Origin: a virus
DNA length: 45,997 bases
IMG/VR virus record: IMGVR_UViG_3300048687_000102
Coordinates: 1-45,997 of that record
Strand: one strand, 5' to 3'
Part shown: positions 1 to 45,997 of the stretch, one piece after another
Position numbering within the stretch: the first letter of the stretch is position 1
Layout: every line of letters begins with the position of its first letter
The notes under the pieces: model-generated
Seen by the model: the letters and a program-made list of their open reading frames with translations, nothing else
What the model was told of the DNA's origin: nothing
Databases searched by the model: none
Position numbers and translations under genes: made by a program

Positions 1-69
1 GACACCGCGGGCGCGGCCTCCGGCCGCGACTTCTCGATGGCCTCTCCGGGGGAGGGCTGGGATGGCTGA
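1..69 (+). CDS. 3' end of the 97-aa protein gene that starts at 45627 (partial)
   Basis: Position 1 falls on a codon boundary, codon 76 of the gene at 45627-45920, and the frame runs to a TGA at 67-69. The peptide is identical to the C-terminus of the complete copy except Ser for Tyr at the codon covering position 20. It overlaps the start of the next gene (ATG at 62) by 8 bp. It is the same gene seen across the circular join, not a second gene. Confidence 0.9.
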   Translation, partial: DTAGAASGRDFSMASPGEGWDG

Positions 70-146
70 GAATCGCGTCATCGTAGAGAGCGGCAATGTC
101 ACCATTGCGGGCGGAACCGTCAACACGGTTCCTGTCGCGCCTGCGG
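1..146. repeat. Terminal overlap: direct repeat of 45852-45997
   Basis: The first 146 bases match the last 146, except position 20 (C) against 45871 (A). The overlap covers the end of one gene and the start of the next, both in frame, so it reflects a circular assembly, or a permuted or terminally redundant genome, rather than a duplicated locus. The mismatch changes a Tyr codon (TAC) to Ser (TCC) in the C-terminus of the 97-aa protein at 45627-45920. It may be a population variant or a sequencing error. Confidence 0.95.
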
Positions 147-634
147 GGATAAACTTCTACACCAGTTCCTTCAGTGCCATCGCGGGCCAGACGGCGACCC
201 CATACAACTTCCTGTCCCTGTTCAATCCGCTGGCCAGCGGGAAGACCATCGTCATCTACGCGGCTTTCATCATCCCGTGGGCCAGTGGCGCTACCAGCAC
301 CACCAACCCGATGGAGAGCTTCCGCACCACCGCCGCAAGCGCCGGCACTCTGACCTCCGGTGCCAGTATCGGCAAGTTCGCGACCTCTCAGCCCAACTCC
401 GTCGCCGAACTTCGAACCGGAAACCCCACCGTTACCGTCAGCGGCCTGACGCTTGGCGGTATCCCCCCGCTTATCACGGCCGCTGGCAGCGGCGCGAGCA
501 GCCTGGGAAACATCACGGCTCCGACAGGAGCCAGCTTCGTACTCGTACCCGGCGAAGGTCTCTGCATGAGGCAGGTAGTCGCCGGAGACGTAGACCAACT
601 GTGGAACCTGGGCTTCATCTGGGCGGAGGCATAA
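62..634 (+). CDS. Putative virion structural protein (190 aa)
   Basis: A 190-aa protein rich in Thr, Ser, Gly, Ala and Val, with no signal peptide or membrane segment, giving a beta-rich composition typical of phage head or tail accessory proteins. The ATG at 62 is preceded by a GGGAGG-type ribosome site about 6 bases upstream. It overlaps the 97-aa gene before it and ends in TAATG shared with the start of the next gene, so it lies inside the rightward virion operon. The central GKTIVIYAAF stretch is hydrophobic but too short and mixed for a clear membrane helix. I do not recognise the family; decoration, baseplate or tail protein are all possible. Confidence 0.7.
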   Translation: MAENRVIVESGNVTIAGGTVNTVPVAPAGINFYTSSFSAIAGQTATPYNFLSLFNPLASGKTIVIYAAFIIPWASGATSTTNPMESFRTTAASAGTLTSGASIGKFATSQPNSVAELRTGNPTVTVSGLTLGGIPPLITAAGSGASSLGNITAPTGASFVLVPGEGLCMRQVVAGDVDQLWNLGFIWAEA

Positions 635-999
635 TGATCGACGGATACGGACTCCCGGACGCTACCGACGTGCTGTGCGGTACTCGCACCACCAGCGGTA
701 CTCTCGTCACGGTCCCTGCGGGTCGGGCGTACACGGGCACTCTCACCCTGTCGGGCTCCATTGCCGTCGCGGGTACCTCCATTCCGGTGGTGACCATCAA
801 CGGTTCAGGGGGAGGGCCTGCCGACGGCACGGTAGTCGGCAGGATGAACTTGACCGGGCTTGCCCTGACCACGGTCTACGGAACGGCGGTCTTCGAGGTA
901 ATCGCCCGCGCTCCGGCGGAAAATGACCTGACCATCGACTTCACCCCGGGGGCGACGGGCACGAACTCCGCGACCCTCAACGGCTTCGTCTACGGCTAG
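634..999 (+). CDS. Putative virion protein, beta-rich (121 aa)
   Basis: A 121-aa protein whose start overlaps the previous stop (TAATG), indicating translational coupling. The sequence alternates short beta-strand-like segments with Gly, Thr and Ser, including VTVPAGRAYTGTLTLSGSI near residues 25-43, as in small virion fibre or decoration domains. It has no Cys cluster or catalytic motif. It lies directly upstream of the 302-aa putative head-tail adaptor, which favours a structural or neck role. Function is inferred from composition and context only. Confidence 0.65.
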   Translation: MIDGYGLPDATDVLCGTRTTSGTLVTVPAGRAYTGTLTLSGSIAVAGTSIPVVTINGSGGGPADGTVVGRMNLTGLALTTVYGTAVFEVIARAPAENDLTIDFTPGATGTNSATLNGFVYG

Positions 1000-1008
1000 G
1001 GGTCATTC

Positions 1009-1917
1009 ATGGCGACCACCTTCGACGGCGTGCTGACTCGCATCCGTCAGCAGCTCATGGGCTACACCATGGACCAGTCCGCGATGGCCGAACTGGCCGT
1101 CGCCATGGGCGCCGGCGACACCTCGTTCACGGTCGCCACGGACGGCCCTCGGGCCGTGTCCATGGGCCTGGCGGAGATCGATGACGAACTCGTCCTGGTC
1201 AAGTCCTACGACCCCACCAGCGGGGTCGTGCAGGTCATGGGTGGCGTCAACGGCCGCGGAAGAGAAGGTTCCACGGCCGCCACTCACGCCCAGCAAGCGC
1301 TGGTGGCCATCGCCCCGAAGTTCCCCCGGGTGCGGATGCGCGAGGCCGTGAACGACGTTCTGGGGAACCTGTATCCGGATCTCTGCGTGTTCGCCACGAC
1401 CTCGATCACGAACATCTCAGTCGTCTACGAATACGGCATGCCCGCCGATGCGCTGGATGTCTGGTCCGTCTCGGACCAGACTGTCGGTCCGTCCCAGGTC
1501 TGGATGCAGGGACGGACTTGGCGCTTCAATCCCACGGCCAACCCGACGGCGTTCCCGACGGGGAAGAGCGTCCAGCTCTTCGACTCGATCACGCCGGGGC
1601 GAACTATGTTCGTCAAGTACGTAACGGCGCCCGGAGTCCTGGTCAACGGCGGCGACGACTTCGCCGCCGTGACCGGCCTGGCGGAAAGCTCCGTGGACTT
1701 GGTGGTCTACGGAGCCGTGGCTCGCCTGCTGCCCGCCTATGAGGCGGCACGCCTCCAGCAGTCCTCTGTGGAGGCCACTGAGCGGGCGCCACTGGTGCCC
1801 GCGAGCAGCGCCATCAAGACGGCGCAGTACTACATGGCGCTGTATCAACAGCGCCTGGCCGAGGAGCGCAAGGCGATGTTCGACTTGCATCCGCAAACGC
1901 AGTTTTACGCAGGGTGA
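1009..1917 (+). CDS. Putative head-tail adaptor / tail tube protein (302 aa)
   Basis: A 302-aa protein starting at ATG 1009, nine bases after the previous stop. The N-terminus (about 1-30) resembles helical gateway proteins of podovirus necks. Residues about 35-90 form a beta segment with a GLAEIDDELVLVKS stretch that recurs in related form (a beta strand followed by an Glu/Asp pair) in the following fibre protein. The C-terminal third is helical, with an AAQ/Glu-Arg-rich tail. Position just before the fibre and the 646-aa nozzle-like gene fits the T7 gp11-like adaptor slot. That analogy is inference from order and length; I cannot show homology. Confidence 0.55.
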   Translation: MATTFDGVLTRIRQQLMGYTMDQSAMAELAVAMGAGDTSFTVATDGPRAVSMGLAEIDDELVLVKSYDPTSGVVQVMGGVNGRGREGSTAATHAQQALVAIAPKFPRVRMREAVNDVLGNLYPDLCVFATTSITNISVVYEYGMPADALDVWSVSDQTVGPSQVWMQGRTWRFNPTANPTAFPTGKSVQLFDSITPGRTMFVKYVTAPGVLVNGGDDFAAVTGLAESSVDLVVYGAVARLLPAYEAARLQQSSVEATERAPLVPASSAIKTAQYYMALYQQRLAEERKAMFDLHPQTQFYAG

Positions 1918-1920
1918 GAC

Positions 1921-3159
1921 ATGCCTGTTCTCCGTTTCTTTTCGGCGACAGCCCAGCCGACGACCCTGTCGGGGTCGATCAGCTCGGGCGCCACGTCCAT
2001 CACTGTCGGGGCGACCATCGGGTTTCCCCCTTCGTTCCCGTACACGCTTGCGCTGGACTTCGGCGGCACCGCCGAAGAGCTGGTGGATGTCACGTCGGCC
2101 GCGGGCACGACGCTGACGGTCACGCGTGCCGTTGACGGCACATCGGCGCAGAGCCACAGCCTGGGCGCCGTAGTGCGCCACGTGGCGTCTGCGCGGGACC
2201 ACGCGGACTACCAGACCCACCAGGCCGCCACGGCGGCCGTACATGGTGTTGCGGGCACGCTCGTCGGTACGAGCGACATTCAGACCTTGGCCAACAAGAC
2301 GCTGACGTCTCCGACCGTCAATAGCGGTGCCCTCAGTGGCACCTTCACCGGGTCTCCGACGTTCTCCGGGGCGCCGAGCCTGAGTGGCGGTGGTGCCCTG
2401 GCGGGCACCTTCACGGGCAGTCCGACCCTGTCGGGCAATCCGACCTTCACCGGATCGCCCAGCTATAACACCACTGCCGGCGTCCTGTCGCAGCGATCGG
2501 CTGCGTCCAGCTCCGCCTGGCGGACCTCGGTCCTGGGGGACACGAACGACCGTTGGATCGCCAACGCGGACGGCAAGCTCGTCTGGGGCAGCGGCAGCGC
2601 CACGGGCGATGTGACGCTGTACCGCAACGCGGCGGACGAACTGAAGACCGACGACGCCCTGACGGTCGTCGGCAATGTCACGGCCGCCAACCTCCAGGTG
2701 GGCGCCTGGTCTTCGTGGACCCCGATCTGGTCCACGTCCACCGGCTTGCACACGCCGTCGTTCGGCAACGCCGTCGTCACCGGCACTTACGTCCGGATTG
2801 GCCGGATGCTGTTCTTCTCACTGGCCGTGACCTTCGGTTCCACCACGAACTTCGGCACCAGCGTGACCACGGCCGACAACTGGATTTTCTCCCTGCCCGC
2901 GTCCCTGACGGCGTCGGCGGCCTTCGCCGGCACGCAGCAGATCTGCGGCATGGGCCGCGCATCGCAGTCCTCCGGGGCGACCATCCCGTTCGCCGTCCGC
3001 TCGGACGGCGGCGGCACCAACTTCACGCTGGACACCTCCGGCGGACGGCAGGACGCCGTCGCGCTCACCAACACGGGCGCCGTGGACTCTCTGACGCCCT
3101 GGACGTGGGCCGTCAACAACGCCTTCGCCTGTCAGGGCGCCGTGGAAACGACAACCTGA
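1921..3159 (+). CDS. Tail fibre / receptor-binding protein (412 aa)
   Basis: A 412-aa protein starting four bases after the adaptor stop. Residues about 112-122 contain LANKTLTSPTV, a motif common near the shaft of phage tail fibres. It is followed by tandem beta repeats of the form GTFTGSPTxSG at about 138-180, where Gly, Ser and Thr alternate as in a triple beta-helix shaft. The C-terminal half (about 230-412) is a probable globular tip with several aromatic strands. The N-terminus has a short beta domain resembling the one in the 302-aa protein. The gene ends TGATGG, overlapping the next start. It is the best candidate here for host recognition. Confidence 0.75.
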   Translation: MPVLRFFSATAQPTTLSGSISSGATSITVGATIGFPPSFPYTLALDFGGTAEELVDVTSAAGTTLTVTRAVDGTSAQSHSLGAVVRHVASARDHADYQTHQAATAAVHGVAGTLVGTSDIQTLANKTLTSPTVNSGALSGTFTGSPTFSGAPSLSGGGALAGTFTGSPTLSGNPTFTGSPSYNTTAGVLSQRSAASSSAWRTSVLGDTNDRWIANADGKLVWGSGSATGDVTLYRNAADELKTDDALTVVGNVTAANLQVGAWSSWTPIWSTSTGLHTPSFGNAVVTGTYVRIGRMLFFSLAVTFGSTTNFGTSVTTADNWIFSLPASLTASAAFAGTQQICGMGRASQSSGATIPFAVRSDGGGTNFTLDTSGGRQDAVALTNTGAVDSLTPWTWAVNNAFACQGAVETTT

Positions 3160-5099
3160 TGGCCGATATCGTCCATGGGATTCCGTATCCGCTCAGCTCG
3201 CGCCCCGCCACCAGCGGGGCTGCGACGTACGCCCTCACGGGCGTTGACTACGACTACGCCATCGGCGGCATTCCATTCCTGAGTGGCGTCGGCGACGAGC
3301 GGCCCATGACCCTCTCCGCCGCGCCGGTCCGCAAGGACCAGTTCGACAACACCCGCGAGCCGGGCGAGCAGTCCTTGACCGGATGGTGGCTGCGTTCGCA
3401 GTCCACCTTCATCGGCGGTGAAGGCATGCTGTACCAGGACCCCGACCAGGTCGGGTCCGCCAACCTCCAGAATCGCCATGCGATCCAGTACGGCCACTCC
3501 GTGGGCCTCAACCCCTGGACCAACGGGCAGCTCACTCTGCTGCGATCCACCTCGCAGCGCATCGCCGACGCCTCGGCGGACAGCCACTTCGTGCTGGGCT
3601 GGAACGACGGCACGGACCGCTACTGGTCCGCCGTCGGCACCGCCCTGAAGTCCGACACCGGCTCCGCCGTCACCACGATCACGTGGGGCGGAGCCAACAC
3701 GATCCGCTCGCTCACGAGCGACGGCACGAACTACTACGCCGCCGACAGCGTCGGCATCTACAAGGGCGCCGGGAACGGCGCCGGAGCCCTGCTGTACAAC
3801 ACGGGCACCACCGCCGTGGTGGCCCGCTGGGTCAAGGGCCGCCTGATGGCGGGTGTCGGCAACAAGGTCTACGAGCTGACCAGCGCCGGGCCCGCGCTGC
3901 CGATCGGAGATCTGCGCTTCACGCACCTGAACAGCGCGTGGACCTGGACGGACTTCGCCGAAGGCACCAATGCCATCTACGCCTCCGGCGCAGCCGGCAG
4001 TCAGTCTTCCATCTACAAGTTCGTGCTGGACACGAGCGGCGCCGTGCCACTCCTGGCCCTGGGCGGCGTTCTGACCGCCCAGCTCCCCCTGGGCGAGACG
4101 GTCAACTGTCTGACCGTCTACCTGGGGACCTTCGTCGGCATCGGCACTTCACGCGGTTTCCGCGTGGGAGAGATCGACGCCAACGGCGACATCGCCTACG
4201 GGCCACTGCTGGTATCCGTCAGCGGCGGCGTGAAGTCCGTCGCCGCGTATGACCGGTTCTTCTTCGTCGGGGCGACGAACGCCGTTGACGGGTCCAGCGG
4301 TCTGTACCGCGTGGACCTGGGTCAGATCATCCAGGACGCGGGGGCGACAGCCCCGCGCATGGCGTACGCCACGGACCTCCAGGCGCACGTCACCGGAACG
4401 GTGACCAGCGTCACCAACTTCGGGAACAGTGACCGCATGATCCTCGCGGTAGTAGGCCAGGGGGCCTATCTGGAATCGGTCTCCACGCTGGAGACCGGCG
4501 GGTACTTCACTACCGGCCGGGTGCGCTTCAGCACCCTGGAGCCGAAGCTCTTCAAGTTCCTGACGGTCAAGACTCCCGTCTCCCTCATGGGAGGCGTCAC
4601 GGCTTCCGTGACGGACCCCGGAGGGGCCACGACATCCATCCTGAGCATCTCCCAGGGCGGCACGGCCCAGATCGAGAACGTGCTGCTGTCGGCCCCGACG
4701 ACGTCCGTGGAATGGCTCCAGCTCCGCCTGGACCTGGCCAGGTCCGCCACGGACTCCACGCAAGGACCGGTGGTCACCGGCTGGCAGTTCAAGGCCCTGC
4801 CGGGCGTGATCCGGCAGCGCGTCTTCGAGCTGCCGCTGCTGCTGTTCGACTCCAAGAAGACGGACACGGGTCAGACCGTCGGCTACAAGGGCTACGCCCA
4901 GGAGGTGCTGGACGCCTTCTGTCAGCTCCAGCAGAGAGGCGATGCGGTGTCCTTCCAGGACCTGATCGCCGACACGAGCACGCTCGTCGTCATTGACGAC
5001 TTCAAGTACGAGTCCCGCTCCAGCCCCGCGTCCAGGACGCGAGCCGGGGGTTACCTCTATGCGCAGCTGCGCACCATCGCGGATGTGATCACGGCATGA
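3159..5099 (+). CDS. Large beta-rich tail protein, nozzle-like (646 aa)
   Basis: A 646-aa protein beginning MADIVHGIPY at 3159; the frame stays open upstream to 2553, but that part overlaps the fibre gene antiparallel in composition (Arg-rich) and is not coding. The protein is made of repeated four-strand-like units with W/Y-rich turns across residues about 140-430, which looks like a beta-propeller. A propeller protein of 600-800 aa after an adaptor gene is typical of the podovirus nozzle (T7 gp12-like). The C-terminal part carries DSKKTDTGQTVGYKGYAQE around 560-580. Assignment as nozzle is inference; a plain minor tail protein is the alternative. Confidence 0.6.
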   Translation: MADIVHGIPYPLSSRPATSGAATYALTGVDYDYAIGGIPFLSGVGDERPMTLSAAPVRKDQFDNTREPGEQSLTGWWLRSQSTFIGGEGMLYQDPDQVGSANLQNRHAIQYGHSVGLNPWTNGQLTLLRSTSQRIADASADSHFVLGWNDGTDRYWSAVGTALKSDTGSAVTTITWGGANTIRSLTSDGTNYYAADSVGIYKGAGNGAGALLYNTGTTAVVARWVKGRLMAGVGNKVYELTSAGPALPIGDLRFTHLNSAWTWTDFAEGTNAIYASGAAGSQSSIYKFVLDTSGAVPLLALGGVLTAQLPLGETVNCLTVYLGTFVGIGTSRGFRVGEIDANGDIAYGPLLVSVSGGVKSVAAYDRFFFVGATNAVDGSSGLYRVDLGQIIQDAGATAPRMAYATDLQAHVTGTVTSVTNFGNSDRMILAVVGQGAYLESVSTLETGGYFTTGRVRFSTLEPKLFKFLTVKTPVSLMGGVTASVTDPGGATTSILSISQGGTAQIENVLLSAPTTSVEWLQLRLDLARSATDSTQGPVVTGWQFKALPGVIRQRVFELPLLLFDSKKTDTGQTVGYKGYAQEVLDAFCQLQQRGDAVSFQDLIADTSTLVVIDDFKYESRSSPASRTRAGGYLYAQLRTIADVITA

Positions 5100-5353
5100 C
5101 TGAAGAAGAGAAGGCCGCGTACGCGCGACTGGACGAAGCTCTGGCCGAAGTTGCGCGCCTGGAAGGCGCGGACGGCGTCCTGACGGAGTGGATCGTTGTC
5201 TACTCCGCCCAGCACTACGACGAAGACGGAGACGCCGTCGCACAGGTGGGCACCATGGTGCCCGGCGGTGGCGGGCACACGCCCTTCCACCGCCTGATGG
5301 GCCTTCTCGATTACGCCCTGACGCGCTGCCGCGCGGAGGTGGGCAATGCCTGA
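5096..5353 (+). CDS. Small conserved-type actinophage protein (85 aa)
   Basis: An 85-aa protein overlapping the previous gene by 4 bp (ATGA). The first 25 residues form a charged amphipathic helix; then comes LTEWIVVYSAQHYDEDGD, a Gly-rich turn, and a C-terminal helix HRLMGLLDYALTRCRAEV. I recall this arrangement (helix, LTxWxVV strand, HRxxGLLDYA helix) from many Streptomyces phages, where it sits beside tail and lysis genes without known function. No catalytic residues stand out. Confidence 0.75.
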   Translation: MTEEEKAAYARLDEALAEVARLEGADGVLTEWIVVYSAQHYDEDGDAVAQVGTMVPGGGGHTPFHRLMGLLDYALTRCRAEVGNA

Positions 5354-5582
5354 CTGGCTTCCGCGCGACATCATCGCCCCCGCCTCCGATGCGGAGCACG
5401 AGGCCGTGAAGACGGCCCAGAGGGCCCTGAAGCTCTCCCCGACAGGGGAGATGGACGAGTCCACGAAAGCCTCCCTGAGGGGCGTACAGCGCCTCTTCAG
5501 GGTCCCGGTCACGGGAATCCTGGACCGGGAGACGGGGGCGCTCATCGAGCGCCTGGCCCACATCTACAGGGAGCCCGAATGA
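5346..5582 (+). CDS. Peptidoglycan-binding-like small protein (78 aa)
   Basis: A 78-aa protein overlapping its upstream neighbour by 8 bp. Residues about 16-72 fit the PG_binding_1 pattern: a helix VKTAQRALKLSPTGEMD, then a second helix ending with VQRLFRVPVTGILDRETG. In that family the xxTGxLDxxTxxAL pattern marks the cell-wall-binding repeat. Here it stands alone without a catalytic domain. It may anchor the virion or lysis complex to the cell wall, or act with the separate amidase at 28503. Confidence 0.7.
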   Translation: MPDWLPRDIIAPASDAEHEAVKTAQRALKLSPTGEMDESTKASLRGVQRLFRVPVTGILDRETGALIERLAHIYREPE

Positions 5583-5881
5583 CCAGCATCGTCGTGAATA
5601 TCGCGTCGAACGTCACCACGACGGGCGTCACCAACGCCATCGTGACGCCGTTGGCGCGCTTCTATCTGGTCCAGGTCGCCATCCCGACCGGAACCGCGAC
5701 CGCGGTTCCCCAGCTCTCGATGGACGGCGTCAACTTCTGGACGCCGAGCCTGACCAACGTGAGCAACGACCCCGTCGTGCAGCTCTACCAGATCGTGGAC
5801 TACCCGGTACTCCGGATGCGCCTCAACGTCACCGAAATCGATGGCGCCACTCTCCGCTCGGACTTCTCCGTCATCTACTGA
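5579..5881 (+). CDS. Small virion-type protein (100 aa)
   Basis: A 100-aa protein that overlaps the previous gene by 4 bp (ATGA). It is Val/Thr/Asn-rich with alternating strands, no signal peptide and no Cys, and includes a SMDGVNFWTP segment at about 47-56 as seen in small beta-sandwich head or tail proteins. The following gene starts 12 bases later. Family not recognised; structural role inferred from composition and place in the operon. Confidence 0.65.
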   Translation: MTSIVVNIASNVTTTGVTNAIVTPLARFYLVQVAIPTGTATAVPQLSMDGVNFWTPSLTNVSNDPVVQLYQIVDYPVLRMRLNVTEIDGATLRSDFSVIY

Positions 5882-5893
5882 GGGATCGGGATC

Positions 5894-6076
5894 ATGAACC
5901 GGGATCATGTTGTTGACATAACGGAGCGTGCCGCCTGGACCGCCGCACAGGCGGCCCTGGCGCTGCTCATCACGGAGGCCGCCGGCCTCCGGACCTGGTG
6001 GGCCCTGCCCCTTGCCACCGCGCTGAGCGCGGCCAAGACCTGGGTCGTGAACAAGCTGGGCGCCAGGGGCGCGTGA
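5894..6076 (+). CDS. Holin-like membrane protein (60 aa)
   Basis: A 60-aa protein with two hydrophobic segments: about 13-29 (AAWTAAQAALALLITEA) and about 33-48 (TWWALPLATALSAAKTWV), joined by a short loop with a Arg-Thr turn and ending in a basic tail (NKLGARGA). Size, topology and the Ala-rich helix resemble small r1t-like holins. Its stop overlaps the next start (TGATG). It would permeabilise the membrane to release the amidase. Its codons 9-11 use ATA inside an ATAACGGA string that also occurs in the repeats at 26432-26472. Confidence 0.7.
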   Translation: MNRDHVVDITERAAWTAAQAALALLITEAAGLRTWWALPLATALSAAKTWVVNKLGARGA

Positions 6077-6321
6077 TGAACGAGAGCGGAGCCGTACTCC
6101 TGGAGCTGGAGCGCCTGAGAGGCGCCGTCAACGAGGGATTCGCGACCGTCAACGGTCGCCTCGACGGCATGTCTCAGCGCGCCTCCGTCGCGGAGGCAGA
6201 GCTGGAGAAGCTGGACTCCAGGGTCTCCGCCCTGGAGAAGCGGGTGTGGGCCGCCGCCGGAGTGGCGGCTCTGATGTCCAGCGGCGGGATCGCCGTCGTC
6301 CTGGCCCTGATGGGCCATTGA
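6076..6321 (+). CDS. Coiled-coil protein with C-terminal membrane segment (81 aa)
   Basis: An 81-aa protein. Residues about 7-57 are a heptad-like coiled coil (repeated Leu, Val and Ala with Glu/Arg), and about 59-80 are one hydrophobic span (WAAAGVAALMSSGGIAVVLAL). This is the layout of the XhlA-like second lysis proteins or holin partners in Gram-positive phages. It is the last gene of the rightward operon and is followed within 20 bases by a strong terminator. A spanin-like role is unlikely in an outer-membrane-free host. Confidence 0.7.
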   Translation: MNESGAVLLELERLRGAVNEGFATVNGRLDGMSQRASVAEAELEKLDSRVSALEKRVWAAAGVAALMSSGGIAVVLALMGH

Positions 6322-6339
6322 GCCCGGAACGCAAGAAAG

Positions 6340-6363
6340 GCCCGGCCCCCGAAGGGGCCGGGC
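6340..6363. terminator. Bidirectional intrinsic terminator between convergent operons
   Basis: A perfect 10-bp stem (6340-6349 with 6354-6363) closed by the tetraloop CGAA. It is preceded by AAGAAA and followed by TTCTTT, so it can end transcripts from both sides. It sits between the end of the late operon (6321) and the end of the early operon (6425). Confidence 0.9.
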
Positions 6364-6424
6364 TTCTTTGTGCTTCGCGCCCCTCGGGCGTCGGAGACCA
6401 GTCACGAGGCCAGAGGGGCGTGTC

Positions 6425-6646
6425 TCAGGGGGTGGAGTCCGCCATTCGGCGAATCCTCATGGCTGCTGCGAGGTCGAAGGGTTCGACGGCGTCCGCCGCC
6501 TCGCGCAGCACCTCTGCGCGGTAGGCGTCTACGAGATCGGTTGCCCAGATCTCGTCTCCGCCAGACGAGATCGGATCGCGAGTGACGATCTCAATCAGCT
6601 CTTCTCGCGTGCTCACGCGCCAGTCGTGCTCGCACTCAGCGCCCAT
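6425..6646 (-). CDS. Hypothetical acidic protein (73 aa), last gene of leftward operon
   Basis: A 73-aa acidic protein starting at ATG 6646, which shares its first base region with the stop of the upstream gene (TGATG-type coupling). The C-terminal helix (VLREAADAVEPFDLAAAMRI) resembles the C-termini of the paralogous small proteins at 7061, 7738, 11985 and 12517, though it lacks their closing AADLIDPE motif. Function unknown; it may be a diverged member of that family. Confidence 0.65.
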   Translation of the reverse strand: MGAECEHDWRVSTREELIEIVTRDPISSGGDEIWATDLVDAYRAEVLREAADAVEPFDLAAAMRIRRMADSTP

Positions 6647-6960
6647 CAGCTCAGGTCCGGGATAACGAACCATGTGGGCGAATCCGTCAGCGTGACGCCG
6701 ATCTTCTCGGCGGCCTTGTGAATGGCCACGTCCCAGCCGCAGAACTCCGCGTAACCGAACGACTCGCGTATGACGGACGTGTGCTCGCCGGGGGCGAGCG
6801 CGGCGCACTCGGTCACCAGGAAGGACTTGTCCTGGTCGTACTCACCGGCTCGGAGAATGCGGACGCGGACCGGGCCGAGGTCGATTTCCGCGACCTCCGG
6901 GTCCACGTTCTCCGAAGCGCGGGCGCCGTAGGCGAAGTAGACGGTGTGCTGCGCGCCCAT
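6646..6960 (-). CDS. Hypothetical protein (104 aa)
   Basis: A 104-aa protein starting MGAQHTVYFA at 6960, chosen because the preceding gene ends exactly there. The first half is a beta-rich domain with DLGPVRVRILRAGEYDQDKSF around residues 27-47; the second half contains SVIRESFGYAEFCGWDVAIH. No known motif. Mixed alpha/beta composition and normal codon use support a real gene inside the tightly packed operon. Confidence 0.65.
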   Translation of the reverse strand: MGAQHTVYFAYGARASENVDPEVAEIDLGPVRVRILRAGEYDQDKSFLVTECAALAPGEHTSVIRESFGYAEFCGWDVAIHKAAEKIGVTLTDSPTWFVIPDLS

Positions 6961-7064
6961 CAGGGCCGCTCCTTCCAGAGCGCGTACGGGACGAGGAACA
7001 CAAAGGCCGCCCCGGAGGGGGCGGCCAGGATGAACACGGGGTTCTGGATCAGATGCCAGATCAT
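6960..7064 (-). CDS. Single-pass membrane peptide (34 aa)
   Basis: A 34-aa peptide (start ATG 7064) made almost entirely of one hydrophobic span (PVFILAAPSGAAFVFLVPYA) followed by a charged WKERP tail. The start and stop touch both neighbours with 4-bp and 1-bp overlaps, which supports translation. Longer forms of this frame upstream overlap the 81-aa gene and look non-coding. Could be a small membrane regulator; function unknown. Confidence 0.55.
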   Translation of the reverse strand: MIWHLIQNPVFILAAPSGAAFVFLVPYALWKERP

Positions 7065-7306
7065 TGATCGACCTCCGGGTCGATGTGGTCGGCGGCGCGC
7101 CGCCACCCGAGCACGAATCGAGTGATGTACTCCTGCTCCCCCGGGTGCTCCTCCGGCCCCACAAACTCGCGCAGCTTCTCCGCCAGTGCATGAGCGTGGG
7201 CGTCCAGAACGGCCCGCGCCCATTCCTTGGATGCCTCCATGTCGGAGCTGATCCTGTAGTCCGACAGCCAGAGGTCTTCGTGCAGTTCGTCAAGCTCGGT
7301 GCTCAC
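7061..7306 (-). CDS. AADLIDPE-family small protein (81 aa)
   Basis: An 81-aa acidic helical protein. Its C-terminus, RRAADHIDPEVDQ, belongs to a motif family shared with the genes at 7738 (AADLIDPDKGN), 11985 (AADLIDPEVE) and 12517 (AADLIDHEVE). In each, a helix with HALAEKLRE-like sequence precedes the motif by about 25-30 residues. Overlaps both neighbours by 4 bp. Function unknown. Confidence 0.7.
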   Translation of the reverse strand: MSTELDELHEDLWLSDYRISSDMEASKEWARAVLDAHAHALAEKLREFVGPEEHPGEQEYITRFVLGWRRAADHIDPEVDQ

Positions 7307-7611
7307 CCTGCCGCCTCCGGCAGGTTGTCGGGGTCTGTGTCCTCGCCCCAGCCCATTGCTGTCGCGCCCGCAAGGCGGGCCTCCTCGGCCGCCCTGTCGG
7401 CCGGCGTGAACTGGGGCTGTGCCATGGCCGCCGCAAGGGCGGCGCCGGGCTGCCGTATGGGCAGCCCCTGGCCCTGCTCCAGGTCCAGTACGCGCTGGAG
7501 CTTGACTCGCAGGGACTCGGACTCCTCGTCCGGCTGGATGGTCACGGTGGTCTCCTGGATTCCGTCGGAAAATTCGAACCTGACCGGAGTCTTACCCCGC
7601 AGGGTGAGCAC
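7303..7611 (-). CDS. Hypothetical protein (102 aa)
   Basis: The GTG at 7611 is chosen because a good ribosome site (AAGGAAGG) lies nine bases upstream; the frame runs on upstream to 7662 but that part is Arg/Pro-rich and overlaps the 48-aa gene. The protein has a beta N-terminus (KTPVRFEFSDGIQETTVTIQ) followed by a helix and a disordered, acidic C-terminus. No known family. It overlaps the 48-aa gene at 7592 by 20 bp. Confidence 0.6.
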   Translation of the reverse strand: MLTLRGKTPVRFEFSDGIQETTVTIQPDEESESLRVKLQRVLDLEQGQGLPIRQPGAALAAAMAQPQFTPADRAAEEARLAGATAMGWGEDTDPDNLPEAAG

Positions 7612-7738
7612 TGGCGTTAGCCTTCCTTTCGAACTTGATGGCCGCCGTCTTCTCGGCGGCACGGGACGGCTGACGCCGTTTGCTGTAGTACCAGGGCAGG
7701 ATCTTTACCCACTTCGAAGGCGTGCCCCGTGGGCGCAT
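7592..7738 (-). CDS. Small basic protein (48 aa)
   Basis: A 48-aa very basic peptide (MRPRGTPSKWVKILPWYYSK then Arg/Lys/Ala-rich). The ATG at 7738 overlaps the stop of the upstream gene as TGATG, and the stop TAA is at 7592-7594. Its own 3' end contains the ribosome site of the next gene. The lysine/arginine content suggests nucleic-acid or membrane-surface contact, but this is a guess from charge. Confidence 0.5.
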   Translation of the reverse strand: MRPRGTPSKWVKILPWYYSKRRQPSRAAEKTAAIKFERKANASAHPAG

Positions 7739-7959
7739 CAGTTGCCCTTGTCTGGATCGATGAGATCGGCGGCATGCTCCATGCCTATGCGGTAACCGGC
7801 ACGCCGTTGGGCCAACGGGCCCTCCAGGCCCTGGCGAAGCCTCTCCGCCGCTTCGCGGAGGACGTCAGCGCGGAAGCGCTTGAAGTACCAATCGACGTGA
7901 TCCTCGGGCATGCCGCGTAGAACAAGTTCGACCCGGAAGCGCTCGATACGTTCGTTCAT
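7738..7959 (-). CDS. AADLIDPE-family small protein (73 aa)
   Basis: A 73-aa protein with an N-terminal helix (MNERIERFRVELVLRGMPED), a basic middle and the C-terminus MEHAADLIDPDKGN, making it a paralogue of the genes at 7061, 11985 and 12517. The motif VLREAAERLR precedes the tail. 4-bp overlap with the Cys-rich gene upstream. Function unknown. Confidence 0.7.
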   Translation of the reverse strand: MNERIERFRVELVLRGMPEDHVDWYFKRFRADVLREAAERLRQGLEGPLAQRRAGYRIGMEHAADLIDPDKGN

Positions 7960-8534
7960 CGCCCCTCCATGGGCCGCACATCGGTCAGCGCCAGAATGGC
8001 GCTGGAATGGGTGATGATTAGTGCGCCGTCCACGGCGTGGACACTGGCGTCGCCCGGAAGGGCGATCTCGTACTGGGCTCCGCCCTCAACGGCGTACGCG
8101 ACCGCGTACGGCCGGCGCCGGGGCGCCGGGTCTACCTGGACGTGCTTCTCCGGCGCGGAGCAGCACACACCGAAGCCGCCATGACAGTTCGACTCCATCG
8201 ACGCCGCTTCATCGGCGTCCCGATACCCGCTGCGCGGGTCTGGGTTCGGATCTTCGGCGGCGTTGGTCCACGCTTCTCCGCAGTCGTGGCACACGAAGCC
8301 CATGCGTCCATGACGCCATAGCCTGTCGCCTGTGATCTGCATGACGTTCGGGTGCTTGCACCCGGCGGCCTCCGGCTCTGCCGGGAGGAAGGCGTGCGAG
8401 CAGGTCATATCGCTGCGCTTCAGCCACCAGTCCTCATGGCACACGTCGCAGTGGTTACTGCGACTGATGTGCTGATTGCGCTGGTGACCGCAGGTGACGC
8501 AGTCGTCATCCTCTGATGAGTCCTTCAAGGGCAT
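7956..8534 (-). CDS. Cys/His-rich zinc-ribbon protein (192 aa)
   Basis: A 192-aa protein with at least three Cys/His clusters: CVTCGHQRNQH at about 12-22, CDVCHEDWW at about 29-37, CKHPN and CHDCGEAW at about 58-90. These are spaced as tandem zinc ribbons. The C-terminal 70 residues are beta-rich with no Cys. It overlaps the TOPRIM primase gene by 29 bp and may bind nucleic acid or be part of the replication set. No catalytic motif. Confidence 0.65.
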   Translation of the reverse strand: MPLKDSSEDDDCVTCGHQRNQHISRSNHCDVCHEDWWLKRSDMTCSHAFLPAEPEAAGCKHPNVMQITGDRLWRHGRMGFVCHDCGEAWTNAAEDPNPDPRSGYRDADEAASMESNCHGGFGVCCSAPEKHVQVDPAPRRRPYAVAYAVEGGAQYEIALPGDASVHAVDGALIITHSSAILALTDVRPMEGR

Positions 8535-9147
8535 TACGCCCTCCTTCCAGGAAAAGTGAGTTCACGTCATGCCCCTTGGGCATGCGTACGGGGATGGCCC
8601 GTACGTCATTGATCAGCTTCTTGTTCAGGCCCTTGCCGGCGGCGTCGCCGTCTCCGAGGACGAGCACCTTGGCGAAGTCGTCAAAGCATCGGGGGAAGTG
8701 CTTGTGCCAGTTCGTGGCACCCGGCACGGCCACGGCCGGGATGCCGCACATGGAAAGCGTGATCGCATCGATCTCGCCCTCTGTGACGCAGATGACGTCA
8801 CCTGGCTTCGCCAAATCCAGGACGTTGTACAGGTTCGTCTCGAACCCCGGCTGCCCCAGGTACTTGGGGCAGCCCTCCTCCTTGCAGTCGTGCCGCCGAA
8901 GGCAGCGGAAGCGGAAGTTCACCACGCCGGAGGGCGTGATGTACGGCAGGGCCAGTCGGCCGCGGTATCCCTCGTGGCCCTGGGTGGGCCGGTCAGCGAC
9001 GCCCAGGCGGTACGTAGCGGCGACCTGTTCGCCGAACCCCCGGCTCGTCAGATACTCCTGGGCGGCGGTATTGGCCGCCAGATCGGTTTGGTACTGCGAG
9101 GCCGCTTGCGCGAGCAAGAGCCTCTGCTCGGGCGACGGCAGCCGCAC
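8506..9147 (-). CDS. DNA primase, TOPRIM half (213 aa)
   Basis: The catalytic half of a DnaG-type primase. Residues about 10-60 match the start of the RNA polymerase core (EYLTSRGFGEQVAATYRLG); the TOPRIM signatures are TEGEIDA (122-128) and GDGDAAGK (165-172), which bind the catalytic metals. A CxxxxxCxxxxC insert (about 82-93) looks like an extra zinc knuckle. I place the start at GTG 9147 because GGAAGGG lies seven bases upstream; a TTG at 9168 lacks a ribosome site. It overlaps the zinc-finger half (8993-9412) in another frame by 155 bp. Together they would make primers for replication. Confidence 0.85.
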   Translation of the reverse strand: MRLPSPEQRLLLAQAASQYQTDLAANTAAQEYLTSRGFGEQVAATYRLGVADRPTQGHEGYRGRLALPYITPSGVVNFRFRCLRRHDCKEEGCPKYLGQPGFETNLYNVLDLAKPGDVICVTEGEIDAITLSMCGIPAVAVPGATNWHKHFPRCFDDFAKVLVLGDGDAAGKGLNKKLINDVRAIPVRMPKGHDVNSLFLEGGRNALEGLIRG

Positions 9148-9412
9148 GGTCGCACCCTTCCATTGCAATGATCAGATCCACGGCGGTGCCCTTGGCGCCG
9201 CACGCCTGACAGAAGAACAGGCCCTTCTCCAGGTTGACCCGGAGAGAGGGCCTGCGTTCCCCGTGTACGGGGCACAGGGCGTCCTGCTCGCCCCAGCGGG
9301 AGCTGCCGTGCAGCTCCACGTCGTAGTGCTCCAGGACGGGTTCTAGGGGGATCAGTGATAGCCCGCCGCGCGGAGCATCGCGGCGGCCATTCGGAGGTCG
9401 ATACGTGCCCAT
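8993..9412 (-). CDS. DNA primase, CHC2 zinc-finger half (139 aa)
   Basis: The zinc-binding half of a DnaG-type primase: C47, H50, C68 and C71 form the CHC2 finger (CPVHGE ... FFCQACGAKG), followed by the usual helix DLIIAMEGCDRAAAVARAEA. The start is uncertain: ATG 9412 has GGAGG seven bases upstream but overlaps the nuclease gene by 61 bp; GTG 9319 has GGAG nine bases upstream but would cut off the LEPVLEHYD helix normally present. After residue about 105 the sequence turns Arg/Pro-rich and is probably not part of the fold, because homology continues in the overlapping TOPRIM frame. Confidence 0.8.
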   Translation of the reverse strand: MGTYRPPNGRRDAPRGGLSLIPLEPVLEHYDVELHGSSRWGEQDALCPVHGERRPSLRVNLEKGLFFCQACGAKGTAVDLIIAMEGCDRAAAVARAEALARASGLAVPNRSGGQYRRPGVSDEPGVRRTGRRYVPPGRR

Positions 9413-9759
9413 TGCCAGTCCTCCGGGGCGTTGTCGAACAGCAAGTGAGTGCTGTCCAGGAGGTTCCACGGGATGTGGGCCTCCCAGCGCTCGACCGGCT
9501 TGCGGTCGACGCGCACCACCAGGAGGAGCATCTCCGCGCCCGCGTTGCGGGCTTCCGCTACAGCCTCCGCCTTCCAGGCGGAGATCTTGTTCGAGCGGTC
9601 GCCCTTGACCTCGATGACTACGTCATCGATGCCGGTCACATCGCCCTTGTCGGCGGAGCCGGCCAGGGCCCGGCGCTCCGCGCGGGGGAAGCCGTTCTCT
9701 TGGAGGTAGCGCACGACCATGCGCTCCGTTTCTGTGCCTCGCGCCTTCGACTTACTCAT
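9352..9759 (-). CDS. Hjc-like Holliday junction resolvase / nuclease (135 aa)
   Basis: A 135-aa nuclease of the PD-(D/E)xK superfamily. It begins KARGTETERMVVRYLQENGF, followed by AERRALAGSADKGDVTG and DDVVIEVKG. The GTxxE helix, D40, E50 and K52 match the Hjc-type resolvase site. ATG 9759 is chosen because it overlaps the upstream stop by 4 bp and the part before it is not conserved-looking. It lies between primase and other replication genes, so it probably resolves branched phage DNA. A VRR-NUC-type nuclease is an alternative. Confidence 0.75.
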   Translation of the reverse strand: MSKSKARGTETERMVVRYLQENGFPRAERRALAGSADKGDVTGIDDVVIEVKGDRSNKISAWKAEAVAEARNAGAEMLLLVVRVDRKPVERWEAHIPWNLLDSTHLLFDNAPEDWQWARIDLRMAAAMLRAAGYH

Positions 9760-10028
9760 CGGCGGCACAGCCGCATGTGCCACCGGGCGGCCTCGAAGGA
9801 TGCGGCCCATTCGTGCCGATGGGCGCCGCGCACGCCCCAGCTGCCCGAGGGCACCCAGGGGGGGTGGGGGCCGCAGGCATGTGACCAGGTCCAGCCGATC
9901 GTGTCCTTGTAGACCCGCGCCCTGGGGCGCTCAGGCGCCCTGGGCGCCCTGTTCAGGGTCGCCAGAGGCATGACCCTGTAGTCCGGTATGTCATGCCCCA
10001 GAAGGGGCAGTTGACGAAGATCGCTCAT
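9756..10028 (-). CDS. Hypothetical protein (90 aa)
   Basis: A 90-aa basic protein starting at ATG 10028 (ATGA-type overlap with the SLOG gene's stop) and ending in a 4-bp overlap with the nuclease. It has a Pro/Arg-rich middle and a C-terminal segment HRHEWAASFEAARWHMRL with a His/Trp pattern. The gene contains several short inverted repeats typical of this genome. No family recognised. Confidence 0.6.
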   Translation of the reverse strand: MSDLRQLPLLGHDIPDYRVMPLATLNRAPRAPERPRARVYKDTIGWTWSHACGPHPPWVPSGSWGVRGAHRHEWAASFEAARWHMRLCRR

Positions 10029-10549
10029 GCCGTCCCCCAAATCTTCACGGGTATGCCCGCCTCTTTGGCGAGGCGGATCATGTGCTGCGTGCCGCGCCCT
10101 CCGGGCAGCGGAAAGGCCAGAACCAGATCGGCCCCGGCCTTGATCATTTCCGCGTTGCGGATGGGCCCGGCCGAGAGGCCGTGCGTCTTCCAGTCGGCGG
10201 GGTGCAGCTCCTCGGTGACACCCCGATCCAGTCGGAGCCCGGCCCATATGTGGGCCCAGTAGTCCGCCCCGGTGCGACAGGCGCCGTGCACGAGCGTGAA
10301 CGCTTCATGCATCAAGTGGACTGTGTCCAGCGCATCGAAGACGGCTCCGGCGTCTTCGTAGTTACGGCTGCCCGTGACTATTACGCGCATCACTCCTCCG
10401 GCCATTGCCGCCTGGCGGTCGGCGCGGTCGGCGCGCAGCATGCGCTGACGTGCCACCGGGCGCGTGATGCCCATGGCGGCGTATAGCTCCAGCAGACGTT
10501 CCGCAGTGTTGAAGACGATGACTTCCCGGCGCACCCCGTCGCGCCTCAC
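10025..10549 (-). CDS. SLOG/YspA-like nucleotide-binding protein with N-terminal extension (174 aa)
   Basis: The C-terminal 121 residues are a SLOG (DUF2493, YspA-like) Rossmann domain: MRVIVTGSRNYED at its start, HGACRTGADYWAH in the middle and DLVLAFPLPGGRGTQHM near the end. Members bind nucleotides or nucleotide-derived ligands. The frame extends upstream without a stop to GTG 10549, which overlaps the previous stop as GTGA and adds a 53-residue helical domain. An internal ATG at 10390 also has a GGAGGAG ribosome site, so both a long and a short form may be made. Confidence 0.8.
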   Translation of the reverse strand: MRRDGVRREVIVFNTAERLLELYAAMGITRPVARQRMLRADRADRQAAMAGGVMRVIVTGSRNYEDAGAVFDALDTVHLMHEAFTLVHGACRTGADYWAHIWAGLRLDRGVTEELHPADWKTHGLSAGPIRNAEMIKAGADLVLAFPLPGGRGTQHMIRLAKEAGIPVKIWGTA

Positions 10550-10704
10550 GTCGACCACCCCAGCAAGTACAGGGCGCAGCCCACGAAGAAGGTGCCCAAG
10601 AGGATGGAAGACGACCAGAATATGGCCCACAGGACGACCAGCACCGGATCGAAGGTCAATTCCCATCCGAGGCGCTTGTAGGGATTGCGCTCGAAGAGCT
10701 TCAT
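10546..10704 (-). CDS. Small membrane protein (52 aa)
   Basis: A 52-aa protein starting MKLFERNPYK at ATG 10704 behind a GGAGGAGCG ribosome site. Residues about 17-50 (FDPVLVVLWAIFWSS then ILLGTFFVGCALYLLG) are strongly hydrophobic, enough for one long or two short spans, with basic residues at the N-terminus. Overlaps both neighbours by 4 bp. Function unknown; small membrane proteins in early operons can affect superinfection or host physiology. Confidence 0.65.
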   Translation of the reverse strand: MKLFERNPYKRLGWELTFDPVLVVLWAIFWSSSILLGTFFVGCALYLLGWST

Positions 10705-10811
10705 CGCTCCTCCTTCCCTCGGGCCTTGCAGGCCCGGGAACAGAAGATCCCTCGCCCGAAGAGGCGAGGGATCTCTTGGAGACAGACCGGGCAGAGATTG
10801 CGCCATGTCAT
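10701..10811 (-). CDS. Zinc-ribbon micro-protein (36 aa)
   Basis: A 36-aa peptide (ATG 10811) with CPVCLQ and CSRAC pairs at residues 7-10 and 25-29, making a C-x2-C ... C-x3-C zinc site, and a basic KARGKEER tail. It overlaps the neighbours by 4 bp on each side. The fold would be a single zinc ribbon that may bind nucleic acid or a host protein. The encoding DNA contains a hairpin (around 10751-10771). Confidence 0.6.
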   Translation of the reverse strand: MTWRNLCPVCLQEIPRLFGRGIFCSRACKARGKEER

Positions 10812-10957
10812 GGCCGCACCTTGTCCAGGTAGCGGCCCAGTTCCTCCGGCGTGGCTTCGTGCCACGCCCAATGGTCGCACCCGTGGTGCACCCAAACGCC
10901 CGGCCAGGGCTGGACGCCTCCGGCGTCGGTCTCCTCTTCGTCCCAAGCGCAGATCAC
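10808..10957 (-). CDS. Hypothetical acidic protein (49 aa)
   Basis: A 49-aa acidic protein, too short for most gene callers. GTG 10957 has a GGAAGGA ribosome site six bases upstream and overlaps the preceding stop as GTGA; the TGA overlaps the next start. The sequence (VICAWDEEETDAGG, then WVHHGCDHWAWHE) has Cys and His residues that could bind a metal, ending in a helix ELGRYLDKVRP. Function unknown. Confidence 0.55.
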   Translation of the reverse strand: MICAWDEEETDAGGVQPWPGVWVHHGCDHWAWHEATPEELGRYLDKVRP

Positions 10958-11151
10958 GTCATTCCTTCCGCGACGCGGAGCAGGCTGGCATAGTCGTCAG
11001 CGCGCTCCTGGAGCGCCTTCACTTCCTTGCCCAGAGATAGAGCCCTGGGGCCCGTGGAGGGCGCCATGCGCCACTCCTGGCGCAGCCTCTCGGCGCGCTC
11101 GGCGAGCTGCGCATGGCGGAGATCGAGTTCGCGGAGCGTGAGTGCGTTCAT
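10954..11151 (-). CDS. Short coiled-coil protein (65 aa)
   Basis: A 65-aa protein starting at ATG 11151, almost entirely helical (LRELDLRHAQLAERAERLRQ ... LGKEVKALQERADDYASLLR) with heptad-spaced Leu and Ala. No other motif. It is translationally coupled to the RecA-like ATPase upstream, so it could be an adaptor or loader, but that is only suggested by context. Confidence 0.6.
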   Translation of the reverse strand: MNALTLRELDLRHAQLAERAERLRQEWRMAPSTGPRALSLGKEVKALQERADDYASLLRVAEGMT

Positions 11152-11984
11152 CAGTCCTCTCCTCCCCCGCTCCAGCCCCCGTACTGCTGGAGGCCGTACG
11201 GGATGTTGATGTGGTCGGCCACCTGCGAGGTGGCCGCATTGAGTTGCATCTGGAAGGGCCGCTCCGCGTTCGGGTCGGCCTGGGCGTGCCTGTTCTTGAC
11301 GCACGCCATGAACAGCTCCCCCGCGGCGTTGGTGCCGCAGGAGAGGATGAGTTCGGGGAGCTTGACGACCTTGCCGTGCATGTCATAGATCGACGGACAC
11401 GGCTTCTTCGTGGCCTTGGAGTCGCTGGCGTGGTGCACCAGCAGCACATGGGCCTCGGTCTCCCGTGCCAGGACTTTCATCTGGCGCATCAGGTCCCGCA
11501 GGGTCGCCCACTCGTCTCCCGCCTCATGGCCGACATCGGAAGCGATATCGATCAGGATCTGCTGAGGCCATACGCCGTTCTTCTCGGCGTACGCGTCCGT
11601 GGAATACCAGATGTCATCGAGGCTGGGCCCGGGATGGAACTCCCATTGGATGTAGTCGTATTGGGCCAGCGCTTGCGCGCACTTCTCCGGCTCCGTGCGG
11701 AGCCAGGTCTCCGTGGTCTCGGTGGGCGTCCCGGTGGCGAGAGCCACCATGCGGGACGCCACCGTGTCCTGGTCGGAATCCGTGGAGAAGGCCAGCGTGG
11801 GAACGCGCATGCTGGCCAGCGCGTTCAGGGCGATCCGGGTCTTGTGGGACCCGGACTCCCCGAACAGCATGGACATGCTGGCCCTGCGGAATCTGATGGA
11901 CCTGGATTCCCAGGACGCGAACGCGGGGGGCAGCGGCTCCTTGCCGACCGCCCCCCGCGTCACGCTGCGAGACAAAGTTTGCAC
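11151..11984 (-). CDS. RecA/DnaB-like ATPase, probable replicative helicase (277 aa)
   Basis: A 277-aa RecA-fold ATPase. Walker A is GESGSHKT at residues 42-49; Walker B is the hydrophobic strand QILIDIASD near 142-150; a further strand VLLVHHASDS (about 182-191) matches the sensor motif of DnaB/RepA-like helicases. GTG 11984 follows the previous stop by a few bases. At this length it is a single RecA core without the DnaB N-terminal domain. With the split primase and Hjc-like nuclease it forms a replication module. An alternative is a recombinase-like ATPase. Confidence 0.75.
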   Translation of the reverse strand: MQTLSRSVTRGAVGKEPLPPAFASWESRSIRFRRASMSMLFGESGSHKTRIALNALASMRVPTLAFSTDSDQDTVASRMVALATGTPTETTETWLRTEPEKCAQALAQYDYIQWEFHPGPSLDDIWYSTDAYAEKNGVWPQQILIDIASDVGHEAGDEWATLRDLMRQMKVLARETEAHVLLVHHASDSKATKKPCPSIYDMHGKVVKLPELILSCGTNAAGELFMACVKNRHAQADPNAERPFQMQLNAATSQVADHINIPYGLQQYGGWSGGGED

Positions 11985-12347
11985 TCACTCGACCTCGGGG
12001 TCGATCAGGTCGGCGGCGGCATAGCGACCGCCGGCCCAGCCGTTGATGTACGAAGAAAAGCGCCCGTCGGGAGTCCCTTCGGGCGCCTCAGCGGCGCGGA
12101 TCTTCTCCGCCAGCTCGTGGGCGACCTCGTCGCGGTAGGCGTCGAGCGCCCTCTCCCTCTCGGCTGGGGCGCAGGCCATCATGGCGAACAGGTACTCCCG
12201 GGCCGGAGGCGTCTGGCTCCGTAGCGCGAACAGCACTACGCCCAGGACCGCCTCATGGATCTCGTCAGCCTTGATCACCGCCCCTACGGGGAGGTGCCGG
12301 GAGATCACTTGATGGAGCCTGAGGCTCAAGTCGTCCCGCGCGCTCAC
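11985..12347 (-). CDS. AADLIDPE-family small protein (120 aa)
   Basis: A 120-aa helical protein with the C-terminal tail AAADLIDPEVE and upstream AYRDEVAHELAEKIRAAE, making it the longest member of the local paralogue family (7061, 7738, 12517). GTG 12347 overlaps the previous stop (GCGTGAGC), which fixes the start; longer forms are not needed. Function unknown. Confidence 0.7.
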   Translation of the reverse strand: MSARDDLSLRLHQVISRHLPVGAVIKADEIHEAVLGVVLFALRSQTPPAREYLFAMMACAPAERERALDAYRDEVAHELAEKIRAAEAPEGTPDGRFSSYINGWAGGRYAAADLIDPEVE

Positions 12348-12517
12348 GCGCCCTCCTCGTCCGGCAGGTAATATCCTGCCTGCTCCAGCCGCCAAACGAG
12401 GTCCCCGGCGTCCACGCCGCCAACTTCGTTGACCTCGATGTACCAGTCGGAGACGATGCGCAACACGGCGGCGACGGGGTCTGCCTGGTCGCTGGCAAGG
12501 CAGATGTGAGTGCCCAT
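12344..12517 (-). CDS. Hypothetical acidic protein (57 aa)
   Basis: A 57-aa protein (MGTHICLASDQADPVAAV...). Start ATG 12517 and stop at 12344 both overlap neighbours, which supports it although it is short. It is acidic and helical (VLRIVSDWYIEVNEVGG, then DLVWRLEQAGYYLPDEE). No known motif. Confidence 0.6.
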   Translation of the reverse strand: MGTHICLASDQADPVAAVLRIVSDWYIEVNEVGGVDAGDLVWRLEQAGYYLPDEEGA

Positions 12518-12789
12518 CACTCGACCTCGTGGTCGATCAGGTCTGCGGCAACCTCCATGGCGATGCCGCGGTTGCCGACCCCCTTGACCCAGTCGGTATC
12601 GGCATCCGCCTCCTTGCGGATCTCCTCCGCCAGTTCGTGGGCGTAGGCGTTCAAAATCTGGTCCGCGGCCTGTGTCGGCGACAGATCGCCGAAGCGCTCA
12701 TGCAGATCTTCGCCGCGCACGTACGCGTGCGTCAGCCTGCTGAAGACTTGGATCAGCAGATCTCGCGGACCGAATGCGGTGAGGCTCAC
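12517..12789 (-). CDS. AADLIDPE-family small protein (90 aa)
   Basis: A 90-aa protein with AYAHELAEEIRKEADAD and the tail AADLIDHEVE. It is the closest paralogue of the gene at 11985, separated from it only by the 57-aa gene. The DNA encoding the two tails is nearly identical. GTG 12789 overlaps the upstream stop. Function unknown; tandem placement suggests duplication. Confidence 0.7.
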   Translation of the reverse strand: MSLTAFGPRDLLIQVFSRLTHAYVRGEDLHERFGDLSPTQAADQILNAYAHELAEEIRKEADADTDWVKGVGNRGIAMEVAADLIDHEVE

Positions 12790-13106
12790 GCGCCCTCCCC
12801 GATCGCCAGATCGGGCGGGGTCAGGCCCACCATCAGATGGGACCAGCGGTTCTCCTCGCTGGTCCGGTAGACCACCAGCGCCGGGTACTCCCAGGCGATG
12901 CGGCGCAGCAGCGCCAGCATCTTGTCCGGGTCCATACCATGACCCACTGACACCCAGCCCCTGACGGAGCTGATGTGGGACATGGGCCGGAACAGCGACT
13001 GATGCCGCGCATCGTCGGAGCTGCGCTCCTGGAGCGCCTCGTCCGCCTGGGCGACGGACCTCCAGCCCTCCCGGGCGTCCGGGAAGAGTGCGAAGGTCGC
13101 GTCCAT
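12786..13106 (-). CDS. Hypothetical protein (106 aa)
   Basis: A 106-aa protein starting MDATFALFPD at ATG 13106, overlapping the upstream stop. It contains SVRGWVSVGHGMDPDKMLAL and a C-terminal acidic tail. The pattern of a beta-hairpin followed by a helix (LLRRIAWEYPALVVYR) gives a mixed alpha/beta fold. No family recognised. Confidence 0.6.
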   Translation of the reverse strand: MDATFALFPDAREGWRSVAQADEALQERSSDDARHQSLFRPMSHISSVRGWVSVGHGMDPDKMLALLRRIAWEYPALVVYRTSEENRWSHLMVGLTPPDLAIGEGA

Positions 13107-13828
13107 CAGGCGACCACGGGGGTGAACTGCGCGAACGCCTGCGCCACCTGAGGGGCGCAGTACCACGCCTTGCCCGCCTGTCCCGAGGGGGACAGGCCGT
13201 AGAACTGGTACATCCCGCCCTTGGCCGGGGCCCCCTTCGGGACGCCCAGTTGCGTCGCCAGGGCATGCAACTGGGGCGTACCCCCGGGGTACGGGACATT
13301 GAGCTTGTACCAGCCCTGCGGGGCCGGGTACTCCTTGCGCTGCTGACCACCCTGCTGCGCGGCAGGGGCGCCGCCGTACTGCGGCGCAGCCTGCGCCTGC
13401 GCAGGCCACTGCTGCTGCTGGACCGGCTGGGCGCCCCAGGGCGCCGGCTGCTGCTGGACCGGCGGGCCCTGGTAGCCCGCCGCGGCCGGGACCGACACGT
13501 TCGGCCCGAACGGTGGCGGCGTGGCAGCCGTCTGCGGGCCGCCGGTCACGGCCTGCCAGGCTGCCCGAAGACGCCCCGCCAGGGGCGCCACGGCCTCTAC
13601 GGCCTGAATCAGATCGTGGGCGCTCTGCGCCCGAATGACCAGCATGCTCCCGTCCGGGAGCTTGGGGGACCAGGTGTAGACGTGGTTGTGCGGGTTGTCC
13701 GGAGTCTCGGGGTAGGTGACGCCCGCGTCGGCGGGCGTCCTGGGACTGCCGTCCCAGTTCTCCTCCGGCTCACTGTCCCAGGGGGCCTGGCCCTCAGTGG
13801 CCTCGGGCTCCGAGGTCTGCTCGGTCAT
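13106..13828 (-). CDS. Pro/Gln-rich protein with C-terminal domain, possible DNA-binding replication factor (240 aa)
   Basis: A 240-aa protein in three parts: an acidic, disordered N-terminus (1-45); a small domain at about 45-100 (TWSPKLPDGSMLVIRAQSA then HDLIQAVEAV); a long Pro/Gln/Ala-rich linker (about 105-170); and a C-terminal domain WYKLNVPYPGGTP ... AWYCAPQVAQ. Disordered linkers with folded ends occur in phage single-strand-binding or replisome-adaptor proteins, so such a role is possible but unproven. ATG 13828 follows GAGGAG. It is the first gene after a terminator-like hairpin. Confidence 0.65.
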   Translation of the reverse strand: MTEQTSEPEATEGQAPWDSEPEENWDGSPRTPADAGVTYPETPDNPHNHVYTWSPKLPDGSMLVIRAQSAHDLIQAVEAVAPLAGRLRAAWQAVTGGPQTAATPPPFGPNVSVPAAAGYQGPPVQQQPAPWGAQPVQQQQWPAQAQAAPQYGGAPAAQQGGQQRKEYPAPQGWYKLNVPYPGGTPQLHALATQLGVPKGAPAKGGMYQFYGLSPSGQAGKAWYCAPQVAQAFAQFTPVVA

Positions 13829-13862
13829 GCGGTTCTCCTCGATCGAGATCGTTCGGAATGAA

Positions 13863-13893
13863 CCGAGCCCCTCGCCGATGTGGCGAAGGGCTC
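13863..13893 (-). terminator. Terminator-like hairpin between membrane protein and 240-aa gene
   Basis: A 13-bp stem (13863-13875 with 13881-13893) with one mismatch (C70/A86) and a GATGT loop. On the minus strand it is followed by TTCATTCC, a weak U-rich tail. It lies after the stop of the gene at 13918 and before the ribosome site of the gene at 13828, so it probably attenuates leftward transcription. Confidence 0.55.
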
Positions 13894-13917
13894 GCAGGTC
13901 TGTGGTGTCCCAGCCGA

Positions 13918-14349
13918 TCACTGGCAGCTCGGGTCCTGGGGGACCACGGCGACGGAGGCGTACGCGTTGCCGCCGTGATAGGCGATGTAAATTCGGTTGC
14001 CGTAATCGCACTTCGTGGCGACGTTGCTGAAGCCGTCCGGCATGCGGATCAGGTCCGCCGGAGCTCCGTTGTCGTTGTGAGTCCTCGGAGCGTCCTTGAA
14101 CGGCTCGGTGTACTTGTCGCCGCATCCGGCGAGCAGGATCGTCCCGCCCAGTACGGCGGCGATGCCGAGCAGGCAGATGCCGGTCATGGCCGTGGAGAAG
14201 GCCAGCCAGCCCCATCGGGTGCTGGCCGCCGCACCAGCGGCGACGGTCGCATTGGCGACCAGGAGGACGAGAAGTCCCCGGACCTCATGGCCCCGATACA
14301 CGAAAGCCGCCCCGAGGGCGGCGAGTAGGGCTATGAAGAAGATCAGCAT
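13918..14349 (-). CDS. Membrane/lipoprotein with C-terminal extracellular domain (143 aa)
   Basis: A 143-aa protein. Residues about 1-18, 26-40 and 50-73 are hydrophobic; the third ends in the lipobox-like ILLAGC, after which comes a soluble domain containing ADLIRMPDGFSNVATKC and YIAYHGGNAYASVAVVPQDP. I recall soluble domains of that type as phage-encoded lipoproteins in Streptomyces phages. An internal ATG before the third segment could give a short form with a standard lipoprotein signal. Possible role in superinfection exclusion; the domain function is not known to me. Confidence 0.7.
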   Translation of the reverse strand: MLIFFIALLAALGAAFVYRGHEVRGLLVLLVANATVAAGAAASTRWGWLAFSTAMTGICLLGIAAVLGGTILLAGCGDKYTEPFKDAPRTHNDNGAPADLIRMPDGFSNVATKCDYGNRIYIAYHGGNAYASVAVVPQDPSCQ

Positions 14350-14531
14350 CAGCGCTGATCCAGGAGCGCGAGAACCTCCGCCTCGCGGTAGCGAGGCCGC
14401 CCGCCGGGCGTTCGGATGCTCGCAAGTTGGCCCGCCTGGGCCCAGTTGCGCACGGTGGCAGGGTGGACGCCGAACATTCGAGCGGCCTCAGCTGTGGTCA
14501 AGAGCCTTTCTGGCTCCGGGGTCCCGGTCAT
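14349..14531 (-). CDS. BldC/MerR-like helix-turn-helix protein (60 aa)
   Basis: A 60-aa DNA-binding protein: LLTTAEAARMFGVHPATVRN is a winged-helix HTH and ASIRTPGGRPRYREAEVLAL is its wing. The size and the RTPGGRxRYxxxxV pattern match BldC-like and excisionase-type MerR proteins common in actinobacteria and their phages. ATG 14531 has AAGGAGAG six bases upstream. It may regulate this operon or, less likely, act as a recombination directionality factor. Confidence 0.85.
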   Translation of the reverse strand: MTGTPEPERLLTTAEAARMFGVHPATVRNWAQAGQLASIRTPGGRPRYREAEVLALLDQR

Positions 14532-14543
14532 GTCTCTCCTTGA

Positions 14544-15446
14544 TCAGAAGGGGGGTGCGTACCCGGCGTCGGCCGGGTCGTAGATGGCGGCCAGGGGGCC
14601 GCCCTTGAAGGCGCATGCGGCGGACACATCACAAAGGAAGCAAGCTTGCCCCGTTTCATCGACGGGGAACTGACCCGACTCGATCTGCGCCCACGCCTTG
14701 CCGAAGATGCCGCCGACGAAGGCGGCCGTGTACTCGCCCAGCTCGTACGGCCTGCCGAGACTGGCCCGGCGGTTCATGAAGGGCACCCCGAGCTTCGCCC
14801 GGACTCCGTACTTGGCCTCCAGCAAGGCCGCGTAGGTGCCGAACTGGTCGGCGTTCTTCGGCGGCCTCTTGGAGGTCTTCAGGTCCACGATGATGAGCTG
14901 ATCGAAGATGGGGTCGCGGAAGACCCGGTCCAGGTACGCCTTGATCTCCACCGGACATCCGGGCAGGCGCCCGGACACATCCAGTTCGATGGCCGGGAGG
15001 CCATCAGGCGTGGTCCAGATCCCGTAGGGCGACCGCTGTCGCCAGGAGATGTAGGCCCGGACGAACTCCGGGCCCATCTGGTTCCAGATCTCGATGGGCT
15101 CGCTCTGCGAGCGCCTCCAGCTCCACTCATCGGGCTCCTTCTGGCGGAGTCTGTCGAGCTGGGCATTGAAGTGCCTCCGCCATACCTCGCGGAGGTAGTC
15201 GCCCTCCCATGTCACCGTTGCCGGTGACGCCGTGACCGTGTCGCGGTCGTACTGTTCTGTCGCCTCGTGGACGGCGCTGCCGCCGGCCAGCCACAGCGCG
15301 GGGCGCTGTGGCGCCTTGGCCAAGTACTTCAGGAAATAAGAACGCGCGCAGCGCTCCAGCGTGTCGCGGGAGCTGTACGAGATGTGCTCAGGCAGCAGGA
15401 GCTGCCTGCTGCCCTGAACGGAGACCGTTTTCGGCTGTTGTGGCAA
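14544..15446 (-). CDS. Cas4/RecB-family nuclease with Fe-S cysteines (300 aa)
   Basis: A PD-(D/E)xK nuclease of Cas4/RecB type. H60 (GSAVHEATE), D173 (YLDRV), D188 and K190 (VDLKTSK), and the downstream Q201-Y205 motif make the nuclease site. C33 near the N-terminus and C269, C272 and C278 near the C-terminus have the spacing of the Cas4/AddB 4Fe-4S cluster. The start is TTG 15446, fixed by AGGAG six bases upstream; it overlaps the WhiB gene by 59 bp. Probably a DNA-end-processing exonuclease for recombination or replication. There is no CRISPR system here. Confidence 0.85.
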   Translation of the reverse strand: MPQQPKTVSVQGSRQLLLPEHISYSSRDTLERCARSYFLKYLAKAPQRPALWLAGGSAVHEATEQYDRDTVTASPATVTWEGDYLREVWRRHFNAQLDRLRQKEPDEWSWRRSQSEPIEIWNQMGPEFVRAYISWRQRSPYGIWTTPDGLPAIELDVSGRLPGCPVEIKAYLDRVFRDPIFDQLIIVDLKTSKRPPKNADQFGTYAALLEAKYGVRAKLGVPFMNRRASLGRPYELGEYTAAFVGGIFGKAWAQIESGQFPVDETGQACFLCDVSAACAFKGGPLAAIYDPADAGYAPPF

Positions 15447-16149
15447 GCTTCTCTCCTTTCTTCAGGGCCACGATCTCGACCTGCTCCCGCAGGTCCACGT
15501 TCTCCGCCCTGAACCATCGGACGGCCGGAATCCGGCCGCCGACCTGCATGGACATCCGCAGCCAGCGGCCGCTGGCTGTCTGGCCGATGTAGCGGCCCGG
15601 ATAGGCCGTGCCGTTCTGGATCACCCAGGCGTCGCCCCTCGGGGCGCGCTCAGGGAAGCGCGCCGCAGGCGCCCATCCGACCGCCTCCCGGGCCGCCTGC
15701 CCGGCGGCCTCGCGCTCCGCCTTCAGGCGGGCGACGTGCTCCGCGAGCAACACGCGGATCGTTTGCACGCTGTATCCGGTCTGTCGGCTGATGGCCTCCA
15801 GGCTTCGCCCTCCGGCTGCGCCGGGCATGGCGAACAGCCTGGCGGCTTCCGCCGCACGCTCCTGCGCGCCCATGCGCGCCAGGTGCTTAACCAGCCTGCG
15901 GCGGTACAGGTACCGCTCGTGCTGATCCGTGCCGCCCCACACGCCGTACTCCTCGCCCCAGCACACCTCGCGGCACGCGAGGTACAGCGGGCACTCGATG
16001 CACACCTCCTTGGCCTCGGTCCAGGCCCTCCGGGCGAACTTCCCGGGCGCGGTGGACAGGTCCTGCGGACCGGGGTAGAAGAAGGTCTTCTCCAGCTCGT
16101 TGCTGGAGAACTTCGCGCACGCCATGCCGCCGGGGTCCGGCGGGCTCAT
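15388..16149 (-). CDS. WhiB-family regulator fused to a second HTH domain (253 aa)
   Basis: The N-terminal 80 residues are a WhiB domain: Cys at 11, 50, 53 and 59 (WTEAKEVCIECPLYLACR) for the Fe-S cluster, and the family turn GVWGG at 69-73. After a helical linker, residues about 116-140 (SLEAISRQTGYSVQTIRVLL) form a helix-turn-helix. The rest (about 160-253) is beta-rich with AWVIQNGTAYPGRYIG and is not recognised. Most WhiB proteins are about 80-130 aa, so this is a long fusion. WhiB proteins bind sigma region 4 of the host RNA polymerase. It follows the XRE gene with a 4-bp overlap. Confidence 0.85.
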   Translation of the reverse strand: MSPPDPGGMACAKFSSNELEKTFFYPGPQDLSTAPGKFARRAWTEAKEVCIECPLYLACREVCWGEEYGVWGGTDQHERYLYRRRLVKHLARMGAQERAAEAARLFAMPGAAGGRSLEAISRQTGYSVQTIRVLLAEHVARLKAEREAAGQAAREAVGWAPAARFPERAPRGDAWVIQNGTAYPGRYIGQTASGRWLRMSMQVGGRIPAVRWFRAENVDLREQVEIVALKKGEKLATTAENGLRSGQQAAPAA

Positions 16150-16424
16150 GGCGCGTCCGGGTCTTCGAGAAGGGCCATCGGCGACACGCCCAGGGCGGAC
16201 GCCAGGGCCATGGGCTCGTCCACGGAGACGCTCCTGCGAGCGAGACCGTTGGAGTGGCGCCCTCGCTCGATCGTGCCGATCGCGTTCCGGGCCATGAGGC
16301 GCCCGCCGGACTGCGTCCGCAGCGCCAGGTGCGTCATGGTCAGTCCGAGCACGTCGCGCCAGCGACGTACGTTGCGACCGACGTTGCGCGAATAGCGCAA
16401 CTCGGTATCGCTTCGCGGTTCCAT
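16146..16424 (-). CDS. XRE-family helix-turn-helix regulator (92 aa)
   Basis: A 92-aa protein with an XRE-like HTH at about 18-60 (VRRWRDVLGLTMTHLALRTQ ... NAIGTIERGRH) and the C-terminal helix typical of Cro/CI-type DNA-binding domains (MALASALGVSPMALLED). ATG 16424 has AAGGAGAG just upstream. It overlaps the end of the sigma gene by 85 bp and the WhiB gene by 4 bp. It is a reasonable candidate for a lysogeny or operon repressor, but there is no oligomerisation domain. Confidence 0.8.
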   Translation of the reverse strand: MEPRSDTELRYSRNVGRNVRRWRDVLGLTMTHLALRTQSGGRLMARNAIGTIERGRHSNGLARRSVSVDEPMALASALGVSPMALLEDPDAP

Positions 16425-16825
16425 CTCTCTCCTTCGGGCATGCGGAGACTCGCCAGGGGCGAGTCGAAGACGAGGGGCTTGAGGGTTCCGGCGCCGGCCG
16501 GAACGAGTTCGCGACTGGCGAACGTCCAGTGGCCGGTGTCGAAGGGGCGTTCCATGGTGTTGCGCTTGGGCCGGTAGTGATCAACGATCCGCCGGGCGGC
16601 GATGGTGGACAGTAGGCCCCAGACCCGCTCCTCAACCGGGCGACCGGGCTTGTAGTGGCTGCGCCAGAGAGAGGTGAACACGTCGGCGGTCAAGTCTTCG
16701 GCGAGCTGGGGGTCGTAGATCTTCAGCCGTCCGCGGATATAGCCCTGGACTCGCGGTCGGTACTCGCGGTACAGGGCGGTGAACTGGGCGTCCGCCGCGG
16801 AATTGGGGGTTGCTTGTTCGGGCAT
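16340..16825 (-). CDS. Sigma-70-family protein with region 2 but no region 4 (161 aa)
   Basis: Residues about 14-88 are sigma region 2: FTALYREYRPRVQGYI, DLTADVFTSLWR (the AEDLTxDVF motif) and LLSTIAARRIVDHYRPKR. A usual ECF sigma factor would have region 4 after a short linker, but here the last 70 residues are Pro/Arg/Ser-rich with no HTH, and 85 bp of its end overlap the XRE gene in another frame. ATG 16825 is chosen behind AGAGG; an in-frame ATG at 16864 is less likely. It could bind the RNA polymerase clamp and be completed by a partner, or act as a decoy. Confidence 0.8.
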   Translation of the reverse strand: MPEQATPNSAADAQFTALYREYRPRVQGYIRGRLKIYDPQLAEDLTADVFTSLWRSHYKPGRPVEERVWGLLSTIAARRIVDHYRPKRNTMERPFDTGHWTFASRELVPAGAGTLKPLVFDSPLASLRMPEGERWNREAIPSCAIRATSVATYVAGATCSD

Positions 16826-16870
16826 GGCGAAGCCTCTCGTTCCGCCTCGGGGTTTCCTGGGCATGCGAAA

Positions 16871-16893
16871 GGCCCACCCGGGGGGGGTGGGCC
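16871..16893 (-). terminator. Terminator downstream of the integrase gene
   Basis: A 9-bp stem (16871-16879 with 16885-16893) with a G5 loop, on the minus strand followed by TTTCG. It lies 20 bases past the integrase stop and before the sigma gene start, so it ends or attenuates leftward integrase transcripts and keeps the regulatory operon separate. Confidence 0.7.
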
Positions 16894-16912
16894 TTGATGT
16901 CAGTGGCGCGCG

Positions 16913-18349
16913 CTAAGCGCGCCAGACTATTTCGATCAGATCGGGATTGAACTTGGCCACACCCTTGCCCTGCGGGTGGACGATGACTCCTTCCAGGCTC
17001 CGCAGGAGCTGGGCCCGCTGGCGCTCCAGCGGGAGCGCGTCGAACGTCTCCCTGGTGTACTCAACCGCCTCGGTGCGTCTGTTCTCGCGCTCCGCGCGGC
17101 GCTTGAGCAGGGCGAGTCTTTGCTGCTCCTGCTCAAGGTCTTGCAGCATCGGAAGAGCCGTGCTGATCAGGATCTTCCTGGTCGTCACGGCATTACGCAC
17201 CTGCTTGATGTCGCTGGTGCACCTGTCCAGCTCCCGCTGGCGGTTCTCGCCCCAGCCGACATCGCCGGCGGTGAGGCATGCGCGACGCTCGTCGCTCAAC
17301 ACCGCGTCGACAACGAGGCGATCGATCGGAGCGCCCACGCGGGCGATCTTTCCGCAGCCCTTGGCGTAGCCGCTGCGATCGCACAGGTACACCTGGTACT
17401 GCGTGCCGCTGGCGCGGCGGCGCATCTGGCCCCGCATGGGGCCGTTGCAGGCTCCGCAGCGGGCGATGCCCGACAGGAGATAGCGCATGGCGTTGGTGCC
17501 CGGGCGCTCCCGCGTCGGGCGTCGGGCCTCCAGTGCCTCCAGGACCTCGGACAGTTGATCCTGGGAGCACAGTGGCTCCCAGGCTGCCCGTATGGGCATC
17601 CCGTCCTGCCCGAGGACGACTTCGCCCCGGTAGACCTTGATTCCCGCCAGCGCCGGGTTTGTCAGGACCCGGCGGACCGTCTTGTGGTCCAGGCGCTCCG
17701 CGCCGCGGAACCTCTTGCCGGATCGGGACGTCGGGGCTATGCCCCGCTTGAGCCAATCCGTCTGGATGTCGGAGATCTTCGCACCTCCCAGGATGGCCTT
17801 GTGCGCGGCGAGGATCTCCTTCCCCGCTTCCGGGTCGACCGTCAGGCCGTCCGCTTGCCAGCCGTACGGCTGGCGCCCTCCGTGGGGCTTGCCTTCGCCG
17901 GCAAGCTCCAGTTGTTTGCGCTGGACCCTGCGGCCGGTATCGGCCGAGGACTTGTTGGCGAAGGCCACCATTACGCGGGCCATGGTCAGCCCGTCCGTGG
18001 TGGCCAAGTTAACGTCTCCTTCGAGCGTCGCGAACACGTAGCTCGCCCGCCCGGCATAGATGTCGATGGCCCGCTCTAGGTCCCTGGGTTGGCGGGCGAA
18101 GCGGTCCAGGTTGTAGACCACCACGCCCTGGATGATCCCCAGGTGCAAGTCACCCAGCAGGCGTTCGAACTCGGGGCGCACCACCTTGCGCTGGTACGCG
18201 GAGAGATCGTTGTCCTCGTAGATCCCGGCAACATTCCAGCGGCGGACCGCTGCCAAGGCGCAGCAGTCCTCGCGCTGCCTGGTGACGCCCTTGGCGTCGC
18301 CTTCGACGTCCTCGGAGATGCGTACGTAAACGCCCACGTCAATGGGCAT
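16913..18349 (-). CDS. int: Large serine integrase (478 aa)
   Basis: A large serine recombinase. S12 in YVRISED is the catalytic serine, D82/R83 (YNLDRFARQPRD) belong to the resolvase active site, residues about 150-260 are the recombinase domain (GKPHGGRQPYGW), C298, C301, C323 and C332 form the zinc ribbon, and about 365-440 are the coiled coil. The length is normal for the family. It would insert the phage at a chromosomal attB using an attP next to the gene. ATG 18349 is preceded by GGGGAGG, part of which lies in a hairpin (18358-18377). Confidence 0.97.
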   Translation of the reverse strand: MPIDVGVYVRISEDVEGDAKGVTRQREDCCALAAVRRWNVAGIYEDNDLSAYQRKVVRPEFERLLGDLHLGIIQGVVVYNLDRFARQPRDLERAIDIYAGRASYVFATLEGDVNLATTDGLTMARVMVAFANKSSADTGRRVQRKQLELAGEGKPHGGRQPYGWQADGLTVDPEAGKEILAAHKAILGGAKISDIQTDWLKRGIAPTSRSGKRFRGAERLDHKTVRRVLTNPALAGIKVYRGEVVLGQDGMPIRAAWEPLCSQDQLSEVLEALEARRPTRERPGTNAMRYLLSGIARCGACNGPMRGQMRRRASGTQYQVYLCDRSGYAKGCGKIARVGAPIDRLVVDAVLSDERRACLTAGDVGWGENRQRELDRCTSDIKQVRNAVTTRKILISTALPMLQDLEQEQQRLALLKRRAERENRRTEAVEYTRETFDALPLERQRAQLLRSLEGVIVHPQGKGVAKFNPDLIEIVWRA

Positions 18350-18409
18350 GTGGTCCTCCCCTGTTTGGCAACAGGGGTGACAGTACCGTGAGTTGGCTTA
18401 GTAAGATCG
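18350..18409. other. Candidate attP region with hairpin over the integrase ribosome site
   Basis: The 60-bp gap upstream of the integrase. It holds a perfect hairpin (8-bp stem 18358-18365 with 18370-18377, loop TGGC) whose inner arm is joined to the integrase ribosome site, and further left-right a partial dyad with TGGCTT at 18394-18399 and AAGCCA at 18412-18417. Serine integrases usually have their attP immediately upstream of the gene, with imperfect dyads of about 50 bp, so 18375-18425 is the likely crossover region (inference). Confidence 0.5.
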
Positions 18410-18574
18410 TCAAGCCAGTTCATGATGTTGGATCTTGGGCCGCGGTGCGGGCTCGTCGAGGTAGCCGGCGAGCATCTGCTCGACCCATGCCGAGCTCCGC
18501 TCGGGGGCGTTGGCCAACTGCTTGGCCACCCAGGCGTCTATCTGCTCCTGTGTCAGTTCGGTGTTCTCGCTCAT
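18410..18574 (-). CDS. Small acidic helical protein next to integrase (54 aa)
   Basis: A 54-aa protein (MSENTELTQEQIDAWVAKQL...) with an acidic helix and a Pro-rich end. Its stop lies within the candidate attP dyad and its start overlaps the gene at 18571. It could be a recombination directionality factor by position, but RDFs of serine integrases have no common motif, so this is untested. It may also be a short coupling protein. Confidence 0.55.
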   Translation of the reverse strand: MSENTELTQEQIDAWVAKQLANAPERSSAWVEQMLAGYLDEPAPRPKIQHHELA

Positions 18575-18858
18575 GCCTCGTCCTCGAAGGCGCGCTCCAG
18601 CGCATCGCCGGGGACCTGGACTTCCGTCATGGAAGTCCAGCCCTTCGACCAGTGCTTCCGCTCGATCCGCTTGCGCTGGGCGTTGCCGTCGATGCCCATG
18701 AAGGCGCAGAGCTGGCCGGGGAAGACCCAGTGGCCGCGCTCGTCGGTGAAGACGGCGGCCTGGCGGCCGTGGAAATCGAAGGAGGTGAGCCGGCTCGGCT
18801 CACCTGGCGGAACGGGAACGATCTCGCTCAAGGCTCCCGCCTTCCATGTACGGGACAC
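18571..18858 (-). CDS. Antirepressor N-terminal domain protein (95 aa)
   Basis: Residues about 23-80 match the P22_AR_N-type domain: LTSFDFHGRQAAVFTDERG, then WVFPGQLCAFMGIDGNAQRK (the LGIDxxxQxKR-like motif) and HWSKGWTSMTEVQVPG. In full antirepressors this is followed by a second C-terminal domain that is absent here, so the protein is short. Starts at ATG 18858 and overlaps the gene at 18828 by 31 bp. It may bind a repressor or be a regulatory remnant. Confidence in the domain is good, in the role low. Confidence 0.75.
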   Translation of the reverse strand: MSRTWKAGALSEIVPVPPGEPSRLTSFDFHGRQAAVFTDERGHWVFPGQLCAFMGIDGNAQRKRIERKHWSKGWTSMTEVQVPGDALERAFEDEA

Positions 18859-19397
18859 GGCCCCGTCGCCACGGGGCCTGCCGATGTCTGATGCTCACGC
18901 TCTCGCGTGCCGCAGTGGCACACGGGCTTGACGGCGGCCTCCCGGCTGCCGCCTGCTTCCCAGCGCTGGATCGACTTCGCGATCCACGCGAAGCGTGCCG
19001 GGACATCCGGCTCCGCCGGCCTGTAGAAGTCCCACGCCGCGCGGGGACGCAGGAAGGCCGGGGCCAGCATGAAGCGGCCCCGGCCTTTGCCGGTCTTGTG
19101 ATCCCAGGCCAGTTCCTGGCCCGCCGTGCGGGCGGCGGAGCCGCCCCCCAGGGCTTTCAGGAACTTCCCCTGGGTGTCCAGGACACCCCGGGTACTGAAC
19201 GGCCCCAGGACCACCGTGTGGGCGGTCTCTGGGGCCTCGGGGAAAGCTATCTGCCCGACCACCGCTAGGCGGTGGGTCCGGGCTCTGATCTCATCAAGAG
19301 CATCGATCGCGAGGTCCGCGACCTCCCCAGCTGTTCGGTTGCTGTTCTCCGGGTCCGTCAGGATCGCCGCTACTGCGGCGTTCTCTCTCGCGCTCAC
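18828..19397 (-). CDS. Hypothetical protein with C-terminal Cys/His motif (189 aa)
   Basis: A 189-aa protein starting at GTG 19397, fixed by GGAGG seven bases upstream. The N-terminal 60 residues are helical (EVADLAIDALDEIRARTHRL). The middle is a mixed domain with TVVLGPFSTRGVLDTQGKFL and WDHKTGKGRGRFMLAPAFL. The C-terminal VCHCGTREREHQ and CPVHG form a potential zinc site. I do not recognise the family; it resembles proteins found in the accessory regions of actinophages. It overlaps the HTH gene by 104 bp. Confidence 0.6.
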   Translation of the reverse strand: MSARENAAVAAILTDPENSNRTAGEVADLAIDALDEIRARTHRLAVVGQIAFPEAPETAHTVVLGPFSTRGVLDTQGKFLKALGGGSAARTAGQELAWDHKTGKGRGRFMLAPAFLRPRAAWDFYRPAEPDVPARFAWIAKSIQRWEAGGSREAAVKPVCHCGTREREHQTSAGPVATGPCPVHGRREP

Positions 19398-19605
19398 CTG
19401 CGCGCCTCCAGCGTGATGCCGTGTCGGATGTGATGCCGTACACCTCGGCAACCTCTCGCGTGGTCATGCCAGCCTCAATGGCCATGTACACGTAGTCGAA
19501 TTTGTCCAGCTCCGCCTGGCGCTCACGCTCCGCGAGCGCCAGGAGGTCGCGGACCAGGGCCTCGCGCCGCTCGCGAGTGATCATCGGCTTGGCCCTGCGG
19601 GGCAT
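19294..19605 (-). CDS. HTH DNA-binding protein (103 aa)
   Basis: A 103-aa protein. Helices at about 9-40 (REALVRDLLALAERERQAEL) precede an HTH, MTTREVAEVYGITSDTASRW, at about 47-66. The last 35 residues are Arg/Gly-rich and lie in the 104-bp overlap with the next gene in another frame, so the functional protein may end near residue 72. It is the first gene behind the palindrome at 19647-19670, which makes it a candidate for an autoregulated repressor. Confidence 0.75.
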   Translation of the reverse strand: MPRRAKPMITRERREALVRDLLALAERERQAELDKFDYVYMAIEAGMTTREVAEVYGITSDTASRWRRAGERERERRSSGDPDGPGEQQPNSWGGRGPRDRCS

Positions 19606-19733
19606 GCGTGCTCCTGGTCTATGCCGGTGGAAGATTGTTCCTCACCCTATGCCCGGCGGATCGGGCATAGAAGAAGATCACCCGCGTAGATGACCGGAGC
19701 TTTACTTGTTCTTTGCTGAATACATAGAGAGCG
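19606..19733 (-). promoter_or_regulatory. Intergenic control region with palindrome 19647-19670
   Basis: A 128-bp, relatively AT-rich gap. It contains the palindrome CTATGCCCG ... CGGGCATAG (9-bp arms, 19647-19655 and 19662-19670, spacer GCGGAT). The core GCCCGrCGGATCGGGC is repeated in the palindrome at 25159-25182, with the outer bases exchanged so that pairing is kept. This is the likely promoter/operator of the HTH gene at 19605. Clear -35/-10 boxes are not evident to me. Confidence 0.55.
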
Positions 19734-20087
19734 CTACCGGCCCTCGTTCGCCTCCGGCCGGGCCGCCTCGCGGCGGCGGATGATCTCGGCCTTCCAGAGG
19801 CCGTTCAGGGTGACGTAGGCGACCTCCTCCGAGCGCGCGCTCTCGCGTACGTCGTCGAGGTCGAAGCCGTGGAGTTCGTAGCTCCGATCGTCCAGATCCA
19901 GAAGGTTCTGGCCGTTCGTGAACCAGGGGGCCCGTCCCCGACTCTTGGCGTACTGCGCCGTGACGCAGTGCGAGTCGTTCTGGATGTCCAGCCGCTCCAG
20001 GTCGATCTCCGTGGCCCAGTTGGGCCACTTGATGTCCATCAGCGCGATGCCGCGCTGGACGCGTGCGGCGTAGTCGATCTCACTCAT
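19734..20087 (-). CDS. Hypothetical protein (117 aa)
   Basis: A 117-aa acidic protein starting MSEIDYAARV at ATG 20087, overlapping the upstream stop by 4 bp. It contains ALMDIKWPNWATEIDLERLD, a Trp-rich segment APWFTNGQNLLDL and ends in a basic helix AEIIRRREAARPEA. No known motif. It is followed by the control region at 19606-19733. Confidence 0.6.
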   Translation of the reverse strand: MSEIDYAARVQRGIALMDIKWPNWATEIDLERLDIQNDSHCVTAQYAKSRGRAPWFTNGQNLLDLDDRSYELHGFDLDDVRESARSEEVAYVTLNGLWKAEIIRRREAARPEANEGR

Positions 20088-20485
20088 GCTGCGCTCTCCG
20101 TCTCGTTCTCGACCGGGAGGACGCCGGCCTCCGCCGCGCGGGCGCGGAAGCGGTCCCAGGTCTCGCACCAGCCGCTTTTCTGTGCGATCGCGTTCAGCGC
20201 GGACATCGGCGCGGGAAGCGCCCGCAGGATGATCTCCGCGCAGTCGCGGTACTCCCAGCAATTGTTCGCGATCCAGCGAACCAGGGGATCGCCAGCGCGC
20301 ATCAGGGCGTCGCGCGCCTCCTGGAGGCCGGCCTCCAGCTCCGGAGAGGCGGCGGCGGTCGCCTTGCATCGCGGGCAGTCTTCCTCGTTCGCCCCCCAGA
20401 TGTGCTCGTGTCCGCCGAGCGCCTCGTTGTACTTCTCCTCCGCGGCGCCGCGCGCCGCGATGTACTGCTCTACCTCCGGGTACAT
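20084..20485 (-). CDS. Hypothetical protein (133 aa)
   Basis: A 133-aa protein starting MYPEVEQYIA at ATG 20485 behind the leader GGAGAGGAC, a leader repeated before other genes of this region. It has a possible zinc knuckle (HEHIWGANEEDCPRCK at about 26-41), a helical middle and a WRDCAEIILRAL-type helix. It follows the hairpin terminator at 20516-20544. Function unknown. Confidence 0.65.
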   Translation of the reverse strand: MYPEVEQYIAARGAAEEKYNEALGGHEHIWGANEEDCPRCKATAAASPELEAGLQEARDALMRAGDPLVRWIANNCWEYRDCAEIILRALPAPMSALNAIAQKSGWCETWDRFRARAAEAGVLPVENETESAA

Positions 20486-20515
20486 GAACCCGTCCTCTCC
20501 GTTCGGGATGAGAAA

Positions 20516-20544
20516 GGGCCCGCCCTTGTGCCGAGGGCGGGCCC
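20516..20544 (-). terminator. Intrinsic terminator after the tRNA-like gene
   Basis: A perfect 10-bp stem (20516-20525 with 20535-20544) with a nine-base loop. On the minus strand it is followed by TTTCTC. It lies between the tRNA-like gene (20670-20754) and the gene at 20485. Confidence 0.8.
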
Positions 20545-20669
20545 AGTGGCCACTTGATCAGGTTCGGGCTGGCCAGACCCTCAACGGCTCCTTCTGACGG
20601 ACTTCTCGGGTTGGAGCGATGCTCACCGGGGCCTGTCTCCCGCCGTAAGGCGGTATCCGTCACGGTCCC

Positions 20670-20754
20670 GTGCCTCCGCCGGACTTGAACCGGCGCCTCC
20701 CATCGCGGCCCTCTGGGCCGATCAGGGCGCTCTAACCATCTGAGCTAGGAGGCG
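20670..20754 (-). tRNA. tRNA-like gene, anticodon uncertain (CGG by position), with palindromic insertion
   Basis: On the minus strand the sequence has an acceptor stem (GCCTCC with GGAGGC), a standard D arm (GCTC ... GAGC with GGTTA), and a T arm with GTTCAAGT between GCCGG and CCGGC. The anticodon arm pairs only with one mismatch; the loop would put CGG at positions 34-36 (proline). It is followed by about 16 extra bases, so the total is 85 nt. The extra part forms CGGCCC-AGA-GGGCCG, the same kind of short hairpin found all over this genome. Position 1/72 does not pair and CCA is not encoded. Whether it is charged is doubtful. Confidence 0.6.
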
Positions 20755-20807
20755 ACCACCTACCCGCCGCCTTCCCGCGGCGCCGATCGGTGGCAGCCCA
20801 TGAAGAA

Positions 20808-20830
20808 GCCCCCGGCGGCGAGCCGGGGGC
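20808..20830 (-). terminator. Terminator after the DUF397 gene
   Basis: A 9-bp GC stem (20808-20816 with 20822-20830), loop GGCGA, followed on the minus strand by TTCTTC. It ends the leftward DUF5753/DUF397 transcript about 20 bases past the stop. Confidence 0.8.
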
Positions 20831-20848
20831 CGTTGTACTGCTTCGAGG

Positions 20849-21046
20849 TCAGACCTCGAAGCCTTTGGCGAACTCCACGAAGGACGCCCAGGCGTCCCGC
20901 TCGAAGAGCAGTGTGGCGCCGTCGGCGCCTTCCTTGCCGTCTTTCACGCCGACGGCTCCGCCGGCAGGCCGGGCGACGTAGACGCAGCTCTCCGGGTCGG
21001 AGTGGCTTGACTTGCTGTACGCGGCCCCATCGAGTGTCCCCAGCAC
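20849..21046 (-). CDS. DUF397-family small regulator (65 aa)
   Basis: The protein matches the DUF397 pattern: a YSKSSHSDPESCVYVARP start, then VGVKDGKEGADGATLLFERDAW, then SFVEFAKGFE at the end. DUF397 proteins are small actinobacterial partners of XRE-DUF5753 (WhiJ/Scr-like) regulators. GTG 21046 gives the normal family length; an ATG at 21100 adds 18 atypical residues. It overlaps the DUF5753 gene by 103 bp in another frame, an unusually deep overlap that couples the two. Confidence 0.85.
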   Translation of the reverse strand: MLGTLDGAAYSKSSHSDPESCVYVARPAGGAVGVKDGKEGADGATLLFERDAWASFVEFAKGFEV

Positions 21047-21708
21047 GCTTCCATTGCCTCCGAGATGAATGTGCGGCTTTCGGCGGGCTTCATCGCCCAC
21101 CGCATCATGTCCGAGAAAGCACCGTGAAGTCTGGCGATATCCTCGGAGGCGACCGTATACCAGCCTCCGATCAAGGTTTCCAAGTGCCCCACGACCGGCC
21201 CCGGGTCAAGATGGAAGATCGTGAACGGCTCCGCCGTTCCCGCGACTGGGGTGTCTTTGGGCAGGACCTGGATGATCAGATTGTCGTAACCCTGCGCTAC
21301 GGCCAGCAGGTGTCGTAGCTGCTCGCCGTGCGCATGCGCGTCGCGCAGCGGACGCGTTATGGCGGATTCGCCGATCAGGAACCAGGCGAAGGACGAGTTC
21401 AGGCTCACCCTGCGGGCGAGGAAGCTTTCCGCACGCCTGCGGCGGTGCGCGATGCGCTTTTCCAGCTCCGAAGGATCCAGGCTCGGAGTGCGCTCCATGA
21501 TGGCGCACGCGGCGTACGTGTCGGTCTGAAGCGGGCCCGGAATCAGACCGGGCTGCCACATGCGGTACGCCAGCGTGCAGGCGTCCAGGTCCGCCAGGCG
21601 GTCGGTCGCTTCCGCGCCCATTCCGCCGGCTGCGCGGCCCATGCCGCGCTGATCGATGGCCCTTAATGCTTGCAGTGCGCGCTTGGCGCGCATCGAATTG
21701 TCGGTCAT
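20944..21708 (-). CDS. DUF5753-domain regulator lacking the usual HTH domain (254 aa)
   Basis: Residues about 40-225 match DUF5753: LIPGPLQTDTYA near 54-65, LEKRIAHRRRRAESFL near 82-97, LIIQVLPKDTPV near 142-153 and FTIFHLDPGPVVGHLE near 160-175. In the WhiJ/Scr-like family this domain follows an XRE HTH of about 70 residues. Here only 40 residues precede it and they show no HTH. ATG 21708 has AGAGGGAG just upstream, and the region before it is a hairpin-rich leader, so the missing domain is not simply a wrong start. It may dimerise with or titrate host relatives. Confidence 0.85.
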   Translation of the reverse strand: MTDNSMRAKRALQALRAIDQRGMGRAAGGMGAEATDRLADLDACTLAYRMWQPGLIPGPLQTDTYAACAIMERTPSLDPSELEKRIAHRRRRAESFLARRVSLNSSFAWFLIGESAITRPLRDAHAHGEQLRHLLAVAQGYDNLIIQVLPKDTPVAGTAEPFTIFHLDPGPVVGHLETLIGGWYTVASEDIARLHGAFSDMMRWAMKPAESRTFISEAMEACWGHSMGPRTASQATPTRRAASTSPGLPAEPSA

Positions 21709-22159
21709 GACTCCCTCTCTTGAGCAATGACTGATTGTGACGCGTCCGATGACGCGCCGTCAGGCCCTTGCGGGCCCGCCTCTCCTGAACGAGTGACCCC
21801 CGTGCCCCAGAGAGGTAGGGCACGGGGGCGTGATCAGCCCCTGTGGGGCCAGCAGCGTACCGGTTTGCTATCCCGGTACGGAGCAAGCTCAACGGAGCTC
21901 TTGGCAGCCTCTGCAGTACTGGCGAAGGAAGCGCGCCCAGCGCTCTGTGCTGGGCTTGTCACGGACCACCTGAGGGCCCTGATGGGCCCCGTCGTCCGTT
22001 GGTTGTGCTATCGGCAGTGCATCGCGGTGCATTCGTACCCCCTGCGGGGGCCGGGCCCGTGCGCCTGAGGGCGCACGGTTAGTGGTCTGTCCGGCCGGAA
22101 GACCGCAGGTGCCCCGAAGGGGGAGTTGAGGCACCTGCGGCGGTCTGGTGGGGCAGGGG
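21709..22159. other. 451-bp non-coding, hairpin-rich leader
   Basis: No convincing gene on either strand. It contains perfect or near-perfect hairpins such as an arm CCCCCGTGCC with GGCACGGGGG (about 21799-21828), CGTGCGCC-TGAG-GGCGCACG (about 22058-22077) and GCAGGTGCC ... GGCACCTGC (22106-22139). On the minus strand it is the leader of the DUF5753 gene. The first and last of these could act as terminators. Short open frames exist but lack ribosome sites. Confidence 0.55.
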
Positions 22160-22441
22160 TCAGAGGCGGCTGTACATCGGCAGGCCGCAGTCGGGCTTGT
22201 CGCAGTCCGGGCACGGATCGCCCTCCGCGGTGAGGCGGAAGTGCTCGCCGAGCCGGTACACCACCGAACTGATGCTGTAGTAGCCGGGGTCAACATCAAC
22301 CCGAACGCGCGGTCGGCCGTCGAAGCCGGTCAGCATGCTGACTACGGTCCCGTGCCAGTGACGGCCTTCCCCGGTGAAGGCGACGCGCTGATTGCGCATC
22401 GGAAGGGACTCGGCTTCGCCGGCGGAGTGTTCGCTGGCCAT
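22160..22441 (-). CDS. Hypothetical protein with C-terminal zinc knuckle (93 aa)
   Basis: A 93-aa protein starting at ATG 22441, which shares bases with the upstream stop (TGATG). The middle is a beta domain resembling a small SH3-like barrel (RVAFTGEGRHWHGTVVSMLT, GRPRVRVDVD). The C-terminus has CPDCDKPDCGLP, a CxxCxxxxC knuckle. Function unknown. Confidence 0.65.
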   Translation of the reverse strand: MASEHSAGEAESLPMRNQRVAFTGEGRHWHGTVVSMLTGFDGRPRVRVDVDPGYYSISSVVYRLGEHFRLTAEGDPCPDCDKPDCGLPMYSRL

Positions 22442-22770
22442 CACTCACCCCTCACAGGGTCCAGGATCGCCCCGTAGAGGGCGATCTCCTCGGGCGTGGG
22501 CTCCACTGGCATGTCGCCCTCCCACTGCTCCCAGAGCAGCCGCAAGGCGACCTCGGGGTCGCCCACGGCGTTGCCGGGCGCGAAGCGCGTGCTCTCACCG
22601 TCCTCGATCAGTTCGTCCCAGTGCTCTTCACACAGGTAGACGCCGTCGTCCTTGCGGGCGGCGCAGAACGCCATGGGCGGCGACGACCAGCCGCCGCATG
22701 AGATCTGCCATCCGCAGATCTGTGACCCCCGCCAGGGCTCCCTGGGGAGCGTCTTGATAGGTTGTGCCAT
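22441..22770 (-). CDS. Cys-rich hypothetical protein (109 aa)
   Basis: A 109-aa protein starting MAQPIKTLPR at ATG 22770 behind the leader GGAGAGGAC. The N-terminal part has CGWQISCGGW, CAARKDDGVYLCEEHW: four Cys and a His spaced as one treble-clef or ribbon zinc site. The C-terminal 45 residues are acidic. A terminator-like hairpin (22802-22830) lies just upstream, so this cassette has its own transcript or processing site. Confidence 0.7.
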   Translation of the reverse strand: MAQPIKTLPREPWRGSQICGWQISCGGWSSPPMAFCAARKDDGVYLCEEHWDELIEDGESTRFAPGNAVGDPEVALRLLWEQWEGDMPVEPTPEEIALYGAILDPVRGE

Positions 22771-22801
22771 AGGTCCTGTCCTCTCCGATTGGGACCGACA
22801 A

Positions 22802-22830
22802 GGGCCCCCGGGAATGCCACCCGGGGGCCC
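22802..22830 (-). terminator. Terminator-like hairpin upstream of the 22770 gene
   Basis: A perfect 11-bp stem (22802-22812 with 22820-22830) and a seven-base loop, after the stop of the 22847 gene. On the minus strand the tail is TTGTCGG, weak in U, so partial termination or RNA processing is possible. Confidence 0.65.
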
Positions 22831-22846
22831 GCTTGCGCTTGCAGGG

Positions 22847-23137
22847 TTAGAACTGCGGCACGTACTGGCCGCCGTTGGCGGCGATCCCCGCGCGGACGTG
22901 CGCCGCGGTCTCCGGCGGGTAGAAACCCGCCGTGTCCAGCCCCACGTGCCGCCTGCCGGCGCCGTGCAGAAAGTAGTTCGCCAGGCACTTGGGGCACACC
23001 TGCGCACACCACCAGTACCCGTGCATGACGATCTCCGCGCCGCATTCCGGCCCGGTCTCGCCGTCCGGCGAGAGAAGCGGACGCTTGAAGCACGCGAAGC
23101 TCTGGCCCGGGGCGTAGTGAATCTCGTTTTTGATCAT
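22847..23137 (-). CDS. Cys-rich hypothetical protein (96 aa)
   Basis: A 96-aa protein starting MIKNEIHYAP at ATG 23137 with GGAGAGGAC in the leader. It contains CFKRP, ECGAEIVMHGYWWCAQVCPKCLANYF: Cys pairs at about 16, 32, 44, 48 and 51 suggest a zinc ribbon. The C-terminal half is helical with a GLDTAGFYPPETAAHVRAGI segment. Function unknown. Confidence 0.7.
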   Translation of the reverse strand: MIKNEIHYAPGQSFACFKRPLLSPDGETGPECGAEIVMHGYWWCAQVCPKCLANYFLHGAGRRHVGLDTAGFYPPETAAHVRAGIAANGGQYVPQF

Positions 23138-23184
23138 GACGGGTCCTCTCCTACCAGTCAGGCCACGCGACTGCATGACCAAGG

Positions 23185-23207
23185 GGGTGCCCACAGCGTG
23201 GGCACCC
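23185..23207 (-). terminator. Hairpin terminator between small-gene cassettes
   Basis: A perfect 9-bp stem (23185-23193 with 23199-23207), loop CAGCG, between the stop of the gene at 23223 and the leader of the gene at 23137. On the minus strand it is followed by CCCTTGG, a poor U tract, so its strength is uncertain. Confidence 0.6.
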
Positions 23208-23222
23208 GATGGCCGTACAGGG

Positions 23223-23342
23223 TCAGATGTGCAGGATCCAGCGGATCCAGGCGCGTACCGCGCCCCACCGCGCCTCACGGCGTATGCGCCGGAAGTCCGC
23301 GGGAGACATGGCGCGGTAGCGCACCGTTGCGACCGCGATCAC
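23223..23342 (-). CDS. Small basic protein (39 aa)
   Basis: A 39-aa peptide beginning at GTG 23342, which overlaps the upstream stop as GTGA. It is very basic (RYRAMSPADFRRIRREARWG) and ends in an amphipathic WIRWILHI. It could bind RNA, DNA or membrane. The overlap is the main support for translation. Confidence 0.5.
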   Translation of the reverse strand: MIAVATVRYRAMSPADFRRIRREARWGAVRAWIRWILHI

Positions 23343-23593
23343 GCCCAACCCCACTCTTTGGCTCCCGGGCGCACCATCTCCACGACCGCCACGACGTTCC
23401 CGGCGTCGCGTGCGATCACAAGGCGCAGGTCGTTGCCGTCTCCGCGAGTGCGGAGATCGACACGTTCTACGTCGTACCCCTGGAATACCCACCATCCGGC
23501 AAGGCGGTACATCTCTTCCTCGCTCAGCGCTTCGGATGACGCTTCGATGAAGTTGCCCTTCATCACGTGTCGGACGACGTTCGACACGATCAC
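23339..23593 (-). CDS. Hypothetical protein (84 aa)
   Basis: An 84-aa protein starting at GTG 23593, overlapping the upstream stop. The sequence (EALSEEEMYRLAGWWVFQGY, then DLRLVIARDAGNVVAVVEMV) is a compact alpha-beta domain. No known family. 4-bp overlaps on both sides support a co-translated cassette of three genes (23976 to 23223). Confidence 0.6.
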   Translation of the reverse strand: MIVSNVVRHVMKGNFIEASSEALSEEEMYRLAGWWVFQGYDVERVDLRTRGDGNDLRLVIARDAGNVVAVVEMVRPGAKEWGWA

Positions 23594-23976
23594 GCCTCCG
23601 GCTCTGCGACGCTGTACGCGTCGTCGCGCTGGCACTCGTAGAACCGGCCATCGAGAGCCTTGAGCTCTTCCCCGTCTCGCCAAGGCGAGCATCCCGCGTC
23701 CGTGCACTCCGTGCACAGGTCCGGCTTGGTCATGTCGGCGGACACCGCGGTGTCCATGCAGTCGCGGCATGCGCACGGCGAGCAGCCGCTCTGTGGCGAT
23801 TCAGGCTTCGGGGCGAGCGTCGCCCGCAGGGCGGGGCGACGCAGGTAACCCTGCCCGCAGGGCAGGCACACGTCGTCGGCGTACTCGCTCTCGCCCCCCG
23901 GGTCCAGACCCGGCGTAGTCAGGACGTGCGTTGCCGCGCTGCGGCAACCGATGGTGTCGCAGGTCTTCTTGTCCAT
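23590..23976 (-). CDS. Cys-rich zinc-binding protein (128 aa)
   Basis: A 128-aa protein with many Cys: CDTIGCRSAATH near the start, CLPCGQGY at about 38-45, CSPCACRDC at about 66-74, CTECTDAGC at about 89-97 and FYECQ near the end. Several two-Cys pairs imply two or three zinc sites. ATG 23976 is chosen because AGAGG lies six bases upstream; GTG 23991 is possible. No known family. Confidence 0.7.
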   Translation of the reverse strand: MDKKTCDTIGCRSAATHVLTTPGLDPGGESEYADDVCLPCGQGYLRRPALRATLAPKPESPQSGCSPCACRDCMDTAVSADMTKPDLCTECTDAGCSPWRDGEELKALDGRFYECQRDDAYSVAEPEA

Positions 23977-24082
23977 GATCAGCCTCTCCACTGCTCATGC
24001 GATGTGCCCGGCGTGCTGGCCGGGCCAGTCCGTAGGACTGATGGGGCGTACGGACAAGCCGTACGTCCGACCGCTCTACGGA
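23977..24082 (-). promoter_or_regulatory. Short hairpin-bearing intergenic leader
   Basis: A 106-bp gap with the hairpin CGTACGG-ACAAG-CCGTACG (about 24047-24065) and the string ATGAGCAGT shortly before the ribosome site GGAGAGG on the minus strand. The same ATGAGCAGT string is also found before the gene at 24731, so it may be part of a repeated promoter or leader. Confidence 0.45.
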
Positions 24083-24361
24083 TCAGGTGTTGTTACCGGT
24101 CAGGAGCGCAACGGCTTGCAAGAGGCCCGCCTTGTGGCCCTTTGGGCCGTCATCCGCGTGACCTTGCAATTTGTCCGCGATGGCGGACAGCACGTTTTCC
24201 ACGTAACCGGCCGTCGCCGCGTCGGCGGCGAACGATCGCTCGGCTCGCTCCATGGGGCTCTCGACTCGCATGGGAGCCTCGGGCAGCATGGCGTCCGCCA
24301 TGGTCCACAGCTCTTCGAGCGCCGCACCCCATAGGTCTTCATACTCGTAGTTCCTGGTCAC
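24083..24361 (-). CDS. Acidic hypothetical protein (92 aa)
   Basis: A 92-aa protein starting GTG 24361 (VTRNYEYEDLW), two bases after the upstream stop. It is acidic and helical (AALEELWTMADAMLPE, AGYVENVLSAIADKLQGH) and ends LLQAVALLTGNNT. No known motif. It precedes a leader gap. Confidence 0.6.
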   Translation of the reverse strand: MTRNYEYEDLWGAALEELWTMADAMLPEAPMRVESPMERAERSFAADAATAGYVENVLSAIADKLQGHADDGPKGHKAGLLQAVALLTGNNT

Positions 24362-24363
24362 GA

Positions 24364-24606
24364 TCAGGCCGCCGATGCACGGTGGCCGGGCAGCGCTGCG
24401 CGCCGCGGTTCCGCGGAGCAGGACAGGCACAGCGTGCCTACGCTGCCCATGACGGGCAGCGGGTTACGGCAGTCGCCGTACTCGCACTGGCCGTCGCCCT
24501 TGCAGAATCCGCACAGACACGCGCCCAGCGGCGCGCATTCCTCAATCAGGTGAGCCTGCACATGCTGACCATCGGTCAGCGTGATCCTGCCGTTGTAGTA
24601 GCTCAT
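24364..24606 (-). CDS. Cys-rich hypothetical protein (80 aa)
   Basis: An 80-aa protein (MSYYNGRITLTDGQ...) with Cys at about 28, 34, 36, 39, 45, 50, 65 and 68 (ECAPLGACLCGFCKGDGQCE then LCLSCSAEP). The pattern suggests a compact zinc cluster, perhaps two sites. The start ATG 24606 lies two bases from the upstream stop. Function unknown. Confidence 0.65.
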   Translation of the reverse strand: MSYYNGRITLTDGQHVQAHLIEECAPLGACLCGFCKGDGQCEYGDCRNPLPVMGSVGTLCLSCSAEPRRAALPGHRASAA

Positions 24607-24608
24607 GG

Positions 24609-24731
24609 TCACGCGTCCCACGTGCGGTACTCGGATCGGTGAACGTAGACCGTGTTCACCCAGCAGCCGGTGCGGGCATCGAAGATGTCGATGCGGGTGC
24701 TCAACTGTCCGTACATGATCTCGTGGTTCAT
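24609..24731 (-). CDS. Small hypothetical protein (40 aa), first gene of leftward region
   Basis: A 40-aa protein (MNHEIMYGQLSTRID...) with GGAGAGGAC in the leader, followed on the minus strand by coupled genes at 24606 and 24361. The sequence is beta-rich (CWVNTVYVHRSEYRTW) with no known motif. It is the first leftward gene left of the large non-coding region. Confidence 0.6.
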   Translation of the reverse strand: MNHEIMYGQLSTRIDIFDARTGCWVNTVYVHRSEYRTWDA

Positions 24732-25384
24732 AACTCGTCCTCTCCTACGGTCATGACTGCTCATCAGGCACGCTGCGCACCGCGCAGCGCACTTGACGAG
24801 ACAGGGCCCGTGAAGGCCCTGCACGTCAATGTCTTGTCCTCGCGTCATAAGGGCGTTCGCGAGGTGGCCCGTCGGCGTATGAAGCGCCGACTCTCGTGCA
24901 AGTTCTCCCTGTTGCTCCGCGGTGTGTCCGCGGTTCTCCGGCGCCCGGGCTGTGACCCCCATCTGCGTAGGTGCTCCGAGGAAGCAAGCACCTCCCGTAT
25001 TAGCTCCCCATGTGGGGAGCGCACTGGTCCGGGTGACCCGTTGCACCGCCCGGAAGGGCGGCGGTTGATTCAGTTCTCAACTGGGCCCGCAGAGGGCCCT
25101 CTTGTCATCCGTTCAGCCGCCGTTTCCGGCCGCTTCCTGCTGACAGACGTAAGACTGCCATAGCCCGATCCGTCGGGCTATGCCTGGAGAGTAAAGCATT
25201 GGCAAAGACCGGAACGATCATGAACGTTGGACCAACTGCACTGCTCTGACCTGCCAGTTCACGCGTGAGTGTGTGCACACAGTGGATCTGTCGCAGGGTC
25301 GGCAATCCTGTGCCGCCCGAGGAATCAGGCACTTTGATCTTCGGATAGTCCGGATCGCGTGGCGCGCCATGCGCCCTTGACGTG
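24732..25384. other. Non-coding region left of the hairpin array
   Basis: No convincing gene. It is rich in short inverted repeats: GCTGCGC-ACC-GCGCAGC (about 24772-24788), CCGCGG-TGTGT-CCGCGG (about 24919-24935), GCTCCCC-ATGT-GGGGAGC (about 25003-25020), CCGCCC-GGAA-GGGCGG (about 25048-25063) and the 10-bp palindrome at 25159-25182. The stretch 25185-25370 has fewer of these and may hold a leftward promoter, but I cannot fix -35/-10 boxes. Confidence 0.5.
25159..25182. promoter_or_regulatory. Perfect 10-bp palindrome, operator-like
   Basis: CATAGCCCGA (25159-25168), spacer TCCG, TCGGGCTATG (25173-25182). Its core is shared with 19647-19670, where the outer four bases are exchanged but still pair. 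Conserved core with compensating arms in two separate non-coding gaps suggests an operator or structured RNA element. Confidence 0.6.
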
Positions 25385-26302
25385 CGGCCCTGATGGGCCG
25401 TCAGGTGGCCCGCAAGGGCCGGGGTGGGGAGTTGGGCCACCTCCGTGGCCATGGGCCCGTACAGGGCCGTGCATGCCCGCCCGGCAGGCGTTGCCCGGAA
25501 GGCAACGGCAGCCAGGGGCGGGATGGGTCTTCTTCGCGCGCGCATGCGCGTATGGGCGGCATAGCCGCCCGTGGTCGTCCCGACGGGACGACACATGCCC
25601 CCTTCCGACAACGCCCCCGGAGGGGGCTGTCGGTCCTCAAGGGCTCCATGCCTGCGGCATGGGCCCGAGCGGCGGAAGGGCAGCCAGCTCTCCGGCTGGC
25701 AACTGACCGCCGGATCAGTGATCGAAGATCACTTCCCGTCCAGGGGCCGGCTCTGCCGGCCGCATGAGGTGTGCCATGCACACCGGTCATGCGTGCACCT
25801 GGGGTGCACGTCTCTTCTCTGGCCGCCCCTCACGCCTGCCCGGCGTGAGGGCAGAGGCTGCCATGGGCAGCCGTGTGTGTGCGCCTGTGCGCACACCATG
25901 TGAGCGACCCCATCAGATGAGCACCATGGGTGCTCGGATGAGGGGGGACAGTCGCTCACGCTCCTGTCCAGGGCCCTCCATCCACGCCCATTTGGGCGTG
26001 TATGTCCGGATTATCTCTCTCATATGAGCGCCATGGGCGCTCTCTTGACCCCAGGGTATTAAACCCTGGGCCCTGGACTGGACTGGTGCACCCCCGGGGG
26101 TGTGGCCCAGACCCCATAGTGTCGGCCTGTCGGCCGACCGTATGGGCGCTCATGTGAGCGCCGTGTCTTTCATGCCGAAGCATCTCGGGGTGGTGTGCTT
26201 TCCTGCACACCCCGAGATGCGCGGGGGGGTTCGCTAAGGGGGGCCGGGGCCCCCCTAGCTCACTGCGTCCCAAGTGGGACGCTCTGTGCGGCCCATGGCC
26301 GC
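25385..26302. repeat. Dense array of short perfect hairpins
   Basis: More than twenty separate inverted repeats in about 920 bp. Examples with 3-base loops: 25554-25570 (loop ATA), 25574-25592 (GAC), 25646-25662 (TGC), 25718-25732 (GAA), 25745-25761 (TCT), 25768-25784 (CAT), 25792-25810 (TGG), 25856-25872 (ATG), 26026-26042 (ATG). Longer ones: 25828-25850, 25877-25896, 25900-25959 (outer stem with inner 25919-25935), 26050-26070, 26180-26220 (16 bp in two parts). Stem sequences differ, so this is an array of structures, not of one repeat. No gene is supported. Confidence 0.85.
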
Positions 26303-26431
26303 CTGTCTCGGCGCCCTCTGGCGGGGCGCCATATGGCGAGACCGGAGGGGCTTTTCCCTTCGGTCGAGCTTCGCTGGGTCGAGCTTAGCTGATGGTTAAT
26401 CGGTTAAGTCAAGACCCAGCGGCGTGTCGTG
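26303..26431. other. Non-coding, transition from hairpin array to AT-richer region
   Basis: Contains one imperfect hairpin (about 26343-26362, CCGGAGGG with CCCTTCGG), then a direct repeat GGTTAA-TC-GGTTAA near 26395-26408 and a drop in GC. No gene seen. AT-rich sequence here beside repeats is compatible with a promoter or origin. Confidence 0.4.
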
Positions 26432-26472
26432 GATAACGAATTGATAACGAATCAATAACGGACCTGTTATCG
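26432..26472 (+). repeat. Iteron-like 11-bp repeats upstream of terminase
   Basis: Three direct copies at an 11-bp period: GATAACGAATT, GATAACGAATC, AATAACGGACC, followed by an inverted copy (TGTTATCG, 26465-26472). One turn per repeat puts the sites on the same helix face, typical for a multimeric binding protein. They lie about 80 bp upstream of the terminase start. The GATAACGAA-n4-TAACGGAC arrangement at 26443-26463 is repeated inside the portal gene. Confidence 0.7.
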
Positions 26473-26514
26473 ACGTTGGTCCGGGGGCCCCTCAGGGGCG
26501 CTCTGGATTGGATA

Positions 26515-26542
26515 GACTGCTAGCACCGAAGTGCTAGTAGTC
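26515..26542 (+). promoter_or_regulatory. Palindrome at the start of the late operon
   Basis: GACTGCTAGCAC (26515-26526), loop CGAA, GTGCTAGTAGTC (26531-26542): 12 bp with one wobble mismatch. The motif GCTAGC-n5-AAGTGCTAG is shared with 41781-41804 upstream of the scaffold/capsid genes. It sits 11 bases before the terminase GTG; TTGGATAGACT lies immediately upstream as a possible -10 region. Probably an operator or translational control hairpin for late genes. Confidence 0.6.
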
Positions 26543-26552
26543 AGGGGGTGTA

Positions 26553-28490
26553 GTGGCCCACAGGATCGTGGGGGGCGCAGCCCCCTCCAGGGACCGCCGT
26601 CGCACGCTCGCTTCCAGCGAGCACGCGAAGGACGTGATGCTGGCCGGACTGAAGTCCGGACTGACCGTCAAGCGGGCCGCGGAAGCGGCCGGGCGGCAGG
26701 AGACCACGTACCACTACTACCGCCGTACGGACCCCAACTTCCGGACCATGGCTGACGCTGCGCTTCAGCAGCGAGCCGAGGGCTACAAGCCGGGCGAGAA
26801 GCCCGTGCCGGACTTTCCGGAGTTCTGCGAGAGGTATCTCGGGATGGAGCTGTTCCGTCATCAGCTCCAGTGGTACGACCTCCTGGAGGGCAGGGAGCCC
26901 CGCGACCTGCACGCGAACCAGAGGTTCGAAGCCGCGGATCCGGACATGCTCCTGATCAACACCCCTCCAGATCACGCCAAGTCGACCACGATCACGGTCT
27001 CGTACGTGGTCTGGCGGATCTGCCAGGACCCGAACATCCGCATCCTGATCGTGTCCAAGAACCAGGACATGGCCAAGAAGTTCCTGGTGTCCATCAAGGA
27101 CCGACTCTCGGAGTCGGACACCTTCGTCCGACTCCAGGGGGACTTCGGCCCGCCCGGCGGCTTCGCCGACGGCGCGACCGTCTGGTCCGCGGACAAGATC
27201 TACGTCCAGGGCCGGGACTCCGGCGAGAAGGACCCGACCGTGCAGGCCCTGGGTATGCGCGGTCACATCTACGGCTCCCGGGCCGACCTGGTCATCATGG
27301 ACGACTGCATCGTGGGCGCCAATGCCCACGAGTACGAGAAGCAGATCGACTGGATTCAGAAGGAGGTCGGCTCCCGCGTGGCGTCCGCCGCGGGTCGCAT
27401 CCTCCTGGTCGGGACTCGTATCGAGTCCGTGGACCTGTACTCGGAGATCATGAAGCCCGGGTACTACAGCGAGGGCGTCTCGCCCTGGACCCGGCTGACC
27501 CAGCCGGCCGTTGAGGAGTACGCGGACAAGCCCGGAGACTGGACCACCCTGTGGCCACTGACCAACCGGCCCCCGGTCTCCGTCCAGGGCCGCAAGCTCG
27601 CCGAGTCCCAGGGCTGGCCCAGAGACGGCATGTGGCCCGCCAAGAATGGCGAGGCCCTGGCCAAGGAGCGCCGCAGGATCTCTCCTCGCGCCTGGTCTCT
27701 GGTCTACATGCAGGAACAGGTCGCGGATGACGCGATCTTCCGCATGGACGCCGTGCAGGGCTGCATCGACCGGGCCCGCTACCCCGGCCGCCTGATGGCC
27801 GGCCAGGCCGACCATCGCAAGTACGGCATGGAGGGCCTGACCGTCATCGCCGGCCTCGACCCGGCCGCCGCCGGGTTCACGGCGATCGTGGTCATCGGTC
27901 TGGACCGCCAGACCGGAGAGCGCTGGCTCCTGGAGGTCGTCAACAAGAAGGCGATGCCGCCGCACGATCTCCGCTCCGAGATCCAGCGCATCACCGATCG
28001 CTACTCGGTGAACGAGTGGCGCATCGAGACCAACGCCTACCAGGCGTCGATCGTCCAGGATCACCTGATCCGGGACTACCTGAACAGCCGCGGCACGCTG
28101 CTGACGGGCCACCACACGGGTGGCAAGAAGTGGGACTCCGACTTCGGCGTGGCCTCGATGGCCACGCTCTTCGAGGGCTGGCAGGACAAGCGGAATCTGA
28201 TCCGCCTGCCGTCCCAGACGCAGTCCGAGTCGATGCGTCAGCTGGTGGAGCAGTTCACCAGCTGGTTCCCGGAGACCAAGGGTCTTACCGACATCGTGAT
28301 GGCGTGCTGGTTCGCCGAAATCCGCTGCCGCGAGCTGATGGCCTCCAGCCTGGACGGCTGGCACGTCCCCGGCAACGAATTCCTGAGCCCGCGCGACCGC
28401 GAGAACCAGATGGTCGTGGACATCGAAATGGCCCTGGCCCAGGGCCCATCAGGGGATGACCCGTTCGCGGGCTGGTCCCGACTGAACTGA
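26553..28490 (+). CDS. terL: Terminase large subunit with N-terminal HTH (645 aa)
   Basis: The ATPase-nuclease that packages DNA into the prohead. Walker A-like TPPDHAKST at 137-145, Walker B LVIMDD at 246-251, and the nuclease beginning GLDPAAAGFTAIVV near 434. Residues about 25-60 (KDVMLAGLKSGLTVKRAAEA, then ETTYHYYRR) form an HTH resembling a small-terminase DNA-binding domain. No separate small terminase was found, so this may be a fusion. GTG 26553 follows GGGGGTG. At 645 aa it is longer than most large terminases, consistent with the extra domain. Confidence 0.92.
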   Translation: MAHRIVGGAAPSRDRRRTLASSEHAKDVMLAGLKSGLTVKRAAEAAGRQETTYHYYRRTDPNFRTMADAALQQRAEGYKPGEKPVPDFPEFCERYLGMELFRHQLQWYDLLEGREPRDLHANQRFEAADPDMLLINTPPDHAKSTTITVSYVVWRICQDPNIRILIVSKNQDMAKKFLVSIKDRLSESDTFVRLQGDFGPPGGFADGATVWSADKIYVQGRDSGEKDPTVQALGMRGHIYGSRADLVIMDDCIVGANAHEYEKQIDWIQKEVGSRVASAAGRILLVGTRIESVDLYSEIMKPGYYSEGVSPWTRLTQPAVEEYADKPGDWTTLWPLTNRPPVSVQGRKLAESQGWPRDGMWPAKNGEALAKERRRISPRAWSLVYMQEQVADDAIFRMDAVQGCIDRARYPGRLMAGQADHRKYGMEGLTVIAGLDPAAAGFTAIVVIGLDRQTGERWLLEVVNKKAMPPHDLRSEIQRITDRYSVNEWRIETNAYQASIVQDHLIRDYLNSRGTLLTGHHTGGKKWDSDFGVASMATLFEGWQDKRNLIRLPSQTQSESMRQLVEQFTSWFPETKGLTDIVMACWFAEIRCRELMASSLDGWHVPGNEFLSPRDRENQMVVDIEMALAQGPSGDDPFAGWSRLN

Positions 28491-28502
28491 CAAGGGGACG
28501 AG

Positions 28503-29219
28503 ATGGCTACGCCCATGACTGCCGACCAGTTCCTGGCGGCCCTGAAGGCCGAAGGCGTGCGCGTGTACGAGCACGCTGGATGGCGCGAGCACAATCGCGC
28601 CGGACACGGCGGATGGGGCCCGATGAACGGTGTGATGATCCATCACACCGCCGGAACGGCGCCGAGCGACGCACAGATCGTCTGGGGCGGTCGCCCCGGC
28701 CTGCCGGGGCCCCTGGCGCACTCCTACGCCGCCAAGGACGGCGGCGTGACCATGACGGCCAACGGCCGTGCCAACCACGCCGGAGGCGGCTCTCCAGCCG
28801 TCCTGGCCGCCGTGGTGGCGGAGAACTACGGGACCGCCCCTCCGGCCACGCACTTCCACGAGGGCTCCTCCGGAGCCGTGGACGGCAACGCGCACTTCTA
28901 CGGCCTGGAGATCAGCAACCCCGGCAACGGCAGGGACGTATTCCCGGACGCCCAATGGGAGGCGTCGGTGAAGTGGGCGGCAGCGATCTGCCGCCACCAC
29001 GGGTGGTCCAGCAAGTCGGTGATCGGACACAAGGAATGGTCCGACTGGAAGTCGGACCCATGGTTCTCCATGGCCTCCTTCCGCGTCTTCTTGGCCGCGG
29101 CCCTGGCGCTCCCGCCTGGCGCCTGGCGCCTGCATCCCCCGATTCCGAAACCGAAGCCGGTCCCGCTGACGCTGGAGCAGCGCGTGGCGCGCATCGAGAA
29201 GGCGCTGAAGCTCAGCTAA
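28503..29219 (+). CDS. Endolysin: N-acetylmuramoyl-L-alanine amidase (238 aa)
   Basis: An amidase_2-type peptidoglycan hydrolase that cleaves the bond between muramic acid and the peptide. VMIHHTAG places zinc ligand H47 or H48; RANHAGGG is at 89-96; VIGHKEWSDWKSDP supplies H176 and D185. The C-terminal 30 residues are a Pro/Lys linker and a short helix (LEQRVARIEKALKL), not a typical wall-binding domain. It lies between terminase and portal, far from the holin-like genes at 5894-6321. Confidence 0.9.
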   Translation: MATPMTADQFLAALKAEGVRVYEHAGWREHNRAGHGGWGPMNGVMIHHTAGTAPSDAQIVWGGRPGLPGPLAHSYAAKDGGVTMTANGRANHAGGGSPAVLAAVVAENYGTAPPATHFHEGSSGAVDGNAHFYGLEISNPGNGRDVFPDAQWEASVKWAAAICRHHGWSSKSVIGHKEWSDWKSDPWFSMASFRVFLAAALALPPGAWRLHPPIPKPKPVPLTLEQRVARIEKALKLS

Positions 29220-29262
29220 CGGGTATAACAGGACTAGACCACTTCATGGATGGAGGTGCCGC

Positions 29263-31050
29263 GTGGCTGACATGGACAAGATCGTCCGCCGGGTGGCGAT
29301 GCTGCGCGGCGACCAAGCCGAGCGCGACGCGCGGCACCAGCGTGTGCACGACATCCGGGCCAACAAGATTGACTCCGTGCAGCCCGGCTCCATGCCGGAC
29401 GCCTGGCCCGAGCCGATCGTGGCCAACACGATCGACACCGCCGCACGGCAGTTGTCGGAGAACCTGGCCCCGCTGCCCAGCATCAACTGCGCCTCCGGCG
29501 TGAACAGCAGCGACCGGGCCAAGAAGTTCGTGGCCCGCAAGACGAAGATCGCCTACTCCTTCGTCATCGATTCCCGCCTGGCGCCACGCATGCCGCAGGC
29601 GTGCGACTGGTACCTGACATACGGCTCCATGCCCATCGTGGTGGAGCCGGACTTCGAGACGGGCAAGCCCCGTCTGCGGTTCGACAACCCGATGGGCACC
29701 TACCCGCAGTTCGATCTGTGGGGCAACGTCGTTTCCTACAGCAGGGTCTGGCGGGAGAAGGCCCACGAGCTGGCCGCGAAGTTCCCGGCCGTCGCCGAGC
29801 GGATCTTCGAGAGGAACCAGTTCGGCCGGCGCGTCACATCGGACGACGCGCTGATGGAGGTCGTCAAGTACTGCGACAAGGACACCTACGTCCTGTTCGT
29901 GCCGGAGCGGAACAACCTGATCCTGTCCGAGACGGACAACCCCTTCGGCAAAGTTGCCGTCGCGATCGCCGTCAAGCCCAGCCCGGACGAACAGGATCGC
30001 GGACAGTTCGACCAGGTCATCTACCCGCACCTGGCCAGGGCCAGAATGGCGATGCTGGGCCTGGAAGCCACGAACGCCACCGTTCGGGCCCCGCTGGTCC
30101 TGCCGATGGACGTGCAGCAGATCCCCTTCGGGGACAACTCGATCATCCGCACGAACAACCCGGGGGGCATCCAGTACGTGTCACCGGATCACCCGACGGC
30201 CGCCTTCCAGCAGGAGGCGATGCTCCAGGAAGAGGTGATGCGCGGTACGCGCACACCGGCTTCCGCCACGGGCGACGTGCAGGCGTCCATCATCACCGGA
30301 CAGGGCGTCAACGCCCTGAACGGCGGTTATGACATCCAGATCGCCACCGGCCAGAACGTCATCGGTCACGCACTGGGTCAAGCGCTGGAGCTGGCCTTCG
30401 AGATGGACGAGAAGTTCTGGCCGCAGGCCAGGAAGACCGTCTCGGGCGTCATCAACGGGACGCCGTTCCAGGAGACGTACATCCCGGCGAAGGACATCGC
30501 CGGGGACTACCGCGTGTCGGTCACGTACGGCTTCGCCTCGGGCATGAACCCGAACCAGGCCCTGGTCTTCCTGCTCCAGCTTCGCGGGGACCAACTGATC
30601 CCGCGCGACTTCGTCCAGCGGCAACTGCCGATGGACGTGGACGTGACCCAGCTGCAGGCGCAAATAGATAACGAACAGGTAACGGACGCCCTGAAGCAGG
30701 GCGTCTTCGGGATGCTGTCCAACATCGCGGTCATGGCCCAACAGGGCATGGACCCGACCCAGACCCTGCGCAACGCCTCGAAGATCATCTCCCTTCGGGA
30801 GAGGGGCGTCCCGATCCACGAGGCCATCCTCCAGACCTTCCAGGCCCCTCCACCGCCGCCGTCCCCAGCGGCCGGAGGCCCCGGCGCCCCAGGCGGCGAG
30901 GGCCCGCCTGGGGCGCTTCCAGGGCAGGGCCCCGCCCTGGGCGGCCCCCAACAGGGGGCGCCGCAGGACATGATGTCCCTGCTGGCCGGCCTCGGAGCCG
31001 GCGGTAATCCGAACCTGTCCGCCTCTGTGAAGCGAGCGATACCGGCATGA
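29263..31050 (+). CDS. Portal protein (595 aa)
   Basis: The ring at the capsid vertex. Order (after terminase) and length fit; the protein has a helical N-terminus, the NTIDTAARQLSENLAPLPS segment at about 49-67, a beta-rich wing (about 110-260) and a helical stem, then a Pro/Gly-rich C-terminal tail (about 530-595) that looks disordered. GTG 29263 follows GGAGGTGCC. The internal stretch 30667-30687 uses rare ATA codons and copies an upstream repeat (see findings). Confidence 0.85.
   Translation: MADMDKIVRRVAMLRGDQAERDARHQRVHDIRANKIDSVQPGSMPDAWPEPIVANTIDTAARQLSENLAPLPSINCASGVNSSDRAKKFVARKTKIAYSFVIDSRLAPRMPQACDWYLTYGSMPIVVEPDFETGKPRLRFDNPMGTYPQFDLWGNVVSYSRVWREKAHELAAKFPAVAERIFERNQFGRRVTSDDALMEVVKYCDKDTYVLFVPERNNLILSETDNPFGKVAVAIAVKPSPDEQDRGQFDQVIYPHLARARMAMLGLEATNATVRAPLVLPMDVQQIPFGDNSIIRTNNPGGIQYVSPDHPTAAFQQEAMLQEEVMRGTRTPASATGDVQASIITGQGVNALNGGYDIQIATGQNVIGHALGQALELAFEMDEKFWPQARKTVSGVINGTPFQETYIPAKDIAGDYRVSVTYGFASGMNPNQALVFLLQLRGDQLIPRDFVQRQLPMDVDVTQLQAQIDNEQVTDALKQGVFGMLSNIAVMAQQGMDPTQTLRNASKIISLRERGVPIHEAILQTFQAPPPPPSPAAGGPGAPGGEGPPGALPGQGPALGGPQQGAPQDMMSLLAGLGAGGNPNLSASVKRAIPA
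30667..30687 (+). promoter_or_regulatory. Copy of the iteron motif inside the portal gene
   Basis: GATAACGAA (30667-30675), four bases, TAACGGAC (30680-30687). This matches the upstream repeat at 26443-26463 at 17 of 21 positions, with the same spacing. The codons used (ATA, GTA, AAT-like choices) are unusual in this GC-rich gene, which suggests the DNA itself is constrained. Possible second binding site for the same protein. Confidence 0.5.
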
Positions 31051-31247
31051 GCGACTGCGAGACCTGCGGCCGGGACGACGGCCACAACATGGGGTGCGCG
31101 GAGGCAGTGAAGTTGCCGCAGATGCGGACCACCGAACCGGAGGATCGCTGCACCTTCGGCGACTGCACCAATCTCCGGCGTCCGCCGGGCCGGGGCGCCA
31201 GGCCCAAGTACTGCACCGACCACAGTGACCCGAAGAACAGGAAGTGA
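31047..31247 (+). CDS. Cys-rich zinc-finger-like protein (66 aa)
   Basis: A 66-aa protein with CETCGRDDGHNMGC at 4-17 and CTFGDCTNLRRPPGRG ... YCTDH at about 35-59. Six Cys and several His suit two zinc sites. The start overlaps the portal stop by 4 bp, so the two are co-translated. Small zinc proteins in this position could assist head assembly; unproven. Confidence 0.65.
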   Translation: MSDCETCGRDDGHNMGCAEAVKLPQMRTTEPEDRCTFGDCTNLRRPPGRGARPKYCTDHSDPKNRK

Positions 31248-31249
31248 TC

Positions 31250-31480
31250 ATGTCCGACACCGGATTCACGGGCGACCCGTTCCACGAGGGCACCGCCAAG
31301 CCGCTGATGCACCTCCAGGGCGGCATGGAGGGCCCGCCCACGCAGGCGCCGATGACCTCCGAGGCGATGACCAACCCGCGCTCCGCCGCGGTGGACAACA
31401 TCCAGCAGACCTGGAACTCCACCTCGCTCGGGTCGATCCCGGCTCCGACCCCGAGCAACGACAGCCACAAGGCCCACTGA
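31250..31480 (+). CDS. Small hypothetical virion-operon protein (76 aa)
   Basis: A 76-aa protein, ATG 31250 behind AGGAAG. It is Pro/Ser/Thr-rich with a helix MTSEAMTNPRSAAVDNIQQT in the middle and is likely disordered at the ends. Between the zinc protein and a strong hairpin. Function unknown. Confidence 0.6.
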   Translation: MSDTGFTGDPFHEGTAKPLMHLQGGMEGPPTQAPMTSEAMTNPRSAAVDNIQQTWNSTSLGSIPAPTPSNDSHKAH

Positions 31481-31529
31481 TTCAGGTCAAGACACCCTTG
31501 ACCTGAATACCCGCCTGGATATTCAGGCG
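31480..31529 (+). other. Tandem hairpins in the structural operon
   Basis: Hairpin one: perfect 12-bp stem (31480-31491 with 31497-31508), loop ACACC. Hairpin two: 6-bp stem (31512-31517 with 31524-31529), loop GATATT. Both precede a strong ribosome site (AAAGGAGG) of the gene at 31548. No U tract follows, so RNA processing or attenuation is more likely than plain termination. Confidence 0.65.
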
Positions 31530-31547
31530 AGCCTAAAGGAGGAGTGA

Positions 31548-32018
31548 ATGGCCAACGGCCACGGGGGTCCCAGGACCCCCGGCTCCCCCGCCCCGGTCTC
31601 CGGGCCGGGGAGCCTGAGTAAGCGCACAGATTCCGGTCCGGGCAATGCCCGGCAGCCGATCCGCGTGCCCACGGGCGGCGCCTACGGCGACGCCACGCAG
31701 CTCCAGCAGACCCAGCAGGGCGCCCCTATGGGCGCCTCTCCTGGCGGAGAGGTGGCCCCCGGCCTTCTGGCCGGGCTGAGCCTGCCCCAGGGCCCGCCCT
31801 TCGGGGCGGGCACCACGCAGCCGGACGTGCCGGTCACGGCCGGGGCCTCCGCGGGCCCCGGCGTCGGCCCGGAGGCCCTGGGCCTCCCGGTCCAGCAGGA
31901 CCAGGACATGCAGTTCCTCCAGAGGTATCTGCCCGTACTGGAACACATGGCTTCAATGCCCGGCAGCTCCGCTGCCGCGCGGAACGCCGCGAGGCAACTC
32001 AAGGGCATGGGGGCGTAA
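31548..32018 (+). CDS. Disordered Gly/Pro-rich virion-associated protein (156 aa)
   Basis: A 156-aa protein: Gly/Pro/Thr-rich and low complexity for the first 115 residues, then a helical end (DMQFLQRYLPVLEHMASM ... AARNAARQLKGMG). The coding DNA contains unusually many short inverted repeats. ATG 31548 has a strong ribosome site. Possibly an internal or connector-associated protein; I recognise no family. Confidence 0.6.
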   Translation: MANGHGGPRTPGSPAPVSGPGSLSKRTDSGPGNARQPIRVPTGGAYGDATQLQQTQQGAPMGASPGGEVAPGLLAGLSLPQGPPFGAGTTQPDVPVTAGASAGPGVGPEALGLPVQQDQDMQFLQRYLPVLEHMASMPGSSAAARNAARQLKGMGA

Positions 32019-32200
32019 TGGATTGGTTCACGCGCTTCGGCGCCATGTACCAGCTCTTCAACGACACTCCGGCCCTGGCGCACGACATGGCTATGAACGG
32101 CCCCCAGACGGATCTGGCGTACGACCTCGCGCGGGCGATGCAGACCACGGCTACGCCCATCGACGCTTACCCGGCCGACACCCAGACCATGGTGGCCTGA
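32018..32200 (+). CDS. Small hypothetical protein (60 aa)
   Basis: A 60-aa protein (MDWFTRFGAMYQLFNDTPAL...) with a helical, aromatic N-terminus. Its start overlaps the previous stop (TAATG) and it precedes the giant gene by one base. It may be an accessory to that protein. Function unknown. Confidence 0.6.
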   Translation: MDWFTRFGAMYQLFNDTPALAHDMAMNGPQTDLAYDLARAMQTTATPIDAYPADTQTMVA

Positions 32201-32201
32201 C

Positions 32202-35200
32202 GTGAGCCTGGGCGATTTCCTCAAGGACGTGGGACATGCCGCCGCCAGCGGCATCGGCGCTGTCTCCAGCGGCCTCAACGAGCTGGACAAGCTCGGTGGC
32301 CTGAACCCCTTTCACGTGGAGCAGGGGTCCAGGACGGACCCCTCGAAGTCCGCGGAGAACGGCCCCTGGGCCGCACCTGTCTTCAATCCGGTCAGTCATC
32401 AAGTGGAGAACGTCCTTCAGGCCATCACCTGGACCAAGGACAATGTGATCTCTCAGCCGATCTCCACGGCCAGTCTGATGGCCGGGCAGTACGGCGACTT
32501 CCAGGATGTCGGCCATTACTTCAGCACCGCCAACTGGGCCAAGAGCTGGCACGCGGCCGAGCACATTTCGCTCGGCCAGGGCTTGCTGTCCATGGCGACC
32601 TTGGACGAAGCTCAAACCCGTGACCTCGTGAACAGCCCACTCCTGCGCTACAAGCCCGGCGCGGCATACCTGCCTCCCGGCTTCGATGAGCTGCCCGAGC
32701 AGGAGCAGCAGCGAATCCTCAAAGATGCGGGTATGCCCGCCGTGGGCAACGCCTACATCGAGGAGATGCGCCAGAGCAGCAAGTTCTTCAAGTACGGCTC
32801 GGGCCTGATCGACCTCGCGTTCATGTGGTTCGCCGACCCTGTCGTCCTGGGCGGCAAGGGCCTGTCGGCCGCCCGCCGGGAACTCCAGGTCGTCAAGCGG
32901 CCTCCGGCCGGCTGGTCGTCGCACGACATCGACCAGATCATGGACAAGTCGGTGATGGCCAAGGCGCAGGACTTCGTCTGGAACAACCGCGACAATCCGG
33001 CCCTGTTGAGCAATCTCCCGAACATGAACCCCCGTCTTGCGTCCATCGCCGCCACGCTCAAAAGCCCTGACGAAGTCCATGACTTCTTCCGCATCGGTTA
33101 CGGCGACGTGAGCGCCATCGAGCGCTTGCAGACGAAAAACGCCCTGGCTGCCGCCAGGGTTGAGCAGGACACCAGCCGCCTGTCGGCGCTGGGTCTGATG
33201 GCGTCGAATTTCGACGCGCAGGCCACCGGCCGCGCCGCGCAGTACGCGGCGCTGACGCGGAGCGAGATGGAGCGACTCAACGGCCGCATCAACGCGGACG
33301 TTGATCTGGTGTCGAGTTACAACCGCATCCTGGACCACGCCCACGAGATGGACTCGGTGAACCTCACCCGCTGGTCCTTCGCTCGTGCGCAGCAGCGCAC
33401 GGAGGCGCAGGCGGAGTACCGGGCTCGCGCCGCCCGGGGCGGCAAGGCGGGTTACGAGCTGAGCCATCTTCCGCCCTGGCTCAAGGAGCGACGGGCGCAG
33501 GCCGCCGCTCAGGGCATCGAGGTGCCGTTCGCCAACGGCTTCGTCAAGAGCCGGATCTACGGCCTGGGCGATTTCTTCTCCACACCGGTCACGGTCGTGC
33601 GGAGCTTCGGCAATGCCCGGCCGAACGGCTTCATGCGAATCGATGACATCGATGACGCGAGCATCGCGGAGTTGCGCGGGCAAATCGCCCGCATTCCGGG
33701 CATGACGGACCAGACCCGGCTGAACATGGTCAACGAGTACCTGAAGACCGGGACAGAGCATGAGCGCCTGGCGCTGCTGAAGCAGATCGGCGCCACGGGC
33801 GCCGCGAAGGTCGCGGAGAAGCACGGATTGGACCCCGAGGTGGGCCTGGACATCTACAAGGAGCACCTGAAGCGCCAGGTCGGCGAGATCGACAACATGA
33901 AGCGGTACTCCGCCGCCTTCCGTGAGCGGCCGTCGGCCGATCAGCCGGCCGGTATCCGGGTGGACGAGTTCATGGATGACGGCGGAAAGCTTGTCCCGGC
34001 CCCGAACCTGGTCACGAAGCTGGCGAACAGCCACGTCTTCCAGGACCTGTCCGAGATGGACAAGGTCTTCGCGCGGCACTCCAGTGCGATCAGAGCCATT
34101 CGCACATCCACCCTGGGCAACCCCGACTGGATGCTGGCCGCCAGTGACTTCATCACCCACCTGTTCAAGTTCGGCGTCCTGTTCCGCCTGGGCTACATCC
34201 CCCGCGCCCTAGGGGATGACCAGGCGGGCCAGACGGCCCGCCTGGGCGCCGCCAGCATGGCGCTGCGCGCCAAGTGGGGCATCAAGAACGGCGCCACGAA
34301 TCTCGCCATGTGGCGCCCCGAGGCGATGGACGCCGCCCGCAGGGCGGTGGCCACGGAAGGCGCTCGATACGCCGAAGCGGAAATGGCGTCTATCGCACCG
34401 GACCTGGCGCGTCTCCGGGCGCCTGCTGCACCTCTGACGCCCGTCGAGACCCGGCAACTGGCCGCGCTGGAGGACGACCACCTCCACCTGACGCGCATGC
34501 GCGATGAGTCCCGCAAGGCGGCGGAGCCGCGTCAGAAAGTGATCCAGGGCAATCAGCCCGTCGCCCTGCCGGGCGGCGTGACCGGCCCGGCCGCGTTCGG
34601 CGGCCGTGAGGGCGAGATGTACTACAAGCTCGCCTCCGGGGACGAGGCGCTGGGGCAGATCTTCGCCTCGAACAAGGCGCTTGTCCATGGGCATCTGATG
34701 CGCAGCTTCGACCACGGCGGCAAGATCATCCGTGCCGCCGATGACGAGGCGCTGCACGCCACGAGCTGGGCGCATGCCATCAATGCCCAGCTCGTCCAGG
34801 ACAAGCTGTCCCTCCAGGCCATCCATGGCGCCAGCCCCGAAGAGCTGGTCCACTGGCTTAGCAGGACGGCCGAGGGTCGCGCCTACCGGCAGCGACTCGG
34901 CCTGTCGATGACCAGCGATGAGACCATCGCGAACTCCGCCTGGCACGAAGTGGAGGAGTACCTGCCCACGCCCGAGATCCGCGCGAAGGCGCTGGAGCCG
35001 GACGGCGTGAACCCGGGGTTCCTGAAGGAGGCCGTGCCGCTTCTTGGCCGCCCGGAGCTGCACACCGGGCAGGTGGGCACGTCCCAGCTCGGGCATCTGC
35101 GTGCCGTGGATCAAGTCATGGCCTCGTGGTACAAGGTGGCGGCCACGATCCCGGCCAACCGAATGAGCCGCCACCCGCTGTTCAACCAGCTCTACGAGGG

Positions 35201-37025
35201 CCACATGCAGACCCTCGCCTCCCAGCTCCAGAAGCAGGGCGCGTACGACACGACCGTGGCGGGAGTGGAGCGGATGGCCACGACCGCGCGCCGGCTGGCA
35301 CTGCGGGACACGAAGAAGCTGGTCTTCGACATCGCCCATCGCAGCGACGCCGCTGCGGCGCTGCGCTTCATCTCGCCGTTCATGTCGGCGACCACGGAGT
35401 CTTTCCAGCGCTGGGCGCGCATCATCGCGGACAAGCCGCAGACCGTTGGCTATGCCGCGAACTTCTACAACGCGCCCATAGCCATGGGCGGCACCGGCCT
35501 GGGCGGCCTGCGCATCAACGGGATGCAGGACGCGGACGGCAACGAAATCACCCGGGACGGGCACAGCTACACGATCGATCCGAAGACCGGCAAGGCCGTG
35601 AAGCGGCTCGTGCCGAAGTCCGAACGCTTCATCGTCGGGCGCATGCCGAAGTGGCTGGTGGACAGCCCCGTCGGCGTCGCCTTCGGCGCGGAGCGCAGCT
35701 CCGGAAACCTCAAGCTGTCCCAGAACTCGATGAACATCGTCACTCAGGGAGACCCCTGGTTCCACCCGGGCGTAGGCCCGATCGTGCAGATCCCCGTGAA
35801 CTCGCTCGTGAAGGACAAGCCGAAGGCGGCGGAGCTGGCACGCCATCTGGGCGTGCTGCCCTTCGGGCCGCAGAACGGCGGCCCCTTCGGCTCCGGCCCC
35901 GCCGGAGAAGCGGCCAGCTTCCTGCTGCCCGGCGCCATCAAGAACTTCCTGACGGCGTACGACACCAGTGATGCGCGCTACCAAGCGGTGAAGATGCAGA
36001 TCATGCAGCGGGCCGCGTACGAGCACAGCGAGCTGGGCAAGCCCATGCCATCGGCGGCGAAGATCGCCTCGATGACGAAGCAGTACTGGCTGTTCAGCGC
36101 GGGCAGCGCCTTTCTTCAGCCGATGGCGACCCAGCGCAAGGACGCGTACCAGTTCTACCGGGACCAGTACAACGCCCTGCGGCGCATCGATCCGCTCAAG
36201 GCGGACGATGCGTTCCTGGATCGCTTCGGCGAGTCGTACTTCGTCTTCGCCCAGGCGCAGTCCAGGAACCTCAGTGGCGTTCCCGCCACGCTCAAGGCCG
36301 TGGCGCTGAGCAAGAAGTACGGCGATCTCATCGCCGCCAACCCGGAACTGGGAGCCCTGATCGTGGGCCCGGAGGGCAATGGGCCTTTCTCGCCGGAGGC
36401 GTACTCCTACCAGCTCAACCACCCGCTTACCCCCGGCGACGCGGAGACGCAGCGGACCAAGATCTCCGCCACGGAGGCGATGCAGGAGAACCAGCGCCGG
36501 CTGGGCTGGTCCAAGTACGCGGCCATGGTGAACCGCCTGACGGCGGATCTGCACAACCGCGGCCTGAAGTCCTTCGCCGACAAGGGCGCGGAAGACCTGA
36601 AGCAGGAGAAGTCCAACTACACGAAGCTGTACAGCCAGCCGCTGTACCCGGACGGCAGTGAGAACCCGTACTACATCGAGGCATGGTCCAAGGACTTCAG
36701 CACCCTGGACGACCTGAAGTACGAGCGGCTCATTCCCGGACTCACAAACCTCGCCAGGAGCCCCCTGGCGGCCGAGCCGCTCCGCTCCGACCTACGGGTC
36801 CTCCAGCAGTATCTGGGCGGCCGTCAGGCCGTTCTGGGGGCCCTCGCGGCCCGTGAGGCCGCAGGCGGCCGGAAGACCCTGACCGCTAAAGCCAACGCCG
36901 ATCTGGCCACGCAGTGGCAGTACTTCGTTGATGGACTCATCGAGTCCGATACCCGCTTCGGAGACCTGCACTCGCGCTACCTGGCGCGAGACCTCGGTTA
37001 CGACGGAAGCCTCCAGGAGGCGTAG
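32202..37025 (+). CDS. Giant internal virion / DNA-ejection protein candidate (1607 aa)
   Basis: The largest gene. GTG 32202 is used. No catalytic motif is clear to me. The N-terminal 60 residues include a Gly/Ala-rich helix; a hydrophobic stretch occurs near 200-217 (SGLIDLAFMWFADPVVLGG); long helical regions follow to about residue 780; a more mixed region with GVTGPAAFGGREGEMYYKLA near 787-806 leads to an all-alpha C-terminus. Giant helical proteins downstream of portal and before capsid are typical of podovirus ejection machines (T7 gp15/gp16-like). Assignment rests on size, composition and position. A minor head protein is an alternative. Confidence 0.6.
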   Translation: MSLGDFLKDVGHAAASGIGAVSSGLNELDKLGGLNPFHVEQGSRTDPSKSAENGPWAAPVFNPVSHQVENVLQAITWTKDNVISQPISTASLMAGQYGDFQDVGHYFSTANWAKSWHAAEHISLGQGLLSMATLDEAQTRDLVNSPLLRYKPGAAYLPPGFDELPEQEQQRILKDAGMPAVGNAYIEEMRQSSKFFKYGSGLIDLAFMWFADPVVLGGKGLSAARRELQVVKRPPAGWSSHDIDQIMDKSVMAKAQDFVWNNRDNPALLSNLPNMNPRLASIAATLKSPDEVHDFFRIGYGDVSAIERLQTKNALAAARVEQDTSRLSALGLMASNFDAQATGRAAQYAALTRSEMERLNGRINADVDLVSSYNRILDHAHEMDSVNLTRWSFARAQQRTEAQAEYRARAARGGKAGYELSHLPPWLKERRAQAAAQGIEVPFANGFVKSRIYGLGDFFSTPVTVVRSFGNARPNGFMRIDDIDDASIAELRGQIARIPGMTDQTRLNMVNEYLKTGTEHERLALLKQIGATGAAKVAEKHGLDPEVGLDIYKEHLKRQVGEIDNMKRYSAAFRERPSADQPAGIRVDEFMDDGGKLVPAPNLVTKLANSHVFQDLSEMDKVFARHSSAIRAIRTSTLGNPDWMLAASDFITHLFKFGVLFRLGYIPRALGDDQAGQTARLGAASMALRAKWGIKNGATNLAMWRPEAMDAARRAVATEGARYAEAEMASIAPDLARLRAPAAPLTPVETRQLAALEDDHLHLTRMRDESRKAAEPRQKVIQGNQPVALPGGVTGPAAFGGREGEMYYKLASGDEALGQIFASNKALVHGHLMRSFDHGGKIIRAADDEALHATSWAHAINAQLVQDKLSLQAIHGASPEELVHWLSRTAEGRAYRQRLGLSMTSDETIANSAWHEVEEYLPTPEIRAKALEPDGVNPGFLKEAVPLLGRPELHTGQVGTSQLGHLRAVDQVMASWYKVAATIPANRMSRHPLFNQLYEGHMQTLASQLQKQGAYDTTVAGVERMATTARRLALRDTKKLVFDIAHRSDAAAALRFISPFMSATTESFQRWARIIADKPQTVGYAANFYNAPIAMGGTGLGGLRINGMQDADGNEITRDGHSYTIDPKTGKAVKRLVPKSERFIVGRMPKWLVDSPVGVAFGAERSSGNLKLSQNSMNIVTQGDPWFHPGVGPIVQIPVNSLVKDKPKAAELARHLGVLPFGPQNGGPFGSGPAGEAASFLLPGAIKNFLTAYDTSDARYQAVKMQIMQRAAYEHSELGKPMPSAAKIASMTKQYWLFSAGSAFLQPMATQRKDAYQFYRDQYNALRRIDPLKADDAFLDRFGESYFVFAQAQSRNLSGVPATLKAVALSKKYGDLIAANPELGALIVGPEGNGPFSPEAYSYQLNHPLTPGDAETQRTKISATEAMQENQRRLGWSKYAAMVNRLTADLHNRGLKSFADKGAEDLKQEKSNYTKLYSQPLYPDGSENPYYIEAWSKDFSTLDDLKYERLIPGLTNLARSPLAAEPLRSDLRVLQQYLGGRQAVLGALAAREAAGGRKTLTAKANADLATQWQYFVDGLIESDTRFGDLHSRYLARDLGYDGSLQEA

Positions 37026-37906
37026 TGGTGATAACCAAGGGCGGTACGCCCTCCCCGTCGCCGAGGGCGACCGGCTCCGCGCCTTCCAGCGGTGAAGCCG
37101 CGGGGTCGACCCAGTTCGGGAAAACGGCCTCATCCAGTTCCGGACAGGTCTGGATGCCCGGAATGGGCACCCAGAATCCTCAGCTCATATCCGAGGCGGG
37201 CCAGGCCCGCAATCAGCGCCGCCAGAACGGCGCCTGGGTGTCCCCGGACACCGCGGCCGATCAGTATTTTGGCTGGACCCAGAAGGCCCGGGACGACTTC
37301 CGGGCCAAGGGCCTGCTCGGCGGCCTGCTCAACAAGGCCGCCGGGGACTTGGAGGCGTACGCCCTCTGGCAGGGCCTGGTGAAGCAGGGCGCTCTGTACG
37401 GAGCGAACGGCCAGATGGTTTCCCCGATGGACATCCTGGCGGGGTACGTCAAGGGCAACAGCGCCGGAGGCCAGTGGGTCAAGCAGGGGGACTTCCAAGT
37501 CAACCCCCTGACGGGGGAAAAGCGGTACGTCGGTCCGCAGTTCAAGACGACCTCGCAGACCCGAGTGGATCTGACCGACCCTGCGACTGCCCGCGCGACC
37601 GCCACGCAGATCTTCCAGCAGCTTCTGGGCCGTGACCCGGGAGCGAACGAGATCGCGGCGTACGCCTCCGCGCTGAGCGCGAGCGAGCAGCAGAACCCCG
37701 GCCGGGAGACCACCACGACGCAGTACGACCTGACCACAGGGGAGCCGATAAGCACCAGCGCGGTGTCCAGTGGTGGCATGACCGATGCCGGCCGCGCTCA
37801 GCTCGCGCAGGACGAGGTCAAGGGGAAGAGCGAGTACGCCACGACCCAGGCGGCGACGACCTACGCGAACGCTCTGGAGCGGGCCGTCTACGGAGGCCCG
37901 CGATGA
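37025..37906 (+). CDS. Hypothetical virion protein (293 aa)
   Basis: A 293-aa protein. Starts GTG 37025 overlapping the giant gene's stop by 1 base. N-terminus (1-60) is Ser/Gly-rich and probably disordered. Residues about 78-150 hold a helical block beginning DQYFGWTQKARDDFRAKGLL; about 190-220 resemble the helical module RATATQIFQQLLGRDPGANE, seen in some actinophage virion proteins. It is followed by the NlpC/P60 gene with a 4-bp overlap. Internal or tail-associated role is inferred. Confidence 0.6.
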   Translation: MVITKGGTPSPSPRATGSAPSSGEAAGSTQFGKTASSSSGQVWMPGMGTQNPQLISEAGQARNQRRQNGAWVSPDTAADQYFGWTQKARDDFRAKGLLGGLLNKAAGDLEAYALWQGLVKQGALYGANGQMVSPMDILAGYVKGNSAGGQWVKQGDFQVNPLTGEKRYVGPQFKTTSQTRVDLTDPATARATATQIFQQLLGRDPGANEIAAYASALSASEQQNPGRETTTTQYDLTTGEPISTSAVSSGGMTDAGRAQLAQDEVKGKSEYATTQAATTYANALERAVYGGPR

Positions 37907-39219
37907 CCGTCTCCGGGAACGACATCATCGACTTCGCCCGCACCGCCCTGGGCGTAAGTTACAAGTGGGGCGGAACGGACATGAGGAGCGGCATCGACTG
38001 CTCCGGTCTGGTCCAGGCCGTGTACGGCCATTACGGCATTCACCTGCCACGCGTTACTTACGACCAGATCAACACCGGGGCCAGCGTCCCGGTGGACCGG
38101 CTTCAGGCCGGGGACCTGGTCTTCTTCGACACCGACAAGAAGACCGCCGGCCCCGACCATGTCGGGATCTATATCGGCGGGGGGAAGTTCATCCACGCGC
38201 CCCGTACGGGCGACGTGGTGAAGATCTCGTCCCTGACGGACTCGTTTTACATGAACCGCTGGATGGGCGGCAGGCGGGTCGCCGGAGTGGCGGGGTACTC
38301 CGAGTCCGACGCCTACGCGTCGGGCGGCCAGGCAGCCGCCCAGGGTCCACCAGAGGTGCGGCTGTCGGCCGAAGAGCTGGCCGACGAGTACGGCATGAGC
38401 TACGCGTTCTTCAAGAGCCAGCCGGAGCTGATGAAGCTCCTGAAGTCGGCCGTGGCCGACACCTGGGACGACGGTCGGTTCCAGGCGGAGCTGAAGAACA
38501 CCGCCTGGTGGAAGAACAACTCCGAATCCGCCCGCAAGGCGCAGGTCCAGTCGAAGACCGACCCGGCCACCTACAAGGCGTCCATCGCCGCGGCTCAGGC
38601 GGCGGCCTCCGCCGCTGCCGTCGCCTCGGGCGCCATTCTGGGCGCCCGCCAAGTGCAGCAACTGGCCAAGAACATCGTGGACTACGGCTGGAACGACGCC
38701 CAGGTGACCAACTACCTGGGTCAGTATGTGGGTTTCCAGAAAGACCACACCCTGGGCGGACAGGCCGGGGCGGCAGCCCGGCAGATCCGCCAGTACGCGC
38801 ACGAGCAGGGCGTGCGCATCTCGGATCAGACTCTCAAGAACCATGCCGCGTACCTCGTACGCGGGATCTCGACCATGGAGCAGATTCAGGGCAGCCTGCG
38901 CCAGCAGGCCATGTCCACCTACCCCGGCTGGAGCGAGCAGTTGGCAGCCGGGGCGACGGTGCGCGACCTGGCCCAGCCGTACATCCAGATGACGGCGCAG
39001 CAACTGGAGCTGCCCGAATCCGACGTGGATGTCTGGCATCCCCGGGTGCGCGCAGCGCTCCAGGCACAGGATGCCAAGGGCCAGCCGGCCCCGATGCCGC
39101 TGGGCGACTACCAGGGTCTGCTCCGGGCCGATCCGGCCTGGCGGCGCACGCAGGGCGCCCAGGACCAGGCCATGGGCACGGGTCGCCAGGTACTGGCGCA
39201 GATGGGACTGATCGCGTGA
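37903..39219 (+). CDS. NlpC/P60 peptidoglycan hydrolase fused to a virion module (438 aa)
   Basis: Residues 1-115 are an NlpC/P60 cysteine peptidase: C33 in GIDCSGLVQAVY, H86 in DHVGIYIG, H98 in FIHAP. It would cut stem peptides of the cell wall during DNA entry. Residues about 155-438 form a helical module that is repeated as the whole next protein (39216-40109). The enzyme is thus attached to a structural domain and carried in the particle. Overlaps both neighbours by 4 bp. Confidence 0.88.
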   Translation: MTVSGNDIIDFARTALGVSYKWGGTDMRSGIDCSGLVQAVYGHYGIHLPRVTYDQINTGASVPVDRLQAGDLVFFDTDKKTAGPDHVGIYIGGGKFIHAPRTGDVVKISSLTDSFYMNRWMGGRRVAGVAGYSESDAYASGGQAAAQGPPEVRLSAEELADEYGMSYAFFKSQPELMKLLKSAVADTWDDGRFQAELKNTAWWKNNSESARKAQVQSKTDPATYKASIAAAQAAASAAAVASGAILGARQVQQLAKNIVDYGWNDAQVTNYLGQYVGFQKDHTLGGQAGAAARQIRQYAHEQGVRISDQTLKNHAAYLVRGISTMEQIQGSLRQQAMSTYPGWSEQLAAGATVRDLAQPYIQMTAQQLELPESDVDVWHPRVRAALQAQDAKGQPAPMPLGDYQGLLRADPAWRRTQGAQDQAMGTGRQVLAQMGLIA

Positions 39220-40109
39220 GCAAGACCGCACCGCTGGACATGGACGCACTGGCCCGGCAGTACGGTCTGTCTGCCGCCATGCTCAACTCCAGCAAGGAGT
39301 TGATGAACCTAGTCAAGCAGGGCATCCGCGAGGGCTGGCAGGACAGCAGCCAGGGCATGGCCAGGTTCCAGGCCAAGCTGAAGAACACCAGGTGGTGGGC
39401 CACGCAGCCGGACACGCTGCGGCAGTACATCACCGAGCGGTACACCGATCCGGCCACCTGGAAGCAGAAGTGGACCGGCGGCCAGGCGTCCGTGAACGCC
39501 CTGGCCGTCCAGGTCGGCCTGGGCGTTCAGATCAACGCCAAAGGCCAGTCTTCGGCGCTCCTCCAGGGCGCCATCTACAACTCGCTGGCGCTCGGCTGGT
39601 CCGACGCCAGAATCAAGGACTGGCTGGGCCAGCGTGTCGCCGTCCACGGCGGCATCATGGGCGGCGAAGCCGGAGATGCGTTCGACAAGCTGCACTCGAT
39701 GGCATACGTCAACGGCGTCAAGCTCTCCCCGGCCTGGTATCAGGCCGCCGCCCGGGGTGTCGTGTCCGGCCGGGACACGCTGGAGCGCCAGGAGGCGCAG
39801 ATCCGCCAATGGGCGGCGGCGAAGTACTCGGCTTTCGCCGATCAGATCAAAGCGGGACAGAACGTCATGGATCTGGCGTCGCCGTACATCGAGTCCGTCT
39901 CCAAGATCCTGGAGACGCCGGGCGTCGATCTGTTCGACGCCCACGTGTCCAAGGCGATGATGGCCAACAAGGGCGGCCAGTCGTATTCGATCTGGCAGTT
40001 CGAGAACGAACTGCGCAAGGACCCCGCCTGGAAGAAGACGCAGAGCGCGCAGGACAGCGCGATGCAGACGGCACATCAAGTACTTCAGAGCTTCGGAATG
40101 GCCTTCTAG
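39216..40109 (+). CDS. Paralogue of the NlpC/P60 protein's C-terminal module (297 aa)
   Basis: A 297-aa helical protein. It shares with the preceding protein ALARQYGLS (versus ELADEYGMS), an LKNTxWW motif, DPATxK, an LGQxVxxxxxxxGG stretch, GxxTLERQEAQIRQWA, and the C-terminal LRxDPAWxxTQxAQDxAM. GTG 39216 overlaps the previous stop. It lacks the peptidase domain. Tandem duplication of a virion module is likely; the two may form a hetero-oligomer inside the particle or in the tail. Confidence 0.75.
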   Translation: MSKTAPLDMDALARQYGLSAAMLNSSKELMNLVKQGIREGWQDSSQGMARFQAKLKNTRWWATQPDTLRQYITERYTDPATWKQKWTGGQASVNALAVQVGLGVQINAKGQSSALLQGAIYNSLALGWSDARIKDWLGQRVAVHGGIMGGEAGDAFDKLHSMAYVNGVKLSPAWYQAAARGVVSGRDTLERQEAQIRQWAAAKYSAFADQIKAGQNVMDLASPYIESVSKILETPGVDLFDAHVSKAMMANKGGQSYSIWQFENELRKDPAWKKTQSAQDSAMQTAHQVLQSFGMAF

Positions 40110-40123
40110 GAGATAATGGTCCA

Positions 40124-40246
40124 ATGGCTCGCATGCTCGGTCGCCTCGCGACCCGTCGATTCACCTGCGGCTGCTGCGACGACAGTTGCAGCAAGAAGAC
40201 ACAGCGTGTCCGCGAGGAGCGCCAGTGGCGCAAGGAGATGACCTGA
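40124..40246 (+). CDS. Small Cys-rich basic protein (40 aa)
   Basis: A 40-aa protein (MARMLGRLATRRFTCGCCDD...) with Cys at 15, 17, 18 and 22 and a basic tail (RVREERQWRKEM). I recall CxCC-type basic peptides of this size from many actinophages. ATG 40124 is used; AGGAG lies about eleven bases upstream. A second frame from ATG 40115 is nearer but gives an implausible protein. Function unknown. Confidence 0.65.
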   Translation: MARMLGRLATRRFTCGCCDDSCSKKTQRVREERQWRKEMT

Positions 40247-41199
40247 TGGCAACCATGACCACGGGTCCGGCGATAGTGGCCAACCCGCCGCTCCTCGGCA
40301 CCGGGACCGCCAATGGCGGCCCGGCCAGGGTGAACAGCCTGCCGGCTGGCATCTCGGGCTACCAGTTCACCAGCGCCCTTCAGGGCCCGCAGCGCGACGC
40401 CTTCGTGGCACTGAACACGCTGTTCACGTCCTACGGACTGGGCACCCTTGCCCCGAAGATCTTCTCGTACATCCAGAGCGGGTACAGCGCGGACACCATC
40501 GCGCTGCTCCTCCAGGACACGAGCGAGTACAAGACCCGCTTCGCGGGCAACGAGCTGCGCCGCAAGGCGGGCCTGGCGGTACTGAACCCGGGCGACTACC
40601 TGGCTACCGAGGCCAGCTATCGCCAGATCATGGCAGCCGCAGGGCTGCCCAAGGGGTTCTACGACAGCCCTTCGGACTTCACGAACTGGATCGGCGGCGA
40701 CGTGTCGCCGACGGAGGTCAAGGGCCGCGTGGATCTGGCCGTGTCGGCCACCACGCAGGCCAATCCATACGTCAAGCAGCAGCTCGCGCTGCTGTACGGG
40801 GTGGACGAGAGCCATCTCAATGCGTACTTCCTGGACCAGCAGCGGGCTCTACCGCTACTCCAGAAGCAGCAGCAGACGGCGGAGTTCGCCGCCGCGGCGG
40901 CCCAGCAGGGGCTGCTGACGGACCGGAAGCGCTTCGAGGACTACGTCACCGCTGGCTTCAGCCAGAGCCAGGCGACCCAGGGCTTCCAGCAGGTCGCCCA
41001 GGAGCTGCCGAACCTTCAGGCGCTGGCAGCGCGGTTCGGCACGACCTTCGGCCAGGCCGAAGAGGAGCAGTCCGTGTTCGGCACGAGCGAGGGCGCCGTG
41101 CGCAAGAAGCGCGGACTCGCCTCGCAGGAGCGAGCCATGTTCTCCGGGAGCAGCGGCGGAGCCGCAGCCGGCCTGGGAGTCGGGTACCGTCAGACGTAG
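40246..41199 (+). CDS. Hypothetical virion protein (317 aa)
   Basis: A 317-aa protein, start overlapping the previous stop (TGATG). A disordered start (1-40) leads to helices including GTLAPKIFSYIQSGYSADTI and ASYRQIMAAAGLPKGFYDSP. The first recalls the helical module of the two preceding proteins. The C-terminal 40 residues are Gly/Ser/Arg-rich. Last gene of the first late block, followed by a strong terminator. Probably virion-internal or tail, by context. Confidence 0.65.
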   Translation: MATMTTGPAIVANPPLLGTGTANGGPARVNSLPAGISGYQFTSALQGPQRDAFVALNTLFTSYGLGTLAPKIFSYIQSGYSADTIALLLQDTSEYKTRFAGNELRRKAGLAVLNPGDYLATEASYRQIMAAAGLPKGFYDSPSDFTNWIGGDVSPTEVKGRVDLAVSATTQANPYVKQQLALLYGVDESHLNAYFLDQQRALPLLQKQQQTAEFAAAAAQQGLLTDRKRFEDYVTAGFSQSQATQGFQQVAQELPNLQALAARFGTTFGQAEEEQSVFGTSEGAVRKKRGLASQERAMFSGSSGGAAAGLGVGYRQT

Positions 41200-41235
41200 C
41201 GCGACCAACGCAGCCGGGCCCCGTGCACCCAGCCG

Positions 41236-41261
41236 GCCCCCACTCGATCCAGGGTGGGGGC
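41236..41261. terminator. Terminator between convergent genes
   Basis: An 8-bp GC stem (41236-41243 with 41254-41261) with a ten-base loop, followed by TTCGTGC. It lies between the last gene of the rightward block (to 41199) and the end of the leftward pair (from 41272). Confidence 0.7.
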
Positions 41262-41271
41262 TTCGTGCTAC

Positions 41272-41478
41272 TCAGCGCTCCCACGGCCGCCGTTCCGGCG
41301 GCGCTACGGGCGCCTTCGGCGCATTCCGCTGGCGCCACAGGCTCCGGGCGACGGCCCCGAAGCCAACCGCCATGGCGACCCCCAGGAGGGGGTGCTGCCA
41401 TCGGATGACGCTGGCAACGCCAGCGATAGCGGCGAATGCCGAGCCGCGGGCGAGCCAGCCCAGCAGAAACTTCTTCAC
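41272..41478 (-). CDS. Small membrane protein on the minus strand (68 aa)
   Basis: A 68-aa protein with a basic start (MKKFLLGWLARGS), two hydrophobic stretches (about 11-24 and 33-45) and a basic Pro-rich C-terminus (RNAPKAPVAPPERRPWER). It overlaps the 71-aa gene by 4 bp. Leftward pair inside a rightward operon: resembles a moron. It might affect the host envelope or exclude other phages; not shown. Confidence 0.65.
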   Translation of the reverse strand: MKKFLLGWLARGSAFAAIAGVASVIRWQHPLLGVAMAVGFGAVARSLWRQRNAPKAPVAPPERRPWER

Positions 41479-41690
41479 GTCTCCCCCTCATTGTTGCGAT
41501 GCCACGAAGGCTGGACTAGGCGAACCCACTTCCGGACATCCAGGAGCCGGTCTATGTCTGGATGGCTGGGGTTCCAGTGCAGGTCGCTTAGGTTCCCGTC
41601 GATCTCCTCAAGGGTCGTGACGTTATAGGCGACCCCGAAGACCCCATCCAGGACCGTTCGGCTTCCAATGCTGCGCGTGTGCTCAAGCAA
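41475..41690 (-). CDS. Minus-strand accessory protein (71 aa)
   Basis: A 71-aa acidic/aromatic protein starting at TTG 41690, set by GGAAGGGAG nine bases upstream. It contains VLDGVFGVAYNVTTLEEIDG and SHPDIDRLLDVRKWVRLV. No known motif. The gene runs opposite to the surrounding virion operon and shares its upstream region with the capsid operon. Confidence 0.6.
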   Translation of the reverse strand: MLEHTRSIGSRTVLDGVFGVAYNVTTLEEIDGNLSDLHWNPSHPDIDRLLDVRKWVRLVQPSWHRNNEGET

Positions 41691-41923
41691 GATCTTGCTC
41701 CCTTCCGATGAGGCATGACGTCACATCGACCAAATCGTCCGGGTGGGCGCAGCGTAGCGCTGCGCCATGCCTCCATGTGGGCGCTAGCGCTAAAGTGCTA
41801 GCGCTGGTGCATACTGGGGTATGCCCAGGAACGACCGGCCCCTGAGCGAAGGAAGTCCGGGAGTGGAGCGCGAGCTGGCCCCCCAGCCAGTGAGCAGGCC
41901 ACGCAGAAGTTACGGGAGTTGCA
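41691..41923. promoter_or_regulatory. Divergent control region with palindrome 41781-41804
   Basis: A 233-bp gap between the leftward pair and the scaffold gene. It contains the hairpin GGCGCAGC-GTAGC-GCTGCGCC (about 41747-41767) and the palindrome GCGCTAGC-n8-GCTAGCGC (41781-41804), related to 26515-26542. Right of it, TGGTGCATACTGG (about 41804-41816) may be an extended -10 box. Probably the promoter/operator for capsid genes and perhaps for the leftward pair. Confidence 0.55.
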
Positions 41924-42430
41924 GTGAGCGAGATGTACGGCTTCGGCGTAGACGAGATCGAGCAGGGCGAGCCTCAGAACCAGAACGCGCAGGACCCCAA
42001 GGGGTTCCGTAAGTGGATGGACGAGGTCTCGGGAACCCTCAAGGCCCTCAAGGCGGAGAACGAAAGCCTCAAAGAGAGCCAGCGTCAGCGAGAGGTCGCG
42101 GAAGCGCTCACGGCGAAGGGCTACGCCCCTCAGGCCGCCGGCCTGTTCACGGGCACGCCCGACAGGCTTGACGACTGGCTGGGCGCCCATGGCGCCGCGT
42201 TGGCCAAGAGCGACGGCAGTGCCGTCGAACCGGGTCAGGGCGTGCAGGGCACGCCGCAGACGGTCGTCAGCCCCGAGAGCCAGGCAGCTCTGACGCAGAT
42301 GGCAGCCGCAGGCGCCAACGAGTCCGCCGCACTCAGCGGCGATGACCAACTGGTGGCGCGGATGAACGCCGCGCAGACAGAGGAAGAGTTCAACGCCATC
42401 ATGCGCGAGGCGGGGAACCGCCGCTTCTGA
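41924..42430 (+). CDS. Scaffolding protein (168 aa)
   Basis: A 168-aa, acidic, Gln/Ala-rich protein with a coiled coil at about 25-65 (SGTLKALKAENESLKESQRQ), directly before the capsid gene. This order and composition are typical of scaffolding proteins that guide prohead assembly and then leave. GTG 41924 is preceded by AGTTGCA-type sequence with a weak ribosome site. No protease domain seen. Confidence 0.8.
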   Translation: MSEMYGFGVDEIEQGEPQNQNAQDPKGFRKWMDEVSGTLKALKAENESLKESQRQREVAEALTAKGYAPQAAGLFTGTPDRLDDWLGAHGAALAKSDGSAVEPGQGVQGTPQTVVSPESQAALTQMAAAGANESAALSGDDQLVARMNAAQTEEEFNAIMREAGNRRF

Positions 42431-42488
42431 TCCTTGCCGGGCTCTCTCTCCCTGATTCTGCGACACCCCGAGAGGGTGAGAGACCCAA

Positions 42489-43478
42489 GTGGCCAACGCC
42501 TTTACCGACTCCGCCGCACTGTCCAACACAGTGCAGACCGCGTATGACAAGCGGTTCCGCTACGGGCTGCGCTCGCAGCCCCTGTTCCGTCAGCTCGCCG
42601 ACGTGATGCCGACCGACCTGACCGCCCCCGGCAGTTCCATGGTCCTGAGCATCTGGGCGGACCTGGCAGTGGCGACCACGCCACTGACGGAGACGTCCGA
42701 CCCGGACGCGGTTGCCATGAGCAACCCGACCCAGAAGACCCTGACCCTCCAGGAGTACGGCAACCCGGTGCTGCGCACCCGGAAGCTGATGCTCACGTCG
42801 CTTACCGACGTGGACCCCGCCGCCGCGAACATGATCGCGTTCAATGCGGCGGACTCGATCGACGTCGTGGTGCAGACCGAGGTCCGTGGTGGATCGAACC
42901 TGATCCAGATTCAGGGCGGCGCGATGACCTACGTCACCAACGCCACGATCTCGACCGCCGCGGCCACCATGGTCTCTACCGTGACCTCCGGCGTGGCCAC
43001 GGACGGTTTCACCTCCCGGGCCGTTCGCTTCGCGAACGCCAAGCTGCGCACCAACAAGGCCGTGCCGAAGCGCGCCAGCTACTTCGGCGGCATGATCCAC
43101 CCGGAGGTCTCCCATGACCTCCGCCAGGAGACCGGCGCAGCCGCCTGGCGCGACCCGCACAACTACAGTGCGGCCGGGAACATCTGGTCCGGCGAGATCG
43201 GCCTCTACGAGGGCGTGTACTGGATCGAGTCGCCGCGCTGCTACCAGGCCGTGGACGCCGGCGCCTCTGGCACCGTGCGGCGCTTCCGCACCTACATCAT
43301 GGGCCAGGAGGCCCTGGCCGAAGCCGTGGCGGAGGAGTTCCACGTCGTGGCCGGCCCCATCGTGGACAAGCTCGGGCGGTTCCGCCCCCTGGGCTGGCTC
43401 GGCATGGCCGGATGGAAGCGATTCCGCGAGGAAGCGCTGATCCGGATCGAGACCACGTCGAGCATCGACGCCACCTGA
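42489..43478 (+). CDS. Major capsid protein (329 aa)
   Basis: A 329-aa protein following the scaffold gene. It has an N-terminal helix (AYDKRFRYGLRSQPLFRQLA), a TLTLQEYGNPVLRTRKL segment at about 80-97 and a C-terminal half rich in strands (GGMIHPEVSHDLRQE, YEGVYWIESPRCYQA). Layout and length fit HK97-fold capsids, perhaps of the N4-gp56-like group. GTG 42489 follows GAGAGACCC-type sequence. The best supported capsid gene in the window. Confidence 0.85.
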   Translation: MANAFTDSAALSNTVQTAYDKRFRYGLRSQPLFRQLADVMPTDLTAPGSSMVLSIWADLAVATTPLTETSDPDAVAMSNPTQKTLTLQEYGNPVLRTRKLMLTSLTDVDPAAANMIAFNAADSIDVVVQTEVRGGSNLIQIQGGAMTYVTNATISTAAATMVSTVTSGVATDGFTSRAVRFANAKLRTNKAVPKRASYFGGMIHPEVSHDLRQETGAAAWRDPHNYSAAGNIWSGEIGLYEGVYWIESPRCYQAVDAGASGTVRRFRTYIMGQEALAEAVAEEFHVVAGPIVDKLGRFRPLGWLGMAGWKRFREEALIRIETTSSIDAT

Positions 43479-43512
43479 TCTGCGGAAACGCCCTGACTTG
43501 AAGGGAGTCCGC

Positions 43513-43839
43513 ATGAGCGGCCTCGATGACACCTCGTACACCATCATGGCGGTGACGGCGACGCCGTACACCGTGACCGCCCAGGACTACATGGTCCTGG
43601 TCAACATCAACGGCGCCTCGGTGGTCAATCTGCCGCAGGCGACCGCGCTCAACGCCGGTCGCGTCTACGTCGTGAAGCAGATCGCGTCCGCCTCCGCGGC
43701 GGTCACGGTCAAGTCCACCACCTCCACCATCGATGGCACCGCAGGTGCCACTGGCGTCCTGGTGAAGGCGTCCAACGCCAACGGAGCGATGCACTTCCTC
43801 TCCGATGGCACCAACTGGCTCATCATCTGCGTGCAGTAA
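43513..43839 (+). CDS. Head fibre / decoration-like protein (108 aa)
   Basis: A 108-aa beta-rich protein. ATG 43513 follows GGGAG. It includes ATPYTVTAQDYMVLVNING and GRVYVVKQIASASAAVTVKS, then FLSDGTNWLII at the end, the pattern of small trimeric phage surface modules (tail or head fibre tips). Because it follows the capsid gene it may decorate the head. Confidence 0.7.
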   Translation: MSGLDDTSYTIMAVTATPYTVTAQDYMVLVNINGASVVNLPQATALNAGRVYVVKQIASASAAVTVKSTTSTIDGTAGATGVLVKASNANGAMHFLSDGTNWLIICVQ

Positions 43840-44163
43840 ATGGCTACCTGGAGGTTCACCACACCCGTCGTGGCCGAAGGCCCGGCCACCTGGACGGACT
43901 GGATGTTCATCCGGGTCAAGCTGAACCGGGGGATCTCGATCCTAGAAGGGCCGCCCGGCACTTATCGGGCGGCCCGGTTCCCCACCCAGGACGAGATCAC
44001 GGCAGCGACCACCCTCTACATGGGTGGTCATGAGTACGTGGTGGACGACGCCACAAAGGCCGCACTGATCGCGGCCGGCGTGGGCGTCACTTCGGCAAAC
44101 TTCACCTACGGGCCCGGGACGTACGGGTACGACGGATTCGGATTCGGAGCGTACGGCGGATGA
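43840..44163 (+). CDS. Small virion protein, probable head-completion or decoration (107 aa)
   Basis: A 107-aa protein starting one base after the previous stop. It has a mixed N-terminus, then PTQDEITAATTLYMGGHEYV and a Gly/Tyr/Phe-rich end (TYGYDGFGFGAYGG). The end is likely flexible. The DNA has the hairpin GGGCCGCCCGG-type at 43948-43977. It overlaps the SGNH gene by 4 bp. Function inferred from position. Confidence 0.6.
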   Translation: MATWRFTTPVVAEGPATWTDWMFIRVKLNRGISILEGPPGTYRAARFPTQDEITAATTLYMGGHEYVVDDATKAALIAAGVGVTSANFTYGPGTYGYDGFGFGAYGG

Positions 44164-45443
44164 CGGTCAGCCCCATATCCAAGGGCACGTCCGACTGGGA
44201 CGTGCCACTCAATGCCGCCCTGGCGGACCTTCAGGAACAGGCCACGGATTTGCAGACACAGGCCACCGCCACGCAGGCTCTGATCAACCCGGCTGGCATC
44301 TACGTACCGAACGGCTGGGGGGCGAACTGGAAGGCCGCCCGCGATGGTGGGGCGGCCACGCTCGCCTTCGTTGGGGGTTCGAGCACCCTTGGGTACTACT
44401 CCAGCGACCTTCGTCAGAAGGGCTGGGTGGACCTGATCCGCAACGGCCTTCAGGCCCAGTACGGAGACGGCGGCTCCGGCTACCGGGGAGCCGCCCTGAC
44501 GGGCGTGGTGCAGGCAGCGGACAGCGTCCCCGCTGCCGCCACGACGGCGTACAACGCCGTAGGGAGCAACGCGACGCTGAGCGGTTCCTGGAGCGTCGGC
44601 GGAAGCAGCTTCGGTCCGGGCGCCAAGTACGTGTTCACATCCACCGTGGGGGACTCGTACACCACCACCGTGCGGGGCACCCAGGTGGACATCTACATCG
44701 TGGCGGGGACCACGGCCCCGCACACCACGTACTCGTACCAGATCGACGGCGGCGCCGTGGTCACCGTGCCCACCGTCGGCACGGCCGACAACATCCAGCG
44801 GACCACCATCAGCGGCCTGGCGGCCACCGACCACACCGTGGTCGTCAAGCACGCCGGAACCGCAGGCCAGTACGTTTCGGTCTGCGGCGTCTCCGGTCGC
44901 AACGCGACCGGCGTCGTCGTCAACAACTTCGCCCGCTACGGATCGAGGGCCGCGAACTTTGCGGCCTCGGACGAGACCACCAACACCAGTTGGAATGGGT
45001 CGTACAACTACCCGGCGCACTGCGCCGTCCTGACCCACGGGCCGAACGACACGAACAACGGCTCCGACTCCCTCGGTCCAGAGGATCGCGGAGACCTCTG
45101 GGCGAAGAACATGCGGATCATCATGGAGCGCATCCGCAACAGCGGAGGCGCTGTCGGCGCCACTGATCTGATGATCGTGCTGCCGCACATCGGCACGTTC
45201 GACACCACGAACGTGCTGTACCAGGACTACGTGTCCAGGGCCCGCGGCCTCGCGGAGGGCTTCGGCGCTGCCCTCGTGGACATGTGGGCCATCGGTCGGA
45301 ACTCCTGGAACCTCTGGAACAGCCTCGGCTACTGGGCGAACTCCTCCGTGCCCGGCGCCGCCGGGACGGACAACGTGCACCCGTCTGACGCCGGGCACCA
45401 GTTCATCTACTCGCAGATCTTCCCGATCCTCAGTGGAGCGTGA
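44160..45443 (+). CDS. SGNH/GDSL-hydrolase virion protein (427 aa)
   Basis: Residues about 60-427 carry an SGNH esterase split by a beta insert: block I FVGGSST with S74 or S75, block III HGPND near 293-297, block V DNVHP near 404-408 (catalytic D404 and H407). The insert (about 120-240) is beta-rich and probably binds carbohydrate. Such enzymes in virions often remove acyl groups from cell-surface glycans. The N-terminal 45 residues include a coiled coil and likely attach it to the particle. Overlaps its neighbour by 4 bp. Confidence 0.82.
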   Translation: MTVSPISKGTSDWDVPLNAALADLQEQATDLQTQATATQALINPAGIYVPNGWGANWKAARDGGAATLAFVGGSSTLGYYSSDLRQKGWVDLIRNGLQAQYGDGGSGYRGAALTGVVQAADSVPAAATTAYNAVGSNATLSGSWSVGGSSFGPGAKYVFTSTVGDSYTTTVRGTQVDIYIVAGTTAPHTTYSYQIDGGAVVTVPTVGTADNIQRTTISGLAATDHTVVVKHAGTAGQYVSVCGVSGRNATGVVVNNFARYGSRAANFAASDETTNTSWNGSYNYPAHCAVLTHGPNDTNNGSDSLGPEDRGDLWAKNMRIIMERIRNSGGAVGATDLMIVLPHIGTFDTTNVLYQDYVSRARGLAEGFGAALVDMWAIGRNSWNLWNSLGYWANSSVPGAAGTDNVHPSDAGHQFIYSQIFPILSGA

Positions 45444-45444
45444 C

Positions 45445-45627
45445 ATGAAGACCGAGCCCGCAGCCGTCACGGGTGACGGCGGCAACGCCACCCTGGTCAA
45501 CCAAAACGAGGCCGAGATCCTGGACCGCACGGTCACCTCGATCCCGGTTGTCATCGCCCCCGGAGGGGCGGACGACTTCAGTTACGTGAACCCGCGATTC
45601 CGTGAGTCCGCCATCGGCGGTGCCTGA
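45445..45627 (+). CDS. Small hypothetical protein (60 aa)
   Basis: A 60-aa protein (ATG 45445, GGAG upstream) with a beta segment (AEILDRTVTSIPVVIAPGGA). Its stop shares bases with the next start. Position between the esterase and the join suggests a structural accessory. Family not recognised. Confidence 0.6.
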   Translation: MKTEPAAVTGDGGNATLVNQNEAEILDRTVTSIPVVIAPGGADDFSYVNPRFRESAIGGA

Positions 45628-45920
45628 TGGCCTGCCGGAGCGGCTGCGCCGCCAAGAACCACGTCTCGTACGACGCCTGCCTGAAGGCGGCGAACACGTC
45701 CACGTACCTGGCCAGCCCCTCCAGGGGGCTGGACGGCACCGCCCAGAAGAACTGGGACAGGGAACTGTCCGCGTACCGCGACGCGCGCCGTCAGGGCATT
45801 CAGCCCGACGGCACGACCATGGGCAAGGTGGAGGACGCCGTGCGGCGCTCCGACACCGCGGGCGCGGCCTACGGCCGCGACTTCTCGATGGCCTCTCCGG
45901 GGGAGGGCTGGGATGGCTGA
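45627..45920 (+). CDS. Cys-containing small protein (97 aa), complete copy of the gene cut at 1-69
   Basis: A 97-aa protein: MACRSGCAAKNHVSYDACLK at the start has three Cys; the rest is helical and basic, including TAQKNWDRELSAYRDARRQG. It overlaps the next gene (ATG 45913) by 8 bp. I recall a CRSGCxxKxHxSYxxCL start from many actinophage structural operons. Role unknown, presumably virion or assembly. Confidence 0.75.
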   Translation: MACRSGCAAKNHVSYDACLKAANTSTYLASPSRGLDGTAQKNWDRELSAYRDARRQGIQPDGTTMGKVEDAVRRSDTAGAAYGRDFSMASPGEGWDG

Positions 45921-45997
45921 GAATCGCGTCATCGTAGAGAGCGGCAATGTCACCATTGCGGGCGGAACCGTCAACACGGTTCCTGTCGCGCCTGCGG
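45852..45997. repeat. Terminal overlap, second copy
   Basis: The 146 bases repeat positions 1-146, differing only at 45871. See the entry at 1-146. Confidence 0.95.
45913..45997 (+). CDS. 5' end of the 190-aa virion gene (partial, same as 62-634)
   Basis: The start of the gene given in full at 62-634; the frame is open to the window end. It repeats because the contig overlaps itself, so it should not be counted twice. Confidence 0.9.
   Translation, partial: MAENRVIVESGNVTIAGGTVNTVPVAPA

Follow-up and report, generated by a model that had tools for sequence, protein, structure and literature searches.

The 1.8-kb non-coding gap upstream of the terminase gene of the window (the whole stretch analysed, one IMG/VR record of 45,997 bases) harbors a dense array of short perfect hairpins, the stems of which differ between related phages while the pairing is kept. 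It is plausible, though we would put it somewhat below an even chance, that the array is a DNA fold which protects the genome end or helps in its processing in a clade of temperate Streptomyces podoviruses. The genes are on the minus strand to the left of the gap and on the plus strand to its right, and the features of the locus are as follows.

16913–18349, minus strand: serine integrase (PF00239, PF07508, phrog_95)
About 24735–26552 (counted over 24650–26552), no strand: non-coding gap of 1.8 kb, with 38 inverted repeats vs. 4.0 in shuffled sequence
25385–26302, no strand: hairpin array of 26 non-overlapping perfect inverted repeats
25963–25975, plus strand: 5′ arm of the long-range helix of the core, CCTGTCCAGGGCC, which pairs with the 26069–26081 region
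25983–26000, plus strand: core hairpin a, 7 of 7 pairs changed on both sides, 100% paired
26026–26042, plus strand: core hairpin b, 3 of 7 pairs changed on both sides, 100% paired
26047–26062, plus strand: M1, GACCCCAGGGTATTAA, a conserved cis motif, in the window part of the hairpin at 26050–26070
26069–26081, plus strand: 3′ arm of the long-range helix, GGCCCTGGACTGG
26075–26086, plus strand: short tandem repeat beside M1, GGACTGGACTGG (in other phages GATGGGATGGGATGG, GTGTGTG, etc.)
26090–26101, plus strand: core hairpin d (CACCC..GGGTG and flanks), 4 of 5 pairs changed on both sides
26109–26119, plus strand: M2, AGACCCCATAG, placed by homology just right of the terminal repeat
26553–28490, plus strand: terminase large subunit (phrog_38, E = 2e-70)

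With arms of at least 6 bp and loops of 2–8 nt, the 26 repeats of the array covered 51% of its bases, and 200 dinucleotide shuffles of the same segment gave 2.8 ± 1.5 repeats with a maximum of 7. The perfect hairpin array of the original prediction is thus real, and its density exceeded that of the shuffled controls proposed as a check. The arms are 6–10 bp long and the loops mostly 2–5 nt. The densest 918-bp segments of the 46-kb record all lay at the array (up to 25 repeats), the mean for the rest of the record being 10 and the maximum 18. A weaker excess extended to the left (9 repeats vs. 1.2 expected, 24650–25385) and to the right (3 vs. 0.2, 26303–26552). The folding energy of the array as single-stranded DNA was far below that of shuffled sequence for both strands (z of -12.5 and -11.4), as was that of both strands folded as RNA (z of -11.6 and -14.1; 20 shuffles each). 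We agree that the stems are alike in form and unlike in sequence; no common stem sequence was present, which rules out an amplified repeat family, and blastn with the array as query against phage records gave no convincing match. Chance formation in high-GC DNA was ruled out by the shuffles, by the flanking coding DNA and by the array phages L146–L148, which at 60% GC carry 18–20 inverted repeats per 900 bp. Nearly 2 kb of non-coding DNA had also been regarded as unusual for such a phage; the gap indeed measures 1.8 kb, but it is no peculiarity of the window, as the related cluster-BF phages have 1.8–2.1 kb in the same place.

Relatives came from three scans of IMG/VR, two by pattern and one by terminase profile, and from one scan of GTDB genomes. 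About 35 related contigs, some from Streptomyces isolate genomes, were found to carry a comparable array at 0.4–1.6 kb upstream of terminase, with 12–25 repeats per 900 bp upstream of the gene vs. 3–13 downstream and a terminase identity of nearly always at least 55%. The window terminase is 69–71% identical to those of the nearest array phages and 53% identical to the BF terminases. L005 (70% terminase identity) has its array in the same place; the linkers resemble those of the window, whereas the stems differ. The isolate carriers comprise a contig of Streptomyces hoynatensis (273-fold coverage) and one of S. himalayensis and, as segments of longer sequences, parts of a large S. composti contig and of the chromosome scaffold of Streptomyces sp. 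MP131-18. The S. hoynatensis phage (L178) stands on its own contig of 46,451 bases and is possibly an episome or an induced phage. Four further loci (L088, L089, L091, and L092) were rejected as chance pattern matches, and plasmid relatives, which had distant terminases only, were set aside.

In a terminase tree, from which L146 was left out, the array phages formed one clade separated by a single change (support 100/97); the array has thus been inherited within a single clade. It is absent from the sister group, which includes the virulent cluster-BF isolates, and the densest 900 bp in the whole genomes of FlowerPower, Dennebes, and JXY1 held only 10–11 repeats. Integrase domains were detected in 10 of 13 array records and in none of 12 array-free records; as array and integrase each have one origin, this correlation represents one event and not thirteen. 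Judging by its serine integrase gene, the phage of the window is probably temperate. The BF podoviruses (Beephvirinae: FlowerPower, Immanuel3, and Manuel) share with the window the gene order around the gap and the cis-site formed by M1 and M2, and differ in having neither array nor integrase and in carrying 15–22 tRNA genes. The window has a single tRNA gene (Pro, 20670–20754). A 1,607-aa protein (32202–37025, plus strand; phrog_10618, without known function) is conserved throughout the group. In L086, about 960 bp (1577–2536) split the terminase frame (residues 4–144, then 141–645), perhaps an intron, an intein or a homing gene.

In most relatives, with or without the array, M1 (GACCC..GGG..TTAA) is followed upstream of terminase by short tandem repeats and then by M2, the variants of which are AGACCCC, AGTCCCC, or AAACTCCCC; this M1–M2 site is present in the window as in the BF phages. 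Direct repeats of 253–276 bp are found at the ends of the FlowerPower, Dennebes, Immanuel3, and Manuel records, in line with the 253-bp terminal repeat published for BF phages (PMC9753666). In all four, the repeat stops exactly before M2, between ..GAGTG and AGTCCCC. As M2 of the window starts at 26109, the right edge of its terminal repeat is predicted at 26108/26109, a position transferred from BF relatives at ∼53% terminase identity. Hence, the array probably surrounds the packaging cut, i.e., the physical genome end. In 24 array genomes, hairpin density was raised between about -600 and +300 bp relative to M1, whereas it was flat or lower there in array-free genomes. In the array phages, M1 itself is built into a hairpin, and an extra hairpin is inserted between the tandem repeats and M2. 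The upstream ends of many metagenome contigs (L097–L145) fall less than 1.3 kb from terminase, in or near the array, and the hairpins may hinder sequencing or assembly there.

In the core of the array (25944–26120), six relatives have linkers in common and stems that differ. Standard pairs made up 99.6% of the stem cells in these homologues and G-U was absent; 19 pairs were changed on both sides and none on one side only. The original prediction that related phages would keep the pairing and change the bases was thereby confirmed. Slid controls of the alignment reached at most 51% paired. The alignment was assembled by hand and holds 38 distinct pairs among 40 entered, the other two being invariant duplicates (two G that belong to both the M1 hairpin and the long-range helix) that leave the 19 varying pairs unaffected; the stems were selected as paired, which raises the percentage paired and not the absence of G-U. 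All the pairs of core hairpin a vary somewhere in the six homologues and are always Watson–Crick. The long-range helix closes a domain of three hairpins and showed two compensatory changes in the six homologues, with one T-T mismatch in the window. The first two G of its 3′ arm are the last two of the M1 hairpin, so that both helices compete for them. Among more distant arrays, 159 compensated, 77 uncompensated double and 566 one-sided changes were counted; the pair was restored in 67% of double changes vs. ∼33% by chance. G-C to C-G flips accounted for 49 of the 159 compensated pairs. Many pairs are broken on one side from one related array to another, so that single hairpins are gained and lost; chance repeats and misalignment are part of the noise in this comparison. 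Stem identity between L116 and L117 was 94–95%, above the overall identity of 88%.

Covariation is normally taken as proof of structured RNA, and RNA under folding constraint tolerates G-U. Over 37 arrays, G-T made up 0.56% and A-C 0.42% of the pairs, both near the shuffle background, whereas 79 tRNAs of BF phages analyzed alike contained 10.4% G-U. Stems with one internal mismatch (G-T 10, A-C 9, other 45) showed the proportions of shuffled sequence, and one-sided changes between related arrays yielded G-T and A-C about equally (110 and 113). As a G-U pair reads A-C from the opposite strand, equal numbers of G-T and A-C also mean that neither strand is preferred.

Triloops of the array are closed by C-G rather than G-C about ten times as often (210:22) and tetraloops about five times as often (219:43), a bias absent from the repeats in coding DNA of the same contigs (110:89 and 90:101, respectively). 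A duplex-DNA palindrome bound by protein does not need C-G closure. Such closure is preferred in RNA GNRA loops and DNA GNA triloops, and it is the folded hairpin, DNA as RNA, that needs it (PMC5815330). The triloops follow a roughly strand-symmetric rule (K-N-M 85 vs. M-N-K 26), and the tetraloops favor KKMM (46 of 211); both patterns read almost alike on either strand. The symmetry is incomplete, as seen from GAA vs. TTC triloops (25:4) and GNA vs. TNC (45:19). These observations suggest, as the simplest reading, that selection acts on the folding of single-stranded DNA of either polarity, although template-switch repair of perfect palindromes could mimic part of the signal. Covariation without G-U and with little strand preference further suggests that selection for DNA folding can extend over nearly 1 kb of a tailed-phage genome.

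Under the favored reading, one or the other strand of the end region would become single-stranded and fold at once into a row of hairpins. The strand could be exposed during duplication of the terminal repeat and cutting of the concatemer, or by resection of the end after injection. The fold would then protect the end, or steer the nucleases, annealing or terminase acting there, so that the genome is packaged and later circularised for integration. Temperate phages, whose integration depends on circularisation, could have more need of such a fold. Packaging as such does not require the array, since the virulent sisters package with terminal repeats and without it. A single-strand role at the DNA level, or one in nuclease action or recombination, as listed in the original prediction, is compatible with these data. 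When 6 array genomes were compared with 8 array-free genomes for a clade-specific hairpin-binding protein, several proteins of the array clade came up, but no clear binder emerged among those examined, viz., a RusA-like resolvase (a function also present in BF phages), a primase part and uncharacterized proteins. A 207-aa protein without family, encoded near the integrase (18828–19451, minus strand), had matches in 6 of 6 array genomes and one weak match (28%) among the eight array-free ones. The array clade and its array-free sister clade, with the same packaging site, offer a ready comparison for terminal-repeat formation and for the survival and circularisation of linear phage genomes in Streptomyces.

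To our knowledge, no phage element of this kind has been described in the open-access literature. Streptomyces chromosome ends are themselves hairpin arrays, and the telomeres of Streptomyces linear replicons consist of packed palindromes (I–XIII) that fold a 3′ overhang of ∼300 nt, with GCA loops closed by sheared G-A (PMC4513846). The phage array resembles them in its tightly packed GC-rich palindromes that fold into short-loop hairpins, in its probable position at a replicon end and in the host genus. The telomeres, however, are terminal, carry a covalent protein and fold on one strand, whereas the array is internal, lies at a predicted direct-repeat junction and is nearly strand-symmetric, besides having three times the length and much greater variation in its stem sequences. 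Genes flank it on both sides in the window, in L102 and L114, and in the integrated prophages L177 and L179, and the terminal repeats of the relatives are direct and not inverted. The telomere of pSV2 contained four perfect inverted repeats in its first 300 bp. The excess of GNA over TNC recalls the GCA-type loops, yet G-T equals A-C and the loops are largely strand-symmetric. No match to a family of the Tpg or Tap kind was found among ∼25 window proteins compared with Pfam or PHROGs. On account of its internal location, the predicted direct-repeat junction and the strand symmetry, the array does not belong to the Streptomyces telomeres; by analogy, it may work like one. That it is an end-protection or processing device made of hairpins on both strands and selected as DNA, either independent of the host telomere palindromes or an imitation of them, is possible but doubtful. 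For T7, Chung, Nardone and Hinkle reportedly described in 1990 a hairpin end on concatemers in terminal-repeat processing (cited in PMC4925675). T7 is similar in its direct terminal repeat and in the hairpin DNA at the concatemer junction that is said to have been proposed as an intermediate, but it is without an array, as against more than 20 different hairpins over 0.9 kb at the present locus.

A replication origin or single-strand initiation region, in which hairpins on the lagging-strand template would load primase or helicase and DnaA would bind neighboring boxes, is the main rival reading and is rather unlikely to account for the array. Single-strand initiation sites do use hairpin-shaped single-strand DNA, and genes for a DnaB-like helicase and a two-part primase are present in the phage; the same replication genes, however, occur in BF phages that lack the array. 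Five array loci (L101, at -89/-73, L111, L112, L118, and L131) have inverted DnaA-box-like pairs (TTATCCAC..GTGGATAA, spaced by 16 bp) in the stretch from array to terminase; four more, the window among them (about 26429), have a single box. Because such sites adjoin the array in some relatives, the primase or origin role raised in the original prediction is possible; against it, boxes were present in only 9 of 37 array loci, one pair occurred in an array-free relative, the stems have no sequence motif in common, and more than 20 hairpins far exceed the need of known initiation sites.

That the array is transcribed into one large structured non-coding RNA, or into two such RNAs, is unlikely. 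A transcript of this sort would agree with the strong covariation, the multi-branched core with its long-range helix and conserved unpaired linkers, and the very low folding energy as RNA. GOLLD and ROOL are large ornate phage RNAs with hundreds of non-coding bases and multiple covarying hairpins, and the array is likewise long, non-coding, multi-hairpin, and covarying. Unlike them, it had no Rfam match at the gathering score and no G-U pairs, and it folds about equally well on either strand. The sub-threshold Rfam matches (snoRNA and CRISPR repeat) were weak and judged to be chance. An ordinary structured RNA was rejected for the absence of G-U; for the multi-hairpin, protein-binding RNA that had been suggested, the covarying stems hold, and the role itself is weakened by the lack of G-U tolerance on either strand.

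That the array is a mutational by-product, perfect palindromes being made and repaired by hairpin template switching with paired changes arising without selection, is quite improbable. Template switching explains Watson–Crick stems without G-U, strand symmetry, the turnover of hairpins, and the frequent G-C to C-G flips. It fits poorly with the fixed place of the array throughout the clade and its absence from the same 2-kb gap of the sister group, with the L116/L117 stems being better conserved than the average, and with the conservation of linkers such as the M1–M2 core. It is very improbable that the hairpins are two-way transcription terminators insulating divergent early and late operons and keeping the late one silent in the prophage. 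The location between divergent operons, the GC-rich stems on both strands and the integrase correlation would suit this, but transcription of the flanking genes leads away from the array on either side, and T just downstream of the hairpins (1.7 vs. 1.45 per 8 nt) and T-rich runs there (5.4% vs. 3.5%) are near background, so that an intrinsic terminator array was rejected for want of T-tracts (U-tracts).

Other hairpins and words were observed around these loci. At 24760–24800 of the window, upstream of the left operon, lies an element of the form CTCATCAGGCAC-hairpin-CACTTGACGAG, which is conserved in L085 and L087 although the stems have changed. In the outer helix, an A-C is conserved on the plus strand and reads as G-U on the minus strand; owing to this, the element may be a leader RNA of the left operon. 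The array-free gap of the BF phage FlowerPower (L001, 44747–46133 and 1–623) contains several GGGCAAAACGGACA-like words in both orientations. Early intergenic hairpins with differing stems and the same 6-nt loop (TGGCAT, TGGCAC, or GTGCCA), absent from the window, were located in L005 (1376, 2655, and 2984), L090 (4181, 5541, and 5976), L105 (1859, 3155, and 3197), and L104 (1862 and 2649); they could be leader elements bound by one protein.
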